This document shows positions 1-64,000 of a stretch of 64,000 bases of DNA, one piece after another. Within the stretch, counting starts at the first letter, position 1; every line of letters starts with the position of its first letter. The stretch is from Thermococcus sp. 4557 (lineage in GTDB: Archaea > Methanobacteriota_B > Thermococci > Thermococcales > Thermococcaceae), in NCBI RefSeq assembly GCF_000221185.1, contig NC_015865.1, positions 1,302,001 to 1,366,000 of the forward strand. The letters are read 5' to 3'. The notes under the pieces were generated by a model. It was not told the DNA's origin and made no database searches. It saw only the letters and a list, made by a program, of their open reading frames with translations. The translations under genes were made by a program, and so were the position numbers.

Positions 1-651
1 GACCTCGACGAGACGGCCGTGTTCATAGTTTCGGACCACGGGATAAAGGCCATGCACGGCAACTTCGCGGTGAACCAGTGGCTGGCCGAGGAGGGCCTGC
101 TGAAGGTCAGGAACCCCGAGGTTCTCCACGACGGAAAGGTCAAGCGCTTCGAGAGCCTCGACGTGGACTGGAAGGAAACCACCGCCTGGGGCTGGGGCGG
201 CTACTACTCGCGCGTCTTCCTCAACGTCCTCGGAAGGGAGAAGGAGGGCAAGATACCCCTCTCCAGGTTCGAGAAGGTGAGGGACGAGGTTGCCGAGCAG
301 ATAAAGTCAATACGCGGCCCGAACGGCGAGAAGTGGGACACCAAGGTGTTCTATCCGGAGGACATCTATCCGATAGCGAAGGGAAGCAAGCCGGACATAA
401 TGGTCTACTTCGACAACCTCAACTGGCGCGCGGCTGGAACCGTCGGCCACCCGAGCAACTATCTGCCCGAGAACGACACCGGGCCGGACGATGCCAACCA
501 CTCCGAGTTCGGAGTGTTCTCGATGTATTTACCTGGCTTCGACGAGAGTAAAGCAACACAGCTCACCATCTATGACTTCGCTCCAACCATGCTCAGACTC
601 TTCGGCATAGAGGAGCCTCTCGCCAGTATGCACGGAAGGAGCATCCTCTGA
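1..651 (+). CDS. Alkaline phosphatase superfamily phosphodiesterase, 3' part (5' end outside window)
   Basis: The frame is open from base 1, so the N-terminus lies upstream and the visible 216 residues are the C-terminal part. The segment FIVSDHGIKAMHG carries the SDHG metal-ligand motif of the type I phosphodiesterase/nucleotide pyrophosphatase branch of the alkaline phosphatase superfamily, and a late H (near HPSNYLPEN and DANHSEFG) fits the further metal ligands. The family hydrolyses or transfers phosphate or sulfate ester bonds with two divalent metals; the substrate cannot be read here. It ends 48 bp before the APS kinase and is probably in the same operon, which suggests a role in the sulfate or glycan locus (inference). 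Confidence 0.8.
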   Translation, partial: DLDETAVFIVSDHGIKAMHGNFAVNQWLAEEGLLKVRNPEVLHDGKVKRFESLDVDWKETTAWGWGGYYSRVFLNVLGREKEGKIPLSRFEKVRDEVAEQIKSIRGPNGEKWDTKVFYPEDIYPIAKGSKPDIMVYFDNLNWRAAGTVGHPSNYLPENDTGPDDANHSEFGVFSMYLPGFDESKATQLTIYDFAPTMLRLFGIEEPLASMHGRSIL

Positions 652-699
652 CCTTCAATCTTTCACCTTCCAATCAACGGCTGAAACGAGGTGAGTGTA

Positions 700-1245
700 A
701 TGGACGGGCTGAAGAACCTTGAGAAGGGATTCACCATCTGGCTCACGGGGCCGAGCGGTGCCGGAAAGACGACCCTGGCGGTAAAGCTCGCGAGAAAGCT
801 CAGGGAGATGGGCTACCGCGTGGAGATACTCGACGGGGACACGATAAGGAAGACCCTCTATCCAAACCTCGGCTTCTCGAAGGAAGCGAGGGAGATGCAC
901 AACCGCGTCGTCATCCACATGGCCAAGCTCCTCAGCAGGAACGGTGTGGTAGCTATAGTCTCTCTGATATCGCCCTACAAAGCGGTCAGGGAGTACGCTA
1001 GGAAGGAGATAGGGAACTTCATCGAGGTCTACGTCTACGCCCCGCTGGAGGTCAGGATTCAGCGCGACCCGAAGGGTCTGTACGCCAAGGCTTTGAGGGG
1101 CGAGATAAAGGGCCTCACCGGCTACGACGGCGTCTATGAGGAGCCCGAAGACCCGGAGGTGAGGGTGGACAGCTCAAAGATGACGCCGGAGGAGGAAGTC
1201 GCGGCTGTAATAGAAAAGGCCCGGGAGCTCGGTTATCTGCCTTGA
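700..1245 (+). CDS. cysC: Adenylyl-sulfate (APS) kinase
   Basis: Phosphorylates adenosine 5'-phosphosulfate at the 3' position to make PAPS, the sulfate donor for sulfotransferases. The 181-aa protein has an early Walker A loop (GPSGAGKTT, about residues 16-24), the APS-kinase segment DGDTIRK, NLGFSKEAREMHNR, and the late RDPKGLYAKAL and GLTGYDGVYEEPEDPEV blocks typical of CysC. I chose ATG 700 rather than the in-frame GTG 691 because GAGGTGA (688-694) sits 5 nt before it. No ATP sulfurylase is visible, so it may lie upstream of the window. The sulfotransferase at 4841-5800 is a plausible user of the PAPS. Confidence 0.92.
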   Translation: MDGLKNLEKGFTIWLTGPSGAGKTTLAVKLARKLREMGYRVEILDGDTIRKTLYPNLGFSKEAREMHNRVVIHMAKLLSRNGVVAIVSLISPYKAVREYARKEIGNFIEVYVYAPLEVRIQRDPKGLYAKALRGEIKGLTGYDGVYEEPEDPEVRVDSSKMTPEEEVAAVIEKARELGYLP

Positions 1246-1260
1246 ACGGGGGGTAAAGCC

Positions 1261-2001
1261 TTGACTCCGCCGACCTTCGTAGGACTGGGCCTCTTCGTTG
1301 GATTTCTCGTGGGCCTAACAGGGGTTGGCGGCGGGGCTTTGATGACTCCTTCCCTCATTTTCCTCGGTGTTGAACCGCTAACGGCTGTGGGAACGGACCT
1401 GCTCTACGCCACCGTCACTAGGGTCTTCGGCGTTTTCTTCCACGGGAGGAGAGGCAGGATAAGGTACGACATAGCACTTAGGCTCTTCGCAGGGAGCGTC
1501 CCCGCGATAGTTCTTGGAGGAGTGCTCCTCCGCTGGATCAACAAGGAGGCTCTCAACGAGTACCTTACTATTCTCCTCGGAGCCGTCCTCGTTGTCAGCG
1601 CGGTTCTGAGCCTCCTCAAAGGGGAGATTCACCTTCCGATACGGCCCAGATGGGCCTACGTCTATCTCCTCGGCTTCGTGGTAGGCCTGACCGTTCAGTT
1701 CACCTCCGTCGGTGCCGGAGTCATAGTGAGCTTCGCCCTCATGAACGTCGCCAGGCTCGAGCCGAGGGACGTCGTTGGAGTGACGATAACCTACGGCCTG
1801 GCCCTGTCGGCGTTCAGCTTCGTAAACTACGCGGGCATGGGCAGTGTGGACTACCGGCTGGCGGGGGCCCTTATCCTGGGGGCCATCCCGGGGGTGTACC
1901 TCGGCACCCACGTCAACCGGAGGGCGGACAGGGAGAAGCTTAAAAGGGTCATGAACGTGATAATCCTGCTGATCGGGCTGTTCACACTGCTGGGCGGGTG
2001 A
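1261..2001 (+). CDS. TauE/SafE family sulfite/anion permease
   Basis: A 246-aa integral membrane protein with about eight hydrophobic helices and the two Gly-rich half repeats of the TauE/SafE family (start GFLVGLTGVGGGALMTPSLI; second copy GFVVGLTVQFTSVGAGVIVS). The family moves sulfur oxyanions or organosulfonates across the membrane. It starts with TTG 15 bp after cysC and its TGA overlaps the GTG of the flippase by 4 bp, so these genes are almost surely cotranscribed. Next to APS kinase, sulfate or sulfite transport is the simplest reading, but substrate and direction are inferred. Confidence 0.85.
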   Translation: MTPPTFVGLGLFVGFLVGLTGVGGGALMTPSLIFLGVEPLTAVGTDLLYATVTRVFGVFFHGRRGRIRYDIALRLFAGSVPAIVLGGVLLRWINKEALNEYLTILLGAVLVVSAVLSLLKGEIHLPIRPRWAYVYLLGFVVGLTVQFTSVGAGVIVSFALMNVARLEPRDVVGVTITYGLALSAFSFVNYAGMGSVDYRLAGALILGAIPGVYLGTHVNRRADREKLKRVMNVIILLIGLFTLLGG

Positions 2002-3542
2002 AGGGGTTGGGCGATACTGGGAACGCGCTCCATAAGGTTGCCAGGGGCATGGGGATAGTTCTCACAGGGACTGTACTTTCAATGTTCCTCACCTTCCTTA
2101 GCAGGGCGATAATAGCGCGGTACTTTGACAGGTACCAGTACGGCTCCTTCACCCTGACGATGACGATACTCAGCATAGCGATGACCGTCGCGCTCCTCGG
2201 CCTCCAGAGCGGCCTGCCCAGGGAGATATCCCGCTACCTCAAGGACAGGCGGGAGGAGGTTCCTACCCTCGTTTCCACCGGCCTCACGATGGCCCTGGTC
2301 GCCTCAATTGTGATGACGGCCGCTACGGTTCTCCTGGCGCCTTCCATTGCCCCCCTCCTGAACGACAGGTACCTGGATACGACCCTTCCCCTGGCGGCTC
2401 CCGCACTCCCGTTCATGGTGCTCACGATGCTCCTCGTCGCCGTTTCGAGGGGGCACGGCAGGGTGAGGGAGAACCTCTATTACAGAAACCTCCTGCCGCC
2501 CCTGCTGTTTTTGATAATCCTCACGGCGGGGCTGCTGGCCGGGGCAGGATACACCTTCATCTTCATCGCATACGTGACGGCCCAGGTGCTCTCCTCCGGT
2601 GCCCTCATCATGGAGAGCCTTCGCCTCGGCCTGCTCCCGAGGAGGCCCCATCTGAGCAGAAAACTCGCGAGGGAACTGTTCCTGTTCTCCCTCCCACTAA
2701 TGCTCACGGGCATACTCGACTACGTGATGGGCTGGACGGACTCACTAATGCTCGGCTACTACTTCGACCCAGATGTTGTTGGACTTTACAACGGCGCGGC
2801 GCCGATAGCGAGGCTTTTACCTCTCTTCCTCAACTCGATGGGCTTCCTCTACATGCCCATAGCGACGGCCTTCTTCACGAGCGGAGACATAGACGGGCTC
2901 AGGAAGCTCTACCGCACGACCACGAGGTGGGTCTTCATTCTCACGTTCCCGGTGTTCCTCTTCGTCTTCGTCTTTCCGGAGAGCGCCATCAACCTCTTCT
3001 TCGGCCCCAAATACCTGGAAGCGAGCACCGCCCTGAGGATACTCTCAGCCGGCTTCATGTTCCACGTGATGATGGGCCTCAACGGGATGAGCCTCATAGC
3101 CGTCGGCGAACCCTCCGCAAACCTGACCGGCAACCTCTTCGCAGCGGCCGCCAACGTGGCTCTGAACATCGTCCTCATACCCATCTACGGCATAGAGGGA
3201 GCGGCCGTGGCCACCGCGGTGTCCTACGTCACCGCCAACCTGTACAGGACCTGGTGGCTCCACAGGAAGACGGGGATACATCCGTTTGGAGGGAATTATC
3301 TCAAAACACTCCTTCCAGGCCTTGGATTGGTAGGCGGAACCGCACTCCTGGGGATTGACGGGGGCCTGATTATCGCAGCTGCGGTGACAATCGCCGTTTA
3401 TGCTGGCTATGTCATCCTAATACTCCTGCTCAGGACGGCCGAAAAGGAGGACATCGAGCTTATAGAGGCCGTTGAGGCCAGAACTGGCGTGAACCTCGGA
3501 CCTGTTAAGAGACTCCTCTCCCGCTTCCTCTCAGGCGGGTGA
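1998..3542 (+). CDS. Polysaccharide/oligosaccharide flippase (MATE-like, RfbX/Wzx type)
   Basis: A 514-aa protein with about 14 membrane helices, an N-terminal GTVLSMFLTFLSRAIIARYF block and the DYVMGWTDSLMLGYYF/VVGLYNGA block of the polysaccharide biosynthesis flippase family. Such proteins move lipid-linked sugars from the cytoplasmic to the outer face. The GTG start overlaps the TauE stop (GTGA). The 3' end overlaps the convergent sulfatase-like gene by 38 bp. Its place between sulfate activation and glycosyltransferases suggests export of a sulfated or otherwise decorated glycan (inference). Confidence 0.87.
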   Translation: MKGLGDTGNALHKVARGMGIVLTGTVLSMFLTFLSRAIIARYFDRYQYGSFTLTMTILSIAMTVALLGLQSGLPREISRYLKDRREEVPTLVSTGLTMALVASIVMTAATVLLAPSIAPLLNDRYLDTTLPLAAPALPFMVLTMLLVAVSRGHGRVRENLYYRNLLPPLLFLIILTAGLLAGAGYTFIFIAYVTAQVLSSGALIMESLRLGLLPRRPHLSRKLARELFLFSLPLMLTGILDYVMGWTDSLMLGYYFDPDVVGLYNGAAPIARLLPLFLNSMGFLYMPIATAFFTSGDIDGLRKLYRTTTRWVFILTFPVFLFVFVFPESAINLFFGPKYLEASTALRILSAGFMFHVMMGLNGMSLIAVGEPSANLTGNLFAAAANVALNIVLIPIYGIEGAAVATAVSYVTANLYRTWWLHRKTGIHPFGGNYLKTLLPGLGLVGGTALLGIDGGLIIAAAVTIAVYAGYVILILLLRTAEKEDIELIEAVEARTGVNLGPVKRLLSRFLSGG

Positions 3543-4848
3543 GACTTGTCTCGCTCAGAAACCGAACAACCTCCCTTTTCAGGAGCTTTACGTCGTTTTC
3601 AGTAACCTCCATCCGGGAGTCGTAGGAGACAATCTCATCAAACTTCCAATCTTGGACGTTGAAAATCCCCTTGAGGTGTCCCCTGTAAACCGCCACACGG
3701 TATCGGTCAAAGAACCTGTAAACCTCGAGCTCATCATCGGAGAGAACAGACAGGTCAAACGAGTTGGAAACCCCATAGCTCTCTGCAAAAACCGCGGGAG
3801 AGTAGAGACTCGAATCGGTAGTCTCGCCAGACAGCAGGGATGAAATGAAGCGCGGCATCGCCGCCAGGCTGATGTACCCGCCATCCCCATCCGGCTCGAC
3901 TTCCCATGACTCCGGATACTTCACCATCAGGGGAACCCGGAGCAGTTCATCGTAGAGGAACGTCCCGTGAAGAACCTTGCCGTGCTCCCCGATCAGCTCA
4001 CCGTGGTCGCTCAGGACAATTATCAAGGACTCGTCGAAGATTCCCTTCCGCTTCAGCACGGCCATAAGCTCGAGGAGCCGCGAGTTGAGGTACCCCGTGG
4101 CCTCCCCGTACCTCTTCCTCCAGAGCTCAATCAAACCCCTATCCGGCCCGTCCCCCCTGAAGTTCAGGTAGAAGGAGACGTGCCTGTTGAGAAAGAGGGG
4201 CTGGTGAACCTCCATAAGGTTTATGAAAAGGAAAGTCGGGTCACTGAAGTCCATTCTCCCTACCAGGGCCACAACCTTCCGGGAGCCCTTCTCGATGGGC
4301 CAGTTCTGGAATCTGCGTTTGTACCATGCATGGGCGCGCTGGAGCGCGATTCCAGGGAAGAACTTGAGGAGCAGTTTGTACTCCCCCGAGGCCGCGAGTT
4401 TTCGAACGAATGAAAGCCTCGAACCCCCCGCCTCGCTCCAGTATCTAGACAGGAGGGCCTTCTCCCTCTTATCAAACGGCGAAAACGTCCTGTTCGAGTA
4501 CACGTCGAGAAAGCCATCGAAGCCGGAGAAGCCGAACCCGGGCCGGACGAACATGTTGGCGCTGATGAGATGGGTCGAGTAGCCCAGTTCATCAAAGACC
4601 CTGAGGAGCGAGTTTGGACCCCTGAATCTAACGCCGTAGTTCTTAACCTCCCTTGTTTCGTGGGCACCGTGGACGGCAGGGTAGAGACCGCTGAAGATTG
4701 AGGCATGACTGGGAAGAGTCCAAGGGGCGGGAGCCACGGCGTTCTCGTAAACGATGAAGCCCAGCTTGGAGAGGGACTCCTCAACCAGCCTACCGTAGTC
4801 TTTCCTGAGGGTGTCGAGGACGACGAAAATCACGTGGGGATTATCCAA
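3505..4848 (-). CDS. Sulfatase-like alkaline phosphatase superfamily protein (copy 1)
   Basis: About 447 aa. The N-terminus HVIFVVLDTLRKDYG carries metal-ligand Asp; APWTLPSHASIFSG aligns with the sulfatase signature C-x-P-S-R, but Thr replaces the formylglycine Cys and His replaces Arg, as in Thr-nucleophile relatives such as LtaS-type phosphoglycerol transferases. LSDHGELIGEHG gives the later metal ligands. It may therefore be a phosphotransferase or phosphohydrolase, not a sulfatase (inference). I prefer TTG 4848, preceded by GGGGTG and overlapping the sulfotransferase stop by 8 bp; GTG 4857 and ATG 4878 are alternatives. It is a clear paralogue of the gene at 8694. Confidence 0.82.
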   Translation of the reverse strand: MDNPHVIFVVLDTLRKDYGRLVEESLSKLGFIVYENAVAPAPWTLPSHASIFSGLYPAVHGAHETREVKNYGVRFRGPNSLLRVFDELGYSTHLISANMFVRPGFGFSGFDGFLDVYSNRTFSPFDKREKALLSRYWSEAGGSRLSFVRKLAASGEYKLLLKFFPGIALQRAHAWYKRRFQNWPIEKGSRKVVALVGRMDFSDPTFLFINLMEVHQPLFLNRHVSFYLNFRGDGPDRGLIELWRKRYGEATGYLNSRLLELMAVLKRKGIFDESLIIVLSDHGELIGEHGKVLHGTFLYDELLRVPLMVKYPESWEVEPDGDGGYISLAAMPRFISSLLSGETTDSSLYSPAVFAESYGVSNSFDLSVLSDDELEVYRFFDRYRVAVYRGHLKGIFNVQDWKFDEIVSYDSRMEVTENDVKLLKREVVRFLSETSLTRLRGSGRGVS

Positions 4849-5800
4849 CGACCACACCCCACGCCGCCAGCGCGTCATAATCCGGCTCGGGTTCGGTGGT
4901 GTAGAAGTCCAGCCCGAACCACGAGGCCACCTCCAGTATCTCCTTAACCTGCCTCCCGCTCAGCTTCTCGCGCCACTTGAGGAGCTGTTTGGGGGTCCCT
5001 ATGTACTCCTTTCCGTAGCTCTTGCCCGTGACCATGCTCGGCCTCCCCACCCGCTCCCAGGCCGCGGCCGGAACCTCCTCACCAACGCGGGCGAAGATGG
5101 CCGGGAGTTCCTCCTTCGGCTCGCTCACGAGCCTCTCGTAGACGACCGTGTACCAGGGTTTCTCCCCCGACGCCAGGGGGAGGTAGGTCTCGAAGGCCCA
5201 CACCGCGGCCAGGCGGCCTATCTCGGTGTTCAATCCTGCAATGCGCCCGGCCAGTTCCTCCAGCCCGGCCCTGCGAACCTCCTCGGCCAGCTGCTCCGTG
5301 GTTATCCTCGAGTGGTAGCCCGTCGAAATCTGGGACGCTATGGTGGCGCAGGGGTGGCGGATTATGAAGTAGAACCCCCTCAGCCTGAAGTTCCCTGCCA
5401 CCCACGGGAGGATCGTGTTGGCCCTCACGAACTTGACGACAAGTCTGGACGCCCTCAGCCTGGAACGCACGGGACGGCGGTAGGGGAACATCGCGTGGAC
5501 TTTCCCCGAGAAGACCCTCCCCAGGTAGTCGGCCAGCCAGACCAGCTCGCCCTCATCGGGAACGTGGGGGGCGTACGGGAAGCCGTTCCTTCCGAACTCC
5601 GGATACCAGCGGGGGTGGAACGGCTCAAAAACGGACTTGTAGCCCGGAATGGACTCGAGGAGCTCCATCAACCACGTTGAGCCCGAGCGGGGGCTTCCAA
5701 ATATCGCTATGGTGTCAGTGGTTCGGTAATCGTGAACGAGTGAAGCGAATGCATCAACGGAGTGATTGAAGCGGGCGAGCAACTTTTCAGCAACTCCCAT
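4841..5800 (-). CDS. Sulfotransferase family protein (PAPS dependent)
   Basis: A 319-aa protein with the 5'-phosphosulfate-binding loop GSPRSGSTWLMELL (about residues 37-50) and the 3'-phosphate-binding segment FIIRHPCATIASQ, the two hallmarks of PAPS sulfotransferases. The ending WREKLSGRQVKEILEVASW is typical of carbohydrate sulfotransferase C-termini. ATG 5800 has GGAGGG 6 nt upstream and is preferred over an earlier in-frame start at 5821. It is the first gene of a minus-strand pair with the sulfatase-like gene, and shares a divergent promoter region with the glycosyltransferase at 5909. Likely acceptor: surface glycan or glycolipid (inference). This is rare enough in archaea to be worth attention. 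Confidence 0.87.
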   Translation of the reverse strand: MGVAEKLLARFNHSVDAFASLVHDYRTTDTIAIFGSPRSGSTWLMELLESIPGYKSVFEPFHPRWYPEFGRNGFPYAPHVPDEGELVWLADYLGRVFSGKVHAMFPYRRPVRSRLRASRLVVKFVRANTILPWVAGNFRLRGFYFIIRHPCATIASQISTGYHSRITTEQLAEEVRRAGLEELAGRIAGLNTEIGRLAAVWAFETYLPLASGEKPWYTVVYERLVSEPKEELPAIFARVGEEVPAAAWERVGRPSMVTGKSYGKEYIGTPKQLLKWREKLSGRQVKEILEVASWFGLDFYTTEPEPDYDALAAWGVVVG

Positions 5801-5908
5801 ATTGCTCCCTCCGGCAACCAAGTTTGTAATTGGGAACCGCGGGTTATATAGCTTGCTGAACCAAAAGACTATTAAAGCGGGCCACTATTCCTACCGCCGG
5901 GAGAAAAA
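5801..5908. promoter_or_regulatory. Divergent promoter region, sulfotransferase / glycosyltransferase
   Basis: The 108-bp gap between the divergent genes holds TATA-like GGTTATATAGC (about 5842-5852), which reads as GCTATATAACC on the minus strand about 45 bp before ATG 5800, and CTATTAAAGC (about 5870-5879) about 35 bp before ATG 5909. Assigned by position and archaeal consensus only. Confidence 0.5.
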
Positions 5909-7018
5909 ATGCTCGAGGTTTCAGTCGTTATATCGACGCTCTACAAGAGGCCGGAGGAGCTGGCGGAGTGCCTCAGGTCGATAGCAGAACAGAGTGTGAA
6001 GCCGATTGAGGTCATTCTCATCAACGGCGCGCCCTTGAGGGAGGAAGAGAGAAAAATCGAGAGCGAGATAAAGCTCCTGAGATCCAGGGGAATCGCCGTC
6101 AGGAGGCTTCACCTTCCCGGCTCAAGCCTTCCCCACGCCAGGAACGTCGGGGCGAAGGTGGCTAGAGGGGACGTAATCCTCTTCCTGGACGATGACGTGG
6201 TTCTCGACGAGAACTACGTTGAAAACCTCATCCGAACCTACGAGGAGCACCCGAACACCATGGGAGTCCAGGGGTTCATAACCAACAGGGTCAGCGAGAA
6301 CAACCCCCTGGCCAGGTTCGGCCTCCTGAAGTTCATCTGGTGGCTCCTCCAGCGCGGCTACTACGAGGTGGACGAGCACAGACAGCTCGTTTCCCTCTTC
6401 GAGGTCCTTCCCTACAGGCTCACGAGGACCATAAACCGTGAGAGCTTCAGCGGCACCAACATGTCCTTCAGGAGGGAGGTCTTCAGGCACCTGGAGTTCG
6501 ACGAGAGGCTGAGGAAGTACGCGGTCGGGGAGGACAAGGACTTCTCCTACAGGCTCCACAGGCTCTTCCCGGGTTCGCTCTACCAGACCCCAAAGGCCAG
6601 GCTGGTGCACCTTGAGGCCCCGGCCGGAAGGCTATCGTCGTGGGAGTTCGAGGTGATGAGGCAGGTTTACCACCTCTACCTGTTCTACAAGCTCTTCGAC
6701 AACACGCTCCCCCACAGGCTCCGCTACGCCATCGGAAGGGTGGGGGACCTGCTGCTCCACTCGATTCTGTTCGCGACCTCAGGCTTTAAAAGGGAGAACG
6801 CCAGTAGGATAATTTACATGATTGAGGGCCTCGCCATAGCGACCCTCAACAGGAACAGGATTAAGAGGGGAGAGATAAACTTCTGGACGGAGCGGATCCC
6901 CCATGGGGAGAATAATAATCCTGGGCATAGACGGACTGGAGTACAATCTGGTGAAGGAGTGGAACCTGAAGTACCTCCAGCAAAGGGCATTCACAAAAAC
7001 CAACCTTTCGGATTTTGA
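5909..7018 (+). CDS. GT2 family glycosyltransferase
   Basis: The N-terminal GT-A fold is clear: VSVVISTLYKRPEELAECL, the LHLPGSSLPHARNVG block and the metal-binding FLDDDVVLDENY (DxD, about residues 92-103). SFSGTNMSFRREVF and the later VGEDKDFSYR fit the acceptor region. The family transfers a sugar from a nucleotide- or lipid-linked donor; donor and acceptor are unknown. Recognisable sequence ends near INFWTERIP; the last 38 codons run through the start of the next gene in another frame (116-bp overlap) and look like a non-conserved tail, perhaps from loss of an original stop. Confidence 0.85.
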   Translation: MLEVSVVISTLYKRPEELAECLRSIAEQSVKPIEVILINGAPLREEERKIESEIKLLRSRGIAVRRLHLPGSSLPHARNVGAKVARGDVILFLDDDVVLDENYVENLIRTYEEHPNTMGVQGFITNRVSENNPLARFGLLKFIWWLLQRGYYEVDEHRQLVSLFEVLPYRLTRTINRESFSGTNMSFRREVFRHLEFDERLRKYAVGEDKDFSYRLHRLFPGSLYQTPKARLVHLEAPAGRLSSWEFEVMRQVYHLYLFYKLFDNTLPHRLRYAIGRVGDLLLHSILFATSGFKRENASRIIYMIEGLAIATLNRNRIKRGEINFWTERIPHGENNNPGHRRTGVQSGEGVEPEVPPAKGIHKNQPFGF

Positions 7019-7766
7019 GGTAATCGTGACCCCGCCGATATGGGCCGCGATGCTCACGGGGAGGAAGATACCGGAGATAGAGGAGCCGTTCATAAAGAGG
7101 CAGAAGTTCATAGCCAACAAGGGCAACATAACGAAGGTTAAAACCCCCTGGTACGTCAAGCTGGGGGCGAAGGTGCTCCCCCTCTCGATAAGGAGACGGC
7201 TGGGAGACGCGATAACCTCCAACCCCTTTGAGGCCACCTACGACTACCTCCTCAGGAACAGGAAGTACAGGACGATGTTCGACTACTTCGAGAAGACCTG
7301 GACCAACGGCGTCCCCTCCTACGGCAGGAACGTCTCAAACCCGGAGGTAAGGGAGGCGATGAAGGAGGCCGTAAAGGGCAACCTCCGGCCCCTTATAGAG
7401 TACGCGATGAGAACTTACGAGAGGGACAGGAGGGCACTGATGGAGGCTCTTGAAGGAGACTACGAGCTTATCTTCTGGTACACGCCGTTCCTCGACGAGG
7501 TGTCCCACTTCCTCATAGGCAAGAAGCTCAAGCTCATGAACCTCTACTTCGACCTCAACAAGCTGGCCAAGCTCGTCTCGGAAAAGATGGACGAGGGTGA
7601 CGTTCTCTACATAATCTCCGACCACGGAATGGAGCCGGTCCCGGGAGACCCAAGGGGCGGGGACCACTCGGACCACGGCTTCTTCAGCAGCAATACGGGG
7701 GAGCTGATAGGGAAGCCCCAGGAGCTGTTCGGCCTGGTGGTTAAGCGGGCGGAGGGGAAGAAGTGA
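6903..7766 (+). CDS. Alkaline phosphatase superfamily protein (nucleotide pyrophosphatase/phosphodiesterase type)
   Basis: A 287-aa protein starting MGRIIILGIDGLEYNLV, with the metal-binding GIDG typical of the phosphodiesterase branch, then TPPIWAAMLTG, where Thr is the expected nucleophile, and finally ISDHGMEPV and GDHSDHGFF with the remaining metal ligands. It is shorter than usual family members (about 400 aa). ATG 6903 lies inside the previous glycosyltransferase frame; a GGAG is 10 nt upstream, so initiation may depend on translational coupling. The stop overlaps the next GTG by 4 bp. A role in trimming or transferring a phosphate-linked group on the glycan is inference. Confidence 0.82.
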   Translation: MGRIIILGIDGLEYNLVKEWNLKYLQQRAFTKTNLSDFEVIVTPPIWAAMLTGRKIPEIEEPFIKRQKFIANKGNITKVKTPWYVKLGAKVLPLSIRRRLGDAITSNPFEATYDYLLRNRKYRTMFDYFEKTWTNGVPSYGRNVSNPEVREAMKEAVKGNLRPLIEYAMRTYERDRRALMEALEGDYELIFWYTPFLDEVSHFLIGKKLKLMNLYFDLNKLAKLVSEKMDEGDVLYIISDHGMEPVPGDPRGGDHSDHGFFSSNTGELIGKPQELFGLVVKRAEGKK

Positions 7767-8707
7767 GACCTAGGAGCCAAAAGACCAGTGGATACATAAT
7801 CGTCACCCCCGCGAAGAACGAAGAGGCTAACCTGCCCCTTCTCGCGAGGAGCGTTGTGAACCAGAGCCTCAGGCCAAGGCTGTGGGTGATAGTGAACGAC
7901 AACAGCTCCGACGGGACGGGGAAGATAGCCGAGGAGCTGGCGGAGAAGCACGATTGGATAGAGGTTCTCCACCTGAAGGGTGGCGGCGGCTACGACCTGA
8001 AGTACCGCTACTCCCACGTGGTCAGGGCAGGCTTCGAGAGGGCACTCTCGCTGGCCGTTGAGCAGGGCATCCCATTCGGCTACATTGGGGTCCTTGACGC
8101 GGACTTCATACTGGAGCGCAGGTTCTTCGAGAAGCTCGTTGAGGCCTTCAGAAGTGACCCCAGGCTCGGAATCGTGAGCGGGGGAGGTTACTACATCAGG
8201 AACGGCAGGCTCGTCTGGGAGGGAACCGACCCAGAGAGGCCGAAGGGCAGTCCGAGGCTCTTCAGGAGGGAGTGCTTCAGGGAGGTCGGCGGGTACCGCG
8301 AGGGTCCAAGCCCCGACACGGTCTCCCACTACCTCGCGAGGTTCCTGGGGTGGAGAACCGGGCAGGTTGTCAATGCCATAGCCGTCCAGCTCAGGGAGAC
8401 GGAGGGACGCTTCGGCCACCTGAGGGGCTACGAGATGCTGGGCTGGTCCAACTACAAGCTCGGCGCCTCCTTCACCTCGGTCCTCGCCAGGGCGGGTTTT
8501 CTGATGCTCCAGAACCCGGTCAAGGGCTACGCCCTCGTTGCCGGATACCTCAAAGCGTTTAAGGGCCGCGAGAGAAGAATAGAGAACGGGGACCTCAGGG
8601 AGATGATACGGAGCGACCTGACCCTGGGGAGCAACCTCCGCAAGCTCAGGAGGATAAGGGACGCGAGAAGGCTGGTGCCGGTTCGGGAGAGTGATGTCCG
8701 TGGATAG
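7763..8707 (+). CDS. GT2 family glycosyltransferase
   Basis: A 314-aa GT-A enzyme. The start YIIVTPAKNEEANLPLL, VIVNDNSSDGTGKIAEEL and YIGVLDADFILERRFFEKL (DxD) are the usual donor-binding elements, and GSPRLFRRECFREVGGY is the acceptor-loop pattern of family 2 enzymes. GTG 7763 overlaps the preceding TGA. The gene runs 14 bp into the sulfatase-like gene at 8694. Specificity is not readable; context points to surface glycan assembly. Confidence 0.88.
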   Translation: MRPRSQKTSGYIIVTPAKNEEANLPLLARSVVNQSLRPRLWVIVNDNSSDGTGKIAEELAEKHDWIEVLHLKGGGGYDLKYRYSHVVRAGFERALSLAVEQGIPFGYIGVLDADFILERRFFEKLVEAFRSDPRLGIVSGGGYYIRNGRLVWEGTDPERPKGSPRLFRRECFREVGGYREGPSPDTVSHYLARFLGWRTGQVVNAIAVQLRETEGRFGHLRGYEMLGWSNYKLGASFTSVLARAGFLMLQNPVKGYALVAGYLKAFKGRERRIENGDLREMIRSDLTLGSNLRKLRRIRDARRLVPVRESDVRG

Positions 8708-9959
8708 GCCGAACGTGATACTCATCGTCCTCGACACCCTGCGAAAGGACCACTCCGGGGGGATAGAGGAACTCCTCACGGGCGACTTCGGGTTCACGAG
8801 CATCGAAAACGCGATAACAACGTCCCCCTGGACGATACCGAGCCACGCCTCGATGTTCACCGGGCTCTACCCCCTCTACCACGGGGTTCACGAGGGCAGG
8901 AAGAGGAAGGTACCCGACGTGAGGTTCCGGGAGGACGGGACGTACCTCCACGAGGTTCTGGCATCCCTCGGGTACTCGACATACCTGTTCACCGCCAACT
9001 TCTTCATCGGCCCGGACTTCGGCATAAAGTCCTTCGACGAGTTCAGGGACACCCTCAAGCCCCTCATCGAGGACAGGGACAGGGAGGAGCTGAACGAGGT
9101 GCTCAGGAAGCACGAGCCCGGCAACGCCCTCGAGCTGACGTGGGCGCTCCTGCGGGAGGGCAAGTTCACCCTGCCCCTCAAGGTGCTCCTGAGAATCCTG
9201 GGCAGGTACGGCGAGGGCTGGCCCAGGGACAAGGGCGCGAAGGTTACCACGAAGCTCCTCTCCGAGATGGAGTTCAGGCGGCCCGCTTACATCTTCATCA
9301 ACCTGATGGAGGTTCACGAGCCGTATTCGCTCTTCGAGGGCTTCACAGACGCCCCCGTCGTCAGCAGACTCCTTGGGGAGGAGCCGGAGTTGGTGGAGAA
9401 GTGGAGGAAGGGCTACCCCGGACAGGTGAGGTACCTGGAGAAGAGAATCAGGGACATCATGGAGACCCTCGAGGACAGGAAGCTAACGGAGAACTCGGTC
9501 ATCATCGTCACGAGCGACCACGGGCAGCTCCTCGGCGAGGACAACAGGCTCGGGCACGGGGTCTTCCTGGACGACGAGCTTGTCAGGGTGCCCCTCCTGA
9601 TAAGGGCCCCGCGCGAGATTGGCGAGGTGGAGGGCTACGTGAGCCTCGCGAGGGTAAAGCCCTTCGTCATGAGCCAGGTCGAGGGGAAGGACTTCGAGCT
9701 GGCCACGGATTACGCCCTGGCAGAGAGCTTCGGAACCCACTACCCCTACCCCAACCTGCCGGAGGAGAAGCTGGAGGCCGTGAAGGAGCTCGAGAAGTAC
9801 AGAATAAAGCTCTATCACAAAGAAGGCACCGCGGTCTTCAACGTCGACGACTGGAAGCTCGAGGAGGTCGAATCCGGGAACGGGGAGTTCGAGAGGAAGG
9901 CGAGGAAGCTGATACTCAGGCACCTCAGCCTTTTCACCGGAGGGAGGGTGACCGGGTGA
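8694..9959 (+). CDS. Sulfatase-like alkaline phosphatase superfamily protein (copy 2)
   Basis: 421 aa. VILIVLDTLRKDHSG, SPWTIPSHASMFTGLYP, FINLMEVHEPYS, VTSDHGQLLGED and VFNVDDWKLEEV match, block for block, the copy at 3505-4848. As there, Thr replaces the formylglycine Cys of true sulfatases, so a Thr-nucleophile transferase or hydrolase is as likely as a sulfatase. ATG 8694 follows GGGAGA; GTG 8691 is also in frame. It overlaps the glycosyltransferases on either side (14 bp and 4 bp), so the three are one transcription unit. No signal peptide is seen, which suggests a cytoplasmic site of action or an unusual export route. Confidence 0.82.
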   Translation: MSVDRPNVILIVLDTLRKDHSGGIEELLTGDFGFTSIENAITTSPWTIPSHASMFTGLYPLYHGVHEGRKRKVPDVRFREDGTYLHEVLASLGYSTYLFTANFFIGPDFGIKSFDEFRDTLKPLIEDRDREELNEVLRKHEPGNALELTWALLREGKFTLPLKVLLRILGRYGEGWPRDKGAKVTTKLLSEMEFRRPAYIFINLMEVHEPYSLFEGFTDAPVVSRLLGEEPELVEKWRKGYPGQVRYLEKRIRDIMETLEDRKLTENSVIIVTSDHGQLLGEDNRLGHGVFLDDELVRVPLLIRAPREIGEVEGYVSLARVKPFVMSQVEGKDFELATDYALAESFGTHYPYPNLPEEKLEAVKELEKYRIKLYHKEGTAVFNVDDWKLEEVESGNGEFERKARKLILRHLSLFTGGRVTG

Positions 9960-10840
9960 GGCCGGTTGTTTCGGTCATAATACCCACGTACAACAGGGAC
10001 GCGCTCTTAAGGAGGGCCATAGAGAGCGTATTAAATCAGAGCTTTGACGACTTCGAGGTTCTCGTGGTGGACGGGGCGGGAAGCGAATCCACGCTGGAAC
10101 TGGTGCGTTCCTACGGGGACGGGAGGCTGAGGTACGTCCCCCAGAAAGGAAAAGGGATAGCGAACGCCCGGAACCTCGGCGTTTTGAAGGCGAGGGGTGA
10201 GTTCATAGCGTTCGTGGATGATGACGACCGCTGGCGGGAGGACAAGCTCGAGCTCCAGGTGGAGGCCTTCAGAGAGCTTCCAGAGGACTACGGGCTGATT
10301 TACACCGCCTTCACATACTACTACCTCGAGAGAAACCGGGTCCTCGGGATAAAGCACCCCCGGGCGAGCGGGGACGTTTACAGGCACATGCTGAGGGACA
10401 ACATAACCGGAACGTCCACGATAATGGTGAGGCGCGAGTGCTTCAGGAGGGCCGGACTGTTCAGGGAGAGCTTCCCGACCTGCGAGGACTGGGACATGTG
10501 GCTGAGAATGTCAAAGGTATGCCGCTTCGGAGCGATAGACGAGCCTCTGGTTGACTACTCAATCCACCCCGGCCAGTTCTCCTTCGCCAAGTACCTTGCT
10601 GGGAGGTACAGAATGATAGAGGAGCACGGGGACATAAGGCACGACCCCAGGGTTCTGAGCTACCACCTCCTCCAGATAGGGATTCTCAAGCTCTTTGGAG
10701 GCGACAGAAGCGGTGCAGCGGAGATCCTGAGGGCGTTCCGCCTCAACCCGACGATGAGGGGGAACATTGTTGACACCATAGGGTCCATCCTCGACGTGAG
10801 GACTAAGATATACATCCTCAAATTCATCGGCCGGCTGTGA
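9956..10840 (+). CDS. GT2 family glycosyltransferase
   Basis: Real coding starts at GTG 9956, overlapping the preceding TGA by 4 bp; the same frame is open for another 800 bp upstream only as a shadow of the sulfatase-like gene. The 294-aa protein opens with VSVIIPTYNRDALLRRAIES, has GIANARNLGV, the metal-binding AFVDDDDRWREDKL and the late TCEDWDMWLRMSK acceptor motif with its ED-x-D pattern, all standard for GT2. It is the last gene of the glycan run; the next gene has its own promoter. Confidence 0.9.
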   Translation: MRPVVSVIIPTYNRDALLRRAIESVLNQSFDDFEVLVVDGAGSESTLELVRSYGDGRLRYVPQKGKGIANARNLGVLKARGEFIAFVDDDDRWREDKLELQVEAFRELPEDYGLIYTAFTYYYLERNRVLGIKHPRASGDVYRHMLRDNITGTSTIMVRRECFRRAGLFRESFPTCEDWDMWLRMSKVCRFGAIDEPLVDYSIHPGQFSFAKYLAGRYRMIEEHGDIRHDPRVLSYHLLQIGILKLFGGDRSGAAEILRAFRLNPTMRGNIVDTIGSILDVRTKIYILKFIGRL

Positions 10841-10850
10841 GCCCGATTAC

Positions 10851-10884
10851 TTTTTAAATCGAGGTCTGAAAGTTCAATAGGTGA
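10851..10884 (+). promoter_or_regulatory. Promoter and ribosome site of the site-2 protease gene
   Basis: TTTTTAAATC (10851-10860) is a TATA-like box about 33 bp before ATG 10890, and GGTGA (10880-10884) is a ribosome site with 5-nt spacing. Together they favour ATG 10890 over the in-frame GTG 10881. Confidence 0.6.
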
Positions 10885-10889
10885 CCCAA

Positions 10890-12023
10890 ATGAACACCAC
10901 CCTCATCGCAGTCATCGTTGGAATCGCCGCCTTCTGGGTTATCCTCTACGCCCTCTTCGGCAGAAGGGAAGAGAAGGAGGAGGGCCTAACGGTCGATCTT
11001 TTCATCGCCATGTGGAGAACGAAGAGACTGCTCGGGTTCATCGACGGTCTCGCGCGCAGGAGCAGACGCTTCTGGAAGGTCTACGCGGATGTCGGAATCG
11101 CCCTCGGCTTTATGGGCATGGTTTACGTCTTCTATGCACTCCTGAGAACTGCACTGAGGACCATCCAGAGCGGGGGGGCGGGCGGAGGTGTACAGCTCGT
11201 TATCCCCGGAATAACCATACCCCTCTGGTACGGCCTGATAGCCCTCGCCGTCGTCATGGTGGTCCACGAGCTGAGCCACGGAATAGTGGCGAGGGCCGAG
11301 AACCTGCCGCTGAAATCTGTGGGTCTGGTTCTCCTCGCCGTCATACCCGGCGCCTTCGTCGAGCCGGACGAGGAGGAGCTTGAGAGGGCCTCCCTGCGCA
11401 CCAGGCTGAGGGTTTACGGCGCCGGCTCACTCGCCAACGTTACAACGGCCCTCATAGCTGTTTTGATCCTCAACTTCGCCATCTCACCCGTTCTTCAGCC
11501 ATCGGGAATCCTCGTGTCCGGCGTGCTGGAGGACGGCCCGGCCTACGGTATCCTTCAGAAGGGGGATGTTATAGTCGCCATGGACGGGGTTCAGATAAGG
11601 GACATGGAGAACTTCATAAACTTCATGAACGGGACGAAGCCGGGTCAGATGGTCACGCTCACGATCCTCAGGGGAGGCCAAGAGCTGAACCTCCAGCTGA
11701 AGCTCGGGGCGCATCCTGATAACCCGGAGAAGGGTTACATAGGAATCTACCCCGCGCAGAACGTGGTCTCAAAGGTCGGAGCCGACTGGCTGGTGCTGCC
11801 GCTGTTCTTCACCTTCTACTGGATATACGTACTCAACATAGGCATCGGGCTTATGAACCTCTTCCCGCTCGTCCCTCTGGACGGCGGGAGGATGCTCGAC
11901 GACGTGTTCAAACGCTACCTGCCGGAGAACGTCGCGAAGCCGGTCAGGTACTTCACCATAGGGGTGGGCCTCTTCCTGCTGGCGCTCAACATCCTCCCTG
12001 CAATAATGAACCTTGCGGGATAG
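10890..12023 (+). CDS. Site-2 protease family (M50) membrane metalloprotease with PDZ domain
   Basis: A 377-aa intramembrane protease. An N-terminal helix and a second near residue 80 precede VVHELSHGIVAR, with the zinc-binding HExxH inside a membrane segment. A PDZ-like region follows (about residues 215-285, GILVSGVLEDGPAYGILQKG). MNLFPLVPLDGGRMLDD supplies the NxxPxxxxDG motif with the third zinc ligand Asp. The family cleaves membrane-bound regulators or signal-peptide remnants. The gene stands alone between convergent-free spacers with its own TATA box. Substrate unknown. Confidence 0.93.
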   Translation: MNTTLIAVIVGIAAFWVILYALFGRREEKEEGLTVDLFIAMWRTKRLLGFIDGLARRSRRFWKVYADVGIALGFMGMVYVFYALLRTALRTIQSGGAGGGVQLVIPGITIPLWYGLIALAVVMVVHELSHGIVARAENLPLKSVGLVLLAVIPGAFVEPDEEELERASLRTRLRVYGAGSLANVTTALIAVLILNFAISPVLQPSGILVSGVLEDGPAYGILQKGDVIVAMDGVQIRDMENFINFMNGTKPGQMVTLTILRGGQELNLQLKLGAHPDNPEKGYIGIYPAQNVVSKVGADWLVLPLFFTFYWIYVLNIGIGLMNLFPLVPLDGGRMLDDVFKRYLPENVAKPVRYFTIGVGLFLLALNILPAIMNLAG

Positions 12024-12113
12024 CGCCACCCAAGTGCACCCCATCCCCATCTTCTTCCGGCGGCTTGAAGCCAACCTTTTTAAGAGGCGTTCCCACCCCC
12101 CTCCGGTGGGAGG

Positions 12114-13085
12114 ATGAAGTGTTCAAAGTGCGGCCGTGATGCAGTCTATCACGCGCGCTACACGGGCAGGTACTACTGCAGAAAGCACTTCAACGAACTA
12201 GTGGAGAGGAAGTTCAAGGAGACCGTCAAAAGGTACCGCCTCATAGAGAAGGGTGAGAGGATAGCCGTGGGCGTGAGCGGTGGAAAGGACAGCGTCGTTC
12301 TCATGCACCTCCTGGCGAAGCTGCGTGAGAAGTTCCCGTTCGAGCTGATCGCGATAACGATTGACGAGGGGATAGCAGGATACCGGCCCCCCAGCGTCGA
12401 GATAGCCAAAAGGAACGCGGAGAAGCTGGGCATAGAGCACAGGGTCTATTCATTCAAGGAGTACATGGGCTTCACCCTGGACGAGACAGTTGAGATTATG
12501 GGGAGCTTTGAAAAGGGAGAGAGAGTCGGGGCGTGCTCCTACTGCGGCGTCTGGAGGCGCTGGCTCCTCAACTACGCGGCGAAGGACGTCGAAGCAGACA
12601 AACTGGCGGTCGGCCACAACCTCGACGACGAGGTTCAGATGTTCGTCATGAACATACTGCGCGGCGATGTGGCGCGCCTCGGGAGGACGGGCCCCTACTA
12701 CGAGGAAATCCACCCGGAGCTCGTTCCGAGAATAAAGCCCCTCCGCGAGATTCCCGAGAAGGAGATAGTCCTCTACGCGGTTCTGAACAACATAGAGGTT
12801 GATTTCAGCGAGTGCCCCTACGCGGTCGAGGCCTTCCGGGCGGAGATAAGGGACTGGATAAACGAGATGGAGGAGAGGCACCCGGGGACGAAGTACCAGA
12901 TACTGAGGAGCTACGACAAGCTGTTCCCCCTCATAGCGAGGACGTACACCAAAAGGACGAGCGAGCTGAACCGCTGCAAAATCTGCGGCCAGCCGACGAC
13001 GGGAGAGATATGCAAGGCCTGCCAGTTCCGCCTGCAGGTGGAGAAAAAGGCCAGGGAGAAAGGGCTGACCTTCAGAGTTGAGTGA
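12114..13085 (+). CDS. ttuA: tRNA 2-thiolation enzyme TtuA (tRNA-5-methyluridine54 2-sulfurtransferase)
   Basis: A 323-aa PP-loop ATPase. Features in order: an N-terminal zinc finger (CSKCGRDA...YCRKHF), the ATP pyrophosphatase loop VGVSGGKDSVVLMHLL, ACSYCGVWRR and SECPYAVEAFR carrying the Cys residues that in TtuA hold the [4Fe-4S] cluster, and a C-terminal zinc finger (CKICGQPTTGEICKACQ). TtuA makes 2-thioribothymidine at tRNA position 54, which stabilises tRNA at high temperature. A TATA-like CTTTTTAAG lies at 12076-12084, about 33 bp before the ATG. The related NcsA/CTU1 (wobble U34) is the alternative; length and both zinc fingers favour TtuA. Confidence 0.88.
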   Translation: MKCSKCGRDAVYHARYTGRYYCRKHFNELVERKFKETVKRYRLIEKGERIAVGVSGGKDSVVLMHLLAKLREKFPFELIAITIDEGIAGYRPPSVEIAKRNAEKLGIEHRVYSFKEYMGFTLDETVEIMGSFEKGERVGACSYCGVWRRWLLNYAAKDVEADKLAVGHNLDDEVQMFVMNILRGDVARLGRTGPYYEEIHPELVPRIKPLREIPEKEIVLYAVLNNIEVDFSECPYAVEAFRAEIRDWINEMEERHPGTKYQILRSYDKLFPLIARTYTKRTSELNRCKICGQPTTGEICKACQFRLQVEKKAREKGLTFRVE

Positions 13086-13090
13086 GCTAA

Positions 13091-13142
13091 ACAACCATTT
13101 ATAAAGGGCCGTTCAGTATACTGAACAACCTTTATAAAGGTT
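13091..13142. promoter_or_regulatory. Tandem 16-bp palindromes overlapping promoter of the DUF4143 ATPase
   Basis: Two perfect palindromes abut without a gap: GTTCAGTATACTGAAC (13111-13126) and AACCTTTATAAAGGTT (13127-13142). The second contains the TATA box TTTATAAA, centred about 27 bp before ATG 13161, so the transcript is probably leaderless. A near copy, ACAACCATTTATAAAGG, starts at 13091, so an ACAACC(A)TTTATAAAGG unit occurs twice around the first palindrome. This is operator-like architecture covering the promoter; the binding protein is unknown. Confidence 0.7.
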
Positions 13143-13160
13143 GAGTGAGTAAACGCTACC

Positions 13161-14459
13161 ATGGACGAGAACCTCGCGCGGGTCATTGTTGAGTGGCAGG
13201 AGAACTGGACGCCGGAACTAATCGAAAGGGACTTTGACTTCTCCCTGATTCCCGAAAGGCCAAAAAAGATCATCACTTTCGCAGGATGCAGGAGAACGGG
13301 CAAGACATACCTGATGTTCCAGCTGATAAACTGGCTTTCCAATAAAATACCCCGGGATGAGATTTTTTACATCAACTTCGAGGACGAGAGGATAGAGAAG
13401 AAAACCGAAACGCTCACCGAGCTTATCCCCACAATCGAGGAGCTATTTGGGAAGAAAGAAAGGCTTTACCTGTTTCTCGATGAAATCCAAAATATTCCGG
13501 GATGGGACTCATGGGTCAGACGGGTACATGACTCAAGAAAAGACGTGAGGCTCTTCCTGAGTGGTTCTTCTTCAAAGCTATCAAGCAGGGAGATACCCAC
13601 ATCGCTCAGAGGTAGGGCCCTCACATTCGAAGTCTTCCCGCTGAGCTTCCCGGAGTTCCTCCGCTTCAAAAACTTCGAGGTGCCAGAAAGAGTCGAATTC
13701 AGCGGGAAGAAAAGCCAGCTCCTAAACCTCCTGAGGGAATATCTTCTCTACGGGGGCTTTCCGGAGGTTGTCCTCTCCGACGATAAAAAAATAAAAGGCA
13801 TGATAGTCAGGGATTACTTCAACACGATTATTGCGTTGGACATTGTCGAAAGGTACCGGATACGGAACCCAGAGGAGCTGAGGGCGCTTCTCAGGTTGCT
13901 TCTCAACTCAGAGTACTTCAGCCTGAGCAAAGCTGAGAAAACTATGAGAAGTCTCGGATATTCGGTCAGCAAGGCAACTCTGGCCAACTACCTCCGCTAC
14001 CTGAACGAGTGCTACTTCACCTTTCCTGTAGAAGTGTACTCACCCAAGGTCAGGCTGAGAATCCAGCACCCCAAGAAGATATACTTCGTGGACACGGCTT
14101 TCCTCACGTTCCTGAGCGTGAAGTTCAGCGACAACATCGGCAGGCTCATGGAGAACGCGGTCTTCATCGAGCTCATGAGGAGGGGTAGGGAGGTTAACTA
14201 TGCCTTCGGCGAAAACTGGGAGGTGGACTTCGTTCTGCCAGAGGAGGAAACGTTGATTCAGGTGAGCTACGACGTTTCGAGGCCGGAGACACTAGAAAGG
14301 GAACTCAAAGCTCTGAGGAAGGCAAAGCGACTCTTCGGGTGGAAAAATGCAAAGCTGATAACGTGGGACGTTGAGAAGGAAACGGACGGAATCGAAATAA
14401 TACCCCTATGGAGGTTCCTCCTTGATTATCGAGACCGCAATTTCACCGGAGGAACTTGA
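13161..14459 (+). CDS. AAA-type ATPase, DUF4143 family
   Basis: A 432-aa protein. The N-terminal AAA part has Walker A AGCRRTGKTYL (about residues 37-47), Walker B LYLFLDEIQN and a sensor-like FLSGSSSKLSS. The C-terminal half fits DUF4143, with NWEVDFVLPEEETLIQVSYD as a degenerate PD-(D/E)xK-like core in which Gln stands where the catalytic Glu would be. These ATPases are abundant and patchily distributed in Thermococcales; their role is unsettled. The ATG lacks a Shine-Dalgarno sequence and lies about 27 bp from TATA, so it is probably leaderless. The 3' end overlaps a small ORF by 38 bp. Confidence 0.85.
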   Translation: MDENLARVIVEWQENWTPELIERDFDFSLIPERPKKIITFAGCRRTGKTYLMFQLINWLSNKIPRDEIFYINFEDERIEKKTETLTELIPTIEELFGKKERLYLFLDEIQNIPGWDSWVRRVHDSRKDVRLFLSGSSSKLSSREIPTSLRGRALTFEVFPLSFPEFLRFKNFEVPERVEFSGKKSQLLNLLREYLLYGGFPEVVLSDDKKIKGMIVRDYFNTIIALDIVERYRIRNPEELRALLRLLLNSEYFSLSKAEKTMRSLGYSVSKATLANYLRYLNECYFTFPVEVYSPKVRLRIQHPKKIYFVDTAFLTFLSVKFSDNIGRLMENAVFIELMRRGREVNYAFGENWEVDFVLPEEETLIQVSYDVSRPETLERELKALRKAKRLFGWKNAKLITWDVEKETDGIEIIPLWRFLLDYRDRNFTGGT

Positions 14460-14616
14460 GGAGATAAGAAGGAAGAGCGGGGCAGAGGTTAAGCTGACGG
14501 TTCTCGGGAAAATCGAGAGAAACGGCATACCCCTCAGCAGGGTTCTGATAGAGGGAAACGAAAGGGAAATCGAGCGCTTCATGGAGAGGCTCCGCCTGGC
14601 GAGGGCTGGGGGCTAG
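14422..14616 (+). CDS. Small hypothetical protein (64 aa)
   Basis: TTG start with GAGGT about 6 nt upstream, inside the end of the DUF4143 ATPase gene. The protein is charged, with a predicted beta hairpin (AEVKLTVLGKIERNGIPLSR) and a C-terminal helix (EREIERFMERLRLARAGG), a plausible small globular alpha/beta fold. I do not recognise the family. The overlap suggests translational coupling to the ATPase, but it may be an older gene whose 5' side was invaded by the ATPase unit. Confidence 0.5.
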   Translation: MIIETAISPEELEEIRRKSGAEVKLTVLGKIERNGIPLSRVLIEGNEREIERFMERLRLARAGG

Positions 14617-14650
14617 CTCTGAAATTCAGAGAAAGACCCGGATATAAATA
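14617..14650 (+). promoter_or_regulatory. Palindrome plus TATA box upstream of membrane protein/regulator pair
   Basis: CTCTGAAATTCAGAG (14617-14631) has perfect 7-bp arms around a single A and ends 9 bp before the TATA-like GATATAAATA (14641-14650), about 37 bp from ATG 14683. The placement fits a site for a dimeric winged-helix factor; the regulator at 15272-15580 is the obvious candidate (inference). Confidence 0.5.
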
Positions 14651-14682
14651 GCAGAACGCCCTATTCTCAACTGGTGATGTGT

Positions 14683-15267
14683 ATGGAGGAAGTTAGGGAA
14701 CTGAAGACAGTCCTGGAGAGGGTCGAGGGCAAGCTGATAGCGGCGGGGAAGATGTACGGAGCGATGAACTTCGCGGTGTGGCTCGTTATCATGAGCCTCT
14801 ACTACGTCATAATGGGCATACTGGACCTGCCGTGGCAGTTCAACCTGGTCTACTGGCCGGCGGCGTTTATAGTCGCGATGAAGTTCACGGGCAGCGTGTG
14901 GAAGAGGTACGTAAGACTGGCCGGGATAGCGGGGAATTCCTGGAAGGAAGGAGCGGCAATAATGGGAGTTTGGATTGCGGGCGTACTTCTCGGATGGGTC
15001 GTGGTGCCGCTGGCCCTCAACAAGCCGGTCGATACAGAGATAGGCGTTGCCCTGCTCACGTTCATCTCGTTCTCCGTGGGGGGTATGTTCGCACTTACGA
15101 GGGAGAGGGAAATGATCCCGGCCTTTGGGATACCGGCCATCCTCATACCCTTCGCCTACAGCACCCTCTCCAACGCAACCGTGCTGGCGGCCTTTGGAAT
15201 CGCCCTGGGCTTCAGCCTCACAACCCTCTGGTACCTCCACTCGGCATTCAGGGCAATAGAGCGGTGA
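14683..15267 (+). CDS. Multi-pass membrane protein of unknown function
   Basis: 194 aa, with an amphipathic N-terminal helix (EEVRELKTVLERVEGKLIAA) followed by about five membrane segments starting near residue 30. ATG 14683 is chosen over GTG 14674 and ATG 14677 because GGTGA (14673-14677) is 5 nt upstream. It is followed after 4 bp by a winged-helix regulator, an arrangement seen in many archaeal regulator/membrane-protein pairs where the membrane protein may control or be controlled by the regulator. Family not recognised. Confidence 0.75.
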   Translation: MEEVRELKTVLERVEGKLIAAGKMYGAMNFAVWLVIMSLYYVIMGILDLPWQFNLVYWPAAFIVAMKFTGSVWKRYVRLAGIAGNSWKEGAAIMGVWIAGVLLGWVVVPLALNKPVDTEIGVALLTFISFSVGGMFALTREREMIPAFGIPAILIPFAYSTLSNATVLAAFGIALGFSLTTLWYLHSAFRAIER

Positions 15268-15271
15268 TACC

Positions 15272-15580
15272 ATGGAGGCCCTCCGAGAGCTGAGCAGGAA
15301 CCACACGCTCGGAAACCCGGTTAGATTAGGGGTGATGCTCTACCTGCTCCCCAGGGGGAGGGTGCTCTTCCGGGACCTCCTGGAGGTCCTGGAGGTAACC
15401 CCCGGCAATCTTGACTCGCACCTTAAGGCCCTCGAAAAGGCGGGCTACATCGAGATTTACAAAGTGATAGCGGACAGACCGAGGACGGCCGTGAGGATAA
15501 CGGAGAAGGGAGCGGAGGAAACAGGGGAGTATCTGAGGGCCCTGAAGGAAGCGCTATCACTCATTCCCGCGGAGGACTGA
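15272..15580 (+). CDS. Winged-helix DNA-binding protein (HTH_34 type)
   Basis: A 102-aa one-domain regulator. NPVRLGVMLYLLPRG, the recognition-helix region VTPGNLDSHLKALEKAGYIE and the wing DRPRTAVRITEKG match the archaeal winged-helix family with dimerising C-terminal helix. GGTGA lies 4 nt before the ATG. Cotranscribed with the preceding membrane protein, and a candidate ligand of the palindrome at 14617-14631. The last 20 bp overlap the convergent gene at 15561. Confidence 0.88.
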   Translation: MEALRELSRNHTLGNPVRLGVMLYLLPRGRVLFRDLLEVLEVTPGNLDSHLKALEKAGYIEIYKVIADRPRTAVRITEKGAEETGEYLRALKEALSLIPAED

Positions 15581-16175
15581 ATGGATAGCCCTTCTTCGTG
15601 ACCATCCAGAGCCCGAAGAGGGCGCCCAGCTGTTCCATCAGGACGTCCCTTATCTTGTTCGGTATCGTCTCCTTCAGTATGCCCTCCGTGAAGTGGCTTC
15701 CAAACCACTCGGCTATCTCCCAGCCCACGCCGATTACCAGCAGGAGCGCGAAGGAGTAGATGATCACCTTTCTCCACGGCATCTCACTGAAAAGCTCCCT
15801 GAGGATGCTCACGAGGAAGAGCCAGAGGACGAGTCCCCCCAGGGAATGGCTTATCATGTCCACGTTCCGGCAGGCGACGTTGAAGAGGTCCACGTTCGTG
15901 AACGGAACGTTTACGAGGGATGCATGGGCCGCGAGGAAAACCGAGGTCATGGCGGTGATGCCCTCGTTGTAGAAGGGGCTGAGAAGGGCCCCGAGGGTCC
16001 CATCCGGCCGTTTGTACTTTCGGGGAAGCCACAGAACGGCGAGAAGGTAGGCTATCATCCACGAAGTCCTCAGTATGTGGTCAACCCTTCGGTAATAGAG
16101 GCCGGTGAAGAATCCGATGACAAGCACGAATATTGATACCAGAACAACCTTTTCTTCCCGGTTTATACCCACCAC
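15561..16175 (-). CDS. Integral membrane protein, DUF2238/YjdF-like
   Basis: 204 aa with five or six hydrophobic helices. RNVDMISHSLGGLVLWLF and GVGWEIAEWFGSHF resemble the conserved H/D and WE-x-x-EW blocks of YjdF-like (DUF2238) proteins. The function of the family is not established. The start is uncertain: GTG 16175 or GTG 16172, both with weak ribosome sites. Convergent with and overlapping the winged-helix gene. Confidence 0.6.
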   Translation of the reverse strand: MVGINREEKVVLVSIFVLVIGFFTGLYYRRVDHILRTSWMIAYLLAVLWLPRKYKRPDGTLGALLSPFYNEGITAMTSVFLAAHASLVNVPFTNVDLFNVACRNVDMISHSLGGLVLWLFLVSILRELFSEMPWRKVIIYSFALLLVIGVGWEIAEWFGSHFTEGILKETIPNKIRDVLMEQLGALFGLWMVTKKGYPFSPPRE

Positions 16176-16200
16176 CAGTCCTGGACGATTTTCAAACTAC

Positions 16201-18219
16201 TTAAGCCTTTCGATGCTCCGCCTTGGCTTCCTCTTCGGCCTTCCTCTTCAGCTCCTTCTTCCGCTCGAGACGGTACTCCTCAACCAGGCGGAGCATCCGC
16301 TCGACCTCCCTCTCCTCGTCCTCCAGCCTCCACTTCTCCAGGAGCCCATCAATGGCCCTCTCCAGGGTCTCGCGCTCCACAACCGCGAACTCATCGACGC
16401 GCTTGACGTCAAGCTCCTCCGAGGTGAAGAAGGGCACGTGGGCCTCGCGGAGCACCTCAGCCACCGGCTCCGGAACCGGTTTCTCCGTTATGAGGGCCCT
16501 GACGCCCTTCTCGACCAGCTCCTCGGCGATCGCCTTTCCCGCCCCAGCAGGGTTCACCACGAAGAGTATATCCCCCCTCCTGATCCCGACCTCGCGCTCT
16601 ATCCTCTCAAGCTCGCGCCAGCTCAGAACCTCCATAACCTTGAGGGGGACCGCGCTCCCCCGTATCTCCACAACGTTCATGCGCTTTACCTGCACCAGGT
16701 CCCTGCTCAGACGCTCTATGACGGATTTGGCCTCCCTCAGTTGTTTCTCAAGCATCTCTATGCGCTTGACCTTCGCCTCCAGCTCGCGCTCCCTGAGAAC
16801 CTTCCGCCTGATTTCTTCATCGTAATCGACGAGCTTCCGCTCGAGTCTGCCTATAGTCTTCCTCTGCTCGCGGATAATCCCCTTCAGCTCCTGGTTTTCC
16901 CTCTCCAGGAACTCGATCCTCCTCTCAAGCTCGCGGATTCTCCTGAGGTACTGCTCAACGTCCGGGCCCTGCCTCCTGGTCTCCTCCGTATTCTCCTCCG
17001 CCTTCGGCCTCTCGCGGAGCGCCACCCTCTGCATGGCCTCCCCGAGGTTGTAGCCCTGTATAACGAGGGCCTTCACCTCGTCGGATTTCTTTATCAGGCC
17101 GGCCTCACGCAGTCTGGCAGCCACGTGTTCCAGCTTCGGCTTCAACCGGAGGTAGGCCTTGTAGGCGGCGGCCAGAGCATCGCGCTGGTGGTCATCCTCA
17201 ACGGTTATCCCGAGGTCCCTCAGCAGTTCGTTCTTGTCCTGAACGCGGAGGCTCTCCCTGGGAACGAACAGGTTGGCCTTGAAGGAGCGTGCTATCTTCT
17301 CCACGAAGCCCGGGGCGGGGGAGACGTCGGTGGCCACTATGACCGGGTGGCCGACCTCGCTGATGAAGCGGAAGACCTCCCCAACCGGCATGTTTCTCTG
17401 GCTGTGGAGGGCGACTATCCTCCCATTCAGGTCTATGGCCGCTATACCGACCGTTATCCCCGGGTCTATGCCGACTATGATGCTCCTCCTCTCGCGTATC
17501 GCCTCCTCGCCCTTCAGGGGGGCGAAGCCGAGCTCAGCCCTTTCAACCGGCTGAATCCTCACCTCAACGTCCCCGCCGCGCGCGGGCCTTATCAGTCCAG
17601 CCAGCTCCTCTCTGGCCGCGTAGACCCGGAACTCTCCCCTGGCCAGACCGTAGTCCCGCTCCTCCGTTTCGAGGTCGAAGGGTATATCCGCCCTTCTGAG
17701 CCTGTCCTCTATCTCCCTCACCCTATCCCTGACGAGGTTGTGAACGCGCTTTCTGTAGCGGTCCTGGCTCCAGCCCCCCTTGCCGTGGCTCCTTCCCCGG
17801 GTGACCTTGATTATAACCTCGTCCTCGAAGGCGAGAACCTCGTAGCCAACCCCCCTGCTCGCGAGGAGTGCGGAGAGCCTGGCCTCCTCGTAGGGGTCGA
17901 AGCGGTCGCCGGTCCTTATGCCGTGCTCCTTCGCGAGGCTCTGGAGAGAGCGCTGCTCTCCCGGCCTTCCGGTCACCTGAACGAGCTTCGTTCCGGACGG
18001 AAGGGCGCGGAGAAACTTCCTCAGGTCCTCGCCCAGCTCGGTGACGCTGTCAACGGCGACCATCTCCGGCCGCTTCGACTGGATGAACCGAATCAGCCTG
18101 TAGAGTGTGAACTCGCCCTTCCTCTCCAGCCTGCCGTTGAACCAGCTCACCACCGCGAACTTCTTCGGGTTCTCACTTATCACATCAATGCCGAGGATTA
18201 GAATAGGCCTCACCCTCAT
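16201..18219 (-). CDS. DUF460 family protein: two RNase H-like folds plus long coiled coil
   Basis: A 672-aa archaeal protein. The N-terminus ILILGIDVISENPKKFAVVS looks like a first RNase H-like fold. From about residue 245, IVGIDPGITVGIAAIDLNG and later DDHQRDALAAAYKAYLR resemble RuvC/YqgF-type RNase H folds with the acidic residues present. A coiled coil of about 110 residues (roughly 430-540) follows, then a small alpha/beta region (RALITEKPVPEPVAEVLR) and a charged tail. A nuclease or nucleic-acid scaffold role is inference. ATG 18219 has no ribosome site but is about 29 bp from a TATA box (TTTTTAAAT on the minus strand, near 18249), so it is probably leaderless. Confidence 0.85.
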   Translation of the reverse strand: MRVRPILILGIDVISENPKKFAVVSWFNGRLERKGEFTLYRLIRFIQSKRPEMVAVDSVTELGEDLRKFLRALPSGTKLVQVTGRPGEQRSLQSLAKEHGIRTGDRFDPYEEARLSALLASRGVGYEVLAFEDEVIIKVTRGRSHGKGGWSQDRYRKRVHNLVRDRVREIEDRLRRADIPFDLETEERDYGLARGEFRVYAAREELAGLIRPARGGDVEVRIQPVERAELGFAPLKGEEAIRERRSIIVGIDPGITVGIAAIDLNGRIVALHSQRNMPVGEVFRFISEVGHPVIVATDVSPAPGFVEKIARSFKANLFVPRESLRVQDKNELLRDLGITVEDDHQRDALAAAYKAYLRLKPKLEHVAARLREAGLIKKSDEVKALVIQGYNLGEAMQRVALRERPKAEENTEETRRQGPDVEQYLRRIRELERRIEFLERENQELKGIIREQRKTIGRLERKLVDYDEEIRRKVLRERELEAKVKRIEMLEKQLREAKSVIERLSRDLVQVKRMNVVEIRGSAVPLKVMEVLSWRELERIEREVGIRRGDILFVVNPAGAGKAIAEELVEKGVRALITEKPVPEPVAEVLREAHVPFFTSEELDVKRVDEFAVVERETLERAIDGLLEKWRLEDEEREVERMLRLVEEYRLERKKELKRKAEEEAKAEHRKA

Positions 18220-18258
18220 GGGCTTTGTAGGGGGTAGGAAAGAGGATTTAAAAAGGTT

Positions 18259-18861
18259 TCAGACCTCAAGTGAGGTCCTAACGGCGACCTCAAATGCCCG
18301 CGTTATGGTTTCCAGGGCCATAGAGGGCCGCGGTTTTTCCAGGGCCTGCTCGTGGATAAAGGGCACGTGGATGAAGCCAGCCTTTGTTTTCATCCCCGCA
18401 ACGGCTATCGTGTGGAGCGCCGTGAACATGGCGGCGTTGCAGACGTAGGTTCCTGCAGTGTTGGAGACCGCCGCAGGTATGTTCTCCCCCCTGAGGGCAG
18501 CAACGATGGACTTTATCGGTAGGGTCGCAAAGTACGCGGCAGGAGCGCCCTCAAAGACCGGCTCGTCCTCGGGGGCAAAGCCCTCGTTGTCCGGCATCTT
18601 GCTGTCCATCACGTTTATCGCGACCCTTTCAACGGTCACGTTGGGCCGTCCCCCCGCCTGACCCGTCAGGATGACCACGTCGGGGCGCTCCTCCACGATA
18701 AGCCTCGGCAGAATCTCCCTGACGCCCCTGAAGGTCACAGGCAACCTGTGTTTTATCAGCCTCGCCCCGCTTATACTCTCAGGAAGCCGTTCAACCGCCT
18801 CCCACGACGGGTTTATCTCCTCTCCCCCAAAGGGCTCAAAACCGGTTATGAGAACCTTCAC
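18259..18861 (-). CDS. pcp: Pyroglutamyl-peptidase I (pyrrolidone-carboxylate peptidase)
   Basis: Removes N-terminal pyroglutamate from peptides (peptidase family C15, cytoplasmic). The 200-aa protein opens KVLITGFEPFGG. The catalytic Glu lies in VTVERVAINVMD, Cys in TYVCNAAMFTALH and His in FIHVPFIHEQ. GTG 18861 gives the usual family length and has GGTGA 5 nt upstream; an upstream in-frame GTG (18870) is part of that ribosome site. Divergent from the flavoprotein at 18923. Confidence 0.95.
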   Translation of the reverse strand: MKVLITGFEPFGGEEINPSWEAVERLPESISGARLIKHRLPVTFRGVREILPRLIVEERPDVVILTGQAGGRPNVTVERVAINVMDSKMPDNEGFAPEDEPVFEGAPAAYFATLPIKSIVAALRGENIPAAVSNTAGTYVCNAAMFTALHTIAVAGMKTKAGFIHVPFIHEQALEKPRPSMALETITRAFEVAVRTSLEV

Positions 18862-18887
18862 CCCAATCACCGGGAAGGTTAGGTTTT

Positions 18888-18904
18888 TAGGGTTTAAAAA
18901 CTAC
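18888..18904. promoter_or_regulatory. Shared TATA element of divergent pcp and flavoprotein genes
   Basis: GGTTTAAAAAC (18891-18901) has a symmetric TTTAAA core centred about 27 bp before ATG 18923 on the plus strand and about 35 bp before GTG 18861 on the minus strand, so one element may serve both directions. Assigned from position and consensus. Confidence 0.5.
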
Positions 18905-18922
18905 TTCGGACGAGGGGTGAGG

Positions 18923-20035
18923 ATGAAGTACGATGTTCTCATCATTGGTGGCGGGCCCGCGGGCAACTACCTTGCGAACCTGCTCGCCAGGGACTTCAGC
19001 GTTGCCGTAGTCGAGAAGAAGGGTGCGTTTGGAGGTAAAGCCTGCACGGGCATCATCGGGGCGGCGAACTACGAGAGGCTTGGCCTCCCGGAGGAGGCTG
19101 TACTAAACGAGCTCCGCGGTGCGGCCTTCTACTCACGGATCCAGAGCTTTGAGATAGAGAGGAAGACCCCCCAGGCATACCTGGTGGACAGGAAAGCCCT
19201 GGAGAAGAGCCTGGCCGAAAGAGCCGCCCGGAGGGGCGTGGATTACTACATGGCCACGACTTTCAAGGGGTTCAGGAACGGGAAGGCGGTACTCCAGCAC
19301 CTGGGGGAGACCCTCGAAGTTGAGGCAAGCTTCTACGTTGGGGCGGACGGCGTTAACAGCTCCGTTGCCAAAGCCATCGGGGCCAGGACGAACGCGGAGT
19401 TCCTGAGCGGCTATGAGGTGGAGGTCGTTGGGGAGTTCAGAAAGGACTTCGTTGAGGTCTGGGTGAACAAGGACATGAACGAGGATTTCTTCATGTGGGT
19501 TGCGCCGGTGAACGAGGGGCTGGCGAGGGTCGGAACCCTCGGGAGCATCGAGGCCCTCAACCGCTTCCTCAGGGTGAGGATGCTCAAACCAACCTCCATA
19601 GTCGAATTCAAGGCGGGTTCGGTTGGCTTCGGCTGGAGAAAGCCGTGGGTGAGGGGCAACGTGGCACTGCTCGGGGACGCGGCGCTGCAGATAAAGCCGA
19701 CCACCGCTGGGGGAATCGTCTTCGGGATGCTCTGCGCACGCGCCCTCAGGGAAGCCCTGATGGTGGGGAAGCTGGACGAGTACGAGAGGCTCTGCCAGGA
19801 AATACGGAATCAGATAAGCTTCGGAATGCGCTTCAGGAAGATTTTCAGGGGAATGAGCCAGGAGAACATCGAGCGCGTCTTTGAGGTTCTCGGAAGCGCG
19901 GAGGCGAAGGAGGTCATAGAAGGGCAGGCGGACTTTGACGACCACGTGAAGACCGCGAAGGCGATACTCAGGAGGCCGAAACTCCTCGCAAAGCTCATAA
20001 GGATAAGCCCATCGATAGTCCGCTACCTCGTCTGA
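18923..20035 (+). CDS. Geranylgeranyl reductase family FAD-dependent oxidoreductase
   Basis: A 370-aa flavoprotein. YDVLIIGGGPAGNYLANLL is the FAD-binding Rossmann motif, VGADGVNSSVAKAIGA the second nucleotide motif and LLGDAALQIKPTTAGGI the GD motif that contacts the FAD ribityl, all as in archaeal geranylgeranyl/digeranylgeranylglycerophospholipid reductases. Those enzymes saturate isoprenoid chains of membrane lipids; the exact substrate here is not readable. ATG 18923 follows GAGGGGTGAGG. The next gene, an ASCH protein, starts 17 bp later and may be cotranscribed. Confidence 0.87.
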   Translation: MKYDVLIIGGGPAGNYLANLLARDFSVAVVEKKGAFGGKACTGIIGAANYERLGLPEEAVLNELRGAAFYSRIQSFEIERKTPQAYLVDRKALEKSLAERAARRGVDYYMATTFKGFRNGKAVLQHLGETLEVEASFYVGADGVNSSVAKAIGARTNAEFLSGYEVEVVGEFRKDFVEVWVNKDMNEDFFMWVAPVNEGLARVGTLGSIEALNRFLRVRMLKPTSIVEFKAGSVGFGWRKPWVRGNVALLGDAALQIKPTTAGGIVFGMLCARALREALMVGKLDEYERLCQEIRNQISFGMRFRKIFRGMSQENIERVFEVLGSAEAKEVIEGQADFDDHVKTAKAILRRPKLLAKLIRISPSIVRYLV

Positions 20036-20052
20036 GGTCCAGGGGTGATGGT

Positions 20053-20403
20053 ATGGCAACGTGGAGGATGGGTCTGCAGGAGGAGTACCTGAAGGCGATA
20101 GCCGAGGGAAGGAAGAGGATTGAAGGCAGGCTTTACGACGAGAAGAGGCAGGGGATAAAGCCGGGGGACGAGATAATCTTCGAGAACAAGCTGGTGTGCG
20201 TCGTGAAGGACGTGAGGGTTTACTCCTCGTTCAGGGAGATGCTGGAGAAGGAGGGCCTTGAGAACGTCCTCCCTGGAGTGGAGAGCGTCGAGGACGGTGT
20301 TAGGGTGTACCGCCGCTTCTACTCGGAGGAAAAGGAGAGGAAGTACGGGGTGGCGGCGATAGAGGTCGAGCCGGTGGCGTGGGTTGGAGAGCCCTTACAA
20401 TAA
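20053..20403 (+). CDS. ASCH domain protein
   Basis: 116 aa; WRMGLQEEYLKAIAEGRKRI, EGRLYDEKR and IKPGDEIIFENKLVCVVKDV match the PUA-like ASCH fold, and the end AAIEVEPVAW fits its last strand. ASCH proteins are thought to bind RNA or modified nucleosides; some hydrolyse acylated cytidine. GGGGTGA lies 5 nt before the ATG. Function here unproven. Confidence 0.85.
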   Translation: MATWRMGLQEEYLKAIAEGRKRIEGRLYDEKRQGIKPGDEIIFENKLVCVVKDVRVYSSFREMLEKEGLENVLPGVESVEDGVRVYRRFYSEEKERKYGVAAIEVEPVAWVGEPLQ

Positions 20404-20407
20404 GCCA

Positions 20408-20533
20408 CCCAAGACGATCTCTACTCCTCGAACTCCCTTTCAATCTCTCACCGATGGATTGACGTTTGAGGAAATACTTGAAAACTATCCCCCGTTAACA
20501 GAAGAGGACCTGAGGATCCTTCTGAAAAGTTAA
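20408..20533 (+). pseudogene. Truncated DUF433 (VapB-type antitoxin-like) remnant
   Basis: In the gap between the ASCH gene and the M32 peptidase, the plus strand reads LTDGLTFEEILENYPPLTEE (20447-20506) then DLRILLKS and stop TAA at 20531-20533. This is the C-terminal helix-turn-helix half of a DUF433 protein. The N-terminal half and any start codon are missing; upstream codons in this frame do not resemble the family. No PIN-domain toxin partner is visible. It is a decayed fragment, likely of a former toxin-antitoxin pair. Confidence 0.7.
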
Positions 20534-20542
20534 AAAGAGAGG

Positions 20543-22042
20543 TCAGAGGTACCTCTCCTTCACCCACTTTACGAAGTAGTCCGGGTTCAGCTCCTCGCCG
20601 ATGGCCTTCTTCAGGAGTTCCTTCGGCGGGTAGATGCTTCCGTGCCTGTGGATTCTCTCGCGGAGCCAGGCCTTTATCGGCTCGAACTCCGCGTTGGCCA
20701 CCTTCTCCTCGAAGTCCGGGATGTCGCGCTTCATGTGGTAGTATATCTGCGCCGAGAGGAGCGTTCCTATGCTGTAGGTCGGGAAGTAGCCGACCGTACC
20801 GTGCGCCCAGTGGATGTCCTGGAGGATGCCCTCTGCGTAGGTCTTGGGCCTTATGCCGAGGAGGTTCTCCATCTCGTCGTTCCAGAGCTCGGGGAGGTCC
20901 CTGGCTTTAACGCCCTCGTTGAGCATCATGCGCTCGAGTTTGAAGCGGAGGAGTATGTGGAAGTTGTAGGTGACGACATCGGCCTCGGTCCTTATGAAGT
21001 CCGGCCTAACCAGGTTGAAGTACAGGTAAACGTCCTCCGGAGTGTAGTTCGCCATGAAGGGCAGGTTCTCCTTCAGGACCGGGTAGATGAGTCCCGCGAA
21101 CTCCCTTGAGCGGCCGATGATGTTCTCCCAGAAGCGGCTCTGGCTCTCGTGGATTCCAAGGCTGACGCCACCGACTATCGGGCTGAACATGAACCTCTCG
21201 TCCTGCTGGAGCTCGTAGAGTGCATGACCGAACTCGTGGACGGTGCTCAGAATCGTCCTCCTGAAGTCGTAGCCCTCGTAGCGGGTGGTTATTCTAACAT
21301 CGCGGATTCCGAACTCCGTCGTGAACGGGTGAGCCGAGACGTCCAAGCGGGAGCGGACGCCGAGCGGGAAGCCGAACTTCTCGAGGATCCAGCGGTTCAC
21401 CTTCTCCATCTGGGCCTGCTCATAGCGCTCGTTCTCGAGCGGGTGGCTCTGGGGAACCCTGCCCTCCTCCATTATCTTCTCAACGAGCGGTTTCAGCTCC
21501 TTCTCAAGCCTGTCGAACATGCGCTCGACGTCCCTTGTCGTGGTACCCTCCTCGAACATGTCCAGAAGCGCGTCGTAGGGCTCGTTCTCATAGCCGAGGT
21601 AGTCGGCGGCGCGCTTGGCGAGGTCTATAATCCTGTCCAGCCAGGGCTCGAACTTGGAGTAGTCGTCGCTCTTCTTGGCCTCCTCCCAGGCCTTGGTGGC
21701 CTGACTCGTGACCTCGCTCATCTCCCTGAGGAACTCCGGTGGGAAGGAGCGGCTTATCCGTATGTTCCTGTCAAGAACCCTGACGACGCCGCGCTCGTAC
21801 TCGTTGAGGTCCTCCAGGCCTTTGGCCTTCTCAACGAGCTCGACGAAGTCCGGTTTGAGCAGAAACTCCTGGCTGAGAACGGAAAGCTCGCCCTGGGCGA
21901 CGGAGCGCTCGAGGATTCCCTCACCGGGCATGTTGACCTCCATGTCCCATCCGAGGACGCTCTGGGCGTGGCCTATCGCCCATATCCTGCGGTACTTGCC
22001 GAGAATCTCCTTTACAGTCTCGTTCTGGAAGACGCTCTCCAT
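20543..22042 (-). CDS. Carboxypeptidase, M32 family (thermostable carboxypeptidase 1 type)
   Basis: A 499-aa zinc or cobalt metallocarboxypeptidase that trims C-terminal residues of peptides in the cytoplasm. All M32 hallmarks are present: STVHEFGHALYELQ (HExxH), GIHESQSRFWEN (third ligand Glu), IRTEADVVTY and GILQDIHWAHGTVGYFPTYS. The length equals the well-studied Pyrococcus enzyme. ATG 22042 has GGTGA 5 nt upstream, so the in-frame GTG 22051 is rejected. A TATA-like element lies near 22080-22092 on the minus strand. Confidence 0.95.
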   Translation of the reverse strand: MESVFQNETVKEILGKYRRIWAIGHAQSVLGWDMEVNMPGEGILERSVAQGELSVLSQEFLLKPDFVELVEKAKGLEDLNEYERGVVRVLDRNIRISRSFPPEFLREMSEVTSQATKAWEEAKKSDDYSKFEPWLDRIIDLAKRAADYLGYENEPYDALLDMFEEGTTTRDVERMFDRLEKELKPLVEKIMEEGRVPQSHPLENERYEQAQMEKVNRWILEKFGFPLGVRSRLDVSAHPFTTEFGIRDVRITTRYEGYDFRRTILSTVHEFGHALYELQQDERFMFSPIVGGVSLGIHESQSRFWENIIGRSREFAGLIYPVLKENLPFMANYTPEDVYLYFNLVRPDFIRTEADVVTYNFHILLRFKLERMMLNEGVKARDLPELWNDEMENLLGIRPKTYAEGILQDIHWAHGTVGYFPTYSIGTLLSAQIYYHMKRDIPDFEEKVANAEFEPIKAWLRERIHRHGSIYPPKELLKKAIGEELNPDYFVKWVKERYL

Positions 22043-22150
22043 GGCAATCACCCCGTATCACTTTGAAGAATTTTCGGGGGCAGTTCTTTTAATCTTTTCG
22101 ATGTCCATCTAAACGTGCGGGTAGAAACCGATTACTACGACCGGAAACCG

Positions 22151-22195
22151 CTTAAAGGGATGGCCGTAGTCAGTGAAAAAACAAACCCTCGGTGA
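22151..22195 (+). promoter_or_regulatory. Promoter and ribosome site of PfkB kinase gene
   Basis: CTTAAAGG (22151-22158) is TATA-like, about 45 bp before ATG 22201; GGTGA (22191-22195) is 5 nt before that ATG and fixes the start against ATG 22192 and 22195. Confidence 0.5.
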
Positions 22196-22200
22196 TGAAG

Positions 22201-23034
22201 ATGAAGCTCGACCTGGTTGTCCTGGGACACGTTTCCATTGACCACATCATATTCCCCGGAAGGGATGAGATACTCCTGCCCGGCGGAGCGGCCGCTGCCG
22301 TTGCCACCTCCGCGGCCCTGGCCGGCGCTAAAGTCGGTCTCGTCACAAAAGTCGGCGAGGACTTCCCGAGGGAGTGGCTCGAAAAGCTGGCCTCCATCCT
22401 CGACGTGCGGGGTGTCCAGGTGTTGCCGGGAAAGACCATCCACATCTACATGATTTATCACGAGGACGGGAGCGTGGATGCCCCCGTGGAGATGGGCGTC
22501 GCCAAGAGAATGGGCGAGACCCCGATTCCCGAGGAGTACTTAGACTCAAGCGTGTTCCACATCGCACCCATCCCCCCGGAGGAGCAGCTTAAAGCCCTCA
22601 GAAGGCTCGAAGGGAAGAGGATAAGTCTCGACTTTAACCCGACGTACATGGCCGACTACCGGGAGAAAAGGGACCTCATGAGGGAGGTAGTCTCGCGCGC
22701 CGAGGTGGTCTTCCCAAACGAGAGAGAAGCGCTCGTCATGACCCGCGCGGAGAGTGTCGAGGAGGCCGCGGCGGCCCTCCACGAATGGGGCGCCGAAATC
22801 GTGGCAGTAACCAGGGGCGAGAGGGGGGTTCTCATCTACGACGGGGAGTTCAGGGAGTTTCCGGCGCTTCCAATAAATGAAAACGAAATCGTGGACCCCA
22901 CGGGCGCCGGAGACGCCTTTGCCGGCGGTTTTCTGGCCGGCTACGCCAGGGGGAAGCCCCTGGAGACCTGCGTAAAACTCGGACTGGAGCGGGCGAGGGA
23001 GGTTCTGAAGAAAAAGGGGAGCTGGAGCGTCTAA
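22201..23034 (+). CDS. PfkB family carbohydrate/nucleoside kinase
   Basis: 277 aa. LVVLGHVSIDHIIFPGRDE and LLPGGAAAAVATSAALAG form the substrate site, and VDPTGAGDAFAGGFLAGYA is the PfkB signature with the catalytic Asp and anion hole. The family phosphorylates sugars or nucleosides with ATP or, in Thermococcales, often ADP. A Thermococcus member is an ADP-dependent ribose-1-phosphate kinase; I cannot decide between that, ribokinase and nucleoside kinase from sequence alone. The stop overlaps the convergent membrane gene by 4 bp. Confidence 0.87.
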   Translation: MKLDLVVLGHVSIDHIIFPGRDEILLPGGAAAAVATSAALAGAKVGLVTKVGEDFPREWLEKLASILDVRGVQVLPGKTIHIYMIYHEDGSVDAPVEMGVAKRMGETPIPEEYLDSSVFHIAPIPPEEQLKALRRLEGKRISLDFNPTYMADYREKRDLMREVVSRAEVVFPNEREALVMTRAESVEEAAAALHEWGAEIVAVTRGERGVLIYDGEFREFPALPINENEIVDPTGAGDAFAGGFLAGYARGKPLETCVKLGLERAREVLKKKGSWSV

Positions 23035-23453
23035 TCCGTCGCCAGCCTGACGAAGACGTAGAGCACAACCAGCAGGAAAGCGGCCAAAGCGGTGACCTCG
23101 AGCCTCGGCAGGAGGGGCGACAGGGAAAACATCAGCAGGTACGTGGGGAAGGCGAGGGCTATCGCCGCCAGAAGGATGGCGTAGTGCTCCAGCGGCGCCC
23201 GCTCCCTGTCAAGGTGGGCCATCTCTATGACCAGAAGGGCAAGGGCCATAACCGCCAGGCCGTAGAAACCGCCGGTCCGGGTGTAGATTAGGAAGGCCCC
23301 CACGGAGATGAAAAAGAGGGAGCCGATGAAGTACCACTGGATGCCCATGATGGCCAGGGGGAGCAGGAGGAGGGTGCGGCGGTCTATCAGGGCCAGCAGG
23401 AGGAAGAGCGGAACCAGCGGCGCAAGGGAGTAGAGCCTTCTTTTTATCCTCAT
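23031..23453 (-). CDS. Small multi-pass membrane protein, last gene of MoxR/DUF58 cluster
   Basis: 140 aa, almost entirely hydrophobic with four to five helices, a positive start (MRIKRRLYSLAPLVPLF) and no recognised family. Its ATG overlaps the DUF58 stop (ATGA), so it is translated with that gene. A membrane partner of the MoxR/DUF58 system is the natural inference. Confidence 0.75.
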   Translation of the reverse strand: MRIKRRLYSLAPLVPLFLLLALIDRRTLLLLPLAIMGIQWYFIGSLFFISVGAFLIYTRTGGFYGLAVMALALLVIEMAHLDRERAPLEHYAILLAAIALAFPTYLLMFSLSPLLPRLEVTALAAFLLVVLYVFVRLATD

Positions 23454-24754
23454 ACCACAGCCACCTCCGCCACGGCAGCCTTCAGCGGCCTCCTGACGTC
23501 CCAGTCTATTATCCTCCCATAGCCCGCCATCTTCCGCAGTATCGCCTTTCTCCGGAGACTCAGGAGCCTCAGCGCCAGCTCCTCCTCGCGGCTCTTTGGC
23601 TCAACCGCGGTGTATGGGTCGGGGCTTATGACGACGACGTTGTAGCCGAAGGATGACATTATCCTGAGCGCATCCCTGCTCTCCTCGGTGAGGAGCGGGG
23701 AGAAATAAACCAGCTGTGCCCTCGGCGGGAAGTGGGAGCGTATCAGGTGCTCGACCTGGTAGGCTATCATGTTGTTCTTGTCCGGCCTCGCGGTGCTGAG
23801 GAAGTCGATGCACTTGAAGAAGTGCCTCTTGCCGTAGTCCGGGCGGACCCAGAGGGGCACCTCCTCCGCCAGGAGCAGGCCGAAGCTGGTTCCGCTGTTG
23901 AGGGCGTTGAGCATGAGCGAGGCGGCCGCTCGAATGAGGTTGTCGAAGACCAGCTCCCCGGTGTAGGAGGCATCGACTATGAAGATGACGTCCACCTTGC
24001 GCTCGCTCTCGTACTCGTTGGCCATTATCCTGCCGGTCCTGGCGGTGGCCTTCCAGTTGATTATCTTGAGCGGGTCCCCAGGCTGGTACTCCCTGATGGC
24101 GTGGAACTCGACGCCCTCACCGACCCTTGGACTGGGCAGGGAGCCGACGGTTATCTTGGTTCCCCTCGTGGAGTAGGGCGTGGGGACGTCCTCGATTATG
24201 GGAACGCCTATGAGCTCGGTGTAGAGGTCGAACTTCTTCGTGAAGTGGAAGAAGCCAAAGGGGTCGCGGTAGCTCAGCTCGACCCAGTTGAACTCGTGGA
24301 TTCCGCGCTTAACCCTGACGCGGTAGCGGAGCTCCCTCAGCTCGCCTTTCCTCAGGGACAGCACCCACTCGGTTCTCCCGTCCACCAGCTCAAGCCCCTC
24401 GGGAAGGTCCTCCCTGACCTTTAGGCTCGGAATCCTCTCACCGGCCCGTATCCTGAGCACTATCTCGATCTCAGTCCCCTCAAGGAAGCGGTTGTGGGGG
24501 ATAACCCTCTCCAGCTCGACGTCCATCTTGGGCTTGAAGAAGAACACCGCAACGAAGACGAGCCACAGGGCCGGAAGGAGGAGGTAAACCAGCTCCCAGC
24601 GGAGCAGGAGGAAGGCGATGAGGACAAGAAGCCAGAGGGCCAGGAAAAGCTCCTCGGCCTTCTCCGTTGGGACCATTCTCCCCTCTGGCCCGGCGTCCCC
24701 GGCAGGTTCCTTCCCAAGTTCAACGGGTGTTGGGGTTCTTGGAACCGGCTGCAC
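23450..24754 (-). CDS. DUF58 domain protein with vWA-like region
   Basis: 434 aa. Two close membrane helices (about residues 33-70) are followed by an extracellular-looking beta region and then the DUF58 core: GEGVEFHAIREYQPGDPLKI and INWKATARTGRIMANEYESE, then a MIDAS-like VDVIFIVDASYTGELVFDN. DUF58 proteins accompany MoxR ATPases and are thought to act in metal-dependent assembly or envelope stress. GTG 24754 has GAGGTGA just upstream and lies 9 bp from the MoxR stop. Confidence 0.88.
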   Translation of the reverse strand: MQPVPRTPTPVELGKEPAGDAGPEGRMVPTEKAEELFLALWLLVLIAFLLLRWELVYLLLPALWLVFVAVFFFKPKMDVELERVIPHNRFLEGTEIEIVLRIRAGERIPSLKVREDLPEGLELVDGRTEWVLSLRKGELRELRYRVRVKRGIHEFNWVELSYRDPFGFFHFTKKFDLYTELIGVPIIEDVPTPYSTRGTKITVGSLPSPRVGEGVEFHAIREYQPGDPLKIINWKATARTGRIMANEYESERKVDVIFIVDASYTGELVFDNLIRAAASLMLNALNSGTSFGLLLAEEVPLWVRPDYGKRHFFKCIDFLSTARPDKNNMIAYQVEHLIRSHFPPRAQLVYFSPLLTEESRDALRIMSSFGYNVVVISPDPYTAVEPKSREEELALRLLSLRRKAILRKMAGYGRIIDWDVRRPLKAAVAEVAVV

Positions 24755-24763
24755 CGTTTCACC

Positions 24764-25717
24764 TCACTCGAATTTAGGAACCGGAACGCGCTCGAGGAGC
24801 TTCCCCATTATGCTCTCCTGGCTCACCTTGGTGTACCACAGCTCGCGCTTGAGGATGAGCCTGTGACTTAGAGCCGGAACCGCCACGGCCTTGACGTCGT
24901 CCGGAATCACGTAGTCCCTGCCGTTGAGGGCTGCGTAGGCCCTGGAGAGCTTGAGCAGGGCCAGGCTTCCCCTCGGGGAGGCACCTATCTCTATCTCCCT
25001 CTTGTCCTCCCTCGTGGCGGTGACGATGTCGGTTATGTACTCCAGTATGGCGTCGCTGACGTAGACCTCCTCGACCGCCCTCTGCATCTCGACGACCTCC
25101 TCCGCGCTCAGGACCGTCTGGACGTCCGGTTCCTCCTTCTTCCTGGCCATTCTCCTGCGGAGTATCTCTATCTCCTCCGCCCTCGAGGGGTAGCCGACGC
25201 GGAGGCGGACGAGGAAGCGGTCGAGCTGGGCCTCCGGGAGGGGGTAGGTTCCCTCCTGCTCTATCGGGTTCTGCGTGGCTATTACTATGAAGGGCCTGGG
25301 CAGTGAGTAGGTGTTCCCCTCAATCGTGGCCTGCCTCTCCTGCATCGCCTCGAGCAGAGCGGACTGTGTCTTCGGTGGGGCGCGGTTGATCTCGTCCGCC
25401 AAGAGAACGTTTGTGAAGACCGGCCCCTTCCTGAACTCGAACTCGAGCGTCTTCTGGTTGAAGACGCTCACTCCAAGTATGTCGCTCGGGAGCAGGTCCG
25501 GCGTGAACTGAACGCGGGTGAACTGGACGCCGAGGGCCTTTGCGAAGCTCTTGGCCATAAGGGTCTTGGCAAGCCCAGGCAGGTCCTCCAGCAGGACGTG
25601 GCCGTCGGCGAGTATCGTGGTCAGGATAAGCCTCAGCACCTCGTCCTTTCCAACTATCGCCTTCCTTACCTCCCCAAGGACGGCGTTACCTTTCTCGTGT
25701 ATCTCCTCCACTTTCAT
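24764..25717 (-). CDS. MoxR family AAA+ ATPase
   Basis: 317 aa. [20 protein letters not shown] contains Walker [21 protein letters not shown] Walker B and [20 protein letters not shown] the MoxR-specific sensor block with an Arg finger soon after. MoxR ATPases act as chaperones that activate vWA-domain partners, here presumably the DUF58 protein directly downstream. I prefer ATG 25717 (MKVEEIHEK) over the longer in-frame start 25753; either way the start lies within the end of the preceding gene (32-bp overlap). Confidence 0.92.
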
Positions 25718-26138
25718 CCAAATCAGCCTCCACAATCTTAAGGGCCTTCTCAAGGTTGTCGAGAAAATCCCCCTCCGAGCAGAGGGTTCTTATAGCGTCG
25801 TTCGGGTTCGTGATGAGTGAGTGATAGGTTGAGTTGTAGTCATCGGACAGTGTGGCGTAGATTTCCACTATTTTCTCCTCCACCAGTGAGCGGGCGACCC
25901 TGCCGGTTCTGGCCTTCCGGAGGAGGGAAACGGTTCTATCCACGTCGGTCTTCCTCTCAACCCTCTGCTCGCGGTCCCGCCTCCGCCTCGCCACGTTCAT
26001 CTCGACGCCGAACAGAAAGAAAGCCATCACTGCCCCCAGGAATAGAACTGCCAGCCACCTGACCAGGTAGGAGCCGGCCAGTGTGGCCGCGAGCACAAGG
26101 ACGGAGCCGATGATGAGGAGGACCTTATGAAACCTCAT
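25686..26138 (-). CDS. Hypothetical membrane-anchored protein of MoxR cluster
   Basis: 150 aa with two N-terminal membrane helices (about residues 5-40), then a basic stretch ([14 protein letters not shown]) and a soluble helical domain ending acidic. GGGGTG lies 6 nt before ATG 26138. It overlaps both neighbours (14 bp and 32 bp), so it belongs to the operon. No family recognised; MoxR clusters often carry such accessory membrane proteins. Confidence 0.75.
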
Positions 26139-26976
26139 CCACAGCACCCCTCATCTTCCTGTAAAGCTCGAGCGCCTTCTCCGCATCCTCCCACGTGACC
26201 TTCTCCGGGGCGTACTTTGCCTTCTCAAAGAGCTCCGTTATGCCCCTGAAGGGCTCCCTGAAAATTTGAACCCTCTCCGCGTGCTCCCAGTGGGTCCAGC
26301 TTTCCTTATACGGAACGCCGAGTATCTCGAGCCAGAGGACGGCGTTCTTGTATATCCCGACAACCGCCTCCCTCGGGTCGCTGAACATTTCCAGACCGAG
26401 TTCCTCCACCTTCCTGTCGAAAAGCTCGGCCCTGCGCCTCATCTCCTTAAGCTTTCTCTTCCTGAGGGCCTCGCGGTAATAGGTTACGGCGAAGTAGGAC
26501 AGGCCCGCGAGGAACAGAAGCGCCGCGCCGTAGAGAACGTAGCTCGAGGGAGCACCCGAGGGAGGGGCGGCTGAAACGGTGTCGTTGTGGTAAACCGGGG
26601 CGGAGGGAGTGGCAACACCGGCGGTCGTGTTGTTGAGGGAGCTGTTGAACGTGAGGTTGGAAGGAACATCAACCGCACGGGTTCTTTCCAGGTAGTAGAG
26701 TATCCCCAGAGTGCCCGCTATCGCGAACGCCCAGGCCATGAGGTAAGACCTGACGTTAACGGGATACTTTTTCTTGCCCGGCGAAAGGTCCCTCCAGCTC
26801 AGGAGGACGAGAAAGATGACCAGCAGGGAAACGACAACGATTGCGAGCAGCAGAACGCCGAAGGACGGGGCCTCGCTCCTGTGAAGTCCGGAGTTTTTAA
26901 CGCTGTAGCCCATCATAAGGGTCATCAATGTGAAGAGCAGGGCGTAGAGTGCCGCGAATTTTACCCTGATGGACAT
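26125..26976 (-). CDS. Membrane protein with DUF4129-like C-terminal domain
   Basis: 283 aa. Three N-terminal membrane helices, a Ser/Thr/Asn-rich loop of about 50 residues (outside-facing by inference), a fourth helix near residue 155, then a cytoplasmic domain with DPREAVVGIYKNAVLWLEIL, the DUF4129 pattern common beside MoxR/DUF58/transglutaminase genes. First gene of the minus-strand cluster. ATG 26976 lacks a ribosome site and lies about 30 bp from a TATA box, so a leaderless start is likely. Confidence 0.78.
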   Translation of the reverse strand: MSIRVKFAALYALLFTLMTLMMGYSVKNSGLHRSEAPSFGVLLLAIVVVSLLVIFLVLLSWRDLSPGKKKYPVNVRSYLMAWAFAIAGTLGILYYLERTRAVDVPSNLTFNSSLNNTTAGVATPSAPVYHNDTVSAAPPSGAPSSYVLYGAALLFLAGLSYFAVTYYREALRKRKLKEMRRRAELFDRKVEELGLEMFSDPREAVVGIYKNAVLWLEILGVPYKESWTHWEHAERVQIFREPFRGITELFEKAKYAPEKVTWEDAEKALELYRKMRGAVDEVS

Positions 26977-27001
26977 TTTTATCAAGGGTGGTACGAAGGG
27001 C

Positions 27002-27013
27002 AGGTTTAAAAGC
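27002..27013. promoter_or_regulatory. Divergent TATA element (DUF4129-like / DUF2118)
   Basis: AGGTTTAAAAGC (27002-27013) is a TATA-like box about 35 bp before ATG 27045 (plus) and about 30 bp before ATG 26976 (minus). Its TTTAAA core is symmetric, so it can serve both genes. Confidence 0.45.
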
Positions 27014-27044
27014 TTTTACCCCGAGGTAAACCTTGGGTGGTAGC

Positions 27045-27539
27045 ATGGAGAAGATGCCGAGGCTCTACGTGGAGGCTCCCGCGGAGGAGTGCATCAAAGA
27101 CGGAAAGGTCACCAGGGACTGTGTGATAATCCAGGGAAGCGTTGAGGTCTGGCTGAGAAAGGATGAAGGGGTTCCCGACTTCGTGGAGGCGGAGAAAGCG
27201 AAGTTCCTGGCGAAGGAGGTCTACGACCGCTTTTACATGTACGTGGACGGAACGGAGGGAAGGATGCTCGCCGACGCGGTACTAATCCTCCCCGACGGGA
27301 GAACCAGGATATACCTGAAGAAGGGCGACGAGCTGCTCATCCTCCCCGTGGAGGGCTATACAAAGACCATCATAGCCAACGTCGGCAACCGCGTGAGGAG
27401 GGGGGACGCCTTCGCGGCGGTGACGACGAAGAAAGGAGAAGTCCACTACCTCAAGCCACCGAAGACGGGAACCGTCGTCTTCATAGACGAGATAACCAAC
27501 AGGCCGCACTACGTGTACTACATTCTGCCGGAGGAGTGA
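27045..27539 (+). CDS. DUF2118 family protein (lipoyl/biotinyl-like fold)
   Basis: 164 aa, MPRLYVEAPAEECI at the start, and a C-terminal half (VEGYTKTIIANVGNRVRRGD and KTGTVVFIDE) that follows the beta-hammerhead pattern of biotinyl/lipoyl domains, but without the modified Lys motif. Conserved in Thermococcales and methanogens; function unknown. GGGTGG is 4 nt before ATG 27045, so the longer frame from 27033 is not needed. Confidence 0.78.
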   Translation: MEKMPRLYVEAPAEECIKDGKVTRDCVIIQGSVEVWLRKDEGVPDFVEAEKAKFLAKEVYDRFYMYVDGTEGRMLADAVLILPDGRTRIYLKKGDELLILPVEGYTKTIIANVGNRVRRGDAFAAVTTKKGEVHYLKPPKTGTVVFIDEITNRPHYVYYILPEE

Positions 27540-27544
27540 GGGGC

Positions 27545-27841
27545 TCACCCCTTCCCCATCCCCGCCATCATGGCCTCTATGCTCGACTTGAGGGCCAGCT
27601 TTATGCCATCCAGGGTGTCCATTCCCTTAAGCGTCCGGGTGTTGTGGGCGCTGGTTATGATTATCGACCACTTGTAGAGGTCCTCCTTGACCGGAACGCT
27701 CTGGAACATGGCGATGAACTTCTCCCCGCCCACCGAGACCTCGAGTATCTCCACGTCCGTCTCCCCAAGCTTCGTGGAGTAGACTTCCCTGGCCTCGAGG
27801 TTTCCATATTCCTTACTCAGCATGTCAGAAAGGTATCCCAT
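27545..27841 (-). CDS. Hypothetical protein (98 aa)
   Basis: ATG 27841 with GGTGA 5 nt upstream; the frame continues upstream only as a shadow of the FKBP gene. It is a soluble alpha/beta protein with VEILEVSVGGEKFIAMFQSV, WSIIITSAHN and the end LKSSIEAMMAGMGKG. Family not recognised. TATA-like TATATAAGG and TATATACTG elements on the minus strand (about 27856-27882) sit in the gap shared with FKBP. Confidence 0.7.
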   Translation of the reverse strand: MGYLSDMLSKEYGNLEAREVYSTKLGETDVEILEVSVGGEKFIAMFQSVPVKEDLYKWSIIITSAHNTRTLKGMDTLDGIKLALKSSIEAMMAGMGKG

Positions 27842-27967
27842 GTCAATCACCAACAGTATATAGTGCAATGTCCTTATATACCTGTCGTGCCTTCCGAAAG
27901 GAGACACCAAAAGCGTTATAAGGCGCGGGAGTAACCCCCCTTGAAGACAGTTTTGGAGTTGAAGGAA
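27842..27967. promoter_or_regulatory. Divergent promoter region (98-aa protein / FKBP)
   Basis: 126 bp between divergent genes. AGTATATAGTG (about 27855-27865) and CTTATATACC (about 27872-27881) are TATA-like for the minus gene, and GTTATAAG (27915-27922) for FKBP. Assigned by consensus only. Confidence 0.45.
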
Positions 27968-28462
27968 ATGAAGATTGAAGCTGGAGATTTTGTGGTGTTC
28001 CACTACGTGGGCAGGTTTGAGAACGGTGAAGTTTTTGACACGAGTTACGAGGATATTGCCAGGGAAAACGAGATATACGTCGAGGAGAGGGAGTACGGTC
28101 CGCTCGGCGTCAATGTCGGTGTCGGCGAGATAATCCCCGGCCTCGACGAGGCGCTGATTGGGATGGAGATCGGCGAGAAGAAGACCGTCACGATTCCGCC
28201 GGAGAAGGCCTACGGCATGCCCAACCCGGAGCTGGTTATAGACGTTCCCCTCACCGAGTTCACCAACATAGGGATGGAGCCGGTCGAGGGCATGTACGTC
28301 ATGACCGACTCGGGGATAGCAAAGATAGCCAAAGTCGGGGAGGAGAGCGTCAGTCTCGACTTCAACCACCCGCTCGCCGGAAAGACCCTCGTGTTCGAGG
28401 TCGAGATAGTGGACATAGAGAAAGCAAAAGAAGAGCCCTCAAACGGCGAGGCCGACGCCTGA
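27968..28462 (+). CDS. FKBP-type peptidyl-prolyl cis-trans isomerase
   Basis: A 164-aa short archaeal FKBP. VVFHYVGRFENGEVFDTSYE, IPGLDEALIGMEIGEKKTV and PPEKAYGMPNPELV form the catalytic FKBP barrel, interrupted by the insert-in-flap (IF) chaperone domain (about residues 85-130, including GMYVMTDSGIAKIA). It catalyses proline isomerisation and assists folding in the cytoplasm. Start at ATG 27968; a weak GGAG is about 10 nt upstream, and TTG 27941 is a less likely alternative. Overlaps the convergent TadC-like gene by 24 bp. Confidence 0.93.
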   Translation: MKIEAGDFVVFHYVGRFENGEVFDTSYEDIARENEIYVEEREYGPLGVNVGVGEIIPGLDEALIGMEIGEKKTVTIPPEKAYGMPNPELVIDVPLTEFTNIGMEPVEGMYVMTDSGIAKIAKVGEESVSLDFNHPLAGKTLVFEVEIVDIEKAKEEPSNGEADA

Positions 28463-29338
28463 GGCTCCCTCGTAGACTATAACTCCCATTATGGCAAGCA
28501 GCAGGCTGTATTTCAGCCCTGCTGAGTACTTTCCTTCTCTTATGACCCCTATTCCAAGGCCCGATGCTATGGCCTGGAGAACGACAAACCCGAGGAGTAT
28601 GTTCTTCACGGTCTCCACGGGGAGGTTTATGTCCCCGACGTTCATTGAAACCATTATCTGAGCGACCACACCGAGGATCAGCGGGCCTATGATGCCGCTC
28701 GTGATTATGAAGAACATCACCTGCATTCCGGTCGATGCCTTCCTCTCCTGCTTGATCCTCAGTATCTCCCTGACGTCGTTTCCAACGAAGACCAGAACGT
28801 CGCTCATCGGGGCACCCCTCTCAAGGGCCTCGATGATGATCATCATCGAGCGATATATGACCGTGGACTTCCTGTTCCTGATGGCGAAGGATTTGAGGGC
28901 GTCAACGGTGGGGCGGCCCTTCTTTATCTCGGCAACGGTTTTTCTGAACTCGTCCGTTAGCGGTCCGAACTTGGCCGTGGTCAGCTCCTCTAGGGCCTCG
29001 GAGAAGGATATACCCGCCCTGAGAGAGCTCGCGAGGTAGAAAAAGGCATCGGGCAGCATTCTCTCCATCTCTTCAGTGCGCTTGCTGACCCTCCAGTAGG
29101 GATAGCCGAAGGCCATTAACAGGAACACCGCCAGGAACGCCGCCAGAGAGTACATCCACGTGGAGGCCATGTACGCGAGGAGACCAGTTATAACTCCCAT
29201 CAGAAGGGAGACAACGAGGTACTCTGCCGCCAGGAAGTTTATGTTCGCAGAGTATATGAAGACCTCGTACCGTTTCATCCATTTGGGTGGAATCAGCCTC
29301 TCGATGATCGATACCAGCACCGATGAAAGTCCAGCCAT
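28439..29338 (-). CDS. Type II secretion system F/TadC-like membrane protein (copy 2)
   Basis: 299 aa. Membrane helices at both ends flank a cytoplasmic T2SSF domain with LPDAFFYLASSLRAGISFSE, the classical F-domain start, and ALERGAPMSDVLVFVGNDV. Such proteins form the inner-membrane platform on which the assembly ATPase works in type IV filament machines. GAGGTGA 5 nt upstream selects ATG 29338 over GTG 29347. Last gene of the operon. Confidence 0.9.
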   Translation of the reverse strand: MAGLSSVLVSIIERLIPPKWMKRYEVFIYSANINFLAAEYLVVSLLMGVITGLLAYMASTWMYSLAAFLAVFLLMAFGYPYWRVSKRTEEMERMLPDAFFYLASSLRAGISFSEALEELTTAKFGPLTDEFRKTVAEIKKGRPTVDALKSFAIRNRKSTVIYRSMMIIIEALERGAPMSDVLVFVGNDVREILRIKQERKASTGMQVMFFIITSGIIGPLILGVVAQIMVSMNVGDINLPVETVKNILLGFVVLQAIASGLGIGVIREGKYSAGLKYSLLLAIMGVIVYEGASGVGLAV

Positions 29339-29343
29339 CAGAG

Positions 29344-30408
29344 TCACCTCGGTTCTCCCTTCTTGATCATGTTGATTATTATCATCGATATGGCGGGGAA
29401 CGCGAACAGCAGGATTACCGCCAGTGTCTCAGGGGGCATTATCAGCTGTCTTGCCATGACAGAGCCGGCGAGGATTCCAACCACGAACATTGTGGGCATG
29501 ACGATAGTGAGGAACATGTATATGAACGCTATACCGTTGACCCTCTGAACGTACTCCACGAGCTTCATCCTGTACTCGAAGGCGAAGTCCTCGGCCAGTT
29601 TGTAGAGTATCTCGGAGAGGTTTCCACCGAATTTGACCGCCCTCAGTATCTGCTTAACGACCCTGCTGACGTTTTCCGAACCCATCTTCTCGTCAAACTT
29701 CATGAGGGCATCCTCGAAGGAGGAACCCGTCCTCATGTCCCTCAGCACAAGCTCAAACTCCTCGGAGATAACGCCGTAGTCCGCACGGGCCACGGAGAGC
29801 ATCGCCTCCGAGATACCAACGCCGGCGCTGAGGAGGGAGGCCATGTGTCGGAGGGCGTAGGGCATGCTTCTCTCAACCTCGGCAACCCTGCGCTTCCACA
29901 CCATCTTGGGGTACTGCCTCATGTAGAAGAAGCCCCCGATGAACCCCAGAACACCTATCAGGGCGGATGTTTCAACGGGCATGTAGAGGAGGTAGGCGAA
30001 GATGAAGCCGAATATTCCCGCGAATATCGCGACGGCCAGTATCAGGGCGACGTACCTGTCGGGGGGAGTAAGTATGCTTGCCCTGTAGAGATCCTGGTCG
30101 AGGCCCTTAAACGAGGAGGTCATGGACTCGATCGGGCCCCTGAAGTAGCGCAACATGGTATCGGCGAGCCTGTCAGAGAACGGGCGCTGTATCTCTTTCT
30201 TCCTCCATTCGATGATCTCCTCCATCTCCTTCTCCGTCTCGCCCTCCGCCTTCTCCGCCTCGATCTCCTTCTGGAGCTCCTTCAAGGCCCTGAGCCTTTC
30301 CTGAACGCTCTTGCCCTGGGGGATCTTTCTCACGGGCTTCTCGGCCACCTCTATGGTCTTCCCACCAAGGCGCTCCAAAAAGTTCGTGATGACTCTAACG
30401 ATGCCCAC
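29344..30408 (-). CDS. Type II secretion system F/TadC-like membrane protein (copy 1)
   Basis: About 354 aa. A basic, Glu/Lys-rich cytoplasmic N-terminus with a coiled-coil stretch (about residues 35-70) precedes two helices, then SMPYALRHMASLLSAGVGIS and LRDMRTGSSFEDALMKFDEK of the T2SSF domain, then C-terminal helices. Pairs of FlaJ/TadC-like proteins are usual in archaeal type IV pili. GGTGG 5 nt upstream favours GTG 30408; GTG 30417 is the alternative. Directly follows the ATPase gene. Confidence 0.9.
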   Translation of the reverse strand: MGIVRVITNFLERLGGKTIEVAEKPVRKIPQGKSVQERLRALKELQKEIEAEKAEGETEKEMEEIIEWRKKEIQRPFSDRLADTMLRYFRGPIESMTSSFKGLDQDLYRASILTPPDRYVALILAVAIFAGIFGFIFAYLLYMPVETSALIGVLGFIGGFFYMRQYPKMVWKRRVAEVERSMPYALRHMASLLSAGVGISEAMLSVARADYGVISEEFELVLRDMRTGSSFEDALMKFDEKMGSENVSRVVKQILRAVKFGGNLSEILYKLAEDFAFEYRMKLVEYVQRVNGIAFIYMFLTIVMPTMFVVGILAGSVMARQLIMPPETLAVILLFAFPAISMIIINMIKKGEPR

Positions 30409-30419
30409 GATTACCACCC

Positions 30420-32288
30420 TTAGATTATATTCTTAATCTGCCTGCTGGTCTCAAGACTGCCCTCCGCGGCTATCTTCTTGAGCAGCGCCTCCTCGTCTAT
30501 GTAGAACTGTCTGATGTAGTGACCCACCTTCTCGATGCTCCTTATTCCCTGCTCGACCATCCAGTCGAGGATTATCTTCCTCTTTTCCTTCTCCAGCTCC
30601 AGCTCGGATACGCTCATACCGGTGTGGTGGGAGAGGGTGTTCAGTGTCCTGCTCGGCACACCCGTGGGGACCAGCTCATCCTTCGCCGGGTCGTACTTGT
30701 AGAGCTTGTTGAGCTGGACGCTCTCGGCCTCGATGCCAGATATCTCCGCTATCTCGGTGATGCGCCTTATGGTGCCCTTCTTCCTGCTGTGGAACCTGAC
30801 CTGCATGATGACGATATCAAGTGCGGGTATCATGATCCTGGGAACGGACATTGGGGGACTCTCGAGACGGACTATCGTCTCGCGGGCGCTGTTGGCGTGG
30901 ATTGTACCCATACATCCATCGTGACCGGTGTTCATCGCCGTAAACATTGTCCTCGCTTCCGGACCACGGACCTCACCGACGATGATTCTATCGGGACGCA
31001 TACGGAGGGTGTTCTTAACGAGGTCGTCCATCGTGACCTCTCCCTTGCCCTCGACGTTCGGCGGTCTGGTCTCAAGCCGGATCCAGTGCTCAACCGGCAG
31101 CTGAAGCTCCGCGGTGTCCTCTATGGTGATGACGCGCTCGCTCGGCGGGATGAACATTCCGAGTGAGTTGAGGGTGGTGGTCTTACCGGAACCGGTACCT
31201 CCAGCGACGAGGACGTTGGCGGGCTTGACACCGAGTCCATCGACAAAGATCCAGAGGAGGGCCGCTATCTCAGTGTTCATGGTACCGTACTTGATGAGGT
31301 CTATGATGGTGAGCGGGTCCTTCTTGAACTTACGGATGGTTATGGTCGGCCCGTCAATGCTTATCGGCGGTATGGTGGCGTTCACACGGCTTCCATCGGG
31401 AAGACGGGCATCAAGGAGGGGGCTCTGCTGGTCTATCCTCCTGCCGACCTCCCTGGCTATGCGCTCGATGATGTTCAGTATCTCCTTCTCCTCATCGAAC
31501 ACGATGTTGGTCTTGCACATGTTGAAGCGCCTGTGCCAGACGTAAACCGGTCTGTTGTTTCCGATGACCATGACTTCCTCAAGGTTGTCGTCGCGGACGA
31601 GGGGGTCCAGCTTGCCGTAGCCTATCATTGACTGGACTATCATCTCGGCGAGTATCTCCACCCTGCCCTCCGAGAAGTGCGGAGCCTCGTCCTTTATCAT
31701 CCTCCTGACCGCGTTCATGAATACCCTCCTGCGCTCCTCGGCGTTGGGGAACGCGGAGGGGTCTATCTGGAGCTCGGTTATGGCCCTGTCCTTGACCCTC
31801 AAAAACAGCTCCTCTTCCTCGCGACTGAGCTTGGGGAGGCGTATCTCGTACAGGGGGACGGGCTCTCCCTTGACCCTCAGGATACGCACGTTGCCGTACG
31901 CGTCAAGAACCTCTGCCCTTCCAGCGTAGGCGGTCTCTTCAACGCGCACGGAGGAACCGAGGATATCCTGGAGGGTGGATGGAGGCTTGGGCTTCGGTGC
32001 CGGCTTCGGCTTCTCCTTGGGCTCCTCTTCCTTGACCAATATCTCACCCAGGATATCGGCACCGGTGGGTCTGTTCTCCGCCGCCTCCTCGGGGGTCGTG
32101 GGGGTGCTCAGGATGTCCTCCAGGTTTACCCCGCCACCACCTTTGACGAAGGGAACACCCTCTTCCTTATCCTCCTTCTCCTTCTTCTCGTCCCCCTTCA
32201 GCATGTTCTCAAGCAGGTCATCTTCCCCATTGAGTATCTCATCGATCCATGAGAGGCTTTCTTTCTTCTTTTTCTTCTCATCGAACAC
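30420..32288 (-). CDS. Type II/IV secretion system ATPase (GspE/PilT superfamily, archaeal type IV filament)
   Basis: 622 aa. A charged, low-complexity N-terminal region of about 130 residues precedes the N-domain and the motor: [20 protein letters not shown] (Walker A), [16 protein letters not shown] (Asp box), [20 protein letters not shown] (Walker B region) and [18 protein letters not shown] (His box). It powers filament assembly at the cytoplasmic face. Archaellum FlaI is shorter (about 540 aa); the long acidic/basic N-terminus and gene context favour a pilus-type machine. GTG 32288 has GGTGA 6 nt upstream. Confidence 0.9.
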
Positions 32289-32294
32289 AGACTC

Positions 32295-33302
32295 TCACCG
32301 CCCCTCAGCAGTCCACTCCACGCGGTATTTTATGTCAACTCTATTACCCATGAAGATTATCCAGACCGGGAAGTCAAGACCCGCCTCCCTCGGGGGCTCA
32401 ACCTCCGGGGCACCAACCGTGACCCCCGTCAGGAGGGTGCCCGAGAGCTGGAACATGTTGGACGTGCTCGGGAGCTGCTGGGGTTCCCTCCTCTTCGGCG
32501 GCTCCAGTCCCTTGTACCTCCATACGAACTCGTCCATATACTCCCTGTAGGTCATCGTGTAGTTGGGGGTGAAGTTGTACACCCTGGCATCTTTGAAGAT
32601 AACCGGTATCGCCGCGGCAAAGAACGTGTTGAATACGCCTGCCCTGTTCGGGGCGTTGGTGAGGCGGAAGGTGACGGTTCCCTCGTATTTGAGGATCTTT
32701 ATGTGCCCGTCGTTCATCGGGAACATGCTCCTCGTTGAGATAACCTTCGGAGTGTTCACCAGCTGGGGATACGCCACCCCACAGCTGAGCATAGAAATGT
32801 CGTCCGGCACCTCTATGTGGCCACCGTAGGTCAGATTGCCTCCAACGACGTAATAGGTAACGTTGGTTATTTTACCGGAGTCGCCACAGATGGACTGATA
32901 GTCCGAGGTCTGAAGGAGGTATGAGTTGTTGTAGGGTATCCTGAAGTTGACGACCACAGTCTCATAGGGCATAACCCAGAAACCCAGATAGTAGTTCAGG
33001 GACGTTCTATCAAGACGGGAGGGAGCGTGATAGGTGGTGTTTCCAATGCGGAAGGAGACCATATACTCATCGCGGGAGAGCCTGAGAACGTGAAAATCGT
33101 AACGGGGGTTGACTATCACGAACTTGGGGAAGGGCGCGGTGTTTACAAGGGTAACGTTGAGGTCCACCATGACCTCCCCGAGGATTCCAATGTTGTTGTA
33201 GGGCTTCTGGTCAGGGGTCTGGCCGGGGAGGTTGTAGGTCTCCGCACTAACCAGAGAAGAAGCTAACAAAAGAATAAAGAGGGTCGCTACGAGGCGCTTC
33301 AT
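32295..33302 (-). CDS. Secreted protein of pilus operon, function unknown
   Basis: 335 aa with a clear signal peptide (KRLVATLFILLLASSLVSA) and a mature part rich in aromatic residues and Asn, with Asn-x-Ser/Thr sequons (NVTYY, NSSY-like), suggesting a beta-rich glycosylated extracellular protein. No C-terminal anchor is seen. GAGGTGG 5 nt before ATG 33302 fixes the start. It sits between the ATPase and the membrane-anchored protein in one tight operon (6- and 10-bp gaps), so a role at the outer end of the filament machine is likely. I do not recognise a family. Confidence 0.78.
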   Translation of the reverse strand: MKRLVATLFILLLASSLVSAETYNLPGQTPDQKPYNNIGILGEVMVDLNVTLVNTAPFPKFVIVNPRYDFHVLRLSRDEYMVSFRIGNTTYHAPSRLDRTSLNYYLGFWVMPYETVVVNFRIPYNNSYLLQTSDYQSICGDSGKITNVTYYVVGGNLTYGGHIEVPDDISMLSCGVAYPQLVNTPKVISTRSMFPMNDGHIKILKYEGTVTFRLTNAPNRAGVFNTFFAAAIPVIFKDARVYNFTPNYTMTYREYMDEFVWRYKGLEPPKRREPQQLPSTSNMFQLSGTLLTGVTVGAPEVEPPREAGLDFPVWIIFMGNRVDIKYRVEWTAEGR

Positions 33303-33312
33303 GCCGACCACC

Positions 33313-34773
33313 TCAGGTTGCAATCTTAGCTATGTAGAGGTACTGCTGGTTGGAGAGTATGTCGGGCACGAATATCGAGGGTACCCTGACGACCACGAGG
33401 AACTGGGAGTTCGGGTCGAGCACGAGCATTCCCGACTCCTTCTCGAGGTCAACAACCTCCCAGCCGTAGGCCCTGAGCTGCTCCTTGACCTCATCGCTGG
33501 CCTGTATCTTGCCAGCGGCGATCGCCTTGAGTATCTCGGTGAGGTCAACGGAGTAGCTGTAGCTCGCCGAAGCGCTCTGGCTGGCGCTCTGACTGTTGGT
33601 GTAGGTGTCGCTGGTGGTCTGGCCATCGCTTATGGTGGTGTCGCCGGGGGTGTAGGTGGTGGAGTGGTCCTCACTGTACTGGGTGCTCGAGGACGTACTG
33701 GATGAGCTGCTCTGGCTCTGGGCTTCACTGACTGAGATAATGCCAGCATCCGTCGGCAGGAGTACCAGCTGGACGTAGCCCTCGTTGGCTATCTCCTTGA
33801 ACTGTGCGCTGGTGTCGTTCTTGGCAAAGACCATGATCTTGTCTCCGGGTGAGAGGAAGGCACCGTTTATCCTATCCCTCGAGAGGACAAGGGCTATATC
33901 CACGTACTCGACCTTGTAAACCTGGTACTGCATGAGCTCCCTGTAGTCAAGTATCCCGCCCAAGATTGCCTTGGCGTCAGCTTTGCTGACTATCCTCCTG
34001 ACGGATTCCCTCTCGAGGATGACCTCCTGGCCGGGGATTATATCAATCCTGTGGTAGTAATAGTCCCTCCAAAGCTCGAGGAGGTACGGGGACGGGTCGA
34101 TGGAATTCACCTGCTCCACGGTCTCCGCGCTCTCAACCTGCGCCTCGAGGCTCTTCATGGAGTCAATAACGTTGGCCCTCACGTCATCGGGAAGCGGCAT
34201 GGCAAGGAGACCCTGGAACTCGGTCTCTATGTCACGTATCTTCTCCGCCTTGGTCTGGTTGAGAATCCTCTCGTACTTCAGGCGCTCTATCCTCTGGAGG
34301 CACGAGTTGTACTCGTTCAGGGCCTGATCGTAGGCTCCCTTAACGTCGATGGCATTGAGCTCATCAACAGACTGGGCCGAGTTGATGGCATTGATGAGGT
34401 TCTTTCTTATCTCTATCGGCTTCTGGGTGCAGTTCCTGGACTGGTTGATGATGTCTCCCCTGAAATAGGTATACACCTCTTTGAGCTTCTGGTTCTTCTC
34501 ATTGGCAAGCTGTTCCGCGGCCCTGTTCTGCATGTAGAAATACGCACCCACGGAGATTATGAGAATGACAATAATGACTATCGCGGCGCCGGTGAGAATT
34601 CTTTTCCTTCTCTCCCTCTCCCTAATGCTCCCCACAGGGCGGGGCTTCTTGGGGGGTTTCTTGACAGGGGGGGCAGCGGTTTTTGGAACCTCGGGCTCCG
34701 CGCTGGCTTTACCCAGCTCCCTCAAACGGCGAATCTTCGCCTCGATATCCTCGGACACGTTGAGCACCACCAT
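33313..34773 (-). CDS. Membrane-anchored coiled-coil/Ser-Thr-rich protein, DUF515-like, of pilus operon
   Basis: 486 aa. A cytoplasmic Pro/Lys-rich N-terminus of about 58 residues, one membrane helix (GAAIVIIVILIISVGAYF, about 60-78), two related helical repeats (ending SVDELNAIDVKGAYDQAL and TVEQVNSIDPSPYLLEL), a globular region with LSPGDKIMVFAKND, a Ser/Thr-rich stretch of about 60 residues (roughly 365-425) and a final beta region. It resembles the Thermococcales family DUF515 (moderate confidence). Probably a periplasm-like-space scaffold for the type IV machine. First gene of the operon. Confidence 0.7.
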   Translation of the reverse strand: MVVLNVSEDIEAKIRRLRELGKASAEPEVPKTAAPPVKKPPKKPRPVGSIRERERRKRILTGAAIVIIVILIISVGAYFYMQNRAAEQLANEKNQKLKEVYTYFRGDIINQSRNCTQKPIEIRKNLINAINSAQSVDELNAIDVKGAYDQALNEYNSCLQRIERLKYERILNQTKAEKIRDIETEFQGLLAMPLPDDVRANVIDSMKSLEAQVESAETVEQVNSIDPSPYLLELWRDYYYHRIDIIPGQEVILERESVRRIVSKADAKAILGGILDYRELMQYQVYKVEYVDIALVLSRDRINGAFLSPGDKIMVFAKNDTSAQFKEIANEGYVQLVLLPTDAGIISVSEAQSQSSSSSTSSSTQYSEDHSTTYTPGDTTISDGQTTSDTYTNSQSASQSASASYSYSVDLTEILKAIAAGKIQASDEVKEQLRAYGWEVVDLEKESGMLVLDPNSQFLVVVRVPSIFVPDILSNQQYLYIAKIAT

Positions 34774-34849
34774 CAATCGTTATCATAACTGGCTTCTTAT
34801 ATCGAATAGTTTTTTGAACTTCAATCTTTATTTAGGTTTCGGTGAGTGT

Positions 34850-35182
34850 ATGGAGCGGTTAGAGATTCGCGTAATAGAAATCCGGGGAAAATGTCCCGTT
34901 TTTCACGTTGGAGACAGGATAGTGGTTGAGGGGCCCAGGGTGAACCTGGAAGAAACGGACGCGATATGCACCCATGCATTCGCATCGCTACTGCCGTACA
35001 TAGTTGCGCTGCGAAAGGGTATTAAGCCGAGCGAACTAGGCCTGGGCAGGGGAGAGAAAGCTTATATCCAATGTCTCGACCCGGGGCCGCCCTACACGGA
35101 CGGCGGTACAGTAATCTTCGAGATAACGGTGGTGAGAGATGAAGGCGAGAAAGGCGTGGAGAGTTGTGAGGGAGGTAGTTGA
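34850..35182 (+). CDS. TIGR04076 family protein
   Basis: 110 aa. EIRVIEIRGKCPVFHVGDRI, TDAICTHAFASLLPYIVALR and YIQCLDPGPPYTDGGTVIFE are the conserved blocks, with three Cys residues (one each) that could bind metal. Function unknown. GGTGA 4 nt before ATG 34850 fixes the start. The last 44 bp overlap the GTPase gene, which suggests coupling. Confidence 0.8.
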   Translation: MERLEIRVIEIRGKCPVFHVGDRIVVEGPRVNLEETDAICTHAFASLLPYIVALRKGIKPSELGLGRGEKAYIQCLDPGPPYTDGGTVIFEITVVRDEGEKGVESCEGGS

Positions 35183-36212
35183 CGAGGCCGACGTTATCGT
35201 CGAGGTCGTCGATGCCCGCGACCCCATAGGAACCAGGAACCGAAAGCTCGAAAGGCTCATCCTGGAGGAGGAAAAACCGCTCCTCATAGTCATGAACAAG
35301 GCGGATCTGGTACCAAAGGAATGGGCCGAGGAGTATAAAAGAAAGAGCGAGATACCCGTGGTTTTCATCTCCGCCCGCGAGAGGAAGGGAACCGGCATAC
35401 TGAGGAGGGAGATTAAAAAGCTCGCGAGGCCCCTCCTCGACGAGAAGGATAGGGTCAAGGTGGCCCTCATCGGCTACCCCAACGTCGGCAAGAGCACGAT
35501 AATCAACACGCTGAAGGGAAAGAAAGCCGTTGGAACAGCCCCGATTCCTGGCTACACAAAGGGCAAACAGCTGATAAAGCTGAGCAAAAAGCTATGGCTC
35601 CTCGACAGCCCCGGCGTCATACCGATAGACGACTTCGACGAGCTGGTCATCAAGGGTGGCTTCCCCGCGGACAAGATAGACGAGCCCGTCAAACCGGCGC
35701 TCAAACTCATCGGGCGCATTCTGGATACGAGGAAAGAAGCCTTAACCGAGAAGTTCGGCATCGAGGAGTTCGAGAGCGAGGAAGAGATCCTCCGGAGGAT
35801 AGGGGAGAAGAGGGGCCTCATAAAGGCCGGCGGCGAGGTCGATCTGGAGGAGACGGCAAGGTGGTTCCTCCGGGAGTGGCAGACAGGTCGCTTCACCCTC
35901 TTCGGCAGGGAGAAGAAAGCCGAGGAAGATTTCACGTGGGACTTCGAGGAAATCCTCGACGGGGTTGAACGGGAACTCCTCCTAGACCCGAGGAGGATAC
36001 TCTGGAAGTACGGCGACGAGCTGAGGGAGAGGCTCGACAACAGAAAGAGGGTCGGGATAAGGGAGATAGAGGGCTTCACCGTCGGCATAGCGACGGGCTT
36101 CAAGAAGTGCGACGGCGGAACGAAGCTTCTGGAGCGGCTCACCGGCAAGCACGTCCTGGCGGGCGAGTGCTTCGGAAAGAAGTGGAAGGGAGTTATAGCG
36201 ATACTGGAGTAG
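35139..36212 (+). CDS. Circularly permuted GTPase, YlqF/YawG family (ribosome-assembly type)
   Basis: 357 aa. Motif order is permuted: G4 LIVMNKADLVP (about residue 48), G5-like FISARERKG, then G1 LIGYPNVGKSTIINTL (about 110), G2 PIPGYTKG and G3 LLDSPGVIP. The family (RbgA/YlqF, Nog2/Lsg1 relatives) uses GTP hydrolysis in large-subunit ribosome maturation. The C-terminal half has its own helical domain of about 170 residues. GGTGAGAG precedes ATG 35139. The stop abuts the convergent ABC permease stop. Confidence 0.92.
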   Translation: MKARKAWRVVREVVDEADVIVEVVDARDPIGTRNRKLERLILEEEKPLLIVMNKADLVPKEWAEEYKRKSEIPVVFISARERKGTGILRREIKKLARPLLDEKDRVKVALIGYPNVGKSTIINTLKGKKAVGTAPIPGYTKGKQLIKLSKKLWLLDSPGVIPIDDFDELVIKGGFPADKIDEPVKPALKLIGRILDTRKEALTEKFGIEEFESEEEILRRIGEKRGLIKAGGEVDLEETARWFLREWQTGRFTLFGREKKAEEDFTWDFEEILDGVERELLLDPRRILWKYGDELRERLDNRKRVGIREIEGFTVGIATGFKKCDGGTKLLERLTGKHVLAGECFGKKWKGVIAILE

Positions 36213-37463
36213 CTAACGCGAGCCGGAGGAGACGAAGGCCAGCCCCGCGCTCAGGACGGCCATGGCGAGGCCTGGAGCCACTATCCACCACCAGTAGCCC
36301 CCGTAGAGCGCCCCCTGGTTCATGGCCTCTATCATGAACGACCCCCAGTTCGTGCCCGGAATCAGGCCGAAGAACCCGAAGACGGAAACCAGCGCCACTA
36401 TCCTGGCCAGGAGTATGGTGGAGTACCTCAGCGAGAACTCCCCGACCGGCGGCAGTATATGTCTCCGCAGGACCCAGAGCGTGCCGGCGCCCATGCTCAC
36501 CGCGGCCCTTACGTACTCGTTCACCTTCTCCTTTATCGTCATCATTCTGATCGTCTTGGCGAACTTCCCGAGGGTGAGTAGGGCGACGAAGAACATGAAG
36601 AGGACGGGGTTTATCCTGACCTGCTGGCCGTAGCCCTGGGTCGAGAAGAGCCACACGAGAACGACCAGAATCGGGAGCATCGGCAGGGCGACGAGCACCT
36701 CCAGGAGAAAAGTCATGACCTCCCCCAGCGTTCCGCCAACGTAGCCGGAGACGAGGCCTATCAGAACGCCCAGGACGACTATTATGGCGGTGGTAAAAAA
36801 CGCGAGGTAGAGGGTGTTGTTCATTCCCTTGACGAAGCCCACCCACATGTCCCTGCCGTAGGAGTCCGTGCCGAGGAGGCCGTAGCAGGTCCCGAGGATT
36901 TCCAGGGAGGGGGTGGCGTTTCCAGCCAGGCGAACCTCGAAGACGTACTCTCCGTTGAGGGTCCCCATACTTCCGTCGCGGGAGAACAGAAGCTGGGTGG
37001 CGGAGAAGAGGATGTATCCGGTCTCGCTGAGGTTGAGGACGTCTGAGAGGGCCGAGATAACACCGGCGCGCATGTTGGTATTGAGGCTCAGGTTGCTCGA
37101 CGTTGCTATACCCCTGTAAAGCGGCACCCTTATCCCGTCCGGCCTCAGAACGCTTATCTCGACCTCCTCACCGTAGGGGAGGCCGTAGAACCTGACGTCG
37201 CTCGGTTTGTCGCGGTAGGTGTGCTCGTAGGCGAACCTGTAAACCCGCGAACCGTTCTCCTCAACGGCGGAAGGCTCGAGAAAGACGGTGGGGGTTCTGT
37301 CGCCGAGGAGGGAGAACCACGAGGGGTAGGCCATTCTCGGGTTGTCCTTCCAGTAGTTAAGGTTCTCCCAGTTGGCCATGTCCTCGTCGCTCACGCCCGC
37401 GTTCGAGAGGGCCACGAAGAGCGCGAAGATTACCAGTATCACCACCCCAGCTTTCCTCCCCAT
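36213..37463 (-). CDS. Peptide-type ABC transporter permease (DppC/OppC-like)
   Basis: 416 aa. An N-terminal signal-anchor helix, an extracellular domain of about 150 residues, then five helices with the EAA loop region (REHIL-like RRHILPPVGEFSLRYS; KEKVNEYVRAAVSMGAGTLW). DYGRDMW-like GTDSYGRDMWVGFVKG is typical of DppC. Forms one half of the membrane pore for di/oligopeptide or sugar import. GGTGA 6 nt upstream. No binding protein or ATPase gene is nearby. Confidence 0.88.
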   Translation of the reverse strand: MGRKAGVVILVIFALFVALSNAGVSDEDMANWENLNYWKDNPRMAYPSWFSLLGDRTPTVFLEPSAVEENGSRVYRFAYEHTYRDKPSDVRFYGLPYGEEVEISVLRPDGIRVPLYRGIATSSNLSLNTNMRAGVISALSDVLNLSETGYILFSATQLLFSRDGSMGTLNGEYVFEVRLAGNATPSLEILGTCYGLLGTDSYGRDMWVGFVKGMNNTLYLAFFTTAIIVVLGVLIGLVSGYVGGTLGEVMTFLLEVLVALPMLPILVVLVWLFSTQGYGQQVRINPVLFMFFVALLTLGKFAKTIRMMTIKEKVNEYVRAAVSMGAGTLWVLRRHILPPVGEFSLRYSTILLARIVALVSVFGFFGLIPGTNWGSFMIEAMNQGALYGGYWWWIVAPGLAMAVLSAGLAFVSSGSR

Positions 37464-37464
37464 T

Positions 37465-39712
<2,248 letters not shown>

Positions 39713-39734
39713 CCAGGGAAGAAAAGAAATGGGC

Positions 39735-40247
39735 TCAGACCTTCAGCGCCTTGACCGCGCTGAGGGTCTCCTTGAGGTCGTCGTAGCCGTAGCGGAGGTA
39801 TCTCCTTCCCTCGTTTTCATAGCCGTCCGCGAAGGCGCTCCAGGCCCTGTTGAGGGCTCTCTCGCCCCTGCTGAAGACGCTCATGATGGTTCCGTAGGTC
39901 ATGAGGCCCTCTATCCTGAGGGGCTGCGCCTTCTCGGCGAACTCGTCGAGCTCCTCGAGGATTCCGGTGAGCTCCTCAACGGCCTTCTCGCGCGGGGCGT
40001 CCATTATCTTCTCGATCCTGCCGAGGGCATCGGTGAGGAGCCTCTCGAGCTCCCTGACACCGCCGGTTCCGCTCTGGGCCGCCCTGTGGAGCTCCTCCTT
40101 CGCACCCTGGCGCCTGAGGGCTATTCCAGCTCCCATGACGGCCAGGGAAGCGGCCAAGCCGCCCCACATGGGAGGTATCCTGGCGGCGGTTATCGCGCCG
40201 GCAACGAGGCCTACCGTGAGCAGGACGTTTCCAACGAGCTTCTTCAT
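39735..40247 (-). CDS. Hypothetical membrane protein downstream of OPT transporter
   Basis: 170 aa; two N-terminal helices (LVGNVLLTVGLVAGAITAAR and WGGLAASLAVMGAGIAL) and a soluble helical tail. GAGGTGA 5 nt before ATG 40247 selects that start over 40253 and 40256, and the ribosome site overlaps the OPT stop, so the two genes are cotranscribed. Probably an accessory subunit of the transporter (inference). Family not recognised. Confidence 0.72.
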   Translation of the reverse strand: MKKLVGNVLLTVGLVAGAITAARIPPMWGGLAASLAVMGAGIALRRQGAKEELHRAAQSGTGGVRELERLLTDALGRIEKIMDAPREKAVEELTGILEELDEFAEKAQPLRIEGLMTYGTIMSVFSRGERALNRAWSAFADGYENEGRRYLRYGYDDLKETLSAVKALKV

Positions 40248-40257
40248 TTCCATCACC

Positions 40258-42009
40258 TCACGGGTGGAGCACTCCCATGACGGTCAGGACCGCGAAGAGG
40301 AGGGTCATAGCCGCCTCTCCGACCATCAGTCCGGCCGCGACCGGGAGCACCTTCTCGGTTATGAACTCGTTGCCCTTCTTCCTCTTGGCTATCTCGTGGA
40401 CGATACAGCCGAGTCCGTAGGGCAGGATGTAGAGCATCGGCAGGTACATCGACAGACCGACGAGGACTCCGAGTCCCGGTATTCCGCTCATGGAGAGGGC
40501 GAAGCCGAGGATTCCTCCCGCGATGAACTTGTCCACCGGGACGTTGCCGCCGAGGATAGCATCGACCATGGACTTGAGGGCCATGGCCTGCGGGGCAGGA
40601 ACCATCTCGTTTCCGATGCCGTAGGCCTTCCAGATGAGGCCAACGACGGTGAGGGCTATTATCGGGCCTATCCAGGCGGTGAGGAGCTCAACCTTCTGCT
40701 GCCTGGAGGGAATTCCACCGACGAGGTGGCCGGTCTTGAGGTCCTGCATCATGTCGGCGGCGCCGGAGATGGCGACACCGACGGTGGCTCCGAGGAGTAT
40801 GGTGAGCGGAACCTGCTTGCCGGTGAGGTAGAGGAGTATCATGACCGACACGAGGGAGAGACCGGAAACCGGGCTCCAGTCGGTCATTCCGGTGGACATG
40901 GCGACGAGCAGGGCCGCCACGAATATCCAGGCGACACCGACGAGGGCCGTGAGCAGGCTCCTGCCGATTCCAAGGCCGCCGAGCTGGTAGGTGGTGACCA
41001 GCAGCAGGAGGAAGGCGAGGGTTATTCCCGCGTAGAGATACTTTATCGGGAGCTCCTCGTTCCTGCCGGTTCCGAGCTTGCTCGCGTTGGCTATGCTCCT
41101 GAGGGCGACTATGATGACGGGCATCGAGAGTATGAGGCCCGCTATCGAACCGCCGAGGAGCATTCCAATACCGAGCGGCCTGGTCATGTTGGCGTAGACG
41201 AAGCCGCTGATCGCTCCGCCGGTGACGTCGCTCGGGAGCCAGCCGAGGGTCTTAACTATGGGCGTGATGATGTAGTAGGAAAGTATTCCACCGGCGAGGA
41301 CTATGAGACCGTTCCTTCCGGTGATGAGGCCCATTCCGAAGACCATCAGCGAGAGGGCCATGGCAAGGCTGACCCACTCGGGAAGGTGGAGTATGGCACC
41401 AAGGTCAATGTACTCGGGGATTATCTCCGGAAGGCCGAGCACCGGGAACTGCTGGACGAGGTAGACGGCCGCGCTGACGGCCATGCCGAGGAAGAGCAGC
41501 CTGGCCTTCTCGATTCCGCTTCCCGGGGTCTTGAGGACGGTTGCAACGGCAGTTCCGGTCGGGAAGCGAAGCCTGTCAATCTCGATCATCTGCTTCCTCA
41601 GCGGGATTATGAAGGTGATTCCGAGTATCGCTCCGGCCGCGGTGGCGAGGAAGAAGTACGTGGTGTTTATCTCCTCGTGTAGGCCCATGATGTAGAGCGC
41701 CGGGATGGTGAAGATGACTCCCGAAACGGAGATGTTGACCGCAGAGGCTATGGTCTGGACGATGTTGTTCTCGACGACGGTTCCCTTCTTGAGGATTCCC
41801 CTGAGGACTCCCCAGCCGACGATGGCAGCTATGGCCGAGCCGCCGGAGGTGAAGCCCATTATCATTCCCGCGTAGGTGAAACTGGCCGCCATGAAGGCGC
41901 CCCAGATGACGCCGAGAATTATAGCGGCGGGCGTCACTTCGCGGTAGGTCTCGTCCGAATCCTTACGCTTCCAGCTCGCTTCTCCAACTTTCCAGTTGGC
42001 GTCCGCCAT
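40258..42009 (-). CDS. OPT family oligopeptide transporter
   Basis: A 583-aa protein with about 14-16 helices. TPAAIILGVIWGAFMAASFT, LRFPTGTAVATVLK, DMMQDLKTGHLVGGIPSRQQ and GGNVPVDKFIAGGILGFALS are OPT/YSL hallmark blocks. Members import oligopeptides or metal chelates, probably proton or sodium driven. ATG 42009 follows GGAGGT. It heads a two-gene unit with the 170-aa membrane protein. Confidence 0.92.
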   Translation of the reverse strand: MADANWKVGEASWKRKDSDETYREVTPAAIILGVIWGAFMAASFTYAGMIMGFTSGGSAIAAIVGWGVLRGILKKGTVVENNIVQTIASAVNISVSGVIFTIPALYIMGLHEEINTTYFFLATAAGAILGITFIIPLRKQMIEIDRLRFPTGTAVATVLKTPGSGIEKARLLFLGMAVSAAVYLVQQFPVLGLPEIIPEYIDLGAILHLPEWVSLAMALSLMVFGMGLITGRNGLIVLAGGILSYYIITPIVKTLGWLPSDVTGGAISGFVYANMTRPLGIGMLLGGSIAGLILSMPVIIVALRSIANASKLGTGRNEELPIKYLYAGITLAFLLLLVTTYQLGGLGIGRSLLTALVGVAWIFVAALLVAMSTGMTDWSPVSGLSLVSVMILLYLTGKQVPLTILLGATVGVAISGAADMMQDLKTGHLVGGIPSRQQKVELLTAWIGPIIALTVVGLIWKAYGIGNEMVPAPQAMALKSMVDAILGGNVPVDKFIAGGILGFALSMSGIPGLGVLVGLSMYLPMLYILPYGLGCIVHEIAKRKKGNEFITEKVLPVAAGLMVGEAAMTLLFAVLTVMGVLHP

Positions 42010-42350
42010 CTCCCAACCTCCTGTACAGTTATGAGCATTCATGTCCACGTTCTTCGGGAATGTGCATTCCTGAGAGGTTGGCCCGTTTGGTAATATAAAG
42101 TTTTTCAGCCCTGTAAATGCCAAGAACGCGGATTTAAAACCAAAAAGGAGTCAAAACAGACTTTTATGCCGTTTTTAGTCTCAGCATGAATAAAAATTCA
42201 TCAGGGAGATGGACAAGTGGACACCAACGCACATTACGACATTAGGGGCTCGAAGGGCGTTTAATGTGCCGTTTAATCCGCCGAACGATGGTTAGTTGAA
42301 ACTTGAAAATGCTGAAGCGATTTAGGAAAAGTCCAGAGAAAAACGAAGGC
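42010..42350. other. 341-bp gene-poor stretch: OPT leader and upstream spacer
   Basis: On the minus strand, CTTTATATTAC (about 42093-42103) is a TATA candidate for the OPT gene, giving a leader of about 60-70 nt that contains GGAATG-tg-CATTCC (42057-42070). A short hairpin, ATGAAT-aaaa-ATTCAT, lies at about 42186-42201. From 42205 to 42350 I see no coding frame of note and no clear motif. Confidence 0.4.
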
Positions 42351-42689
42351 TCAGGTCTTCAGGGTCACATCAATGACCGCTGTCTCGTTGCCCGGGTTCC
42401 CCACCACGACCTTCCACCTGCCCTTCGGAAGTTCAACGACCTCGTTCACTTCCCTGACGGTTCCAAAATCCCTCAGAACGGTTCCATCGGAGGAGACAAC
42501 CTTCACCTCAATGGGGACGCTGGAGCTTATCTCAACAGTCAGGTTCGCTGGACCCCGGAAGGGCCACTCCCTGCTCTCCCCGGCCGGAACGCTCTTTCCC
42601 CTGGCGTAGACGAAGTTGTTGTCGAGACAGCCCGCGACCAGTATCGAGAGGGCAATGACGGCGACCACCAGCCAACGGACGGGCTTCAT
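42351..42689 (-). CDS. Small lipoprotein-like secreted protein, unknown function
   Basis: 112 aa. A signal peptide with lipobox-like end (VIALSILVAGCLDNN) indicates a lipid-anchored mature protein beginning at Cys. The rest is predicted beta-sandwich (ANLTVEISSSVPIEVKVVS and GRWKVVVGNPGNETAVIDVT), similar to pre-peptidase C-terminal or adhesion-type folds. GGTGG is 4 nt before the ATG. Stands alone; binding partner unknown. Confidence 0.78.
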   Translation of the reverse strand: MKPVRWLVVAVIALSILVAGCLDNNFVYARGKSVPAGESREWPFRGPANLTVEISSSVPIEVKVVSSDGTVLRDFGTVREVNEVVELPKGRWKVVVGNPGNETAVIDVTLKT

Positions 42690-42734
42690 GACACCACCGA
42701 AGACAGTTAAAGATTAAAAACTTAAAAAAGTTTT

Positions 42735-43412
42735 TCAGCAGAGTATCGAACCCTCGGCCAGGACGTCGAACTCGACCCTGCCTATGCCCTCTATCCACGC
42801 CTCAACCCTGTCCCCGTGCCTGAGCGGGCCTACTCCAGCGGGAGTTCCGGTCGCTATTATGTCCCCGGGTTCAAGGGTCATTATGCTCGAAACATACTCA
42901 ATTATCTCCGGGATTTTGAACATCATCTCGCTCGTCCGCCCGAGCTGTCTGAGCTGGCCGTTCACCTTCAGGCCGATTTCGAGGTCGTCTATTTTCAGCT
43001 CGCGCCTGTCCACAATCCTCGGTCCGACTGGTGCAAAAGTGTCGAAGCCCTTGGCAACCGTCCAGGGAAGGCCCTTCCGCTTAGCCTCCCACTGCAGGTC
43101 TCTAGCCGTTATGTCCAGCAGAATCGTGTAGCCCAGCACGTGGTCCATGGCCTTCTCGGCCGGCACGCGCCTGGCCCTCTTCCCGATTATCACCGCCAGC
43201 TCTACCTCGTGGTCAACCCGCTTGCTCATCCTCGGCAGTATTATTGGTTCGCCGGGGCCGATGAGCGCTGAAGGAGGCTTGAGGAAGAACACCGGCCTTT
43301 CCGGAACGTCGCTCTCCATCTCCTTCGCATGCTCAGCGTAGTTCTTCGCCAAAGCAACTATCTTGCTCGGCCTGATTTCGTAGTACGTGTCACGGAAGGG
43401 GAGGCGCACCAT
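42735..43412 (-). CDS. Fumarylacetoacetate hydrolase family protein
   Basis: 225 aa. KIVALAKNYAEHAKEME, FLKPPSALIGPGEPIILP, the metal-binding VDHEVELAVIIGKRAR and the end GDIIATGTPAGVGPLRHGDR are the FAH fold hallmarks. Members cleave or decarboxylate beta-dicarbonyl acids (acylpyruvase, oxaloacetate decarboxylase and others); the substrate is not readable. ATG 43412 gives the usual length and has GGTG 7 nt upstream; the frame is open further upstream but without conserved sequence. Confidence 0.92.
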   Translation of the reverse strand: MVRLPFRDTYYEIRPSKIVALAKNYAEHAKEMESDVPERPVFFLKPPSALIGPGEPIILPRMSKRVDHEVELAVIIGKRARRVPAEKAMDHVLGYTILLDITARDLQWEAKRKGLPWTVAKGFDTFAPVGPRIVDRRELKIDDLEIGLKVNGQLRQLGRTSEMMFKIPEIIEYVSSIMTLEPGDIIATGTPAGVGPLRHGDRVEAWIEGIGRVEFDVLAEGSILC

Positions 43413-43504
43413 GATGCAGCACCGGCATAAATTCGGGGCGGGGGTTATAAACCGCTCGCGGAAGGGTAATAAACAACCCCGCCAAAACACCATCGGTGGA
43501 CATC

Positions 43505-44473
43505 ATGAAAGTCGTCGTTCTCAGGGACAGGGGGAGCACCCTGGCGGTGGTGTTCATACTAATCTTCATGGCGGCGTTCATGGCGCCCCTGATCTACATG
43601 TTCCCGAGCGCTGCCGGGGGAACGCTGTTTCTGGTGTTCTTCATCGCGTTCGCACTCCTGATATTCGGGGGCGGGCTCTACGGCGTAATCCGGGTTCGCT
43701 CCGCATCAAAGAAAGCGGAAGCGTTCTTCTCGGCCGCAGAGTTCTCGGACTCGGCGGTTTACCTTCCGGGCGAGATGGACTTCGAGGTTGGCGTTCTGGA
43801 GATGAGGGGCTGGTGGAGTGGAGGAAAGAACAGGACCTACCACGTGAGCAGAAAGTTCACGGCCGAGAGGATGTCCAGGGACTCGAGGATTCCGTTCATC
43901 GATGGGGAGTTCAAGGCCGCGGTCTACTCGGACGGCACCGGATTCATCAGGGCGCCGGCGGTCAGGGTGCTGAGCGAGCCGTACAGGGACGTGGTGCTCA
44001 TCTTCATGACCAGCAAAGGGCGTGTGGAAGGCGAGGGCACGGTGACGGTCTCAACGCAGGAGGACTCCGCCCAGGTGAGCTTCAGGGGCGACGGAAAACT
44101 CATCAGGGGAAGCGTGTACTCGACCCTCACGAAGGCGAGGCGGGTAAAGGTGGCGCTTACGACGGAGGGCTTCAGCTTCGAAAAGATTCTGGGGGCCGGG
44201 ACGTCCTTCGAGTTCAGCGCCCCCATGCTGCCCGAAGAGAGCACGGTGGTCGTCGGAAACTACAAAACGGTCAGCCCGAGGAGCCTGGCGGGCCGCCTCG
44301 GAGGCGGAACCCTCGTTATGGGGCACGGCGAATTCACACTGCGCGCCATCCTCGACATAAGGCTGAGGCCGGACGTCAAAGCCGAAGAGCCGTTCATCGT
44401 TGAGCTGGAGATGGAGGAAGCCGAGAAAAGCGAGGAAAATGAATTCGAGGAGGAGTGGGGGTTTAGAGATTAA
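43505..44473 (+). CDS. Hypothetical membrane protein with large soluble domain
   Basis: 322 aa. Two close N-terminal helices (about residues 15-60) and a soluble, beta-rich domain of about 250 residues with an acidic tail (EKSEENEFEEEWGF). GGTG is 6 nt before ATG 43505, so GTG 43496 is not needed. A TATA-like GTTATAAACC at about 43444-43453 is rather far upstream. No family recognised. Confidence 0.75.
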   Translation: MKVVVLRDRGSTLAVVFILIFMAAFMAPLIYMFPSAAGGTLFLVFFIAFALLIFGGGLYGVIRVRSASKKAEAFFSAAEFSDSAVYLPGEMDFEVGVLEMRGWWSGGKNRTYHVSRKFTAERMSRDSRIPFIDGEFKAAVYSDGTGFIRAPAVRVLSEPYRDVVLIFMTSKGRVEGEGTVTVSTQEDSAQVSFRGDGKLIRGSVYSTLTKARRVKVALTTEGFSFEKILGAGTSFEFSAPMLPEESTVVVGNYKTVSPRSLAGRLGGGTLVMGHGEFTLRAILDIRLRPDVKAEEPFIVELEMEEAEKSEENEFEEEWGFRD

Positions 44474-44486
44474 ACAGCGCCATGTT

Positions 44487-46235
44487 CTAATCCACCTCCA
44501 CTTTTATCCCCTCAACCTCGAACTTCCGGTTTATGTTCGCCATCCATTCGCCGGGGTCAATAACTATCATCGTCGGCTTCGCCTCCAGGGTCATGTTGAC
44601 GCTCCCAAGGCCGTTCTCCACCACAACTGTCGTGTCCACGAATTTTGCATCCTCCGTGACAACCCTAACCTGAACGGGCATTGTGAAGTTGCTCCTGTCC
44701 ACAAGCCTAAACCTCAGACGGTATCCGTCGCCTTCGTTGGTTACCGTGAGATTCTCGACGGTGTAGTCCGGCAGCAGCGTTGAGTTGAACCACTCGCCGA
44801 AGAACCAGTCGAGGTCCTCCCCTGAAACGTCCTCAAAAATCCCCTCAACGTCGGCCAAGCCGCACTCCGCCCCGTGACACCGTACCAAGGCCTCGTGGAG
44901 TCCCCTGTAGAACGTTTCGTCTCCGAGGACGAACTGAAGGGAACGGAGGGTGAATGCCCCCTTAGTGTACAGCACAGTGGATACGTTGAGCTTCCTCAGG
45001 TCCAGCAGGTTCTCCGACATGGCATCGTGAATCGAGATCGACCTCCCGTATTCGACGATGGACTTCTCATTCAGCTCCAGGTAGGCATTAAAGCGGGCCG
45101 GTACGATACGCTTCAGGGCGAGGGACTGCATGTAGGTGGCAAAACCTTCGTTGAAATACTTGAAATCCGCGTAGCCGGCAAACCAGATGTGGGCGAGCTC
45201 GTGCGGTATGGAGCCGGTTCTCTTGCGGACGATGAGCTCGATGCCACGCCTTTCACCTATGACGGCCGAGTTGGTGCCGTCGATCATAAAGGAGCCCGTG
45301 AAGTCGGGGTTAACGACAAGGTGGATGTCGCTAAAGGGCCTGAGCCCGGTGGTATTGACGTAGGTTTCAACGGACAATTTCACGATCCGCTCCAAGTCCG
45401 CCCAGTGGAGCGGATTGTATTGCTTCCGAGGGATATAAACCGTCACGTTGATGCCCGCCGCGGGGACGTTCTTAACGACCACCGGACCGTCGTTTATGAA
45501 GGATCCGAAGAGAAGCGGAAGGAGCTTTTCACCGTTCAGCGTCCCGGAACCGTTGAAAGCCCCAAAGCCGGGCACCACGAGGGTATAGCCCTCGGGCAGG
45601 GAGTATGTCATGTTGAGGCCCACCGGCTCGGCCCCCATCTCCCACCATGTGAGGGGCGAGCCCGCGTACTGCTCGGGTATGTCGAGGAAGACAGGGTATC
45701 TCAGCGAGTACGTTATCTCCCCACGGAGGTTTTTCCTCGATGAGTTGAAGCGTATCTCATAAACCGTCAGATAGCTCCGCGTTATAGGGCGGCCAAGAGC
45801 CTCTTCAAAGAAAATCCTGCCCCCGCTGAGACGGGAGAGGTCAACGGGGACGCCCTCAATCGTCAGGTTGAGCCTCAGAACATCGGGATCGTCGGGAACG
45901 CCGGTGAGGGCGAGAGAGATGGCGTTCTCCGAGAGGTTTGAGAGAAGGAAGTCGTAGCGGCCCCTGATCCTGCTTCCGTCGTACTCGATGGTGAGGTTCC
46001 CCCATTGGACCGCGGTGGGGGAGTAGATGTTCTCCAGGAGCGGGCCGCTTTCATCCACGCTCAGGTTTTCTATGATCGGGTTTTCTGGGTAGATTATGGA
46101 AAAATCCTGGGATTCCGTTGGGGTTCCGGTCGTCAATGAACCTGAAGATGCCGTGCTCGTCTGGGAGGTGGCCCCGAGACAGCCGCTCACTAAAATCACG
46201 AGGGCAAGCAGGGCGGCGAGAAGTGCATTCCTCAC
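44487..46235 (-). CDS. M1-like aminopeptidase lipoprotein
   Basis: 582 aa. GTG 46235 (with GGTGG upstream) gives a signal peptide ending in a lipobox (ALVILVSGCLGA), then a Ser/Thr linker and a large beta domain. IPHELAHIWFAGY carries HExxH and YFNEGFATYMQS the downstream zinc ligand Glu. The spacing between HExxH and this Glu is 13 residues, five fewer than the standard M1 spacing of 18, and the usual WWDDLW segment is missing. Likely a surface peptidase for peptide use, but substrate specificity may differ from classical M1 enzymes. The C-terminal domain (VTEDAKFVDTTVVVENGLGS) is beta-rich. Confidence 0.85.
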   Translation of the reverse strand: MRNALLAALLALVILVSGCLGATSQTSTASSGSLTTGTPTESQDFSIIYPENPIIENLSVDESGPLLENIYSPTAVQWGNLTIEYDGSRIRGRYDFLLSNLSENAISLALTGVPDDPDVLRLNLTIEGVPVDLSRLSGGRIFFEEALGRPITRSYLTVYEIRFNSSRKNLRGEITYSLRYPVFLDIPEQYAGSPLTWWEMGAEPVGLNMTYSLPEGYTLVVPGFGAFNGSGTLNGEKLLPLLFGSFINDGPVVVKNVPAAGINVTVYIPRKQYNPLHWADLERIVKLSVETYVNTTGLRPFSDIHLVVNPDFTGSFMIDGTNSAVIGERRGIELIVRKRTGSIPHELAHIWFAGYADFKYFNEGFATYMQSLALKRIVPARFNAYLELNEKSIVEYGRSISIHDAMSENLLDLRKLNVSTVLYTKGAFTLRSLQFVLGDETFYRGLHEALVRCHGAECGLADVEGIFEDVSGEDLDWFFGEWFNSTLLPDYTVENLTVTNEGDGYRLRFRLVDRSNFTMPVQVRVVTEDAKFVDTTVVVENGLGSVNMTLEAKPTMIVIDPGEWMANINRKFEVEGIKVEVD

Positions 46236-46347
46236 CTTTAACCCACCGGTAAACGTTAACATCGGGAAGTATAAAAAAGTTTTGAGGGAACGAACTAAAA
46301 ATCCAGTTCAGCCCCTCAGCGATTCCAGAATTTCCTTTTACTCTCCA

Positions 46348-46950
46348 TTACTGTGCCTTCCCCCTCATGAACTTCAACCCCCAGACCATCAGCGCTCCCT
46401 GAATCGCCAGAGCGACGAGAAAGCCAGCGATATGTGCACCCAGCGACAGCGGATGACTGGTGGCGAAGTAGTAAACCGTGTAAGCGCCAACGGGTATGTT
46501 GAGCAGCGCGCTCGCCACGAGGCCCGGGTTGTAGCCGTGCCTGAAGAACATGCCCACGTGCGAGAGGGCATTTAGGATTGAGAAATAGGCCGTCCATATC
46601 CCGAGTGAAATATCAACAAGGCCCGCAAGTATGGCCGAGAGCGGGAACGCGACGAAAATTATTGGAACGTTAATCCAAAGGGCGTGTGTTTTTGTGAGAG
46701 GCCAGTCCTCCCGCTTTGAGCCCAGGACTTTCCTGTTGAAGAACTCCACGAAGCCGCCGGGGCAGATGTACTCCTCGAACTGGTGCACCCAGTAGACCGG
46801 CGTCTGCAGCCAGATGAGGAAGAGGGCGAAGTTCTCCTTGAGGACGAACAGAACCAGCACAACCGTTAGGTACACTGCGAGAAAGGGCGTCGAGACCGGC
46901 CAGTACTCTTCAAGCCACGCCATCACCGAACGTTTTTTCGTGGACTTCAC
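46348..46950 (-). CDS. HXXEE domain membrane protein
   Basis: 200 aa with about six helices. WVHQFEEYICPGGF contains the H-x-x-E-E motif, and ILNALSHVGMFFRHGYNPG and the C-terminal half match the rest of the family. Function is unknown; the conserved polar residues in the membrane suggest metal-dependent or lipid chemistry (inference). GGTGG 5 nt before GTG 46950 selects that start over 46959. Confidence 0.82.
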   Translation of the reverse strand: MKSTKKRSVMAWLEEYWPVSTPFLAVYLTVVLVLFVLKENFALFLIWLQTPVYWVHQFEEYICPGGFVEFFNRKVLGSKREDWPLTKTHALWINVPIIFVAFPLSAILAGLVDISLGIWTAYFSILNALSHVGMFFRHGYNPGLVASALLNIPVGAYTVYYFATSHPLSLGAHIAGFLVALAIQGALMVWGLKFMRGKAQ

Positions 46951-47029
46951 GGCGACCACCTGTTAGGGTAATGTTTCCATGGAATAAAATTCTATGGAAT
47001 ATAACCTTAACGGCGCTTCTTTGGGCCTT

Positions 47030-47647
47030 TTACATGCGAGGTGTGAGAGATTTAACCATGTAACGCCACTCAGGAATGCCAAAAAGGCGCTGCGTTATGC
47101 GGCTCCTCGTCACTTTCTCGGTCTTGAATCCCCTCTTCATATAGAGCCCGATGGCCCTTTCGTTTGATGAAGCTACGTGGAGTGTGAGCCTTTCAAATTT
47201 ATTGTTGCGGGCGAACTCCTCCCCAAACTCAAGTAGCCTCGTGCCTATGCCCATTCCCTGGAATCCCGGCATTACAGCTATGTGCTCAATGTAGCATTCT
47301 CCGGGCTTTGGCTTGTATTCGAGAAGCCAGAGACCGGGGAACAGTTTAAGAACTTTCCTCCAGCCGTATTTGGAGGCAGCCCTTCTTATGGGGTACTCCC
47401 CCGGTGGGCGTTTTTGACCTGCCCACTTTAGGGCCAGAACACCCACAACTTCACCACCCACCTCGGCGACTACATAACCCGGGAATGGTGAGCTGTATAC
47501 CGCACCGGTCTCAGTCAAAAACCGGGGCATCTCCTCGCGCGGCATCGGTGCAAGGCTCTGAAACTTCCCTTCAAAGGCGAGCGCCATTATCTCGGCCACA
47601 CGCTCTAAGTCGCTGGGCCGGAAGTTCCTTATGTTTATCTCGCTCAC
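47030..47647 (-). CDS. GNAT family N-acetyltransferase
   Basis: 205 aa. NIRNFRPSDLERVAEIM, EHIAVMPGFQGMGIGTRLLE (motif A, acetyl-CoA pyrophosphate loop QGMGIGTR) and ASSNERAIGLYMKRGFKTEK (motif B) are standard. It transfers acetyl from acetyl-CoA to an amine; the acceptor is unknown and RimI-like protein N-terminal acetylation is one option. GTG 47647 follows GGTGGTGA. The next gene upstream may be cotranscribed. Confidence 0.92.
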   Translation of the reverse strand: MSEINIRNFRPSDLERVAEIMALAFEGKFQSLAPMPREEMPRFLTETGAVYSSPFPGYVVAEVGGEVVGVLALKWAGQKRPPGEYPIRRAASKYGWRKVLKLFPGLWLLEYKPKPGECYIEHIAVMPGFQGMGIGTRLLEFGEEFARNNKFERLTLHVASSNERAIGLYMKRGFKTEKVTRSRITQRLFGIPEWRYMVKSLTPRM

Positions 47648-47680
47648 CCTTCACCACCTCACATAAGACAAAAAATCCCA

Positions 47681-47887
47681 TCACCAGATGACTCCAAGGG
47701 CCGCCAGAACCCCAAGAACAATTAGAACCGCCCCCACGGCCTGGTAGAACCGGTGCACGTTTTCGCCCCAGAGCCCCCTGGAGCGCGCAACCAGGAGCCT
47801 GTAAACGATGAAGTTGCTCCTGGTAATGCCAGAAACCAGCATGAAAAGGCCCACCGCGGCCATGATAACTCCCCATATCGGATTCAT
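47681..47887 (-). CDS. Small two-helix membrane protein
   Basis: 68 aa: two helices (VIMAAVGLFMLVSGI and VGAVLIVLGVLAALGV) joined by a basic loop (VARSRGLWGENVHRFYQ). AGGTGA is 4 nt before the ATG. Followed 33 bp later by the GNAT gene. No function assigned. Confidence 0.7.
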   Translation of the reverse strand: MNPIWGVIMAAVGLFMLVSGITRSNFIVYRLLVARSRGLWGENVHRFYQAVGAVLIVLGVLAALGVIW

Positions 47888-47940
47888 GTTTTCACCTAAT
47901 CACTATTGGAGGAGCGAGTTAAGTACTTTTCTTAACAGAT

Positions 47941-48131
47941 ACCCTCAAAGCTGGCACAGAAAAGTTTGAGAGTGGAAGAGAAAGAAACGAACGGGAGACG
48001 AGAGAGTTACCTGCTGAATTTGTTCAGCCTCTCAACGGCTGAGGATTGTCTCTTACCTCTTGTAATGTCCCCCTGTACCCCCCTGAACTTAACCACGAGG
48101 CTAGGCATAAGCTTTAAGCACTAACAAGAAC
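47941..48131. other. Non-coding stretch with hairpins, possible small RNA or decayed sequence
   Basis: No frame is convincing. GCTGAA-tttg-TTCAGC (48013-48028) is a perfect 6-bp hairpin flanked by GAGAG/CTCTC, and CCTC...GAGG pairing follows at about 48027-48043. On the minus strand this lies downstream of the gene at 48132. Confidence 0.35.
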
Positions 48132-48140
48132 TTAAAGCTT
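48109..48140. repeat. 10-bp perfect inverted repeat at the end of the AT-rich gene
   Basis: AAGCTTTAAG (48109-48118) and CTTAAAGCTT (48131-48140) are exact inverted copies separated by 12 nt, followed on the plus strand by a T run. The right arm contains the stop codon of the minus-strand gene. It can act as a terminator hairpin or mark the edge of an inserted segment. Confidence 0.6.
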
Positions 48141-49211
48141 TTTTTCAAAAATTCTTACTACCCATTCCATTTCACTTACAGAAGGAGGATTCTTAGAGAG
48201 TTCAACGATAAACCTTGAACTGCCGGACAACTTTTCAGTTTTTGTATATAGATACAGCTTTTTCCGTTCCTCAAATCCAAGAGAATTCAAAAAGTCTCCC
48301 ATTGCGTGGGATACTGTTCTAACTTGAATAAACCCCACTTCCGGATATTTTTCCTGCAGATATTCAAGCAAAAGTTCAAAGGCCCTCATAACTTCGTTAT
48401 CATCAGTTCCTTTCAGAAAGGGATTTGGAGAGAAATCAAAGATAACAAGACGTGAATCCCCAATAAAATACCTAACTCCAAAGATGTAATTTGAAAGCGT
48501 TCCTGCACTGTCTCCATAGTGAACGCTTAAACAGTGAAAGTCATTCCCTCCATAGAACCTCTCCAAAAGCTTATTTTCAATCTCCATTTTGGCCTTTCTG
48601 CGAGCCACATACTCAACCCACCGGGCTTCTTCAAAGAATATGCATGAATTTTTGCCCGAGACAATAAAGAAATTTCCACCGGCGTACCCTTCATTCAGCA
48701 TTCTGAGTTCTTTATCGTGCCTTAGCGAAAACACCGCCCCGTAGAGAGGAATAGCCTTGTCAAGGAAAGTTTTCCAATCAAACTTCCCAAGAAAGCCCGA
48801 GAGTCCCTCAATCCAATCAATTCCGATAAGAACAATGTAAGGGCAAAACTTGTATGACAACTCTGAAAGCTCAGGCTCATTCTCTTTAGAACCAGCAAGA
48901 TGTTTCAAAAATTTAAGCTTCTGTTGTAAAGAATAAAACTCCTTCCAGCACTCGATAATTGCTTTGGCTTTTTCAGGAGACCAAAGAAGTTTATAGGGCT
49001 TCTTTTGTCTTCCCTGCGAGTTTTGCACAAGAATAGGAGCATCCAAAACCTTCAAACGCACAAGTTCATTCAAGACCCTTCGAACAGACTCTTGTCGTTT
49101 TCCAAGTTCTTTTGAGAGGTTATACACGGTAAGTTCTTTACCCTCCTGTGCAAGTTCAATTATTCGGTATGCAATCTCAGTGAATTCCTCAGTATCTTTT
49201 AACCTCCCCAT
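48132..49211 (-). CDS. AT-rich protein: winged helix plus possible GNAT-like domain
   Basis: About 359 aa from ATG 49211 (GGGGG 6 nt upstream); the longer open frame runs through the opposite-strand small gene. Residues about 5-75 form a winged helix (VYNLSKELGKRQESVRRVLN, LNELVRLKVLDAPI). The long C-terminal part has no clear family; its end (FLNSLGFEERKKLYLYTK) resembles the last strand of GNAT or FemX-like acetyltransferases (weak). Base composition is markedly AT-richer than neighbours, with many AAA/AAT/TTT codons, suggesting recent transfer. Function unknown. Confidence 0.65.
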   Translation of the reverse strand: MGRLKDTEEFTEIAYRIIELAQEGKELTVYNLSKELGKRQESVRRVLNELVRLKVLDAPILVQNSQGRQKKPYKLLWSPEKAKAIIECWKEFYSLQQKLKFLKHLAGSKENEPELSELSYKFCPYIVLIGIDWIEGLSGFLGKFDWKTFLDKAIPLYGAVFSLRHDKELRMLNEGYAGGNFFIVSGKNSCIFFEEARWVEYVARRKAKMEIENKLLERFYGGNDFHCLSVHYGDSAGTLSNYIFGVRYFIGDSRLVIFDFSPNPFLKGTDDNEVMRAFELLLEYLQEKYPEVGFIQVRTVSHAMGDFLNSLGFEERKKLYLYTKTEKLSGSSRFIVELSKNPPSVSEMEWVVRIFEKKL

Positions 49212-49272
49212 ATAGGCCCCCGTTATGGTTAGTAGGTATTCACAAAAAAGTGTTTCTTTTTGAGAATACCCC

Positions 49273-49320
49273 CTTATAAAGTAAACTGCGAAATAAGTAT
49301 TGACAGTTTTCGGAGGTGAT
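49273..49320 (+). promoter_or_regulatory. Promoter and strong ribosome site of SMP-like small gene
   Basis: CTTATAAAG (49273-49281) is a TATA box about 45 bp before ATG 49324, and GGAGGTGAT (49312-49320) is the best Shine-Dalgarno sequence in the window, 3-4 nt from the ATG. Confidence 0.65.
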
Positions 49321-49323
49321 ACC

Positions 49324-49467
49324 ATGGGCAAGAAGGGTTCCAAACCCATGACATGGGAGGCCGCGAGGAGAATCCAGAGCGCAGTGGACAGCGGAAGGGC
49401 CGTCAAGGCGGACGAGGGCTTCAAGGCCAGGGCCATGAGCGCCGCCGCGAGGAACTCGAAGAAGTGA
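49324..49467 (+). CDS. 47-aa SMP-like small protein
   Basis: ATG with near-perfect ribosome site, 47 codons and TGA at 49465-49467. The sequence starts MGKKGSKPMTWEAARRIQSA and ends GFKARAMSAAARNSKK. MT-x-EAA-x-RIQSA and the A-x-AAARNS end match the seed maturation protein (SMP/LEA) motif found in plants, fungi and some microbes. SMP-type proteins are highly soluble and linked to stress or desiccation protection in plants; the archaeal role is unknown. It is GC-rich like the genus, unlike the gene on the opposite strand. 47 bp later the exonuclease-like gene starts, and they may share the transcript. Confidence 0.75.
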   Translation: MGKKGSKPMTWEAARRIQSAVDSGRAVKADEGFKARAMSAAARNSKK

Positions 49468-49513
49468 TTCCAAACCTTCTTATTTTTACGTTGCAAACTG
49501 GGGGGTGACTAGG

Positions 49514-50206
49514 ATGAAGTTTGAGCGCGGGGTTACACACGTTATTTTCTTTGACATTGAATACTACGTTCCCAGAGAACACCGGAACGGGCCCGGATTA
49601 AGGGCCAATCCGTACCTGGACGGAAGCTTCGTCATGGGAGGCGTCTTCCAGAGGTACTTCCCAATGGAGGACAAGCTGGAAAAGAAGGAGGAGTTCTGGA
49701 TATGGGACATGGAAGGTAAGGACGTCGTGGAGCAGGAGAAGAATCTCTTGGAGAAAATATACCTCTACTTCAGGGAGAGCTGGACACGGTGGGAACTGCT
49801 GGGCAAAGACCCCGGGCTGACGGAGCCGATGGCAGTAGGCTTCGGGATAACGCGCCTCGATATTCCCGTGCTTTTTGTCAGGAGCCTTGTTCACGGAATA
49901 GCCAACCCAAAGAGACTGTATGACACCTACTTCAAATTGAGACACTTCGACCTTAGCGTCGCCTCCGCCCCTGTAATCCCCGAGAGCAGGAACAGAAAAG
50001 TGCTCGCCCCCGTGTCCCAGAACTGGGCAGTTAAGAACCTGCTCGGAGACGGAAGAAGAAAACCGAGCGGCACAACCGTGTGGGAACTATACGATGCAGG
50101 GGAATACCGGGCCATAATGGAAAGAACCTGCGAGGAGGTGGAACTCGCGAGGAAGGTTTATCAAGAACTTAGAAAATTAAGGAACGGCCTCCACAGCAGG
50201 CCCTGA
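49514..50206 (+). CDS. Predicted DEDD exonuclease-like protein (PolB exonuclease-domain type)
   Basis: 230 aa. VTHVIFFDIEYYVPRE resembles Exo I (FDIE), PMAVGFGITRLDIPVLFVRS Exo II of family B polymerase exonuclease domains, and AIMERTCEEVELARKVYQEL the Exo III region, where a Glu replaces the usual Asp of D-x-x-x-T. No polymerase domain follows. The GGTGA ribosome site is 5 nt before ATG 49514. Role as repair nuclease or inactive homologue cannot be decided; possible fit to the stand-alone PolB-exonuclease-like family. The end abuts the convergent trpS by 2 bp. Confidence 0.6.
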   Translation: MKFERGVTHVIFFDIEYYVPREHRNGPGLRANPYLDGSFVMGGVFQRYFPMEDKLEKKEEFWIWDMEGKDVVEQEKNLLEKIYLYFRESWTRWELLGKDPGLTEPMAVGFGITRLDIPVLFVRSLVHGIANPKRLYDTYFKLRHFDLSVASAPVIPESRNRKVLAPVSQNWAVKNLLGDGRRKPSGTTVWELYDAGEYRAIMERTCEEVELARKVYQELRKLRNGLHSRP

Positions 50207-50208
50207 CT

Positions 50209-51366
50209 TTACTTCTTCAGCGGCTCCGGAATGGACTTATCCCACTGCTCCCTCGCCAGTTCACCGGTGTACTTGAATTTCTCGACCTTCTTCTCGGCCT
50301 CCTTGCGCTTCTTCTGGTGCTCCTTTAGGAAGGCCTGGACGCGCTCAATGAGTTCACGCTTGCACTGGCCGCAGAGGAGCTCTCCGCTCTTGCATGCGTG
50401 GTAGCGCTCCATGAGCTTCTTGTCGTCGGGCTCGAAGAATATCTCGAACCACTTGAAGACGACGCACTTCTCAGGGTTTCCGCCCTTCTCGCGCTGCTCC
50501 TTCGCGGTGGCTCTTCCTCCCGTTAAAGCGTACTTCCATATCTTCTTACCTGCCTCCTCAGGGTCATCGGTGAGGTAGATTGCCGTCTCCGGCTTGCTGG
50601 CGCTCATCTTACCCTCGAGGCCCATCAAACCGGGCACGAACTTTGAGTGAATCGCCGCCGTCTTGTAGTAGCCGAGACTCTCTGCAAAGTCCCTCTGGAG
50701 CCTCCAGTAGGGGTCCTGGTCAATCGCCGCTGGGATTAAACAGCGCTTCTTCTCGAAGAATGTCGGGGCTGCCTGAATCGCCGGGTAGAATATCATCCCA
50801 ATCTTGCTCTGGTCGGTGAAGCCGAAGACCGCCCTGGCCATTGAGTAGTTTATCTTCTTCGCTATCGGTATCGCCATCTCGTATATCTTCGTGAACTCGC
50901 TGTCCTGGAAGATGAAGGTCTTGTCCGGGTCGAAGCCGACGGCTATGATGTCGAGGATGTTGTCGTAGGCCCATCTCTTCGTGTCGTCGAAGGTGAGCTT
51001 CTCCTTGAAAAGGAACTTCTCGTCGTCGGTTATCTGGACGTAGAGGTTGACGCCGAACTTCTCCTGGAGCCACTTGGTGGCGAAGAACGGAATGATGTGG
51101 CCTATGTGCATCGGACCGCTCGGACCCCTCCCCGTGTAGAGGAAGAAGCCCCTCCCGCTCTCGTAGTCGGCCAGGACTTTATCGTAGTCCCTGTGGGAGA
51201 AGAAGAACCTTCTCCTGAAGAATATCGGCAGCTCGCTCTTCGTGAGCCTTGCAGTTTTCTCAAGCAACTCGTCCGTCAGCGGACTGGTTCCGAACTCCTC
51301 TATCAGCTTCGCGTAGTCCACCATTCCCTCAACGTCCCATGGGGTGACCTTAAACTCGTCGTCCAT
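50209..51366 (-). CDS. trpS: Tryptophanyl-tRNA synthetase
   Basis: 385 aa, class I synthetase charging tRNA-Trp. GRGPSGPMHIGHIIPFFATK carries the HIGH motif in its archaeal/eukaryotic form, QITDDEKFLFKEKLTFD follows, and GKMSASKPETAIYLTDD carries KMSKS as KMSAS. Length and motifs match archaeal/eukaryotic TrpRS. The C-terminal CxxC pattern (LLCGQCKRELIERVQ) is also typical. GGAGGTG is 6 nt before ATG 51366. Confidence 0.96.
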   Translation of the reverse strand: MDDEFKVTPWDVEGMVDYAKLIEEFGTSPLTDELLEKTARLTKSELPIFFRRRFFFSHRDYDKVLADYESGRGFFLYTGRGPSGPMHIGHIIPFFATKWLQEKFGVNLYVQITDDEKFLFKEKLTFDDTKRWAYDNILDIIAVGFDPDKTFIFQDSEFTKIYEMAIPIAKKINYSMARAVFGFTDQSKIGMIFYPAIQAAPTFFEKKRCLIPAAIDQDPYWRLQRDFAESLGYYKTAAIHSKFVPGLMGLEGKMSASKPETAIYLTDDPEEAGKKIWKYALTGGRATAKEQREKGGNPEKCVVFKWFEIFFEPDDKKLMERYHACKSGELLCGQCKRELIERVQAFLKEHQKKRKEAEKKVEKFKYTGELAREQWDKSIPEPLKK

Positions 51367-51521
51367 TCAAAACACCTCCATTTCCAGTGGAAACAAAACT
51401 CAGGGCTAAGCCGGGGCAGAAGAGAAAGGCTTCACCAAGGCCAAAAGCAATCACCGGGCATGGGAAGAGAAAGGGAAGAAGGGGATTTAAAGTTTTTGGA
51501 GAAGGACGTCCACCCGAAATT

Positions 51522-51551
51522 CTTAAAAACTCTAATCACGTTTATATAATC
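51522..51551 (+). promoter_or_regulatory. Promoter of DUF234 ATPase, leaderless start
   Basis: CTTAAAAAC (51522-51530) is TATA-like and centred 26 bp before ATG 51552, with no ribosome site in between; GTTTATATAATC just before the ATG is too close to be the functional TATA box. Confidence 0.5.
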
Positions 51552-52922
51552 ATGTTTAGAGAATTCGTCAATCGCCAGGAAGAGCTTAAAACCCTCGAAG
51601 AGCTGTGGAGCGGAGAGGGGTTGACACTGGTTCTCGTTTACGGTAGGCGGAGAGTTGGAAAGACGAGACTTCTTGAAGAGTTCTCACGAGGCAAAAAAAG
51701 GATTTTCGTTATCTTTGAGGACAAGCCGAGGGAATACAACTTCAGGCTCCTCTCAAAGCGGGTCTCTGATTTCGTGGGCTTTAACGTCGAAGTTCATGAT
51801 CTTCCCTCGCTGTTTGCCCTTTTAAAGGGGTTAAGCAGTGAGCGGATACTCTTGATTCTGGACGAGTTCTCTTACCTGATCAAAAAAGATGGGGGAATTC
51901 TCAGCGAACTCTCACGGGCCATCGAGGAGAACAGAGACCTAAACGCCCTGGTGATTGTTTCGGGTTCCTACGTTTCACTCCTTGAAAGGGAGTTCTTCAG
52001 CTACTCAAGCCCAATCTACGGAAGAAGCGATGCAAACATCAAAGTCCAGCCCCTCCAATTCAAGAACCTCTTCGAGTGGTTCGACGCGAGTACAGAAGAC
52101 CTCGTGAAAATATACTCGGTGACCGGCGGAACTCCAAAATACCTCGAATTCTTCAGCGGAAGGAACGTCGAGGAGGAGATAAGGGCCAACTTCTTCAACT
52201 CGTCCGCTTTCCTCTTCAGGGAGGCGAGGGCCCTTTTAAGTGAGGAGCTTAGGGAGCTATCCACGTATCTGGCAATACTGGAGGCCATAGCAAGGGGGAA
52301 CACAAAGGTCACACAGATAGCGAACTTCTGCTACATGAAGGAAAACCAAGTCGTGCCGTACCTGAGGGTTCTCGGTGAGCTTGGGATAGTGAGGAAAGTA
52401 ACGCCCCTGTTCGGAAAGAAGGGAATTTACGAGATAGCCGACAACTACTTCCTCTTCTGGTCGCGCTTTGTTAATCCCTACTACGAAGAGATTGAGGGGA
52501 ACTTCGTCGAGGCGGCAATCGAGGACTTTGACAGGAACTTCAACACCTTCCTTGGAAAGCCATTCGAAGGGATCGCGAGGGAGTTCATGATCGAAGCGAA
52601 CAGAAAAAACGTCCTGCCCTTCAGATTCACGAAGATTGGAAGGTGGTGGCACAGGGGAGAGGAAATAGATTTAGTGGCTCTAAATGAGAACTCCAAAAAA
52701 GCCCTTTTTGTTGAGGTTAAGTGGAGCGATTTAACGTCAAGAGAGGCCGAGAAGGTTCTGAAACGCCTTGAGAAAAAGGGCGAACTCGTTGGACTTGAAG
52801 ATTACGAGAAGCATTTCGGAATAATCGCGAAAAGGATTGAGGAAAAAGAAAACCTTGATCTGGCCTTCGACTTAAGGGACTTTGAGAGGATCCTACCCGG
52901 TGAAAGGAAAGAAAAAGTTTAG
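51552..52922 (+). CDS. Archaeal ATPase with DUF234 C-terminal domain
   Basis: 456 aa. LVYGRRRVGKTRLLEEF is Walker A, ILLILDEFSYLIKKDGG Walker B and VIVSGSYVSLLEREFF the sensor. A winged-helix-like region (VTQIANFCYMKENQVVPYLR) precedes DUF234, whose WWHRGEEIDLVALNENSKKA and LFVEVKWSDL keep the E-x-D...ExK core of PD-(D/E)xK nucleases. These proteins are numerous in Thermococcales genomes; a nuclease role is inferred. Contrast with the DUF4143 ATPase at 13161, whose core is degenerate. Confidence 0.9.
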   Translation: MFREFVNRQEELKTLEELWSGEGLTLVLVYGRRRVGKTRLLEEFSRGKKRIFVIFEDKPREYNFRLLSKRVSDFVGFNVEVHDLPSLFALLKGLSSERILLILDEFSYLIKKDGGILSELSRAIEENRDLNALVIVSGSYVSLLEREFFSYSSPIYGRSDANIKVQPLQFKNLFEWFDASTEDLVKIYSVTGGTPKYLEFFSGRNVEEEIRANFFNSSAFLFREARALLSEELRELSTYLAILEAIARGNTKVTQIANFCYMKENQVVPYLRVLGELGIVRKVTPLFGKKGIYEIADNYFLFWSRFVNPYYEEIEGNFVEAAIEDFDRNFNTFLGKPFEGIAREFMIEANRKNVLPFRFTKIGRWWHRGEEIDLVALNENSKKALFVEVKWSDLTSREAEKVLKRLEKKGELVGLEDYEKHFGIIAKRIEEKENLDLAFDLRDFERILPGERKEKV

Positions 52923-52936
52923 GGACTCAAAAACCA

Positions 52937-54346
52937 TTAGAGCTTCCCGTTCTCCCTCAGCCACTCGCCGTACTTGACGAGGGCGTAGACGGCATCGACA
53001 CCGTCCTCGACGGTCTCGTATACTGGGATCCCCTTGAGCTCGATGTTCCTGGCCATCTTGTGCGGGTAGTCTCCACCGGGGGCCACGAAGACTATCGGCT
53101 TGCCGTACTCCCGCATCCTGGCCATCGCCTCGACGATTCCTTCGTCGAGGGCCGGGCTCTGGAAGAGTGCTATGACGACGAGAACATCGACGTTCGGGTC
53201 TTCAAGGGCATAGCGCATCGCAACCTCGTAGCGGCTCGATGGGGCGTCGCCGATGATGTCGATGGGGTTCTTGTAGCTCATGTGCTCCGGAAGCTCACCC
53301 CTCTCTATGGCCTCCCGGAACTTCCGGTTGGTCTCCTCGCTCAGCTCGGCGAGCTTCATTCCCTTCTCGAGCAGGCCGTCGCTCATCATGACTCCGGCTC
53401 CACCGCCGTTGGTGACTATCGCGACCCTGTTGCCCTTTGCCGGCTTCTGCATGGCCAGAGCTTTGGCGTAGTTGAAGAGCTGGCGCATGCTTTTGGCTTC
53501 TAAAACGCCGGTCTGCTCAAAGGCGGCCTGGTATATCCTGTAGGCACCGGCGAGTGAACCGGTGTGGCTCGCGGCGGCCTTTGCCCCGGCCTCGGTCCTT
53601 CCAGCCTTGAGGATGATGATGGGCTTCTTGAGCGTGACCTCCTTGGCGGTGTTGAAGAACTTCCTTCCGTCCTTGACGCCTTCTATGTAGCCGGTAATGA
53701 CGCCTGTCTTCGGGTCGTCGCCGAGGTAGGCCATGAAGTCGCTCTCGTCGAGGTCTGCCATGTTGCCGAGGCTGATGAACTTGCTCATTCCTATCTTATG
53801 GCTGGCGGCCCAGTCGAGGATCGCAGCGCCGAAGGCACCGCTCTGGCTCATGAAAGCGACCTTTCCGAAGGGCGGCCTGGCCTGCCTCTCCGGCGGGTTA
53901 AAGTTGCAGTCGAAGCCGTTCTCGAGGTTGGTGACGCCGAGGCAGTTCGGACCGACGAGCCTTATTCCCCACTTCCTGGCGCGCTTCACGAGCTCCTCCT
54001 CAAGCTCGGCCCTTCCGGCCTCCTTGAAACCGGCGGAGATGACGACGGCGCTCTTAACGCCCTTCTCGCCGCACTCGTCTATAACATTGGGGACGAACTT
54101 CGCAGGAACCGCTATGACAGCGACGTCAACATCGTCCGGTATCTCCTTAATGCTCCTGTAAACCGGGAACTTCTTCCCGTTGACCTCGACCTCGCCGCCC
54201 TTGACGTTGACGGCGTAGACCTTTCCGTCGAAGTTGAGCGTTATCGAGCGCATTATCGCGTTTCCTATCTTTCCAGGGACGTTTGACGCCCCGATGACCG
54301 CGACGCTCTTCGGATAAAACAGGAAATCGAGCCTTGGTGCCTCCAT
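52937..54346 (-). CDS. Acetate--CoA ligase (ADP-forming) alpha subunit
   Basis: 469 aa. ADP-forming acyl-CoA synthetases turn acyl-CoA, ADP and phosphate into acid, CoA and ATP, the energy-conserving step of peptide and sugar fermentation in Thermococcales. The CoA-binding domain (SVAVIGASNVPGKIGNAIMR), GPNCLGVTNLENG and MSQSGAFGAAILDWAASHKI with ASHTGSLAGAYRIYQAAFEQ (phosphohistidine region) are present. The beta subunit is usually encoded elsewhere in the genome, as here. ATG 54346 follows GGAGGTG by 6 nt. TATA-like TTAAATATG on the minus strand lies at about 54378-54388. Confidence 0.93.
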   Translation of the reverse strand: MEAPRLDFLFYPKSVAVIGASNVPGKIGNAIMRSITLNFDGKVYAVNVKGGEVEVNGKKFPVYRSIKEIPDDVDVAVIAVPAKFVPNVIDECGEKGVKSAVVISAGFKEAGRAELEEELVKRARKWGIRLVGPNCLGVTNLENGFDCNFNPPERQARPPFGKVAFMSQSGAFGAAILDWAASHKIGMSKFISLGNMADLDESDFMAYLGDDPKTGVITGYIEGVKDGRKFFNTAKEVTLKKPIIILKAGRTEAGAKAAASHTGSLAGAYRIYQAAFEQTGVLEAKSMRQLFNYAKALAMQKPAKGNRVAIVTNGGGAGVMMSDGLLEKGMKLAELSEETNRKFREAIERGELPEHMSYKNPIDIIGDAPSSRYEVAMRYALEDPNVDVLVVIALFQSPALDEGIVEAMARMREYGKPIVFVAPGGDYPHKMARNIELKGIPVYETVEDGVDAVYALVKYGEWLRENGKL

Positions 54347-54437
54347 CTTGTCCACCTCCGAAGGTTTTTCGGGAGCCCATATTTAAGCCTTCCTCCCCAG
54401 ATGGGTACATCCAGGGAAGTGGATATTTTGTCCAGCT

Positions 54438-54474
54438 ATGGTTCTTAATGAACCATGGCCTTTACATATATAAA
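54438..54474 (+). promoter_or_regulatory. 7-bp inverted repeat beside TATA-like element
   Basis: ATGGTTC-ttaat-GAACCAT (54438-54456) lies 4 bp before TTTACATATATAAAG (54461-54475). This is 80-110 bp before ATG 54551, with AACGTTAAAA and AACGTTTAAA repeats (about 54511 and 54529) closer to the gene. Possible operator of the winged-helix operon; autoregulation is inference. Confidence 0.4.
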
Positions 54475-54550
54475 GCTACCGGGGAAAGCAAAAGGGTTAT
54501 ATGCCATAACGTTAAAAGAAGCATTAGAACGTTTAAATTGGGTGGTGGAA

Positions 54551-55126
54551 ATGGCGAAAGTGAAGGTCATAACCGACCCAGAGGTCATAAAGCTGATGCT
54601 CGAGGACACGAGAAGGAAGATACTCGGACTGCTCCGCAACAAGGAGATGACCATCTCCCAGCTCAGCGAGATACTCGGCAAGACTCCCCAGACGATATAC
54701 CACCATATCGAGAAGCTCAAGGAGGCCGGCCTTGTTGAGGTCAAGAGGACCGAGATGAAGGGCAACCTGGTGGAGAAGTACTACGGAAGGACTGCCGATG
54801 CCTTCTACATCAACATGTACCTCGGGGACGAGGAGCTCCGCTACTTCGCCCGCTCAAGGCTCAAGATAAAGCTGGAGATATTCAAGGCCCTTGGCTATGA
54901 GTTCGATGACGATGAGCTGCTCAACACGATGGATGAGCTTCTCAAGAAGGAGCATGAGTGCAAGACGGAGATATCCAAGGAGATCGAGGCCAACGAGGAG
55001 GCGCTTAAGGACTTCTCCAACGAGGACATAATCCACGCCATCGAGTGGCTGGCCATGGCCAGGATGGGCCGCGACGAGGAGACCCTAGAGCTCCTCAAGA
55101 AGCTGGGAGAAATACTTAAAAAATAA
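54551..55126 (+). CDS. ArsR-type winged-helix regulator
   Basis: 191 aa. An ArsR-like winged helix (MLEDTRRKILGLLRNKEMTI, LSEILGKTPQTIYHHIEKLK, wing EMKGNLVEKYYG) followed by a helical C-terminal domain of about 100 residues (DELLKKEHECKTEISKEIEA). ATG 54551 with GGTGG upstream is chosen; the longer frame from 54455 has no conserved sequence. Starts a run with DUF211 and a second winged-helix gene. Confidence 0.88.
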   Translation: MAKVKVITDPEVIKLMLEDTRRKILGLLRNKEMTISQLSEILGKTPQTIYHHIEKLKEAGLVEVKRTEMKGNLVEKYYGRTADAFYINMYLGDEELRYFARSRLKIKLEIFKALGYEFDDDELLNTMDELLKKEHECKTEISKEIEANEEALKDFSNEDIIHAIEWLAMARMGRDEETLELLKKLGEILKK

Positions 55127-55152
55127 CTCCCAGAAAGGGGAAGCGATGGGAT

Positions 55153-55458
55153 ATGGCAAAGGGGATAAGGTTACTGGTTCTGGACGTGCTTAAACCGCAC
55201 CAGCCGATGGTGACGGAGCTGGCGCTCGGACTAAGCGAGCTCGAGGGCGTTGATGGCGTCAACATAACCCTCGTTGAGATAGACAAGGAGACGGAGAACG
55301 TCAAGATAACGATGGCCGGCGACAACCTCGACTACGACGAGATAGTCAGGACGATAGAGGAGTTCGGCGGCGTGGTGCACAGCATAGACATGGTTGCGGC
55401 GGGTAAGAAGATCGTTGAGGAGGGAGAAACCCCCCAGGACAAGCTGGAGGAGTACTGA
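55153..55458 (+). CDS. DUF211 family protein
   Basis: 101 aa. RLLVLDVLKPHQPMVTELAL, LVEIDKETENVKITMAGDNL and GGVVHSIDMVAAGKK cover nearly the whole DUF211 domain, a ferredoxin-like fold that forms ring-shaped oligomers in crystal structures of archaeal members. Function unknown, proposed to bind nucleotides or metal. Sits 26 bp after and directly before winged-helix genes. Confidence 0.9.
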   Translation: MAKGIRLLVLDVLKPHQPMVTELALGLSELEGVDGVNITLVEIDKETENVKITMAGDNLDYDEIVRTIEEFGGVVHSIDMVAAGKKIVEEGETPQDKLEEY

Positions 55459-56019
55459 GTGAGGGAAGTTTTGATAATCACCGAGCCCGAGAAGGTGAAG
55501 GTGCTCTCAGAAGAGACGCGCTTCAGGATTCTCCAGCTCCTCAGACAGAGACCCATGACCATAAACGAACTGAGCGACGCCCTGGAAAAGGACAGGACAA
55601 CGGTCTATCGCCATGTCAAGACCCTGGAGAAAGCGGGACTCGTTGAGGAGCTGGAGACCCAGGGAAACGAGAGGGTCTACTCCAGGGCCGCCAGGCTGTT
55701 CCTCATCAAGGCAGACCCAGACGAAAGCATAGAGAAGTTCAGACAGGCGTACCTCCAGGTGGAGGCCGAGAAGCTCGTTCAGATTCTGGAGAAAGCGGGT
55801 TTCAGGATAAAGAACAGGGGGGAGCTGGTAAAGCTCGCCAAAGAGGTCCTGAACGAGGTGGAGATCAACTCCCAGCCGGTTCTCAAGAGAATATCCCAGG
55901 CGGGCGTGGAACTCACGGAGATAGAGCTCTTCCACCTCCTCAACATGCTCGTCTTCATGCAGAGCTGCGAGCTGTGTGGAAAGGCCCAAGAGGCCCGAGG
56001 GATGATCGAAGACGACTGA
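55459..56019 (+). CDS. ArsR/TrmB-type winged-helix regulator
   Basis: 186 aa. EKVKVLSEETRFRILQLLRQ, LSDALEKDRTTVYRHVKTLE and the wing QGNERVYSRAARLFL form the winged helix; the C-terminal helical half (VEAEKLVQILEKAGFRIKNR) includes a CELCGKA pair of Cys near the end that may bind metal. GTG immediately follows the DUF211 stop. Likely partner or paralogue of the regulator at 54551. Confidence 0.88.
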   Translation: MREVLIITEPEKVKVLSEETRFRILQLLRQRPMTINELSDALEKDRTTVYRHVKTLEKAGLVEELETQGNERVYSRAARLFLIKADPDESIEKFRQAYLQVEAEKLVQILEKAGFRIKNRGELVKLAKEVLNEVEINSQPVLKRISQAGVELTEIELFHLLNMLVFMQSCELCGKAQEARGMIEDD

Positions 56020-56109
56020 GCCTTGGTCATCCCACCCCTCTTTTCAACCGACCCCCAAAGGGCCAGACTCACGGAAAGAAAAACTCAGCGTTGAAACGGG
56101 ATGTTTCAT

Positions 56110-56208
56110 TTCTGACCACCCATCCGGTGTTCTTTTACGTTCCACAATGAACAGCAGTGGCAAAGCTTAAATATTTCACCATCAGTGATATATTCTGACC
56201 ATCCGGTG
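56110..56208 (+). repeat. Partial duplicate of amylase leader
   Basis: TTCTGACCACCCATCCGGTG (56110-56129) and TTCTGACC-ATCCGGTG (56193-56208) are near-identical; the second includes the ribosome site. The first has no start codon in the right place. Confidence 0.4.
56165..56190 (+). promoter_or_regulatory. Amylase promoter with TrmBL1-type (TGM) operator
   Basis: TTAAATATTT (about 56167-56176) is the TATA box about 45 bp before ATG 56218. Just downstream, TTTCAC-CATCA-GTGATA (56174-56190) matches the Thermococcales glycolytic motif TATCAC-N5-GTGATA in 11 of 12 fixed positions. The regulator TrmBL1 (Tgr) represses genes when the motif lies downstream of TATA, as here, and is released by maltodextrin-type sugars, which fits a starch-degrading enzyme. 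Confidence 0.7.
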
Positions 56209-56217
56209 GTGATTGCC

Positions 56218-57591
56218 ATGGCCAGGAAGGTGTTGGTGGCACTTCTCGTGCTTCTGGTCTTTCTCAGCGTCTCGGCAGTTCCTGCAAAGGCGGAAACCCT
56301 CGAGAACGGCGGCGTCATAATGCAGGCCTTCTACTGGGACGTCCCGGGCGGGGGAATCTGGTGGGACACGATAGCCCAGAAGATACCCGACTGGGCGAGC
56401 GCAGGGATTTCGGCGATATGGATTCCCCCTGCGAGCAAGGGCATGAGCGGCGGCTACTCGATGGGATACGACCCCTACGATTATTTTGACCTCGGTGAGT
56501 ACTATCAGAAGGGAACCGTTGAGACCCGCTTCGGCTCTAAACAGGAGCTCGTGAACATGATAAACACCGCTCACGCCTACGGCATAAAGGTGATAGCCGA
56601 CATAGTCATCAACCACCGCGCCGGCGGCGACCTGGAGTGGAACCCCTTCGTCGGGGACTACACATGGACGGACTTCTCGAAGGTCGCGTCGGGCAAGTAC
56701 ACCGCCAACTACCTCGACTTCCACCCCAACGAGGTCAAGTGCTGCGACGAGGGTACCTTCGGTGGCTATCCCGACATCGCCCACGAGAAGAGCTGGGACC
56801 AGTACTGGCTCTGGGCCAGCCAGGAGAGCTACGCGGCCTACCTCAGGAGCATCGGCATCGACGCCTGGCGCTTCGACTACGTCAAGGGTTACGGAGCGTG
56901 GGTCGTCAAGGACTGGCTGAACTGGTGGGGCGGCTGGGCAGTTGGAGAGTACTGGGACACCAACGTCGATGCGCTCCTCAACTGGGCCTACAACAGCAAC
57001 GCCAAAGTCTTCGACTTCCCGCTCTACTACAAGATGGACGAGGCCTTCGATAACAACAACATTCCGGCCCTCGTCGATGCCCTCAAGAACGGCGGCACCG
57101 TCGTCAGCCGCGACCCATTCAAGGCGGTGACCTTCGTCGCCAACCACGACACCGACATAATCTGGAACAAGTACCCGGCCTACGCCTTCATTCTCACCTA
57201 CGAGGGCCAGCCGACAATATTCTACCGCGACTACGAGGAGTGGCTCAACAAGGACAGGCTCAACAACCTCATCTGGATACACGACCACCTCGCCGGGGGA
57301 AGCACCGACATCGTCTACTACGATAACGATGAACTCATCTTCGTCAGGAACGGCTACGGGGACAAGCCGGGGCTTATAACCTACATCAACCTCGGCTCGA
57401 GCAAGGCCGGAAGGTGGGTCTACGTTCCGAAGTTCGCAGGCTCGTGCATACACGAGTACACCGGCAACCTCGGCGGCTGGGTGGACAAGTGGGTTTATTC
57501 GAGTGGCTGGGTCTACCTCGAGGCCCCGGCCCACGACCCGGCCAACGGCCAGTACGGCTACTCCGTCTGGAGTTACTGTGGGGTGGGCTGA
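56218..57591 (+). CDS. amyA: Secreted alpha-amylase, GH13
   Basis: 457 aa, like other Thermococcus extracellular amylases. Signal peptide ([20 protein letters not shown]), then the GH13 barrel with region [30 protein letters not shown] (nucleophile Asp), [13 protein letters not shown] (acid/base Glu) and [12 protein letters not shown] (Asp). [17 protein letters not shown] carries the Cys-rich metal site known from Thermococcales amylases. It hydrolyses alpha-1,4 bonds of starch outside the cell. GGTGGTGA is 5 nt before ATG 56218. Likely repressed by TrmBL1 through the site at 56174-56190. Confidence 0.96.
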
Positions 57592-57779
57592 GGTCTCCCA
57601 CCCCAGTTGTTTCCATTCTTCTCGTTTCTGTTTACGACGACACTTGATTGGCTCCCTTTCTCGCGAATCCCGGTCGGAGGGACTCAAAAATCCCACTGAG
57701 AAGCCAGCCATGAGGAACATCACCATCTCTTTCGGGAGGCCATGACAACCCGAACCGCGTTTTCGGAGGCCATTTTTCA

Positions 57780-58415
57780 TCACCCGCACCGCCCTTCGTC
57801 CACAGCAACGACCTCGTCGGTGAGGTACGTCCCGTTGATGACCTCCACCGGGCAGATGAGGGTCCCGTTCGTCCCGGTTATCTCCACGAAAATCCCCCAC
57901 GTTCTTCCAAGGACCTCAACGCTCTCGTTCACGCAGGTCGTCTCGTTTGAAGCTCGGAATAGGAAGTAAACGATGGAGTTCCTTTCAATTTTGTAGCCGA
58001 GGTAGGTGCCGTTGATGCAGGAACTCAGGGTTATCCTCCGCCGCAGGGCGTCTTCAAGGGTCGGGAAGCAGTGCCCGTCGTCGAGGACGAAGTGTCCGTC
58101 CTCAAAGGTCGCCCTGCAGTAGAGCAGGTCTCCATCGCGTATCTCAGCCACCACGTAATCGACGGGAAGGTCAAAGGCCCTCACGAGCCGAAAGTCCCTC
58201 TCACCTCCACCGGAGCGCCTGAACTTGAAGAGCGCCACGTGGGTAACATCGTTGGGATAGCCGGCCATAAGCTCCGCACCCCCAAATTTCATCGGGGAGT
58301 CGAAGTGGGCCTCGACCTCCACCCGGTACTTCTCCCCCGAAGAGAGGATAAGAAGGGAAACCAGAACCAGGGAGACAACGGCAATAAAAGGGAAGGCCTT
58401 CAAAAAACGCCCCAT
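57780..58415 (-). CDS. Hypothetical membrane-anchored secreted protein
   Basis: 211 aa. One N-terminal helix (FPFIAVVSLVLVSLLILSS), then a soluble domain with several Cys (DDGHCF, SSCING, ETTCVNES, LICPVE and EGRCG), at least five, which could form disulfides outside the cell, plus Asn sequons. GGTGG is 4 nt before the ATG. No family recognised. Starts 9 bp downstream of the nnr stop codon, so it is probably in the same operon. Confidence 0.75.
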   Translation of the reverse strand: MGRFLKAFPFIAVVSLVLVSLLILSSGEKYRVEVEAHFDSPMKFGGAELMAGYPNDVTHVALFKFRRSGGGERDFRLVRAFDLPVDYVVAEIRDGDLLYCRATFEDGHFVLDDGHCFPTLEDALRRRITLSSCINGTYLGYKIERNSIVYFLFRASNETTCVNESVEVLGRTWGIFVEITGTNGTLICPVEVINGTYLTDEVVAVDEGRCG

Positions 58416-58424
58416 CGTACCACC

Positions 58425-59867
58425 TCAGAACTCCATCACCCACCTAACCGCGCGCGGCACTTTCTTCGCAACCTCCAACGCGGTGAAGTTCTCGCCGAAC
58501 TCTTCCTCCACCATGTCCCCGGCGAGGCCGTTGAGGAACGCCCCAACTGATGCCGCCCTTAACGGTTCGTTGCCGAGCGCGAGGAGTGCACCAACGAGGC
58601 CGGCAAGAACATCGCCCGTTCCACCGGTGGTCATTCCCCTGTTCCCGGTTCTGTTGTACTTCCAGGTTTTCCCATCGCTTATGATGTCGTAGGGGCCTTT
58701 GAGCAGAATAACGCCCCCAACCTCGCCGGCCTTCTCCGTCACCACCTCAGCCTTCTTTATGAGTGAACCCTCGGGCTTCACGCCAAAGAGAACCCCAAAC
58801 TCGCCGGCGTGTGGGGTTAGGACGAAGGTCTTCCCATCGAGAACGCTCAAATCCTCGGCAACTGCCTTTAGGCCATCGGCGTCTATGACCATCGGCTTTT
58901 CGCAGCGCCTTACGAACTCCCTCACGAACTCCTTCGTCTCCTCGGCGAGGCCGATTCCAGGCCCGATGACGACGGCGTCGGCCTTTTGAGCCATGCTCAG
59001 GAGTTCATGGACGTGATCCGGCGAGAAGTTTCTTCCCTCGACCGGTCTGAGTATCAGGTCCGGGTCGTTTATCCGTCTCGCCGGTTCCGAGGGCATCGCG
59101 AGGTAGACCAGATCCACGGGATATGAGGCGGCCTTGGAAGCGAGGTAGGGCGCGCCGTAGTAGTCTCCACTGCCACCGATGATGAGCAGTCTGCCGTTCT
59201 GACCCTTGTGCTCGCCCTTCTTCCTTAAAGCAAACTTCGCATCGCCGGGACCGACGAGGTGGTAGAGCTCCTTTGGGTAGCCTATCTTGACGATTACCCG
59301 CTCGAAGCCCTCGTACTCATCCTTGTCCCACTGGAAGGTCACCGCGAAGTCGGCCTTGATGCGGACGGCACTGGGATAGCCGCTCGGAAGGTCGACGCTG
59401 ACGATTTTTGCCTTTTCGGAGTACTCGTTGATTTTCTCGATGGCCGAGCGTATCGGTTCGCGCGGCTCGCCCTTTGTACCGGCCCCGAGGAGTGCATCCA
59501 CTATGACGTCGTAACCACTCAGGTCAAGCCCCTTTATGTAGGCGGAATCCTTGAGAACACGGATTTTCACGAAGTCGAGACCCTTGAGTATCTCCCAGTT
59601 GTGCCTGGCTTCCTCGCTCCTAATCTTTGCCTCGTCCCCCACGAGGAAGAGCGTGACCTCGTTTTCGAAGCTGAGATGCCGAGCGGCAACAAAGCCGTCG
59701 CCGCCGTTGTTTCCGGTGCCGGAAAAGACCGCAATTTTAAGCCCCGTTCCAAAGCGCTCCTCAACCGTGCGCGCCACTCCGGCACCGGCATTCTCCATGA
59801 GCTGGTAAGGGGTTATGCCGAGCCACTTGGCATTGATGTCCCAGATGTAAACGTCCTCGATGCGCAT
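58425..59867 (-). CDS. nnr: Bifunctional NAD(P)H-hydrate epimerase / ADP-dependent dehydratase
   Basis: 480 aa. The N-terminal YjeF epimerase (MENAGAGVARTVEERFG, SGTGNNGGDGFVAARHLSFE) is fused to the C-terminal ribokinase-like dehydratase (IGGSGDYYGAPYLASKAAS, VVIGPGIGLAEE, TTGGTGDVLAGLVGALLALG). Together they repair NADHX and NADPHX, heat-damaged reduced cofactors, using ATP or ADP. GGTGGTG 3 nt before ATG 59867 selects that start over 59876. Important at high temperature, where hydration is fast. Confidence 0.95.
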   Translation of the reverse strand: MRIEDVYIWDINAKWLGITPYQLMENAGAGVARTVEERFGTGLKIAVFSGTGNNGGDGFVAARHLSFENEVTLFLVGDEAKIRSEEARHNWEILKGLDFVKIRVLKDSAYIKGLDLSGYDVIVDALLGAGTKGEPREPIRSAIEKINEYSEKAKIVSVDLPSGYPSAVRIKADFAVTFQWDKDEYEGFERVIVKIGYPKELYHLVGPGDAKFALRKKGEHKGQNGRLLIIGGSGDYYGAPYLASKAASYPVDLVYLAMPSEPARRINDPDLILRPVEGRNFSPDHVHELLSMAQKADAVVIGPGIGLAEETKEFVREFVRRCEKPMVIDADGLKAVAEDLSVLDGKTFVLTPHAGEFGVLFGVKPEGSLIKKAEVVTEKAGEVGGVILLKGPYDIISDGKTWKYNRTGNRGMTTGGTGDVLAGLVGALLALGNEPLRAASVGAFLNGLAGDMVEEEFGENFTALEVAKKVPRAVRWVMEF

Positions 59868-60299
59868 GAGCACCACCGTGAGTGCTTAGGCCCAACCTGT
59901 TAAATCGTTTTCAGTCATTGCCCCACTAACCAGCAACACCGAGAGGAGAAGCAGGGGGCAAACTCAAAAAAGAACCAAACGGAATAGGCTCCAAGTTCCA
60001 CAGACATTCAATTTCACCCTTCCAAATCTGAACGGTCTTCCACAGCGGATGTTTTCTCATCTTCATCCATTTCTTTCTCAGAGGGAGCCCCATCAAAACC
60101 GAAGCTCAGGTATAGCATCACAAGTAGAAACAGAGTTCCAACTACAAAAACCGCCACCGCCATGTCCAGCCCGTAAACAAGGCTCATTGAAGCAAAGGGT
60201 CCGGAGTAACCGCTGCAATCCGCTTGACGGTTCCTTCACAGGAGGCGGCCACTGTTACCCCCAAGATAAATGATAATTATAACATTTTTGACATCCGAT
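59868..60299. other. 432-bp gene-poor stretch with gene remnants
   Basis: Apart from the fragment at 60014-60187, the minus strand shows a short unrelated piece (GTVKRIAAVTPD at about 60207-60242) that does not connect with it in frame. AT-rich TAATTATAACATTTTTG at about 60271-60289 may be a promoter remnant. The lack of any intact gene in a dense genome suggests decay. Confidence 0.45.
60014..60187 (-). pseudogene. Fragment of a membrane protein (57 codons)
   Basis: From ATG 60187 the frame gives one hydrophobic helix (MAVAVFVVGTLFLLVMLYLS) and a charged tail ending SAVEDRSDLEG. The frame is open further upstream (GYSGPFASMSLVYG), which reads like the loop and last helix of a larger transporter (MFS-like by feel), but no longer protein exists. 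There is no ribosome site. It is best read as the 3' end of a broken transporter gene; an intact single-helix small protein is the alternative. Confidence 0.5.
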
Positions 60300-60845
60300 T
60301 CAACCCAAAACACTTAACGCAGTCCGGTATGCGTCCCCCGAGTACAGCACCAGATAAACCCTCTCGACGCTCCTCGCTTCCTTCGAGAACTCCTCGACCG
60401 TTTCTTTGAACGTCCTCACGACCTCCTCGAGCGGGCAGCCGTAGATGCCCGCGCTTATGGCCGGAAAGGCCATAGTTTTAACGCCCAGTTCATCGGCCTT
60501 TCTCAGCGCCCCCATAATTGCTTTTCGGAGCTTCTCCTTCTTGTCATCGTCCCAGACGCCGCCGCAGTAGGGCCCAACCGTGTGAATGACGTACCTGATT
60601 CCGTGTTCCTCAAGCCTCATCGCGGGGGTCACGACTACCTCGCCGTGATCGATGGAGTCCTTTCCGAGCTGCTCCCTCATCGCCCCCTTGCTTATCCTGA
60701 TGTACTCGCGGGCGTTTCCAGCGGCGGCCTTAGCTATCGCGTAGGCAACGCCACCGCCGTGTTCCAGGTACTTGTTGGCGGCGTTCACTATGGCCTCTGC
60801 CGGAAAGCGGGTTATGTCCCCGCGGACTATCTCAAAGGACGGCAC
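60300..60845 (-). CDS. Macrodomain protein (ADP-ribose / O-acetyl-ADP-ribose hydrolase type)
   Basis: 181 aa. EIVRGDITRFPAEAIVNAAN, YLEHGGGVAYAIAKAA, IRYVIHTVGPYC and MAFPAISAGIYGCPLEEVV are the full set of macrodomain ADP-ribose-binding blocks. Members deacetylate O-acetyl-ADP-ribose or remove ADP-ribose from proteins. GGTGA is 5 nt before GTG 60845, which I prefer over GTG 60854. Function inferred from family. Confidence 0.93.
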   Translation of the reverse strand: MPSFEIVRGDITRFPAEAIVNAANKYLEHGGGVAYAIAKAAAGNAREYIRISKGAMREQLGKDSIDHGEVVVTPAMRLEEHGIRYVIHTVGPYCGGVWDDDKKEKLRKAIMGALRKADELGVKTMAFPAISAGIYGCPLEEVVRTFKETVEEFSKEARSVERVYLVLYSGDAYRTALSVLG

Positions 60846-60984
60846 CCCAATCACCGTTTTACCGATTACTCACGACCGATTTTAACAGTTGCGCGGGTTG
60901 TTACTCAATATCTCATTTCACAACATACAACTTAAAACAGTAAAAGTTAAATACGGTGGGACCCCCATGAACAGTGGTGGTGGA

Positions 60985-61797
60985 ATGAGGGCATTCGAGG
61001 CACTGACGGAAGCCATTACATCCATTTCGGAGGACAAGAGGCTATGGAGGTATCCCGTTGCGGCGTCGGGGATAGCCGGTGCGCTCATGGCCATCTCCGG
61101 ACTCGATTCAAATGTGGAGCTGGTGGCATACAGTCCCAATTTCAGCATCGGCATCGCGGTTCTGCTCGCCATTATAGCCATACTCATCAGGCTCACGGTC
61201 ATCTACTACCCCACCAGGGCATTCTACCACCACAAAAAGGGCATACCCTTCGAGGAGCAGGCCCTCATAAGGGAATCCGTGACAGGGGGGATAATAGTCC
61301 TCCTGGTGGGCATCGTTTATGGAATCGTAATCTTCATAGCCGGCGGCCTCATGCTCTTCCCCGCAATACTGGCGTACTACGCCCTCTCCGGAACAACGAA
61401 GTATGTGATAGCGGCGCTGCTTGGACTGCCCCCCGCGATCTTCCTGATGGGGATAATCACCATGATGATTCCAGCGTACATATGGAGCAAGGATTTCGGG
61501 GAGGGGCTGGGAATCATCGGAACCGCCCTGGACAATGCTAAAGAGGTTTTCGTCTTCGGGGCACTTATGGGGGCCGTTATCGTTGGTATCGGGGCCGCGG
61601 CCGGAGGGCTTGTTTTCATGACCTCCCTCGTTGCCAGAGGCTTCACTGGGGCCCTGCTGGCGGGCCTGATCGACGGTCTCACAACCGGCCTCGCGAGCGT
61701 TCTCTCAGCCATCGCTGGAGCGGCGATGTACAGGGCGCTCAGGGCATGGAGGGAAAAGAGGGTAAACCTCGACCCGGACTGGCTGGCCAGCCTCTGA
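60985..61797 (+). CDS. Six-helix membrane protein, unknown function
   Basis: 270 aa. After a soluble N-terminus (FEALTEAITSISEDKRLWRY) come about six helices, with a Gly/Ala-rich C-terminal half (GAVIVGIGAAAGGLVFMTS). ATG 60985 (GGTGGTG directly upstream) is preferred over ATG 60967. TATA-like AAGTTAAATACGG at about 60948-60958. Resembles archaeal DUF-type membrane proteins with stalled annotation; family not identified. The stop is 1 bp from the convergent amidohydrolase. Confidence 0.78.
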   Translation: MRAFEALTEAITSISEDKRLWRYPVAASGIAGALMAISGLDSNVELVAYSPNFSIGIAVLLAIIAILIRLTVIYYPTRAFYHHKKGIPFEEQALIRESVTGGIIVLLVGIVYGIVIFIAGGLMLFPAILAYYALSGTTKYVIAALLGLPPAIFLMGIITMMIPAYIWSKDFGEGLGIIGTALDNAKEVFVFGALMGAVIVGIGAAAGGLVFMTSLVARGFTGALLAGLIDGLTTGLASVLSAIAGAAMYRALRAWREKRVNLDPDWLASL

Positions 61798-61798
61798 G

Positions 61799-63073
61799 CT
61801 AAGCCAGCTTTCCTATCGTTTTTTCAGCCTCGTCAAGGATTTTCTCCTCGTCGAGCGTGAGGACCTCGCGGTCGAGCATGAGGATTTTTCCGTCCACTAT
61901 CGTTGTCTCAACGTCGTTTCCGCTGGCCGAGTAGACGAGGTGGCTTATTACATTGTTTACGGGGCGGAGGTGAGGCTGGTTAAAGTCGATGATTGCTACA
62001 TCCGCCAGGTAGCCCTCCTTTATGACGCCGGCGCTGAGGCGAAGGGCTTTGGCACCGTTGATTGTGGCCATCCTGAAGACCGTCTTGGCGTCCGCCACCG
62101 TCGGGTCGAGGTTGTGGACCTTGTGGAGCAGAGCGGCCAGCTTCATCTCGTCGAGCATGTCGAGGTTGTTGTTGCTGGCGGCACCATCGGTACCGAGGCC
62201 GACGTTTATGCCGGCGTTGATGAGCCTCTGGAGGGGCATAACACCGCTGGCGAGCTTCATGTTGCTCCCAGGGTTGTGGGCGACGGTGACGCCGTTCCTC
62301 GCGAGTATCTGTATGTCCCTGCTGTCGAGCCAGACGCCGTGGGCTATGATGACGTCCCTCCCCAGGAAGCCAATCTCATCGAGTAAAACCACCGGGCTCT
62401 TTCCGTAGCGCTCGGTTATCTGGCCTATCTCCGCCATCGTCTCGCTGACGTGGATCGTTATCATCTTCCCATGCTCGTTCGCCAGCTTCCTGACCTCCTT
62501 AAGCAGGGCTATAGAGCAGGTGTAGGGCGCGTGGGGCCCGAAGACGAAGTGAACCCTGTCGGAGCCGAGCTTATCGATGAACTCCATCGTGCGGAGGGCC
62601 TCCTTTATTTCCTTCCCGGTCTTCTCGGGATCGCCGAGGTCTATCATCCCGTAGGAGAGGTAGCCCCTGAGGCCGGACTCAAGAACCACCTCCGCAACGG
62701 CGTCCATGAAGAAATACATGTCGAGGAATGCCGTCGTTCCGGTCTTTATCATCTCCAGCGCGCCGAGGTAGGCCCCAACCTTGGTGTACTCCCTCGTGAG
62801 CTTCGCTTCTCTCGGCCATATGTGGTTCTGGAGCCAGTCCATGAGGGGCAGATCGTCGGCGAGACCGCGGAAGAGGCCCATCGGGGAGTGGGTGTGCAGG
62901 TTCACAAAGCCTGGAGAAACAACCTTTCCTTTTGCGTCTATGACGATATCCGCGGCCTCGGTAATGTTTTTGGCCACCTTAACGATGCGGTTTTCTTCGA
63001 TGAGAACGTCGGCCTCAACGACCTCAAAGCCCTCCCCGTAGATAACGCGGCCGTTTTTGATGAGAATGCTCAT
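61799..63073 (-). CDS. mtaD: Amidohydrolase: 5'-methylthioadenosine/S-adenosylhomocysteine (or 5'-deoxyadenosine) deaminase
   Basis: 424 aa, amidohydrolase superfamily. NLHTHSPMGLFRGLADDLP (HxH), ITIHVSETMAEI, VIIAHGVWLDSRDI and VGLGTDGAASNNNLDMLDEM supply the four metal ligands and active Asp of the TRZ/ATZ-MtaD branch. It deaminates MTA, SAH or 5'-deoxyadenosine. The nearby MTA phosphorylase gene acts on a related pool. GGTGGTGA is 2-3 nt before ATG 63073, and the frame upstream to 63082 is not needed. Confidence 0.9.
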   Translation of the reverse strand: MSILIKNGRVIYGEGFEVVEADVLIEENRIVKVAKNITEAADIVIDAKGKVVSPGFVNLHTHSPMGLFRGLADDLPLMDWLQNHIWPREAKLTREYTKVGAYLGALEMIKTGTTAFLDMYFFMDAVAEVVLESGLRGYLSYGMIDLGDPEKTGKEIKEALRTMEFIDKLGSDRVHFVFGPHAPYTCSIALLKEVRKLANEHGKMITIHVSETMAEIGQITERYGKSPVVLLDEIGFLGRDVIIAHGVWLDSRDIQILARNGVTVAHNPGSNMKLASGVMPLQRLINAGINVGLGTDGAASNNNLDMLDEMKLAALLHKVHNLDPTVADAKTVFRMATINGAKALRLSAGVIKEGYLADVAIIDFNQPHLRPVNNVISHLVYSASGNDVETTIVDGKILMLDREVLTLDEEKILDEAEKTIGKLA

Positions 63074-63142
63074 GATCACCACCTCTTTTAAAGGGGTGTG
63101 TTTCCGGTGGAAGTTAAAAAGGTGTCGGAGAAGAGAAAAACC

Positions 63143-63607
63143 TCAAATTGGAACCCAGAGGCTCCAGGAGTACGGGTTGAACTCGTTGTAGTGGTCCCAG
63201 ATGGATGCGTAGCCGCTCTCGACGAGCCACTCATTGACGTTGAGTGCGTAGCCGTAGTACCAGAAGGGGAGGTAGACGACGGCAACGACCCTGCCGTAAT
63301 GGTCGGTTTCGTAAACGTCATCAACGTCGAGGTAGACGTAGTAGCCGTACGTGTCAAAGAGCCACTCCAGGGCGGCCTTCGATTCCTTGCCCTCGTCGGT
63401 GTATATCTCGGGCGCGTTTATGTCGGCGAAGCGGACCTTGAAGGTTTCCCCAGCCCTGTAGCCGTAGTAGGAGTGGAACCACACGGTGTCGCCATCGACC
63501 ACCTTGGTGACGTAGCCGTAGGTCTGGAACTCGTAGGCGCTGGCAAGTCCCGGGACGAGAAGCATCGAAACAACCACCAATGCCAAAATCAGGGCAGTCC
63601 TCCTCAC
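63143..63607 (-). CDS. Secreted SNase-type (thermonuclease) nuclease
   Basis: 154 aa with signal peptide (ALILALVVVSMLLVPGLASA). YVTKVVDGDTVWFHSYY, FKVRFADINAPEIYT and DHYGRVVAVVYLPFW contain counterparts of SNase Asp, catalytic Arg, Asp, Glu and second Arg (Staphylococcus residues 21, 35, 40, 43 and 87), so activity is likely. It cleaves DNA or RNA outside the cell, perhaps to recycle nucleotides. GGTGA lies 6 nt before GTG 63607. TATA-like CTTATAAG at about 63634-63641. The many Tyr residues are unusual. Confidence 0.88.
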   Translation of the reverse strand: MRRTALILALVVVSMLLVPGLASAYEFQTYGYVTKVVDGDTVWFHSYYGYRAGETFKVRFADINAPEIYTDEGKESKAALEWLFDTYGYYVYLDVDDVYETDHYGRVVAVVYLPFWYYGYALNVNEWLVESGYASIWDHYNEFNPYSWSLWVPI

Positions 63608-63726
63608 TGGAGCTCACCGGCGAACATTCGCTCCGGAACTTATAAGTTTTGAGTCCGAAATCATTCGCGTGCGAAAACTGAGAAAAGTTGGAATAAATGA
63701 TCCAAAGATACAAAATACCAAAAATC

Positions 63727-64000
63727 TCAGACGAACATACTCTTCAGCACGTCGGCGCAGCCGCACTTCCTATCCTCAGGAATGAGCGGGATGGCCTTCT
63801 TGAGCAGTTCCTGGACCTTGTAGTTGTTCTCGGCCATGACCTTGAGGACCTCTTGAGCATCTACCGGCTTGTCGGCCCAGACGTCGTAGTCGGTGACCGT
63901 TGCGATGTTCGCGTAGCACATACCCAGCTCCCTGGCGAGGTTTATCTCTGGAACGAGCGTCATGCCGATTATGTGGGCGTACTGCCTGAACATGAAGCTC
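63727..64000 (-). CDS. mtnP: S-methyl-5'-thioadenosine phosphorylase, C-terminal part (5' end beyond window)
   Basis: The frame is open to base 64000, so only the last 91 residues are seen. SFMFRQYAHIIGMTLVPEI and YANIATVTDYDVWADKPVDA are the conserved C-terminal blocks of trimeric/hexameric MTAP; the latter binds substrate. DRKCGCADVLKSMFV carries the C-terminal CxC motif known from hyperthermophile MTAPs, where it supports disulfide repair and heat stability. It splits MTA to adenine and methylthioribose-1-phosphate. Confidence 0.93.
   Translation of the reverse strand, partial: SFMFRQYAHIIGMTLVPEINLARELGMCYANIATVTDYDVWADKPVDAQEVLKVMAENNYKVQELLKKAIPLIPEDRKCGCADVLKSMFV

Follow-up and report, generated by a model that had tools for sequence, protein, structure and literature searches.

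Self-repression of defence genes is known in kind: BrxR/CapW and the type II antitoxins repress their own synthesis through inverted repeats at their own promoters. These are dedicated small regulators, whereas the gene considered here encodes the effector ATPase. The closest structural relatives of this protein are the archaeal AAA+ ATPases SSO1545 (2fna) and PABY2304 (2qen), its best structural matches with Z of 13.8 and 14.6 over model residues 15-320; we know of no promoter operator for either. Orc1/Cdc6 proteins, which combine AAA+ with a winged helix and to our knowledge have no PD-(D/E)XK domain, are also structural neighbours of the model (1w5t, Z 12.2, rmsd 4.5; 2qby, Z 11.3, rmsd 9.2), though not the top family. 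They act, Orc1-2 included, as global regulators or initiators on shared motifs, with no private word per paralog. In the available passages of PMC9738581, Orc1-2 is described as binding its own promoter.

In terms of defence classification, the ATPase falls under PDC-S01, a PADLOC candidate in which an ATPase is fused to a PD-(D/E)XK domain; the PDC-S01 profile matches the window protein at E=7e-114 (residues 20-422), and PDC-S01 profiles match 25/25 members of alignment A2. According to the accessible part of PMC12988326, PDC-S01 is among the most widespread prokaryotic defence candidates, with 9,986 archaeal and 29,494 bacterial systems, and validation is pending for most such candidates. 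That part of PMC12988326 describes neither promoter operators nor self-regulation for PDC-S01, both of which are newly proposed here, and the literature passages covered contain no mechanism for this candidate. The nearest published idea is a pair from the Sulfolobales, SiRe_2374/SiRe_2373, in which a wHTH protein and an AAA-PD-(D/E)XK protein are proposed, in the passages available from PMC11065993, to form an antiviral pair; there, the presumed DNA-binding regulator is a separate gene, whereas at the present locus the ATPase itself appears to be the DNA reader. No published account of such private self-operators was found in the open-access literature, and the new part is a family of single-gene ATPases whose members would each have operators of their own, set at a shared pitch.

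The promoter array and its orthologs

The window, that is, the whole stretch of 64,000 nucleotides from Thermococcus sp. 4557 that was analysed (genome positions 1302001-1366000), contains the following features at this locus:

12114-13085, + strand: ttuA-like gene, a 2-thiouridine synthetase, PP-loop with TtuA LIM domain (Pfam PF01171/PF22082); its last codons overlap S1
13077-13092, no strand: predicted operator site S1, GTTGAGTGAGCTAAAC, which overlaps the stop codon of ttuA and is a weaker version of S2, the latter lying 34 bp further downstream
13098-13105, no strand: TATA1, TTTATAAA, between S1 and S2; kept in orthologs
13111-13126, no strand: predicted operator site S2, the central perfect palindrome GTTCAGTATACTGAAC (from sequence and conservation)
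13127-13142, no strand: second palindrome, AACCTTTATAAAGGTT, holding TATA2 (13131-13138) and centred ~26 bp before the start codon
13144-13159, no strand: possible third site S3, degenerate and weak, located 33 bp further downstream than S2
13161-14459, + strand: AAA_14-wHTH-DUF4143 ATPase, 432 aa, PADLOC PDC-S01 (Pfam, PADLOC, AlphaFold2 model and structural matches)
14422-14616, + strand: small overlapping ORF with a TTG start, 64 aa, TIGR04140 family (NCBIfam TIGR04140); overlaps the end of the ATPase gene

Read directly from the sequence, the two perfect 16-bp palindromes put forward in the original prediction are present and abut (13111-13126 and 13127-13142); the TATA box TTTATAAA forms the centre of the second one, and the unit ACAACC(A)TTTATAAAGG does occur twice, starting at 13091 and at 13124, so that the two TTTATAAAGG copies are spaced by exactly 33 bp. 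A single 16-bp palindrome means little, because three perfect ones were found in the window against 1.13 expected from base composition; for an abutting pair, the expectation is 2e-5 per window. Overlooked at that stage was the weaker site S1, which lies partly inside the end of ttuA. S1 and S2 are equal at 11/16 bases and, over the window gene and 15 orthologs, the offset of -34 gives the best self-match of S2, with a mean of 8.2/16 identical positions against a background of 4.3 (sd 1.0). As for S3, it is identical to S2 at 9/16 positions in the window, and its mean of 5.75/16 over the 16 promoters is no better than that of other offsets. The position of TATA2, centred ~26 bp before the ATG, points to a leaderless archaeal promoter and transcript.

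The description of an array resembling an operator, placed at the promoter of a DUF4143 ATPase with a patchy distribution, holds, and the array is conserved. What had been missed is that the palindromes are no local oddity: most of the related ATPase promoters that were examined have this kind of layout. Orthologous promoters do have the palindromes: the order site, TATA, central palindrome, TATA, ATG is common to the window gene and its 15 orthologs, which are 75-97% identical, and the same promoter order is seen in a broken-frame ortholog (L054) and in a second copy in genome G048 (L119). The start of S2 lies 49-50 bp before the ATG in 16/16 promoters. Paired changes in both arms of S2 are found in several lineages (e.g., GTTTAG..CTAAAC and GTCCAG..TGGAC); 11/16 present genes keep 7-8 of the 8 palindrome pairs, and 5/16 keep 4-6. 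The label of “orphan” did not survive, the ATPase being a PDC-S01 candidate with relatives: among the matches listed, four to the protein are in its own genome, itself included, and at least one is in each of 58/61 genomes of the genus.

The word GTTCAGTATACTGAAC occurs once in the 2.01-Mb genome. The 61 genomes of the genus have it at 44 places when up to two mismatches are allowed; a reversed-pattern control has 5. All 13 places with 0-1 mismatch are located at an ortholog or at a vacated site beside ttuA, as are 5/31 of those with two mismatches (18/44 overall). The remaining 26 places, each with exactly two mismatches, lie elsewhere in the 61 genomes and exceed the control of 5; one of them, in G051, precedes a paralogous ATPase.

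In four genomes (G002, G024, G059 and G048), the ortholog is found away from ttuA and retains the array (TATA-site-TATA); no ttuA or TIGR04140 gene was found beside these relocated copies of the window subfamily. Regulation of ttuA by the array was considered and set aside, since the array stays with the ATPase at four loci without ttuA. The relocated copies (L045-L047 and L119) are within ~3 kb of DUF234 ATPase genes (L297, L300 and L301), and those of G002 and G059 are also within ~3 kb of a further DUF4143 gene; such proximity to other ATPases of this kind suggests clusters of defence-candidate ATPases.

At the ttuA locus itself, the ATPase is present in some genomes and missing from others. 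Of 57 ttuA loci found, 56 were read by eye (two of these run off the contig end): 13 have the ATPase near ttuA, 4 have fragments of it (L072, L080, L095, L103) and ~12 have promoter remnants only, and some loci join ttuA directly to the small ORF (e.g., L083, L085, L093, L196). This variety would fit repeated gain and loss of the ATPase. The 8 palindrome pairs were counted in twelve remnants at ttuA loci, including two that retain fragments of the ATPase: 4-7 pairs are kept in the remnants against 4-8 at present genes, and clear palindrome decay after loss of the ATPase was not seen in this comparison. With regard to type II toxin-antitoxin systems, the adjoining and overlapping gene here is the TIGR04140 ORF, which is found next to ttuA even at loci lacking the ATPase; we know of no function for TIGR04140.

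Operator words and pitch across the family

In paralogs (35-44% identical), the TATA boxes of the promoters are also surrounded by palindromes, and the word differs from one subfamily to the next, such as TTGGTAC..GTACCA twice, TTGTACTGTATG..AGTACAA twice, TGGTAAA..TTTACCA twice, ATGTTTTATGTATAAAACAT, TTGTGTATTA..AATACACAA and others. Placement relative to the TATA box differs by subfamily: in several, the second site enters the start codon, and in others, both sites are upstream of TATA. A shared known Thermococcales regulator was set aside on the grounds that each subfamily has a different word and that the words are not known to match the motif of any such regulator.

What the subfamilies have in common is the spacing of their sites, scored as the best ungapped direct repeat among spacings of 20-60 bp. 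This repeat falls at 32-35 bp in 95/107 distinct Thermococcaceae DUF4143-ATPase promoters, the ATPases being no random draw but the top-scoring hits for P0001 and DUF4143, against 30/374 window segments. The 107 promoters result from de-duplication of 119 records, which held duplicate genes and two Aenigmatarchaeota (L200, L201); L054 and L272 were excluded for having no usable ORF and L056 for missing upstream DNA. Among Thermococcaceae subfamily representatives (60%-identity clusters), 14/15 have the pitch; in two of the 15 subfamilies, half or fewer of the members do (2/4 and 1/3). The Aenigmatarchaeota, tested afterwards, have it in 10/18 promoters from two genomes (where L332 had no usable ORF and L326 and L329 were bacterial) and in 12/23 from a further sample (23 of its 28 loci having a usable promoter), for a total of 22/41 against ~11% of shuffles (p 3e-11) and 21/37 subfamily representatives. 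The inverted-repeat score of 16 representatives (15 from Thermococcaceae, one from Aenigmatarchaeota) is likewise high, at 9.5 compared with 6.4 (p 6e-7) in 56 upstream regions from elsewhere in the window.

Thirty bacterial DUF4143 loci, from the order to which a Clostridiales genome belongs, show no excess of the 32-35-bp pitch, which is found in 5/30 against 12% in shuffles; the inverted-repeat score is at least 9 in 16/30 against 8%, a signal that terminators of the upstream genes can also give. Bacterial DUF4143 genes (L345-L374) often have long inverted repeats near the start, and some of these hold a TATAAT-like sequence inside a GGCTA/TAGCC-type dyad. The sister ATPases of the DUF234-ATPase_2 type (PDC-S27) have palindromes too, with an inverted-repeat score of at least 9 in 15/30 against 3.8% of shuffles, for a set that is made up of 29 of 30 loci and the window’s own gene and that includes close relatives not reduced to independent clusters; however, only 1/30 has the 32-35-bp pitch, and the 15 palindromes are grouped around the start codon, with their ends 75-95 bp ahead of the Walker A codon. 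Examples among the DUF234 genes L294-L323 are the start-codon-overlapping palindromes ACTTACTC..GAGTAAGT and GTGATAATCAC. The window’s own DUF234/ATPase_2 gene, a second defence-candidate ATPase, lies at 51552-52922 on the + strand and matches PADLOC PDC-S27 at E=2e-35.

For a second subfamily, whose operator is the only one scanned in this way, a search of the 61 genomes with up to one mismatch returned 34 distinct places and none for the reversed-pattern control. At 27/34, the operator is within ~100 bp upstream of an ATPase, and in the genome studied here it is present exactly twice, at a distance of 35 bp, upstream of the ATPase of this subfamily. At the other seven (L403-L409), tblastn at E 0.01 found no ATPase. 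These seven are one shared locus, with the same tyrosine-recombinase gene beside the operator in 7/7 (Phage_integrase, 77-100% identical); the opposite flank has an ADP-dependent sugar kinase gene, which is further off in L406 and L409. The ATPase-bearing loci of the subfamily that were tested are all behind this same kinase gene (12/12); the subfamily sits at one locus, and gene and locus are therefore inseparable there. No other target gene was seen for this operator in the 61 genomes at up to one mismatch. The orphan operator pairs at L403-L409 have a TATA box, and the GGTAC/GTACC arms of their second site are intact in 5/7. By eye, many of the ATPase subfamilies are found time and again after the end of one characteristic gene; the subfamilies seem to have preferred loci, the kinase gene being the one case checked.

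The ATPase and covariation with its operator

Both Pfam domains of the window protein score over their gathering thresholds, PF13173 at 125.7 bits (cut-off 27) and PF13635 at 63.0 bits (cut-off 28.1), and NCBIfam has no match for the ATPase. In the AlphaFold2 model (mean pLDDT 73.6 overall, 5 sequences), an AAA core (~35-167) is followed by a winged helix (237-290; helices 237-249, 255-264 and 271-284 and strand 287-290) and by an alpha/beta, PD-(D/E)XK-like C-terminal domain (~305-415). The nearest structures are 2qen and 2fna, followed by CED-4, an NLR resistosome and Orc1/Cdc6. These matches cover mainly residues 5-319; since they say little beyond residue 320, it is a sequence motif and published descriptions that make the C-terminal domain a putative PD-(D/E)XK fold. 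A phmmer search of the PDB with the single protein gave nothing useful, and a profile search of the PDB gave 2fna at E 2e-8 and other AAA-type matches, with RecA chains first in the ranking though no single stretch passes.

The part of the protein that tracks the operator was sought in distance correlations. In the window subfamily, operator distance correlates with that of the winged helix at 0.74 versus 0.39 for the AAA domain; the partial correlation of the winged helix given the AAA and middle regions is 0.68 (p 0.0005), and the AAA effect disappears given the winged helix. When the C-terminal domain is added as a control in this subfamily, the domain retains a partial r of 0.50 (p 0.001) and the winged helix one of 0.17 (p 0.10). 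The winged helix stands out in two other subfamilies (0.49 and 0.67) and not in the remaining four; cluster 6 kept a single member in this comparison, and its values are void. As the C-terminal-domain control gave a mixed result, the claim was widened from the winged helix to the C-terminal half, which comprises the wHTH and the PD-(D/E)XK-like domain, the split into halves being chosen after the winged-helix result had been seen. Over seven subfamilies of 6-21 members, once the N-terminal half is controlled for, operator divergence is explained by the C-terminal half (Fisher p 8e-9), as judged by distance-matrix permutation tests that are anti-conservative, and thus optimistic, on related sequences. 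The effect has p <0.05 in 5/7 subfamilies and is not significant in two. In the reverse test (N-terminal half given C-terminal half), p is 0.12, and one of the seven subfamilies tracks both halves. The N-terminal half is encoded nearer to the promoter, yet it is the weaker tracker. The control DNA beside the operator, taken from the side of the start codon, tracks the N-terminal half in 6/7 subfamilies, as linkage predicts, but also the C-terminal half in 4/7.

Readings of the array

Positions 13077-13159 are probably an autogenous operator array, through whose private sites the ATPase would repress its own gene. Two inverted-repeat sites, or three in some subfamilies, would surround the TATA/BRE region of a leaderless promoter; as the 33-34-bp pitch is close to three helical turns, they would lie on one face of the helix, which fits cooperative binding. 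A multimer of the ATPase could then occupy its own sites, using the winged helix together with the PD-(D/E)XK-like domain next to it, and block TBP/TFB, so that its own level stays low; binding may depend on the nucleotide bound by the AAA domain. An outside repressor need not be assumed, as the signs point, if indirectly, to the C-terminal half of the ATPase itself. We infer the identity of the binder, the repressive outcome, the role of ATP and the purpose of the array alike; for binding, the sign is the co-variation between protein and operator, which is partly mixed. The role of DNA reader is supported by the winged helix of the model and by structural neighbours that include Orc1/Cdc6, solved on origin DNA. 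With its own word in each subfamily, several paralogs in one cell need not cross-regulate. Orphan operators remain at the seven loci of the second subfamily and, by eye, at ~12 ttuA loci without the ATPase; recent loss or another use is needed to account for them.

It is unlikely that the sites are instead operators of separate host transcription factors that silence mobile ATPases in the manner of xenogeneic silencers. Palindromes are the typical sites of dimeric HTH regulators, orphan copies outlast loss of the ATPase, and GTTCAGTATACTGAAC has 26 two-mismatch matches elsewhere in the 61 genomes. Yet a word per subfamily would require about one such regulator per subfamily, the second-subfamily operator is found (at up to one mismatch) only before ATPases or at the vacated locus, no ttuA or TIGR04140 neighbour was found beside the four relocated copies of the window subfamily, and changes in the operator track the ATPase’s own C-terminal half.

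Quite improbable is the explanation that the ATPase acts on the sites in some task other than regulation, such as partition (a centromere), recombination or insertion, or cruciform processing, and that their position at the promoter is a coincidence. Phased repeats occur at iterons and centromeres too, the protein resembles origin-binding ATPases and has a PD-(D/E)XK-like domain, and the sites persist at vacated loci; however, in many subfamilies they flank or abut the TATA box and extend to the start codon, for which control of transcription is the best fit, and no copies of the second-subfamily operator were found elsewhere in the 61 genomes (up to one mismatch). There is very little to be said for dyads that work in RNA, where a hairpin would control translation or termination: perfect dyads are able to form hairpins, but a TATA box ~26 bp before the ATG would give a leaderless mRNA without the dyads, and a hairpin needs no direct repeats at fixed pitch. 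Least credible of all is chance or low complexity at AT-rich promoters, for although TTTATAAA is itself palindromic and about one single 16-bp palindrome is expected per window, conservation, paired changes, spacing relative to both shuffles and real segments, and the contrast with the sister family (1/30) speak against it.

A bolder extension of autogenous repression, and a doubtful one, is that each archaeal PDC-S01 ATPase is a self-addressing single-gene module that encodes its own DNA word, and for which reading this word with the C-terminal half is also the working mechanism. Derepression would follow when the DNA or proteins of an invader, or nucleotide changes, pull the ATPase off its promoter; alternatively, the ATPase would recognise similar DNA on invaders. 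Orphan operators at vacated loci would then be selected tags or sinks and not debris. If every archaeal member does have a recognition word of its own at its promoter, each such gene supplies a ready DNA ligand for biochemical, structural and specificity studies, the family constitutes a natural set of orthogonal archaeal operator-repressor pairs, and there is a regulatory reason for the coexistence of several related mobile ATPases in one cell.

As regards the C-terminal domain, an active PD-(D/E)XK nuclease motif contains an acidic residue and the lysine of ExK; in the window protein, this ExK motif looks degenerate by sequence (D356...Q367-V-S, with no lysine). The proteins L325 and L344 keep E-V-K where most of the 25 aligned A2 members have Q-V, so that active nucleases may exist in the family alongside degenerate ones.
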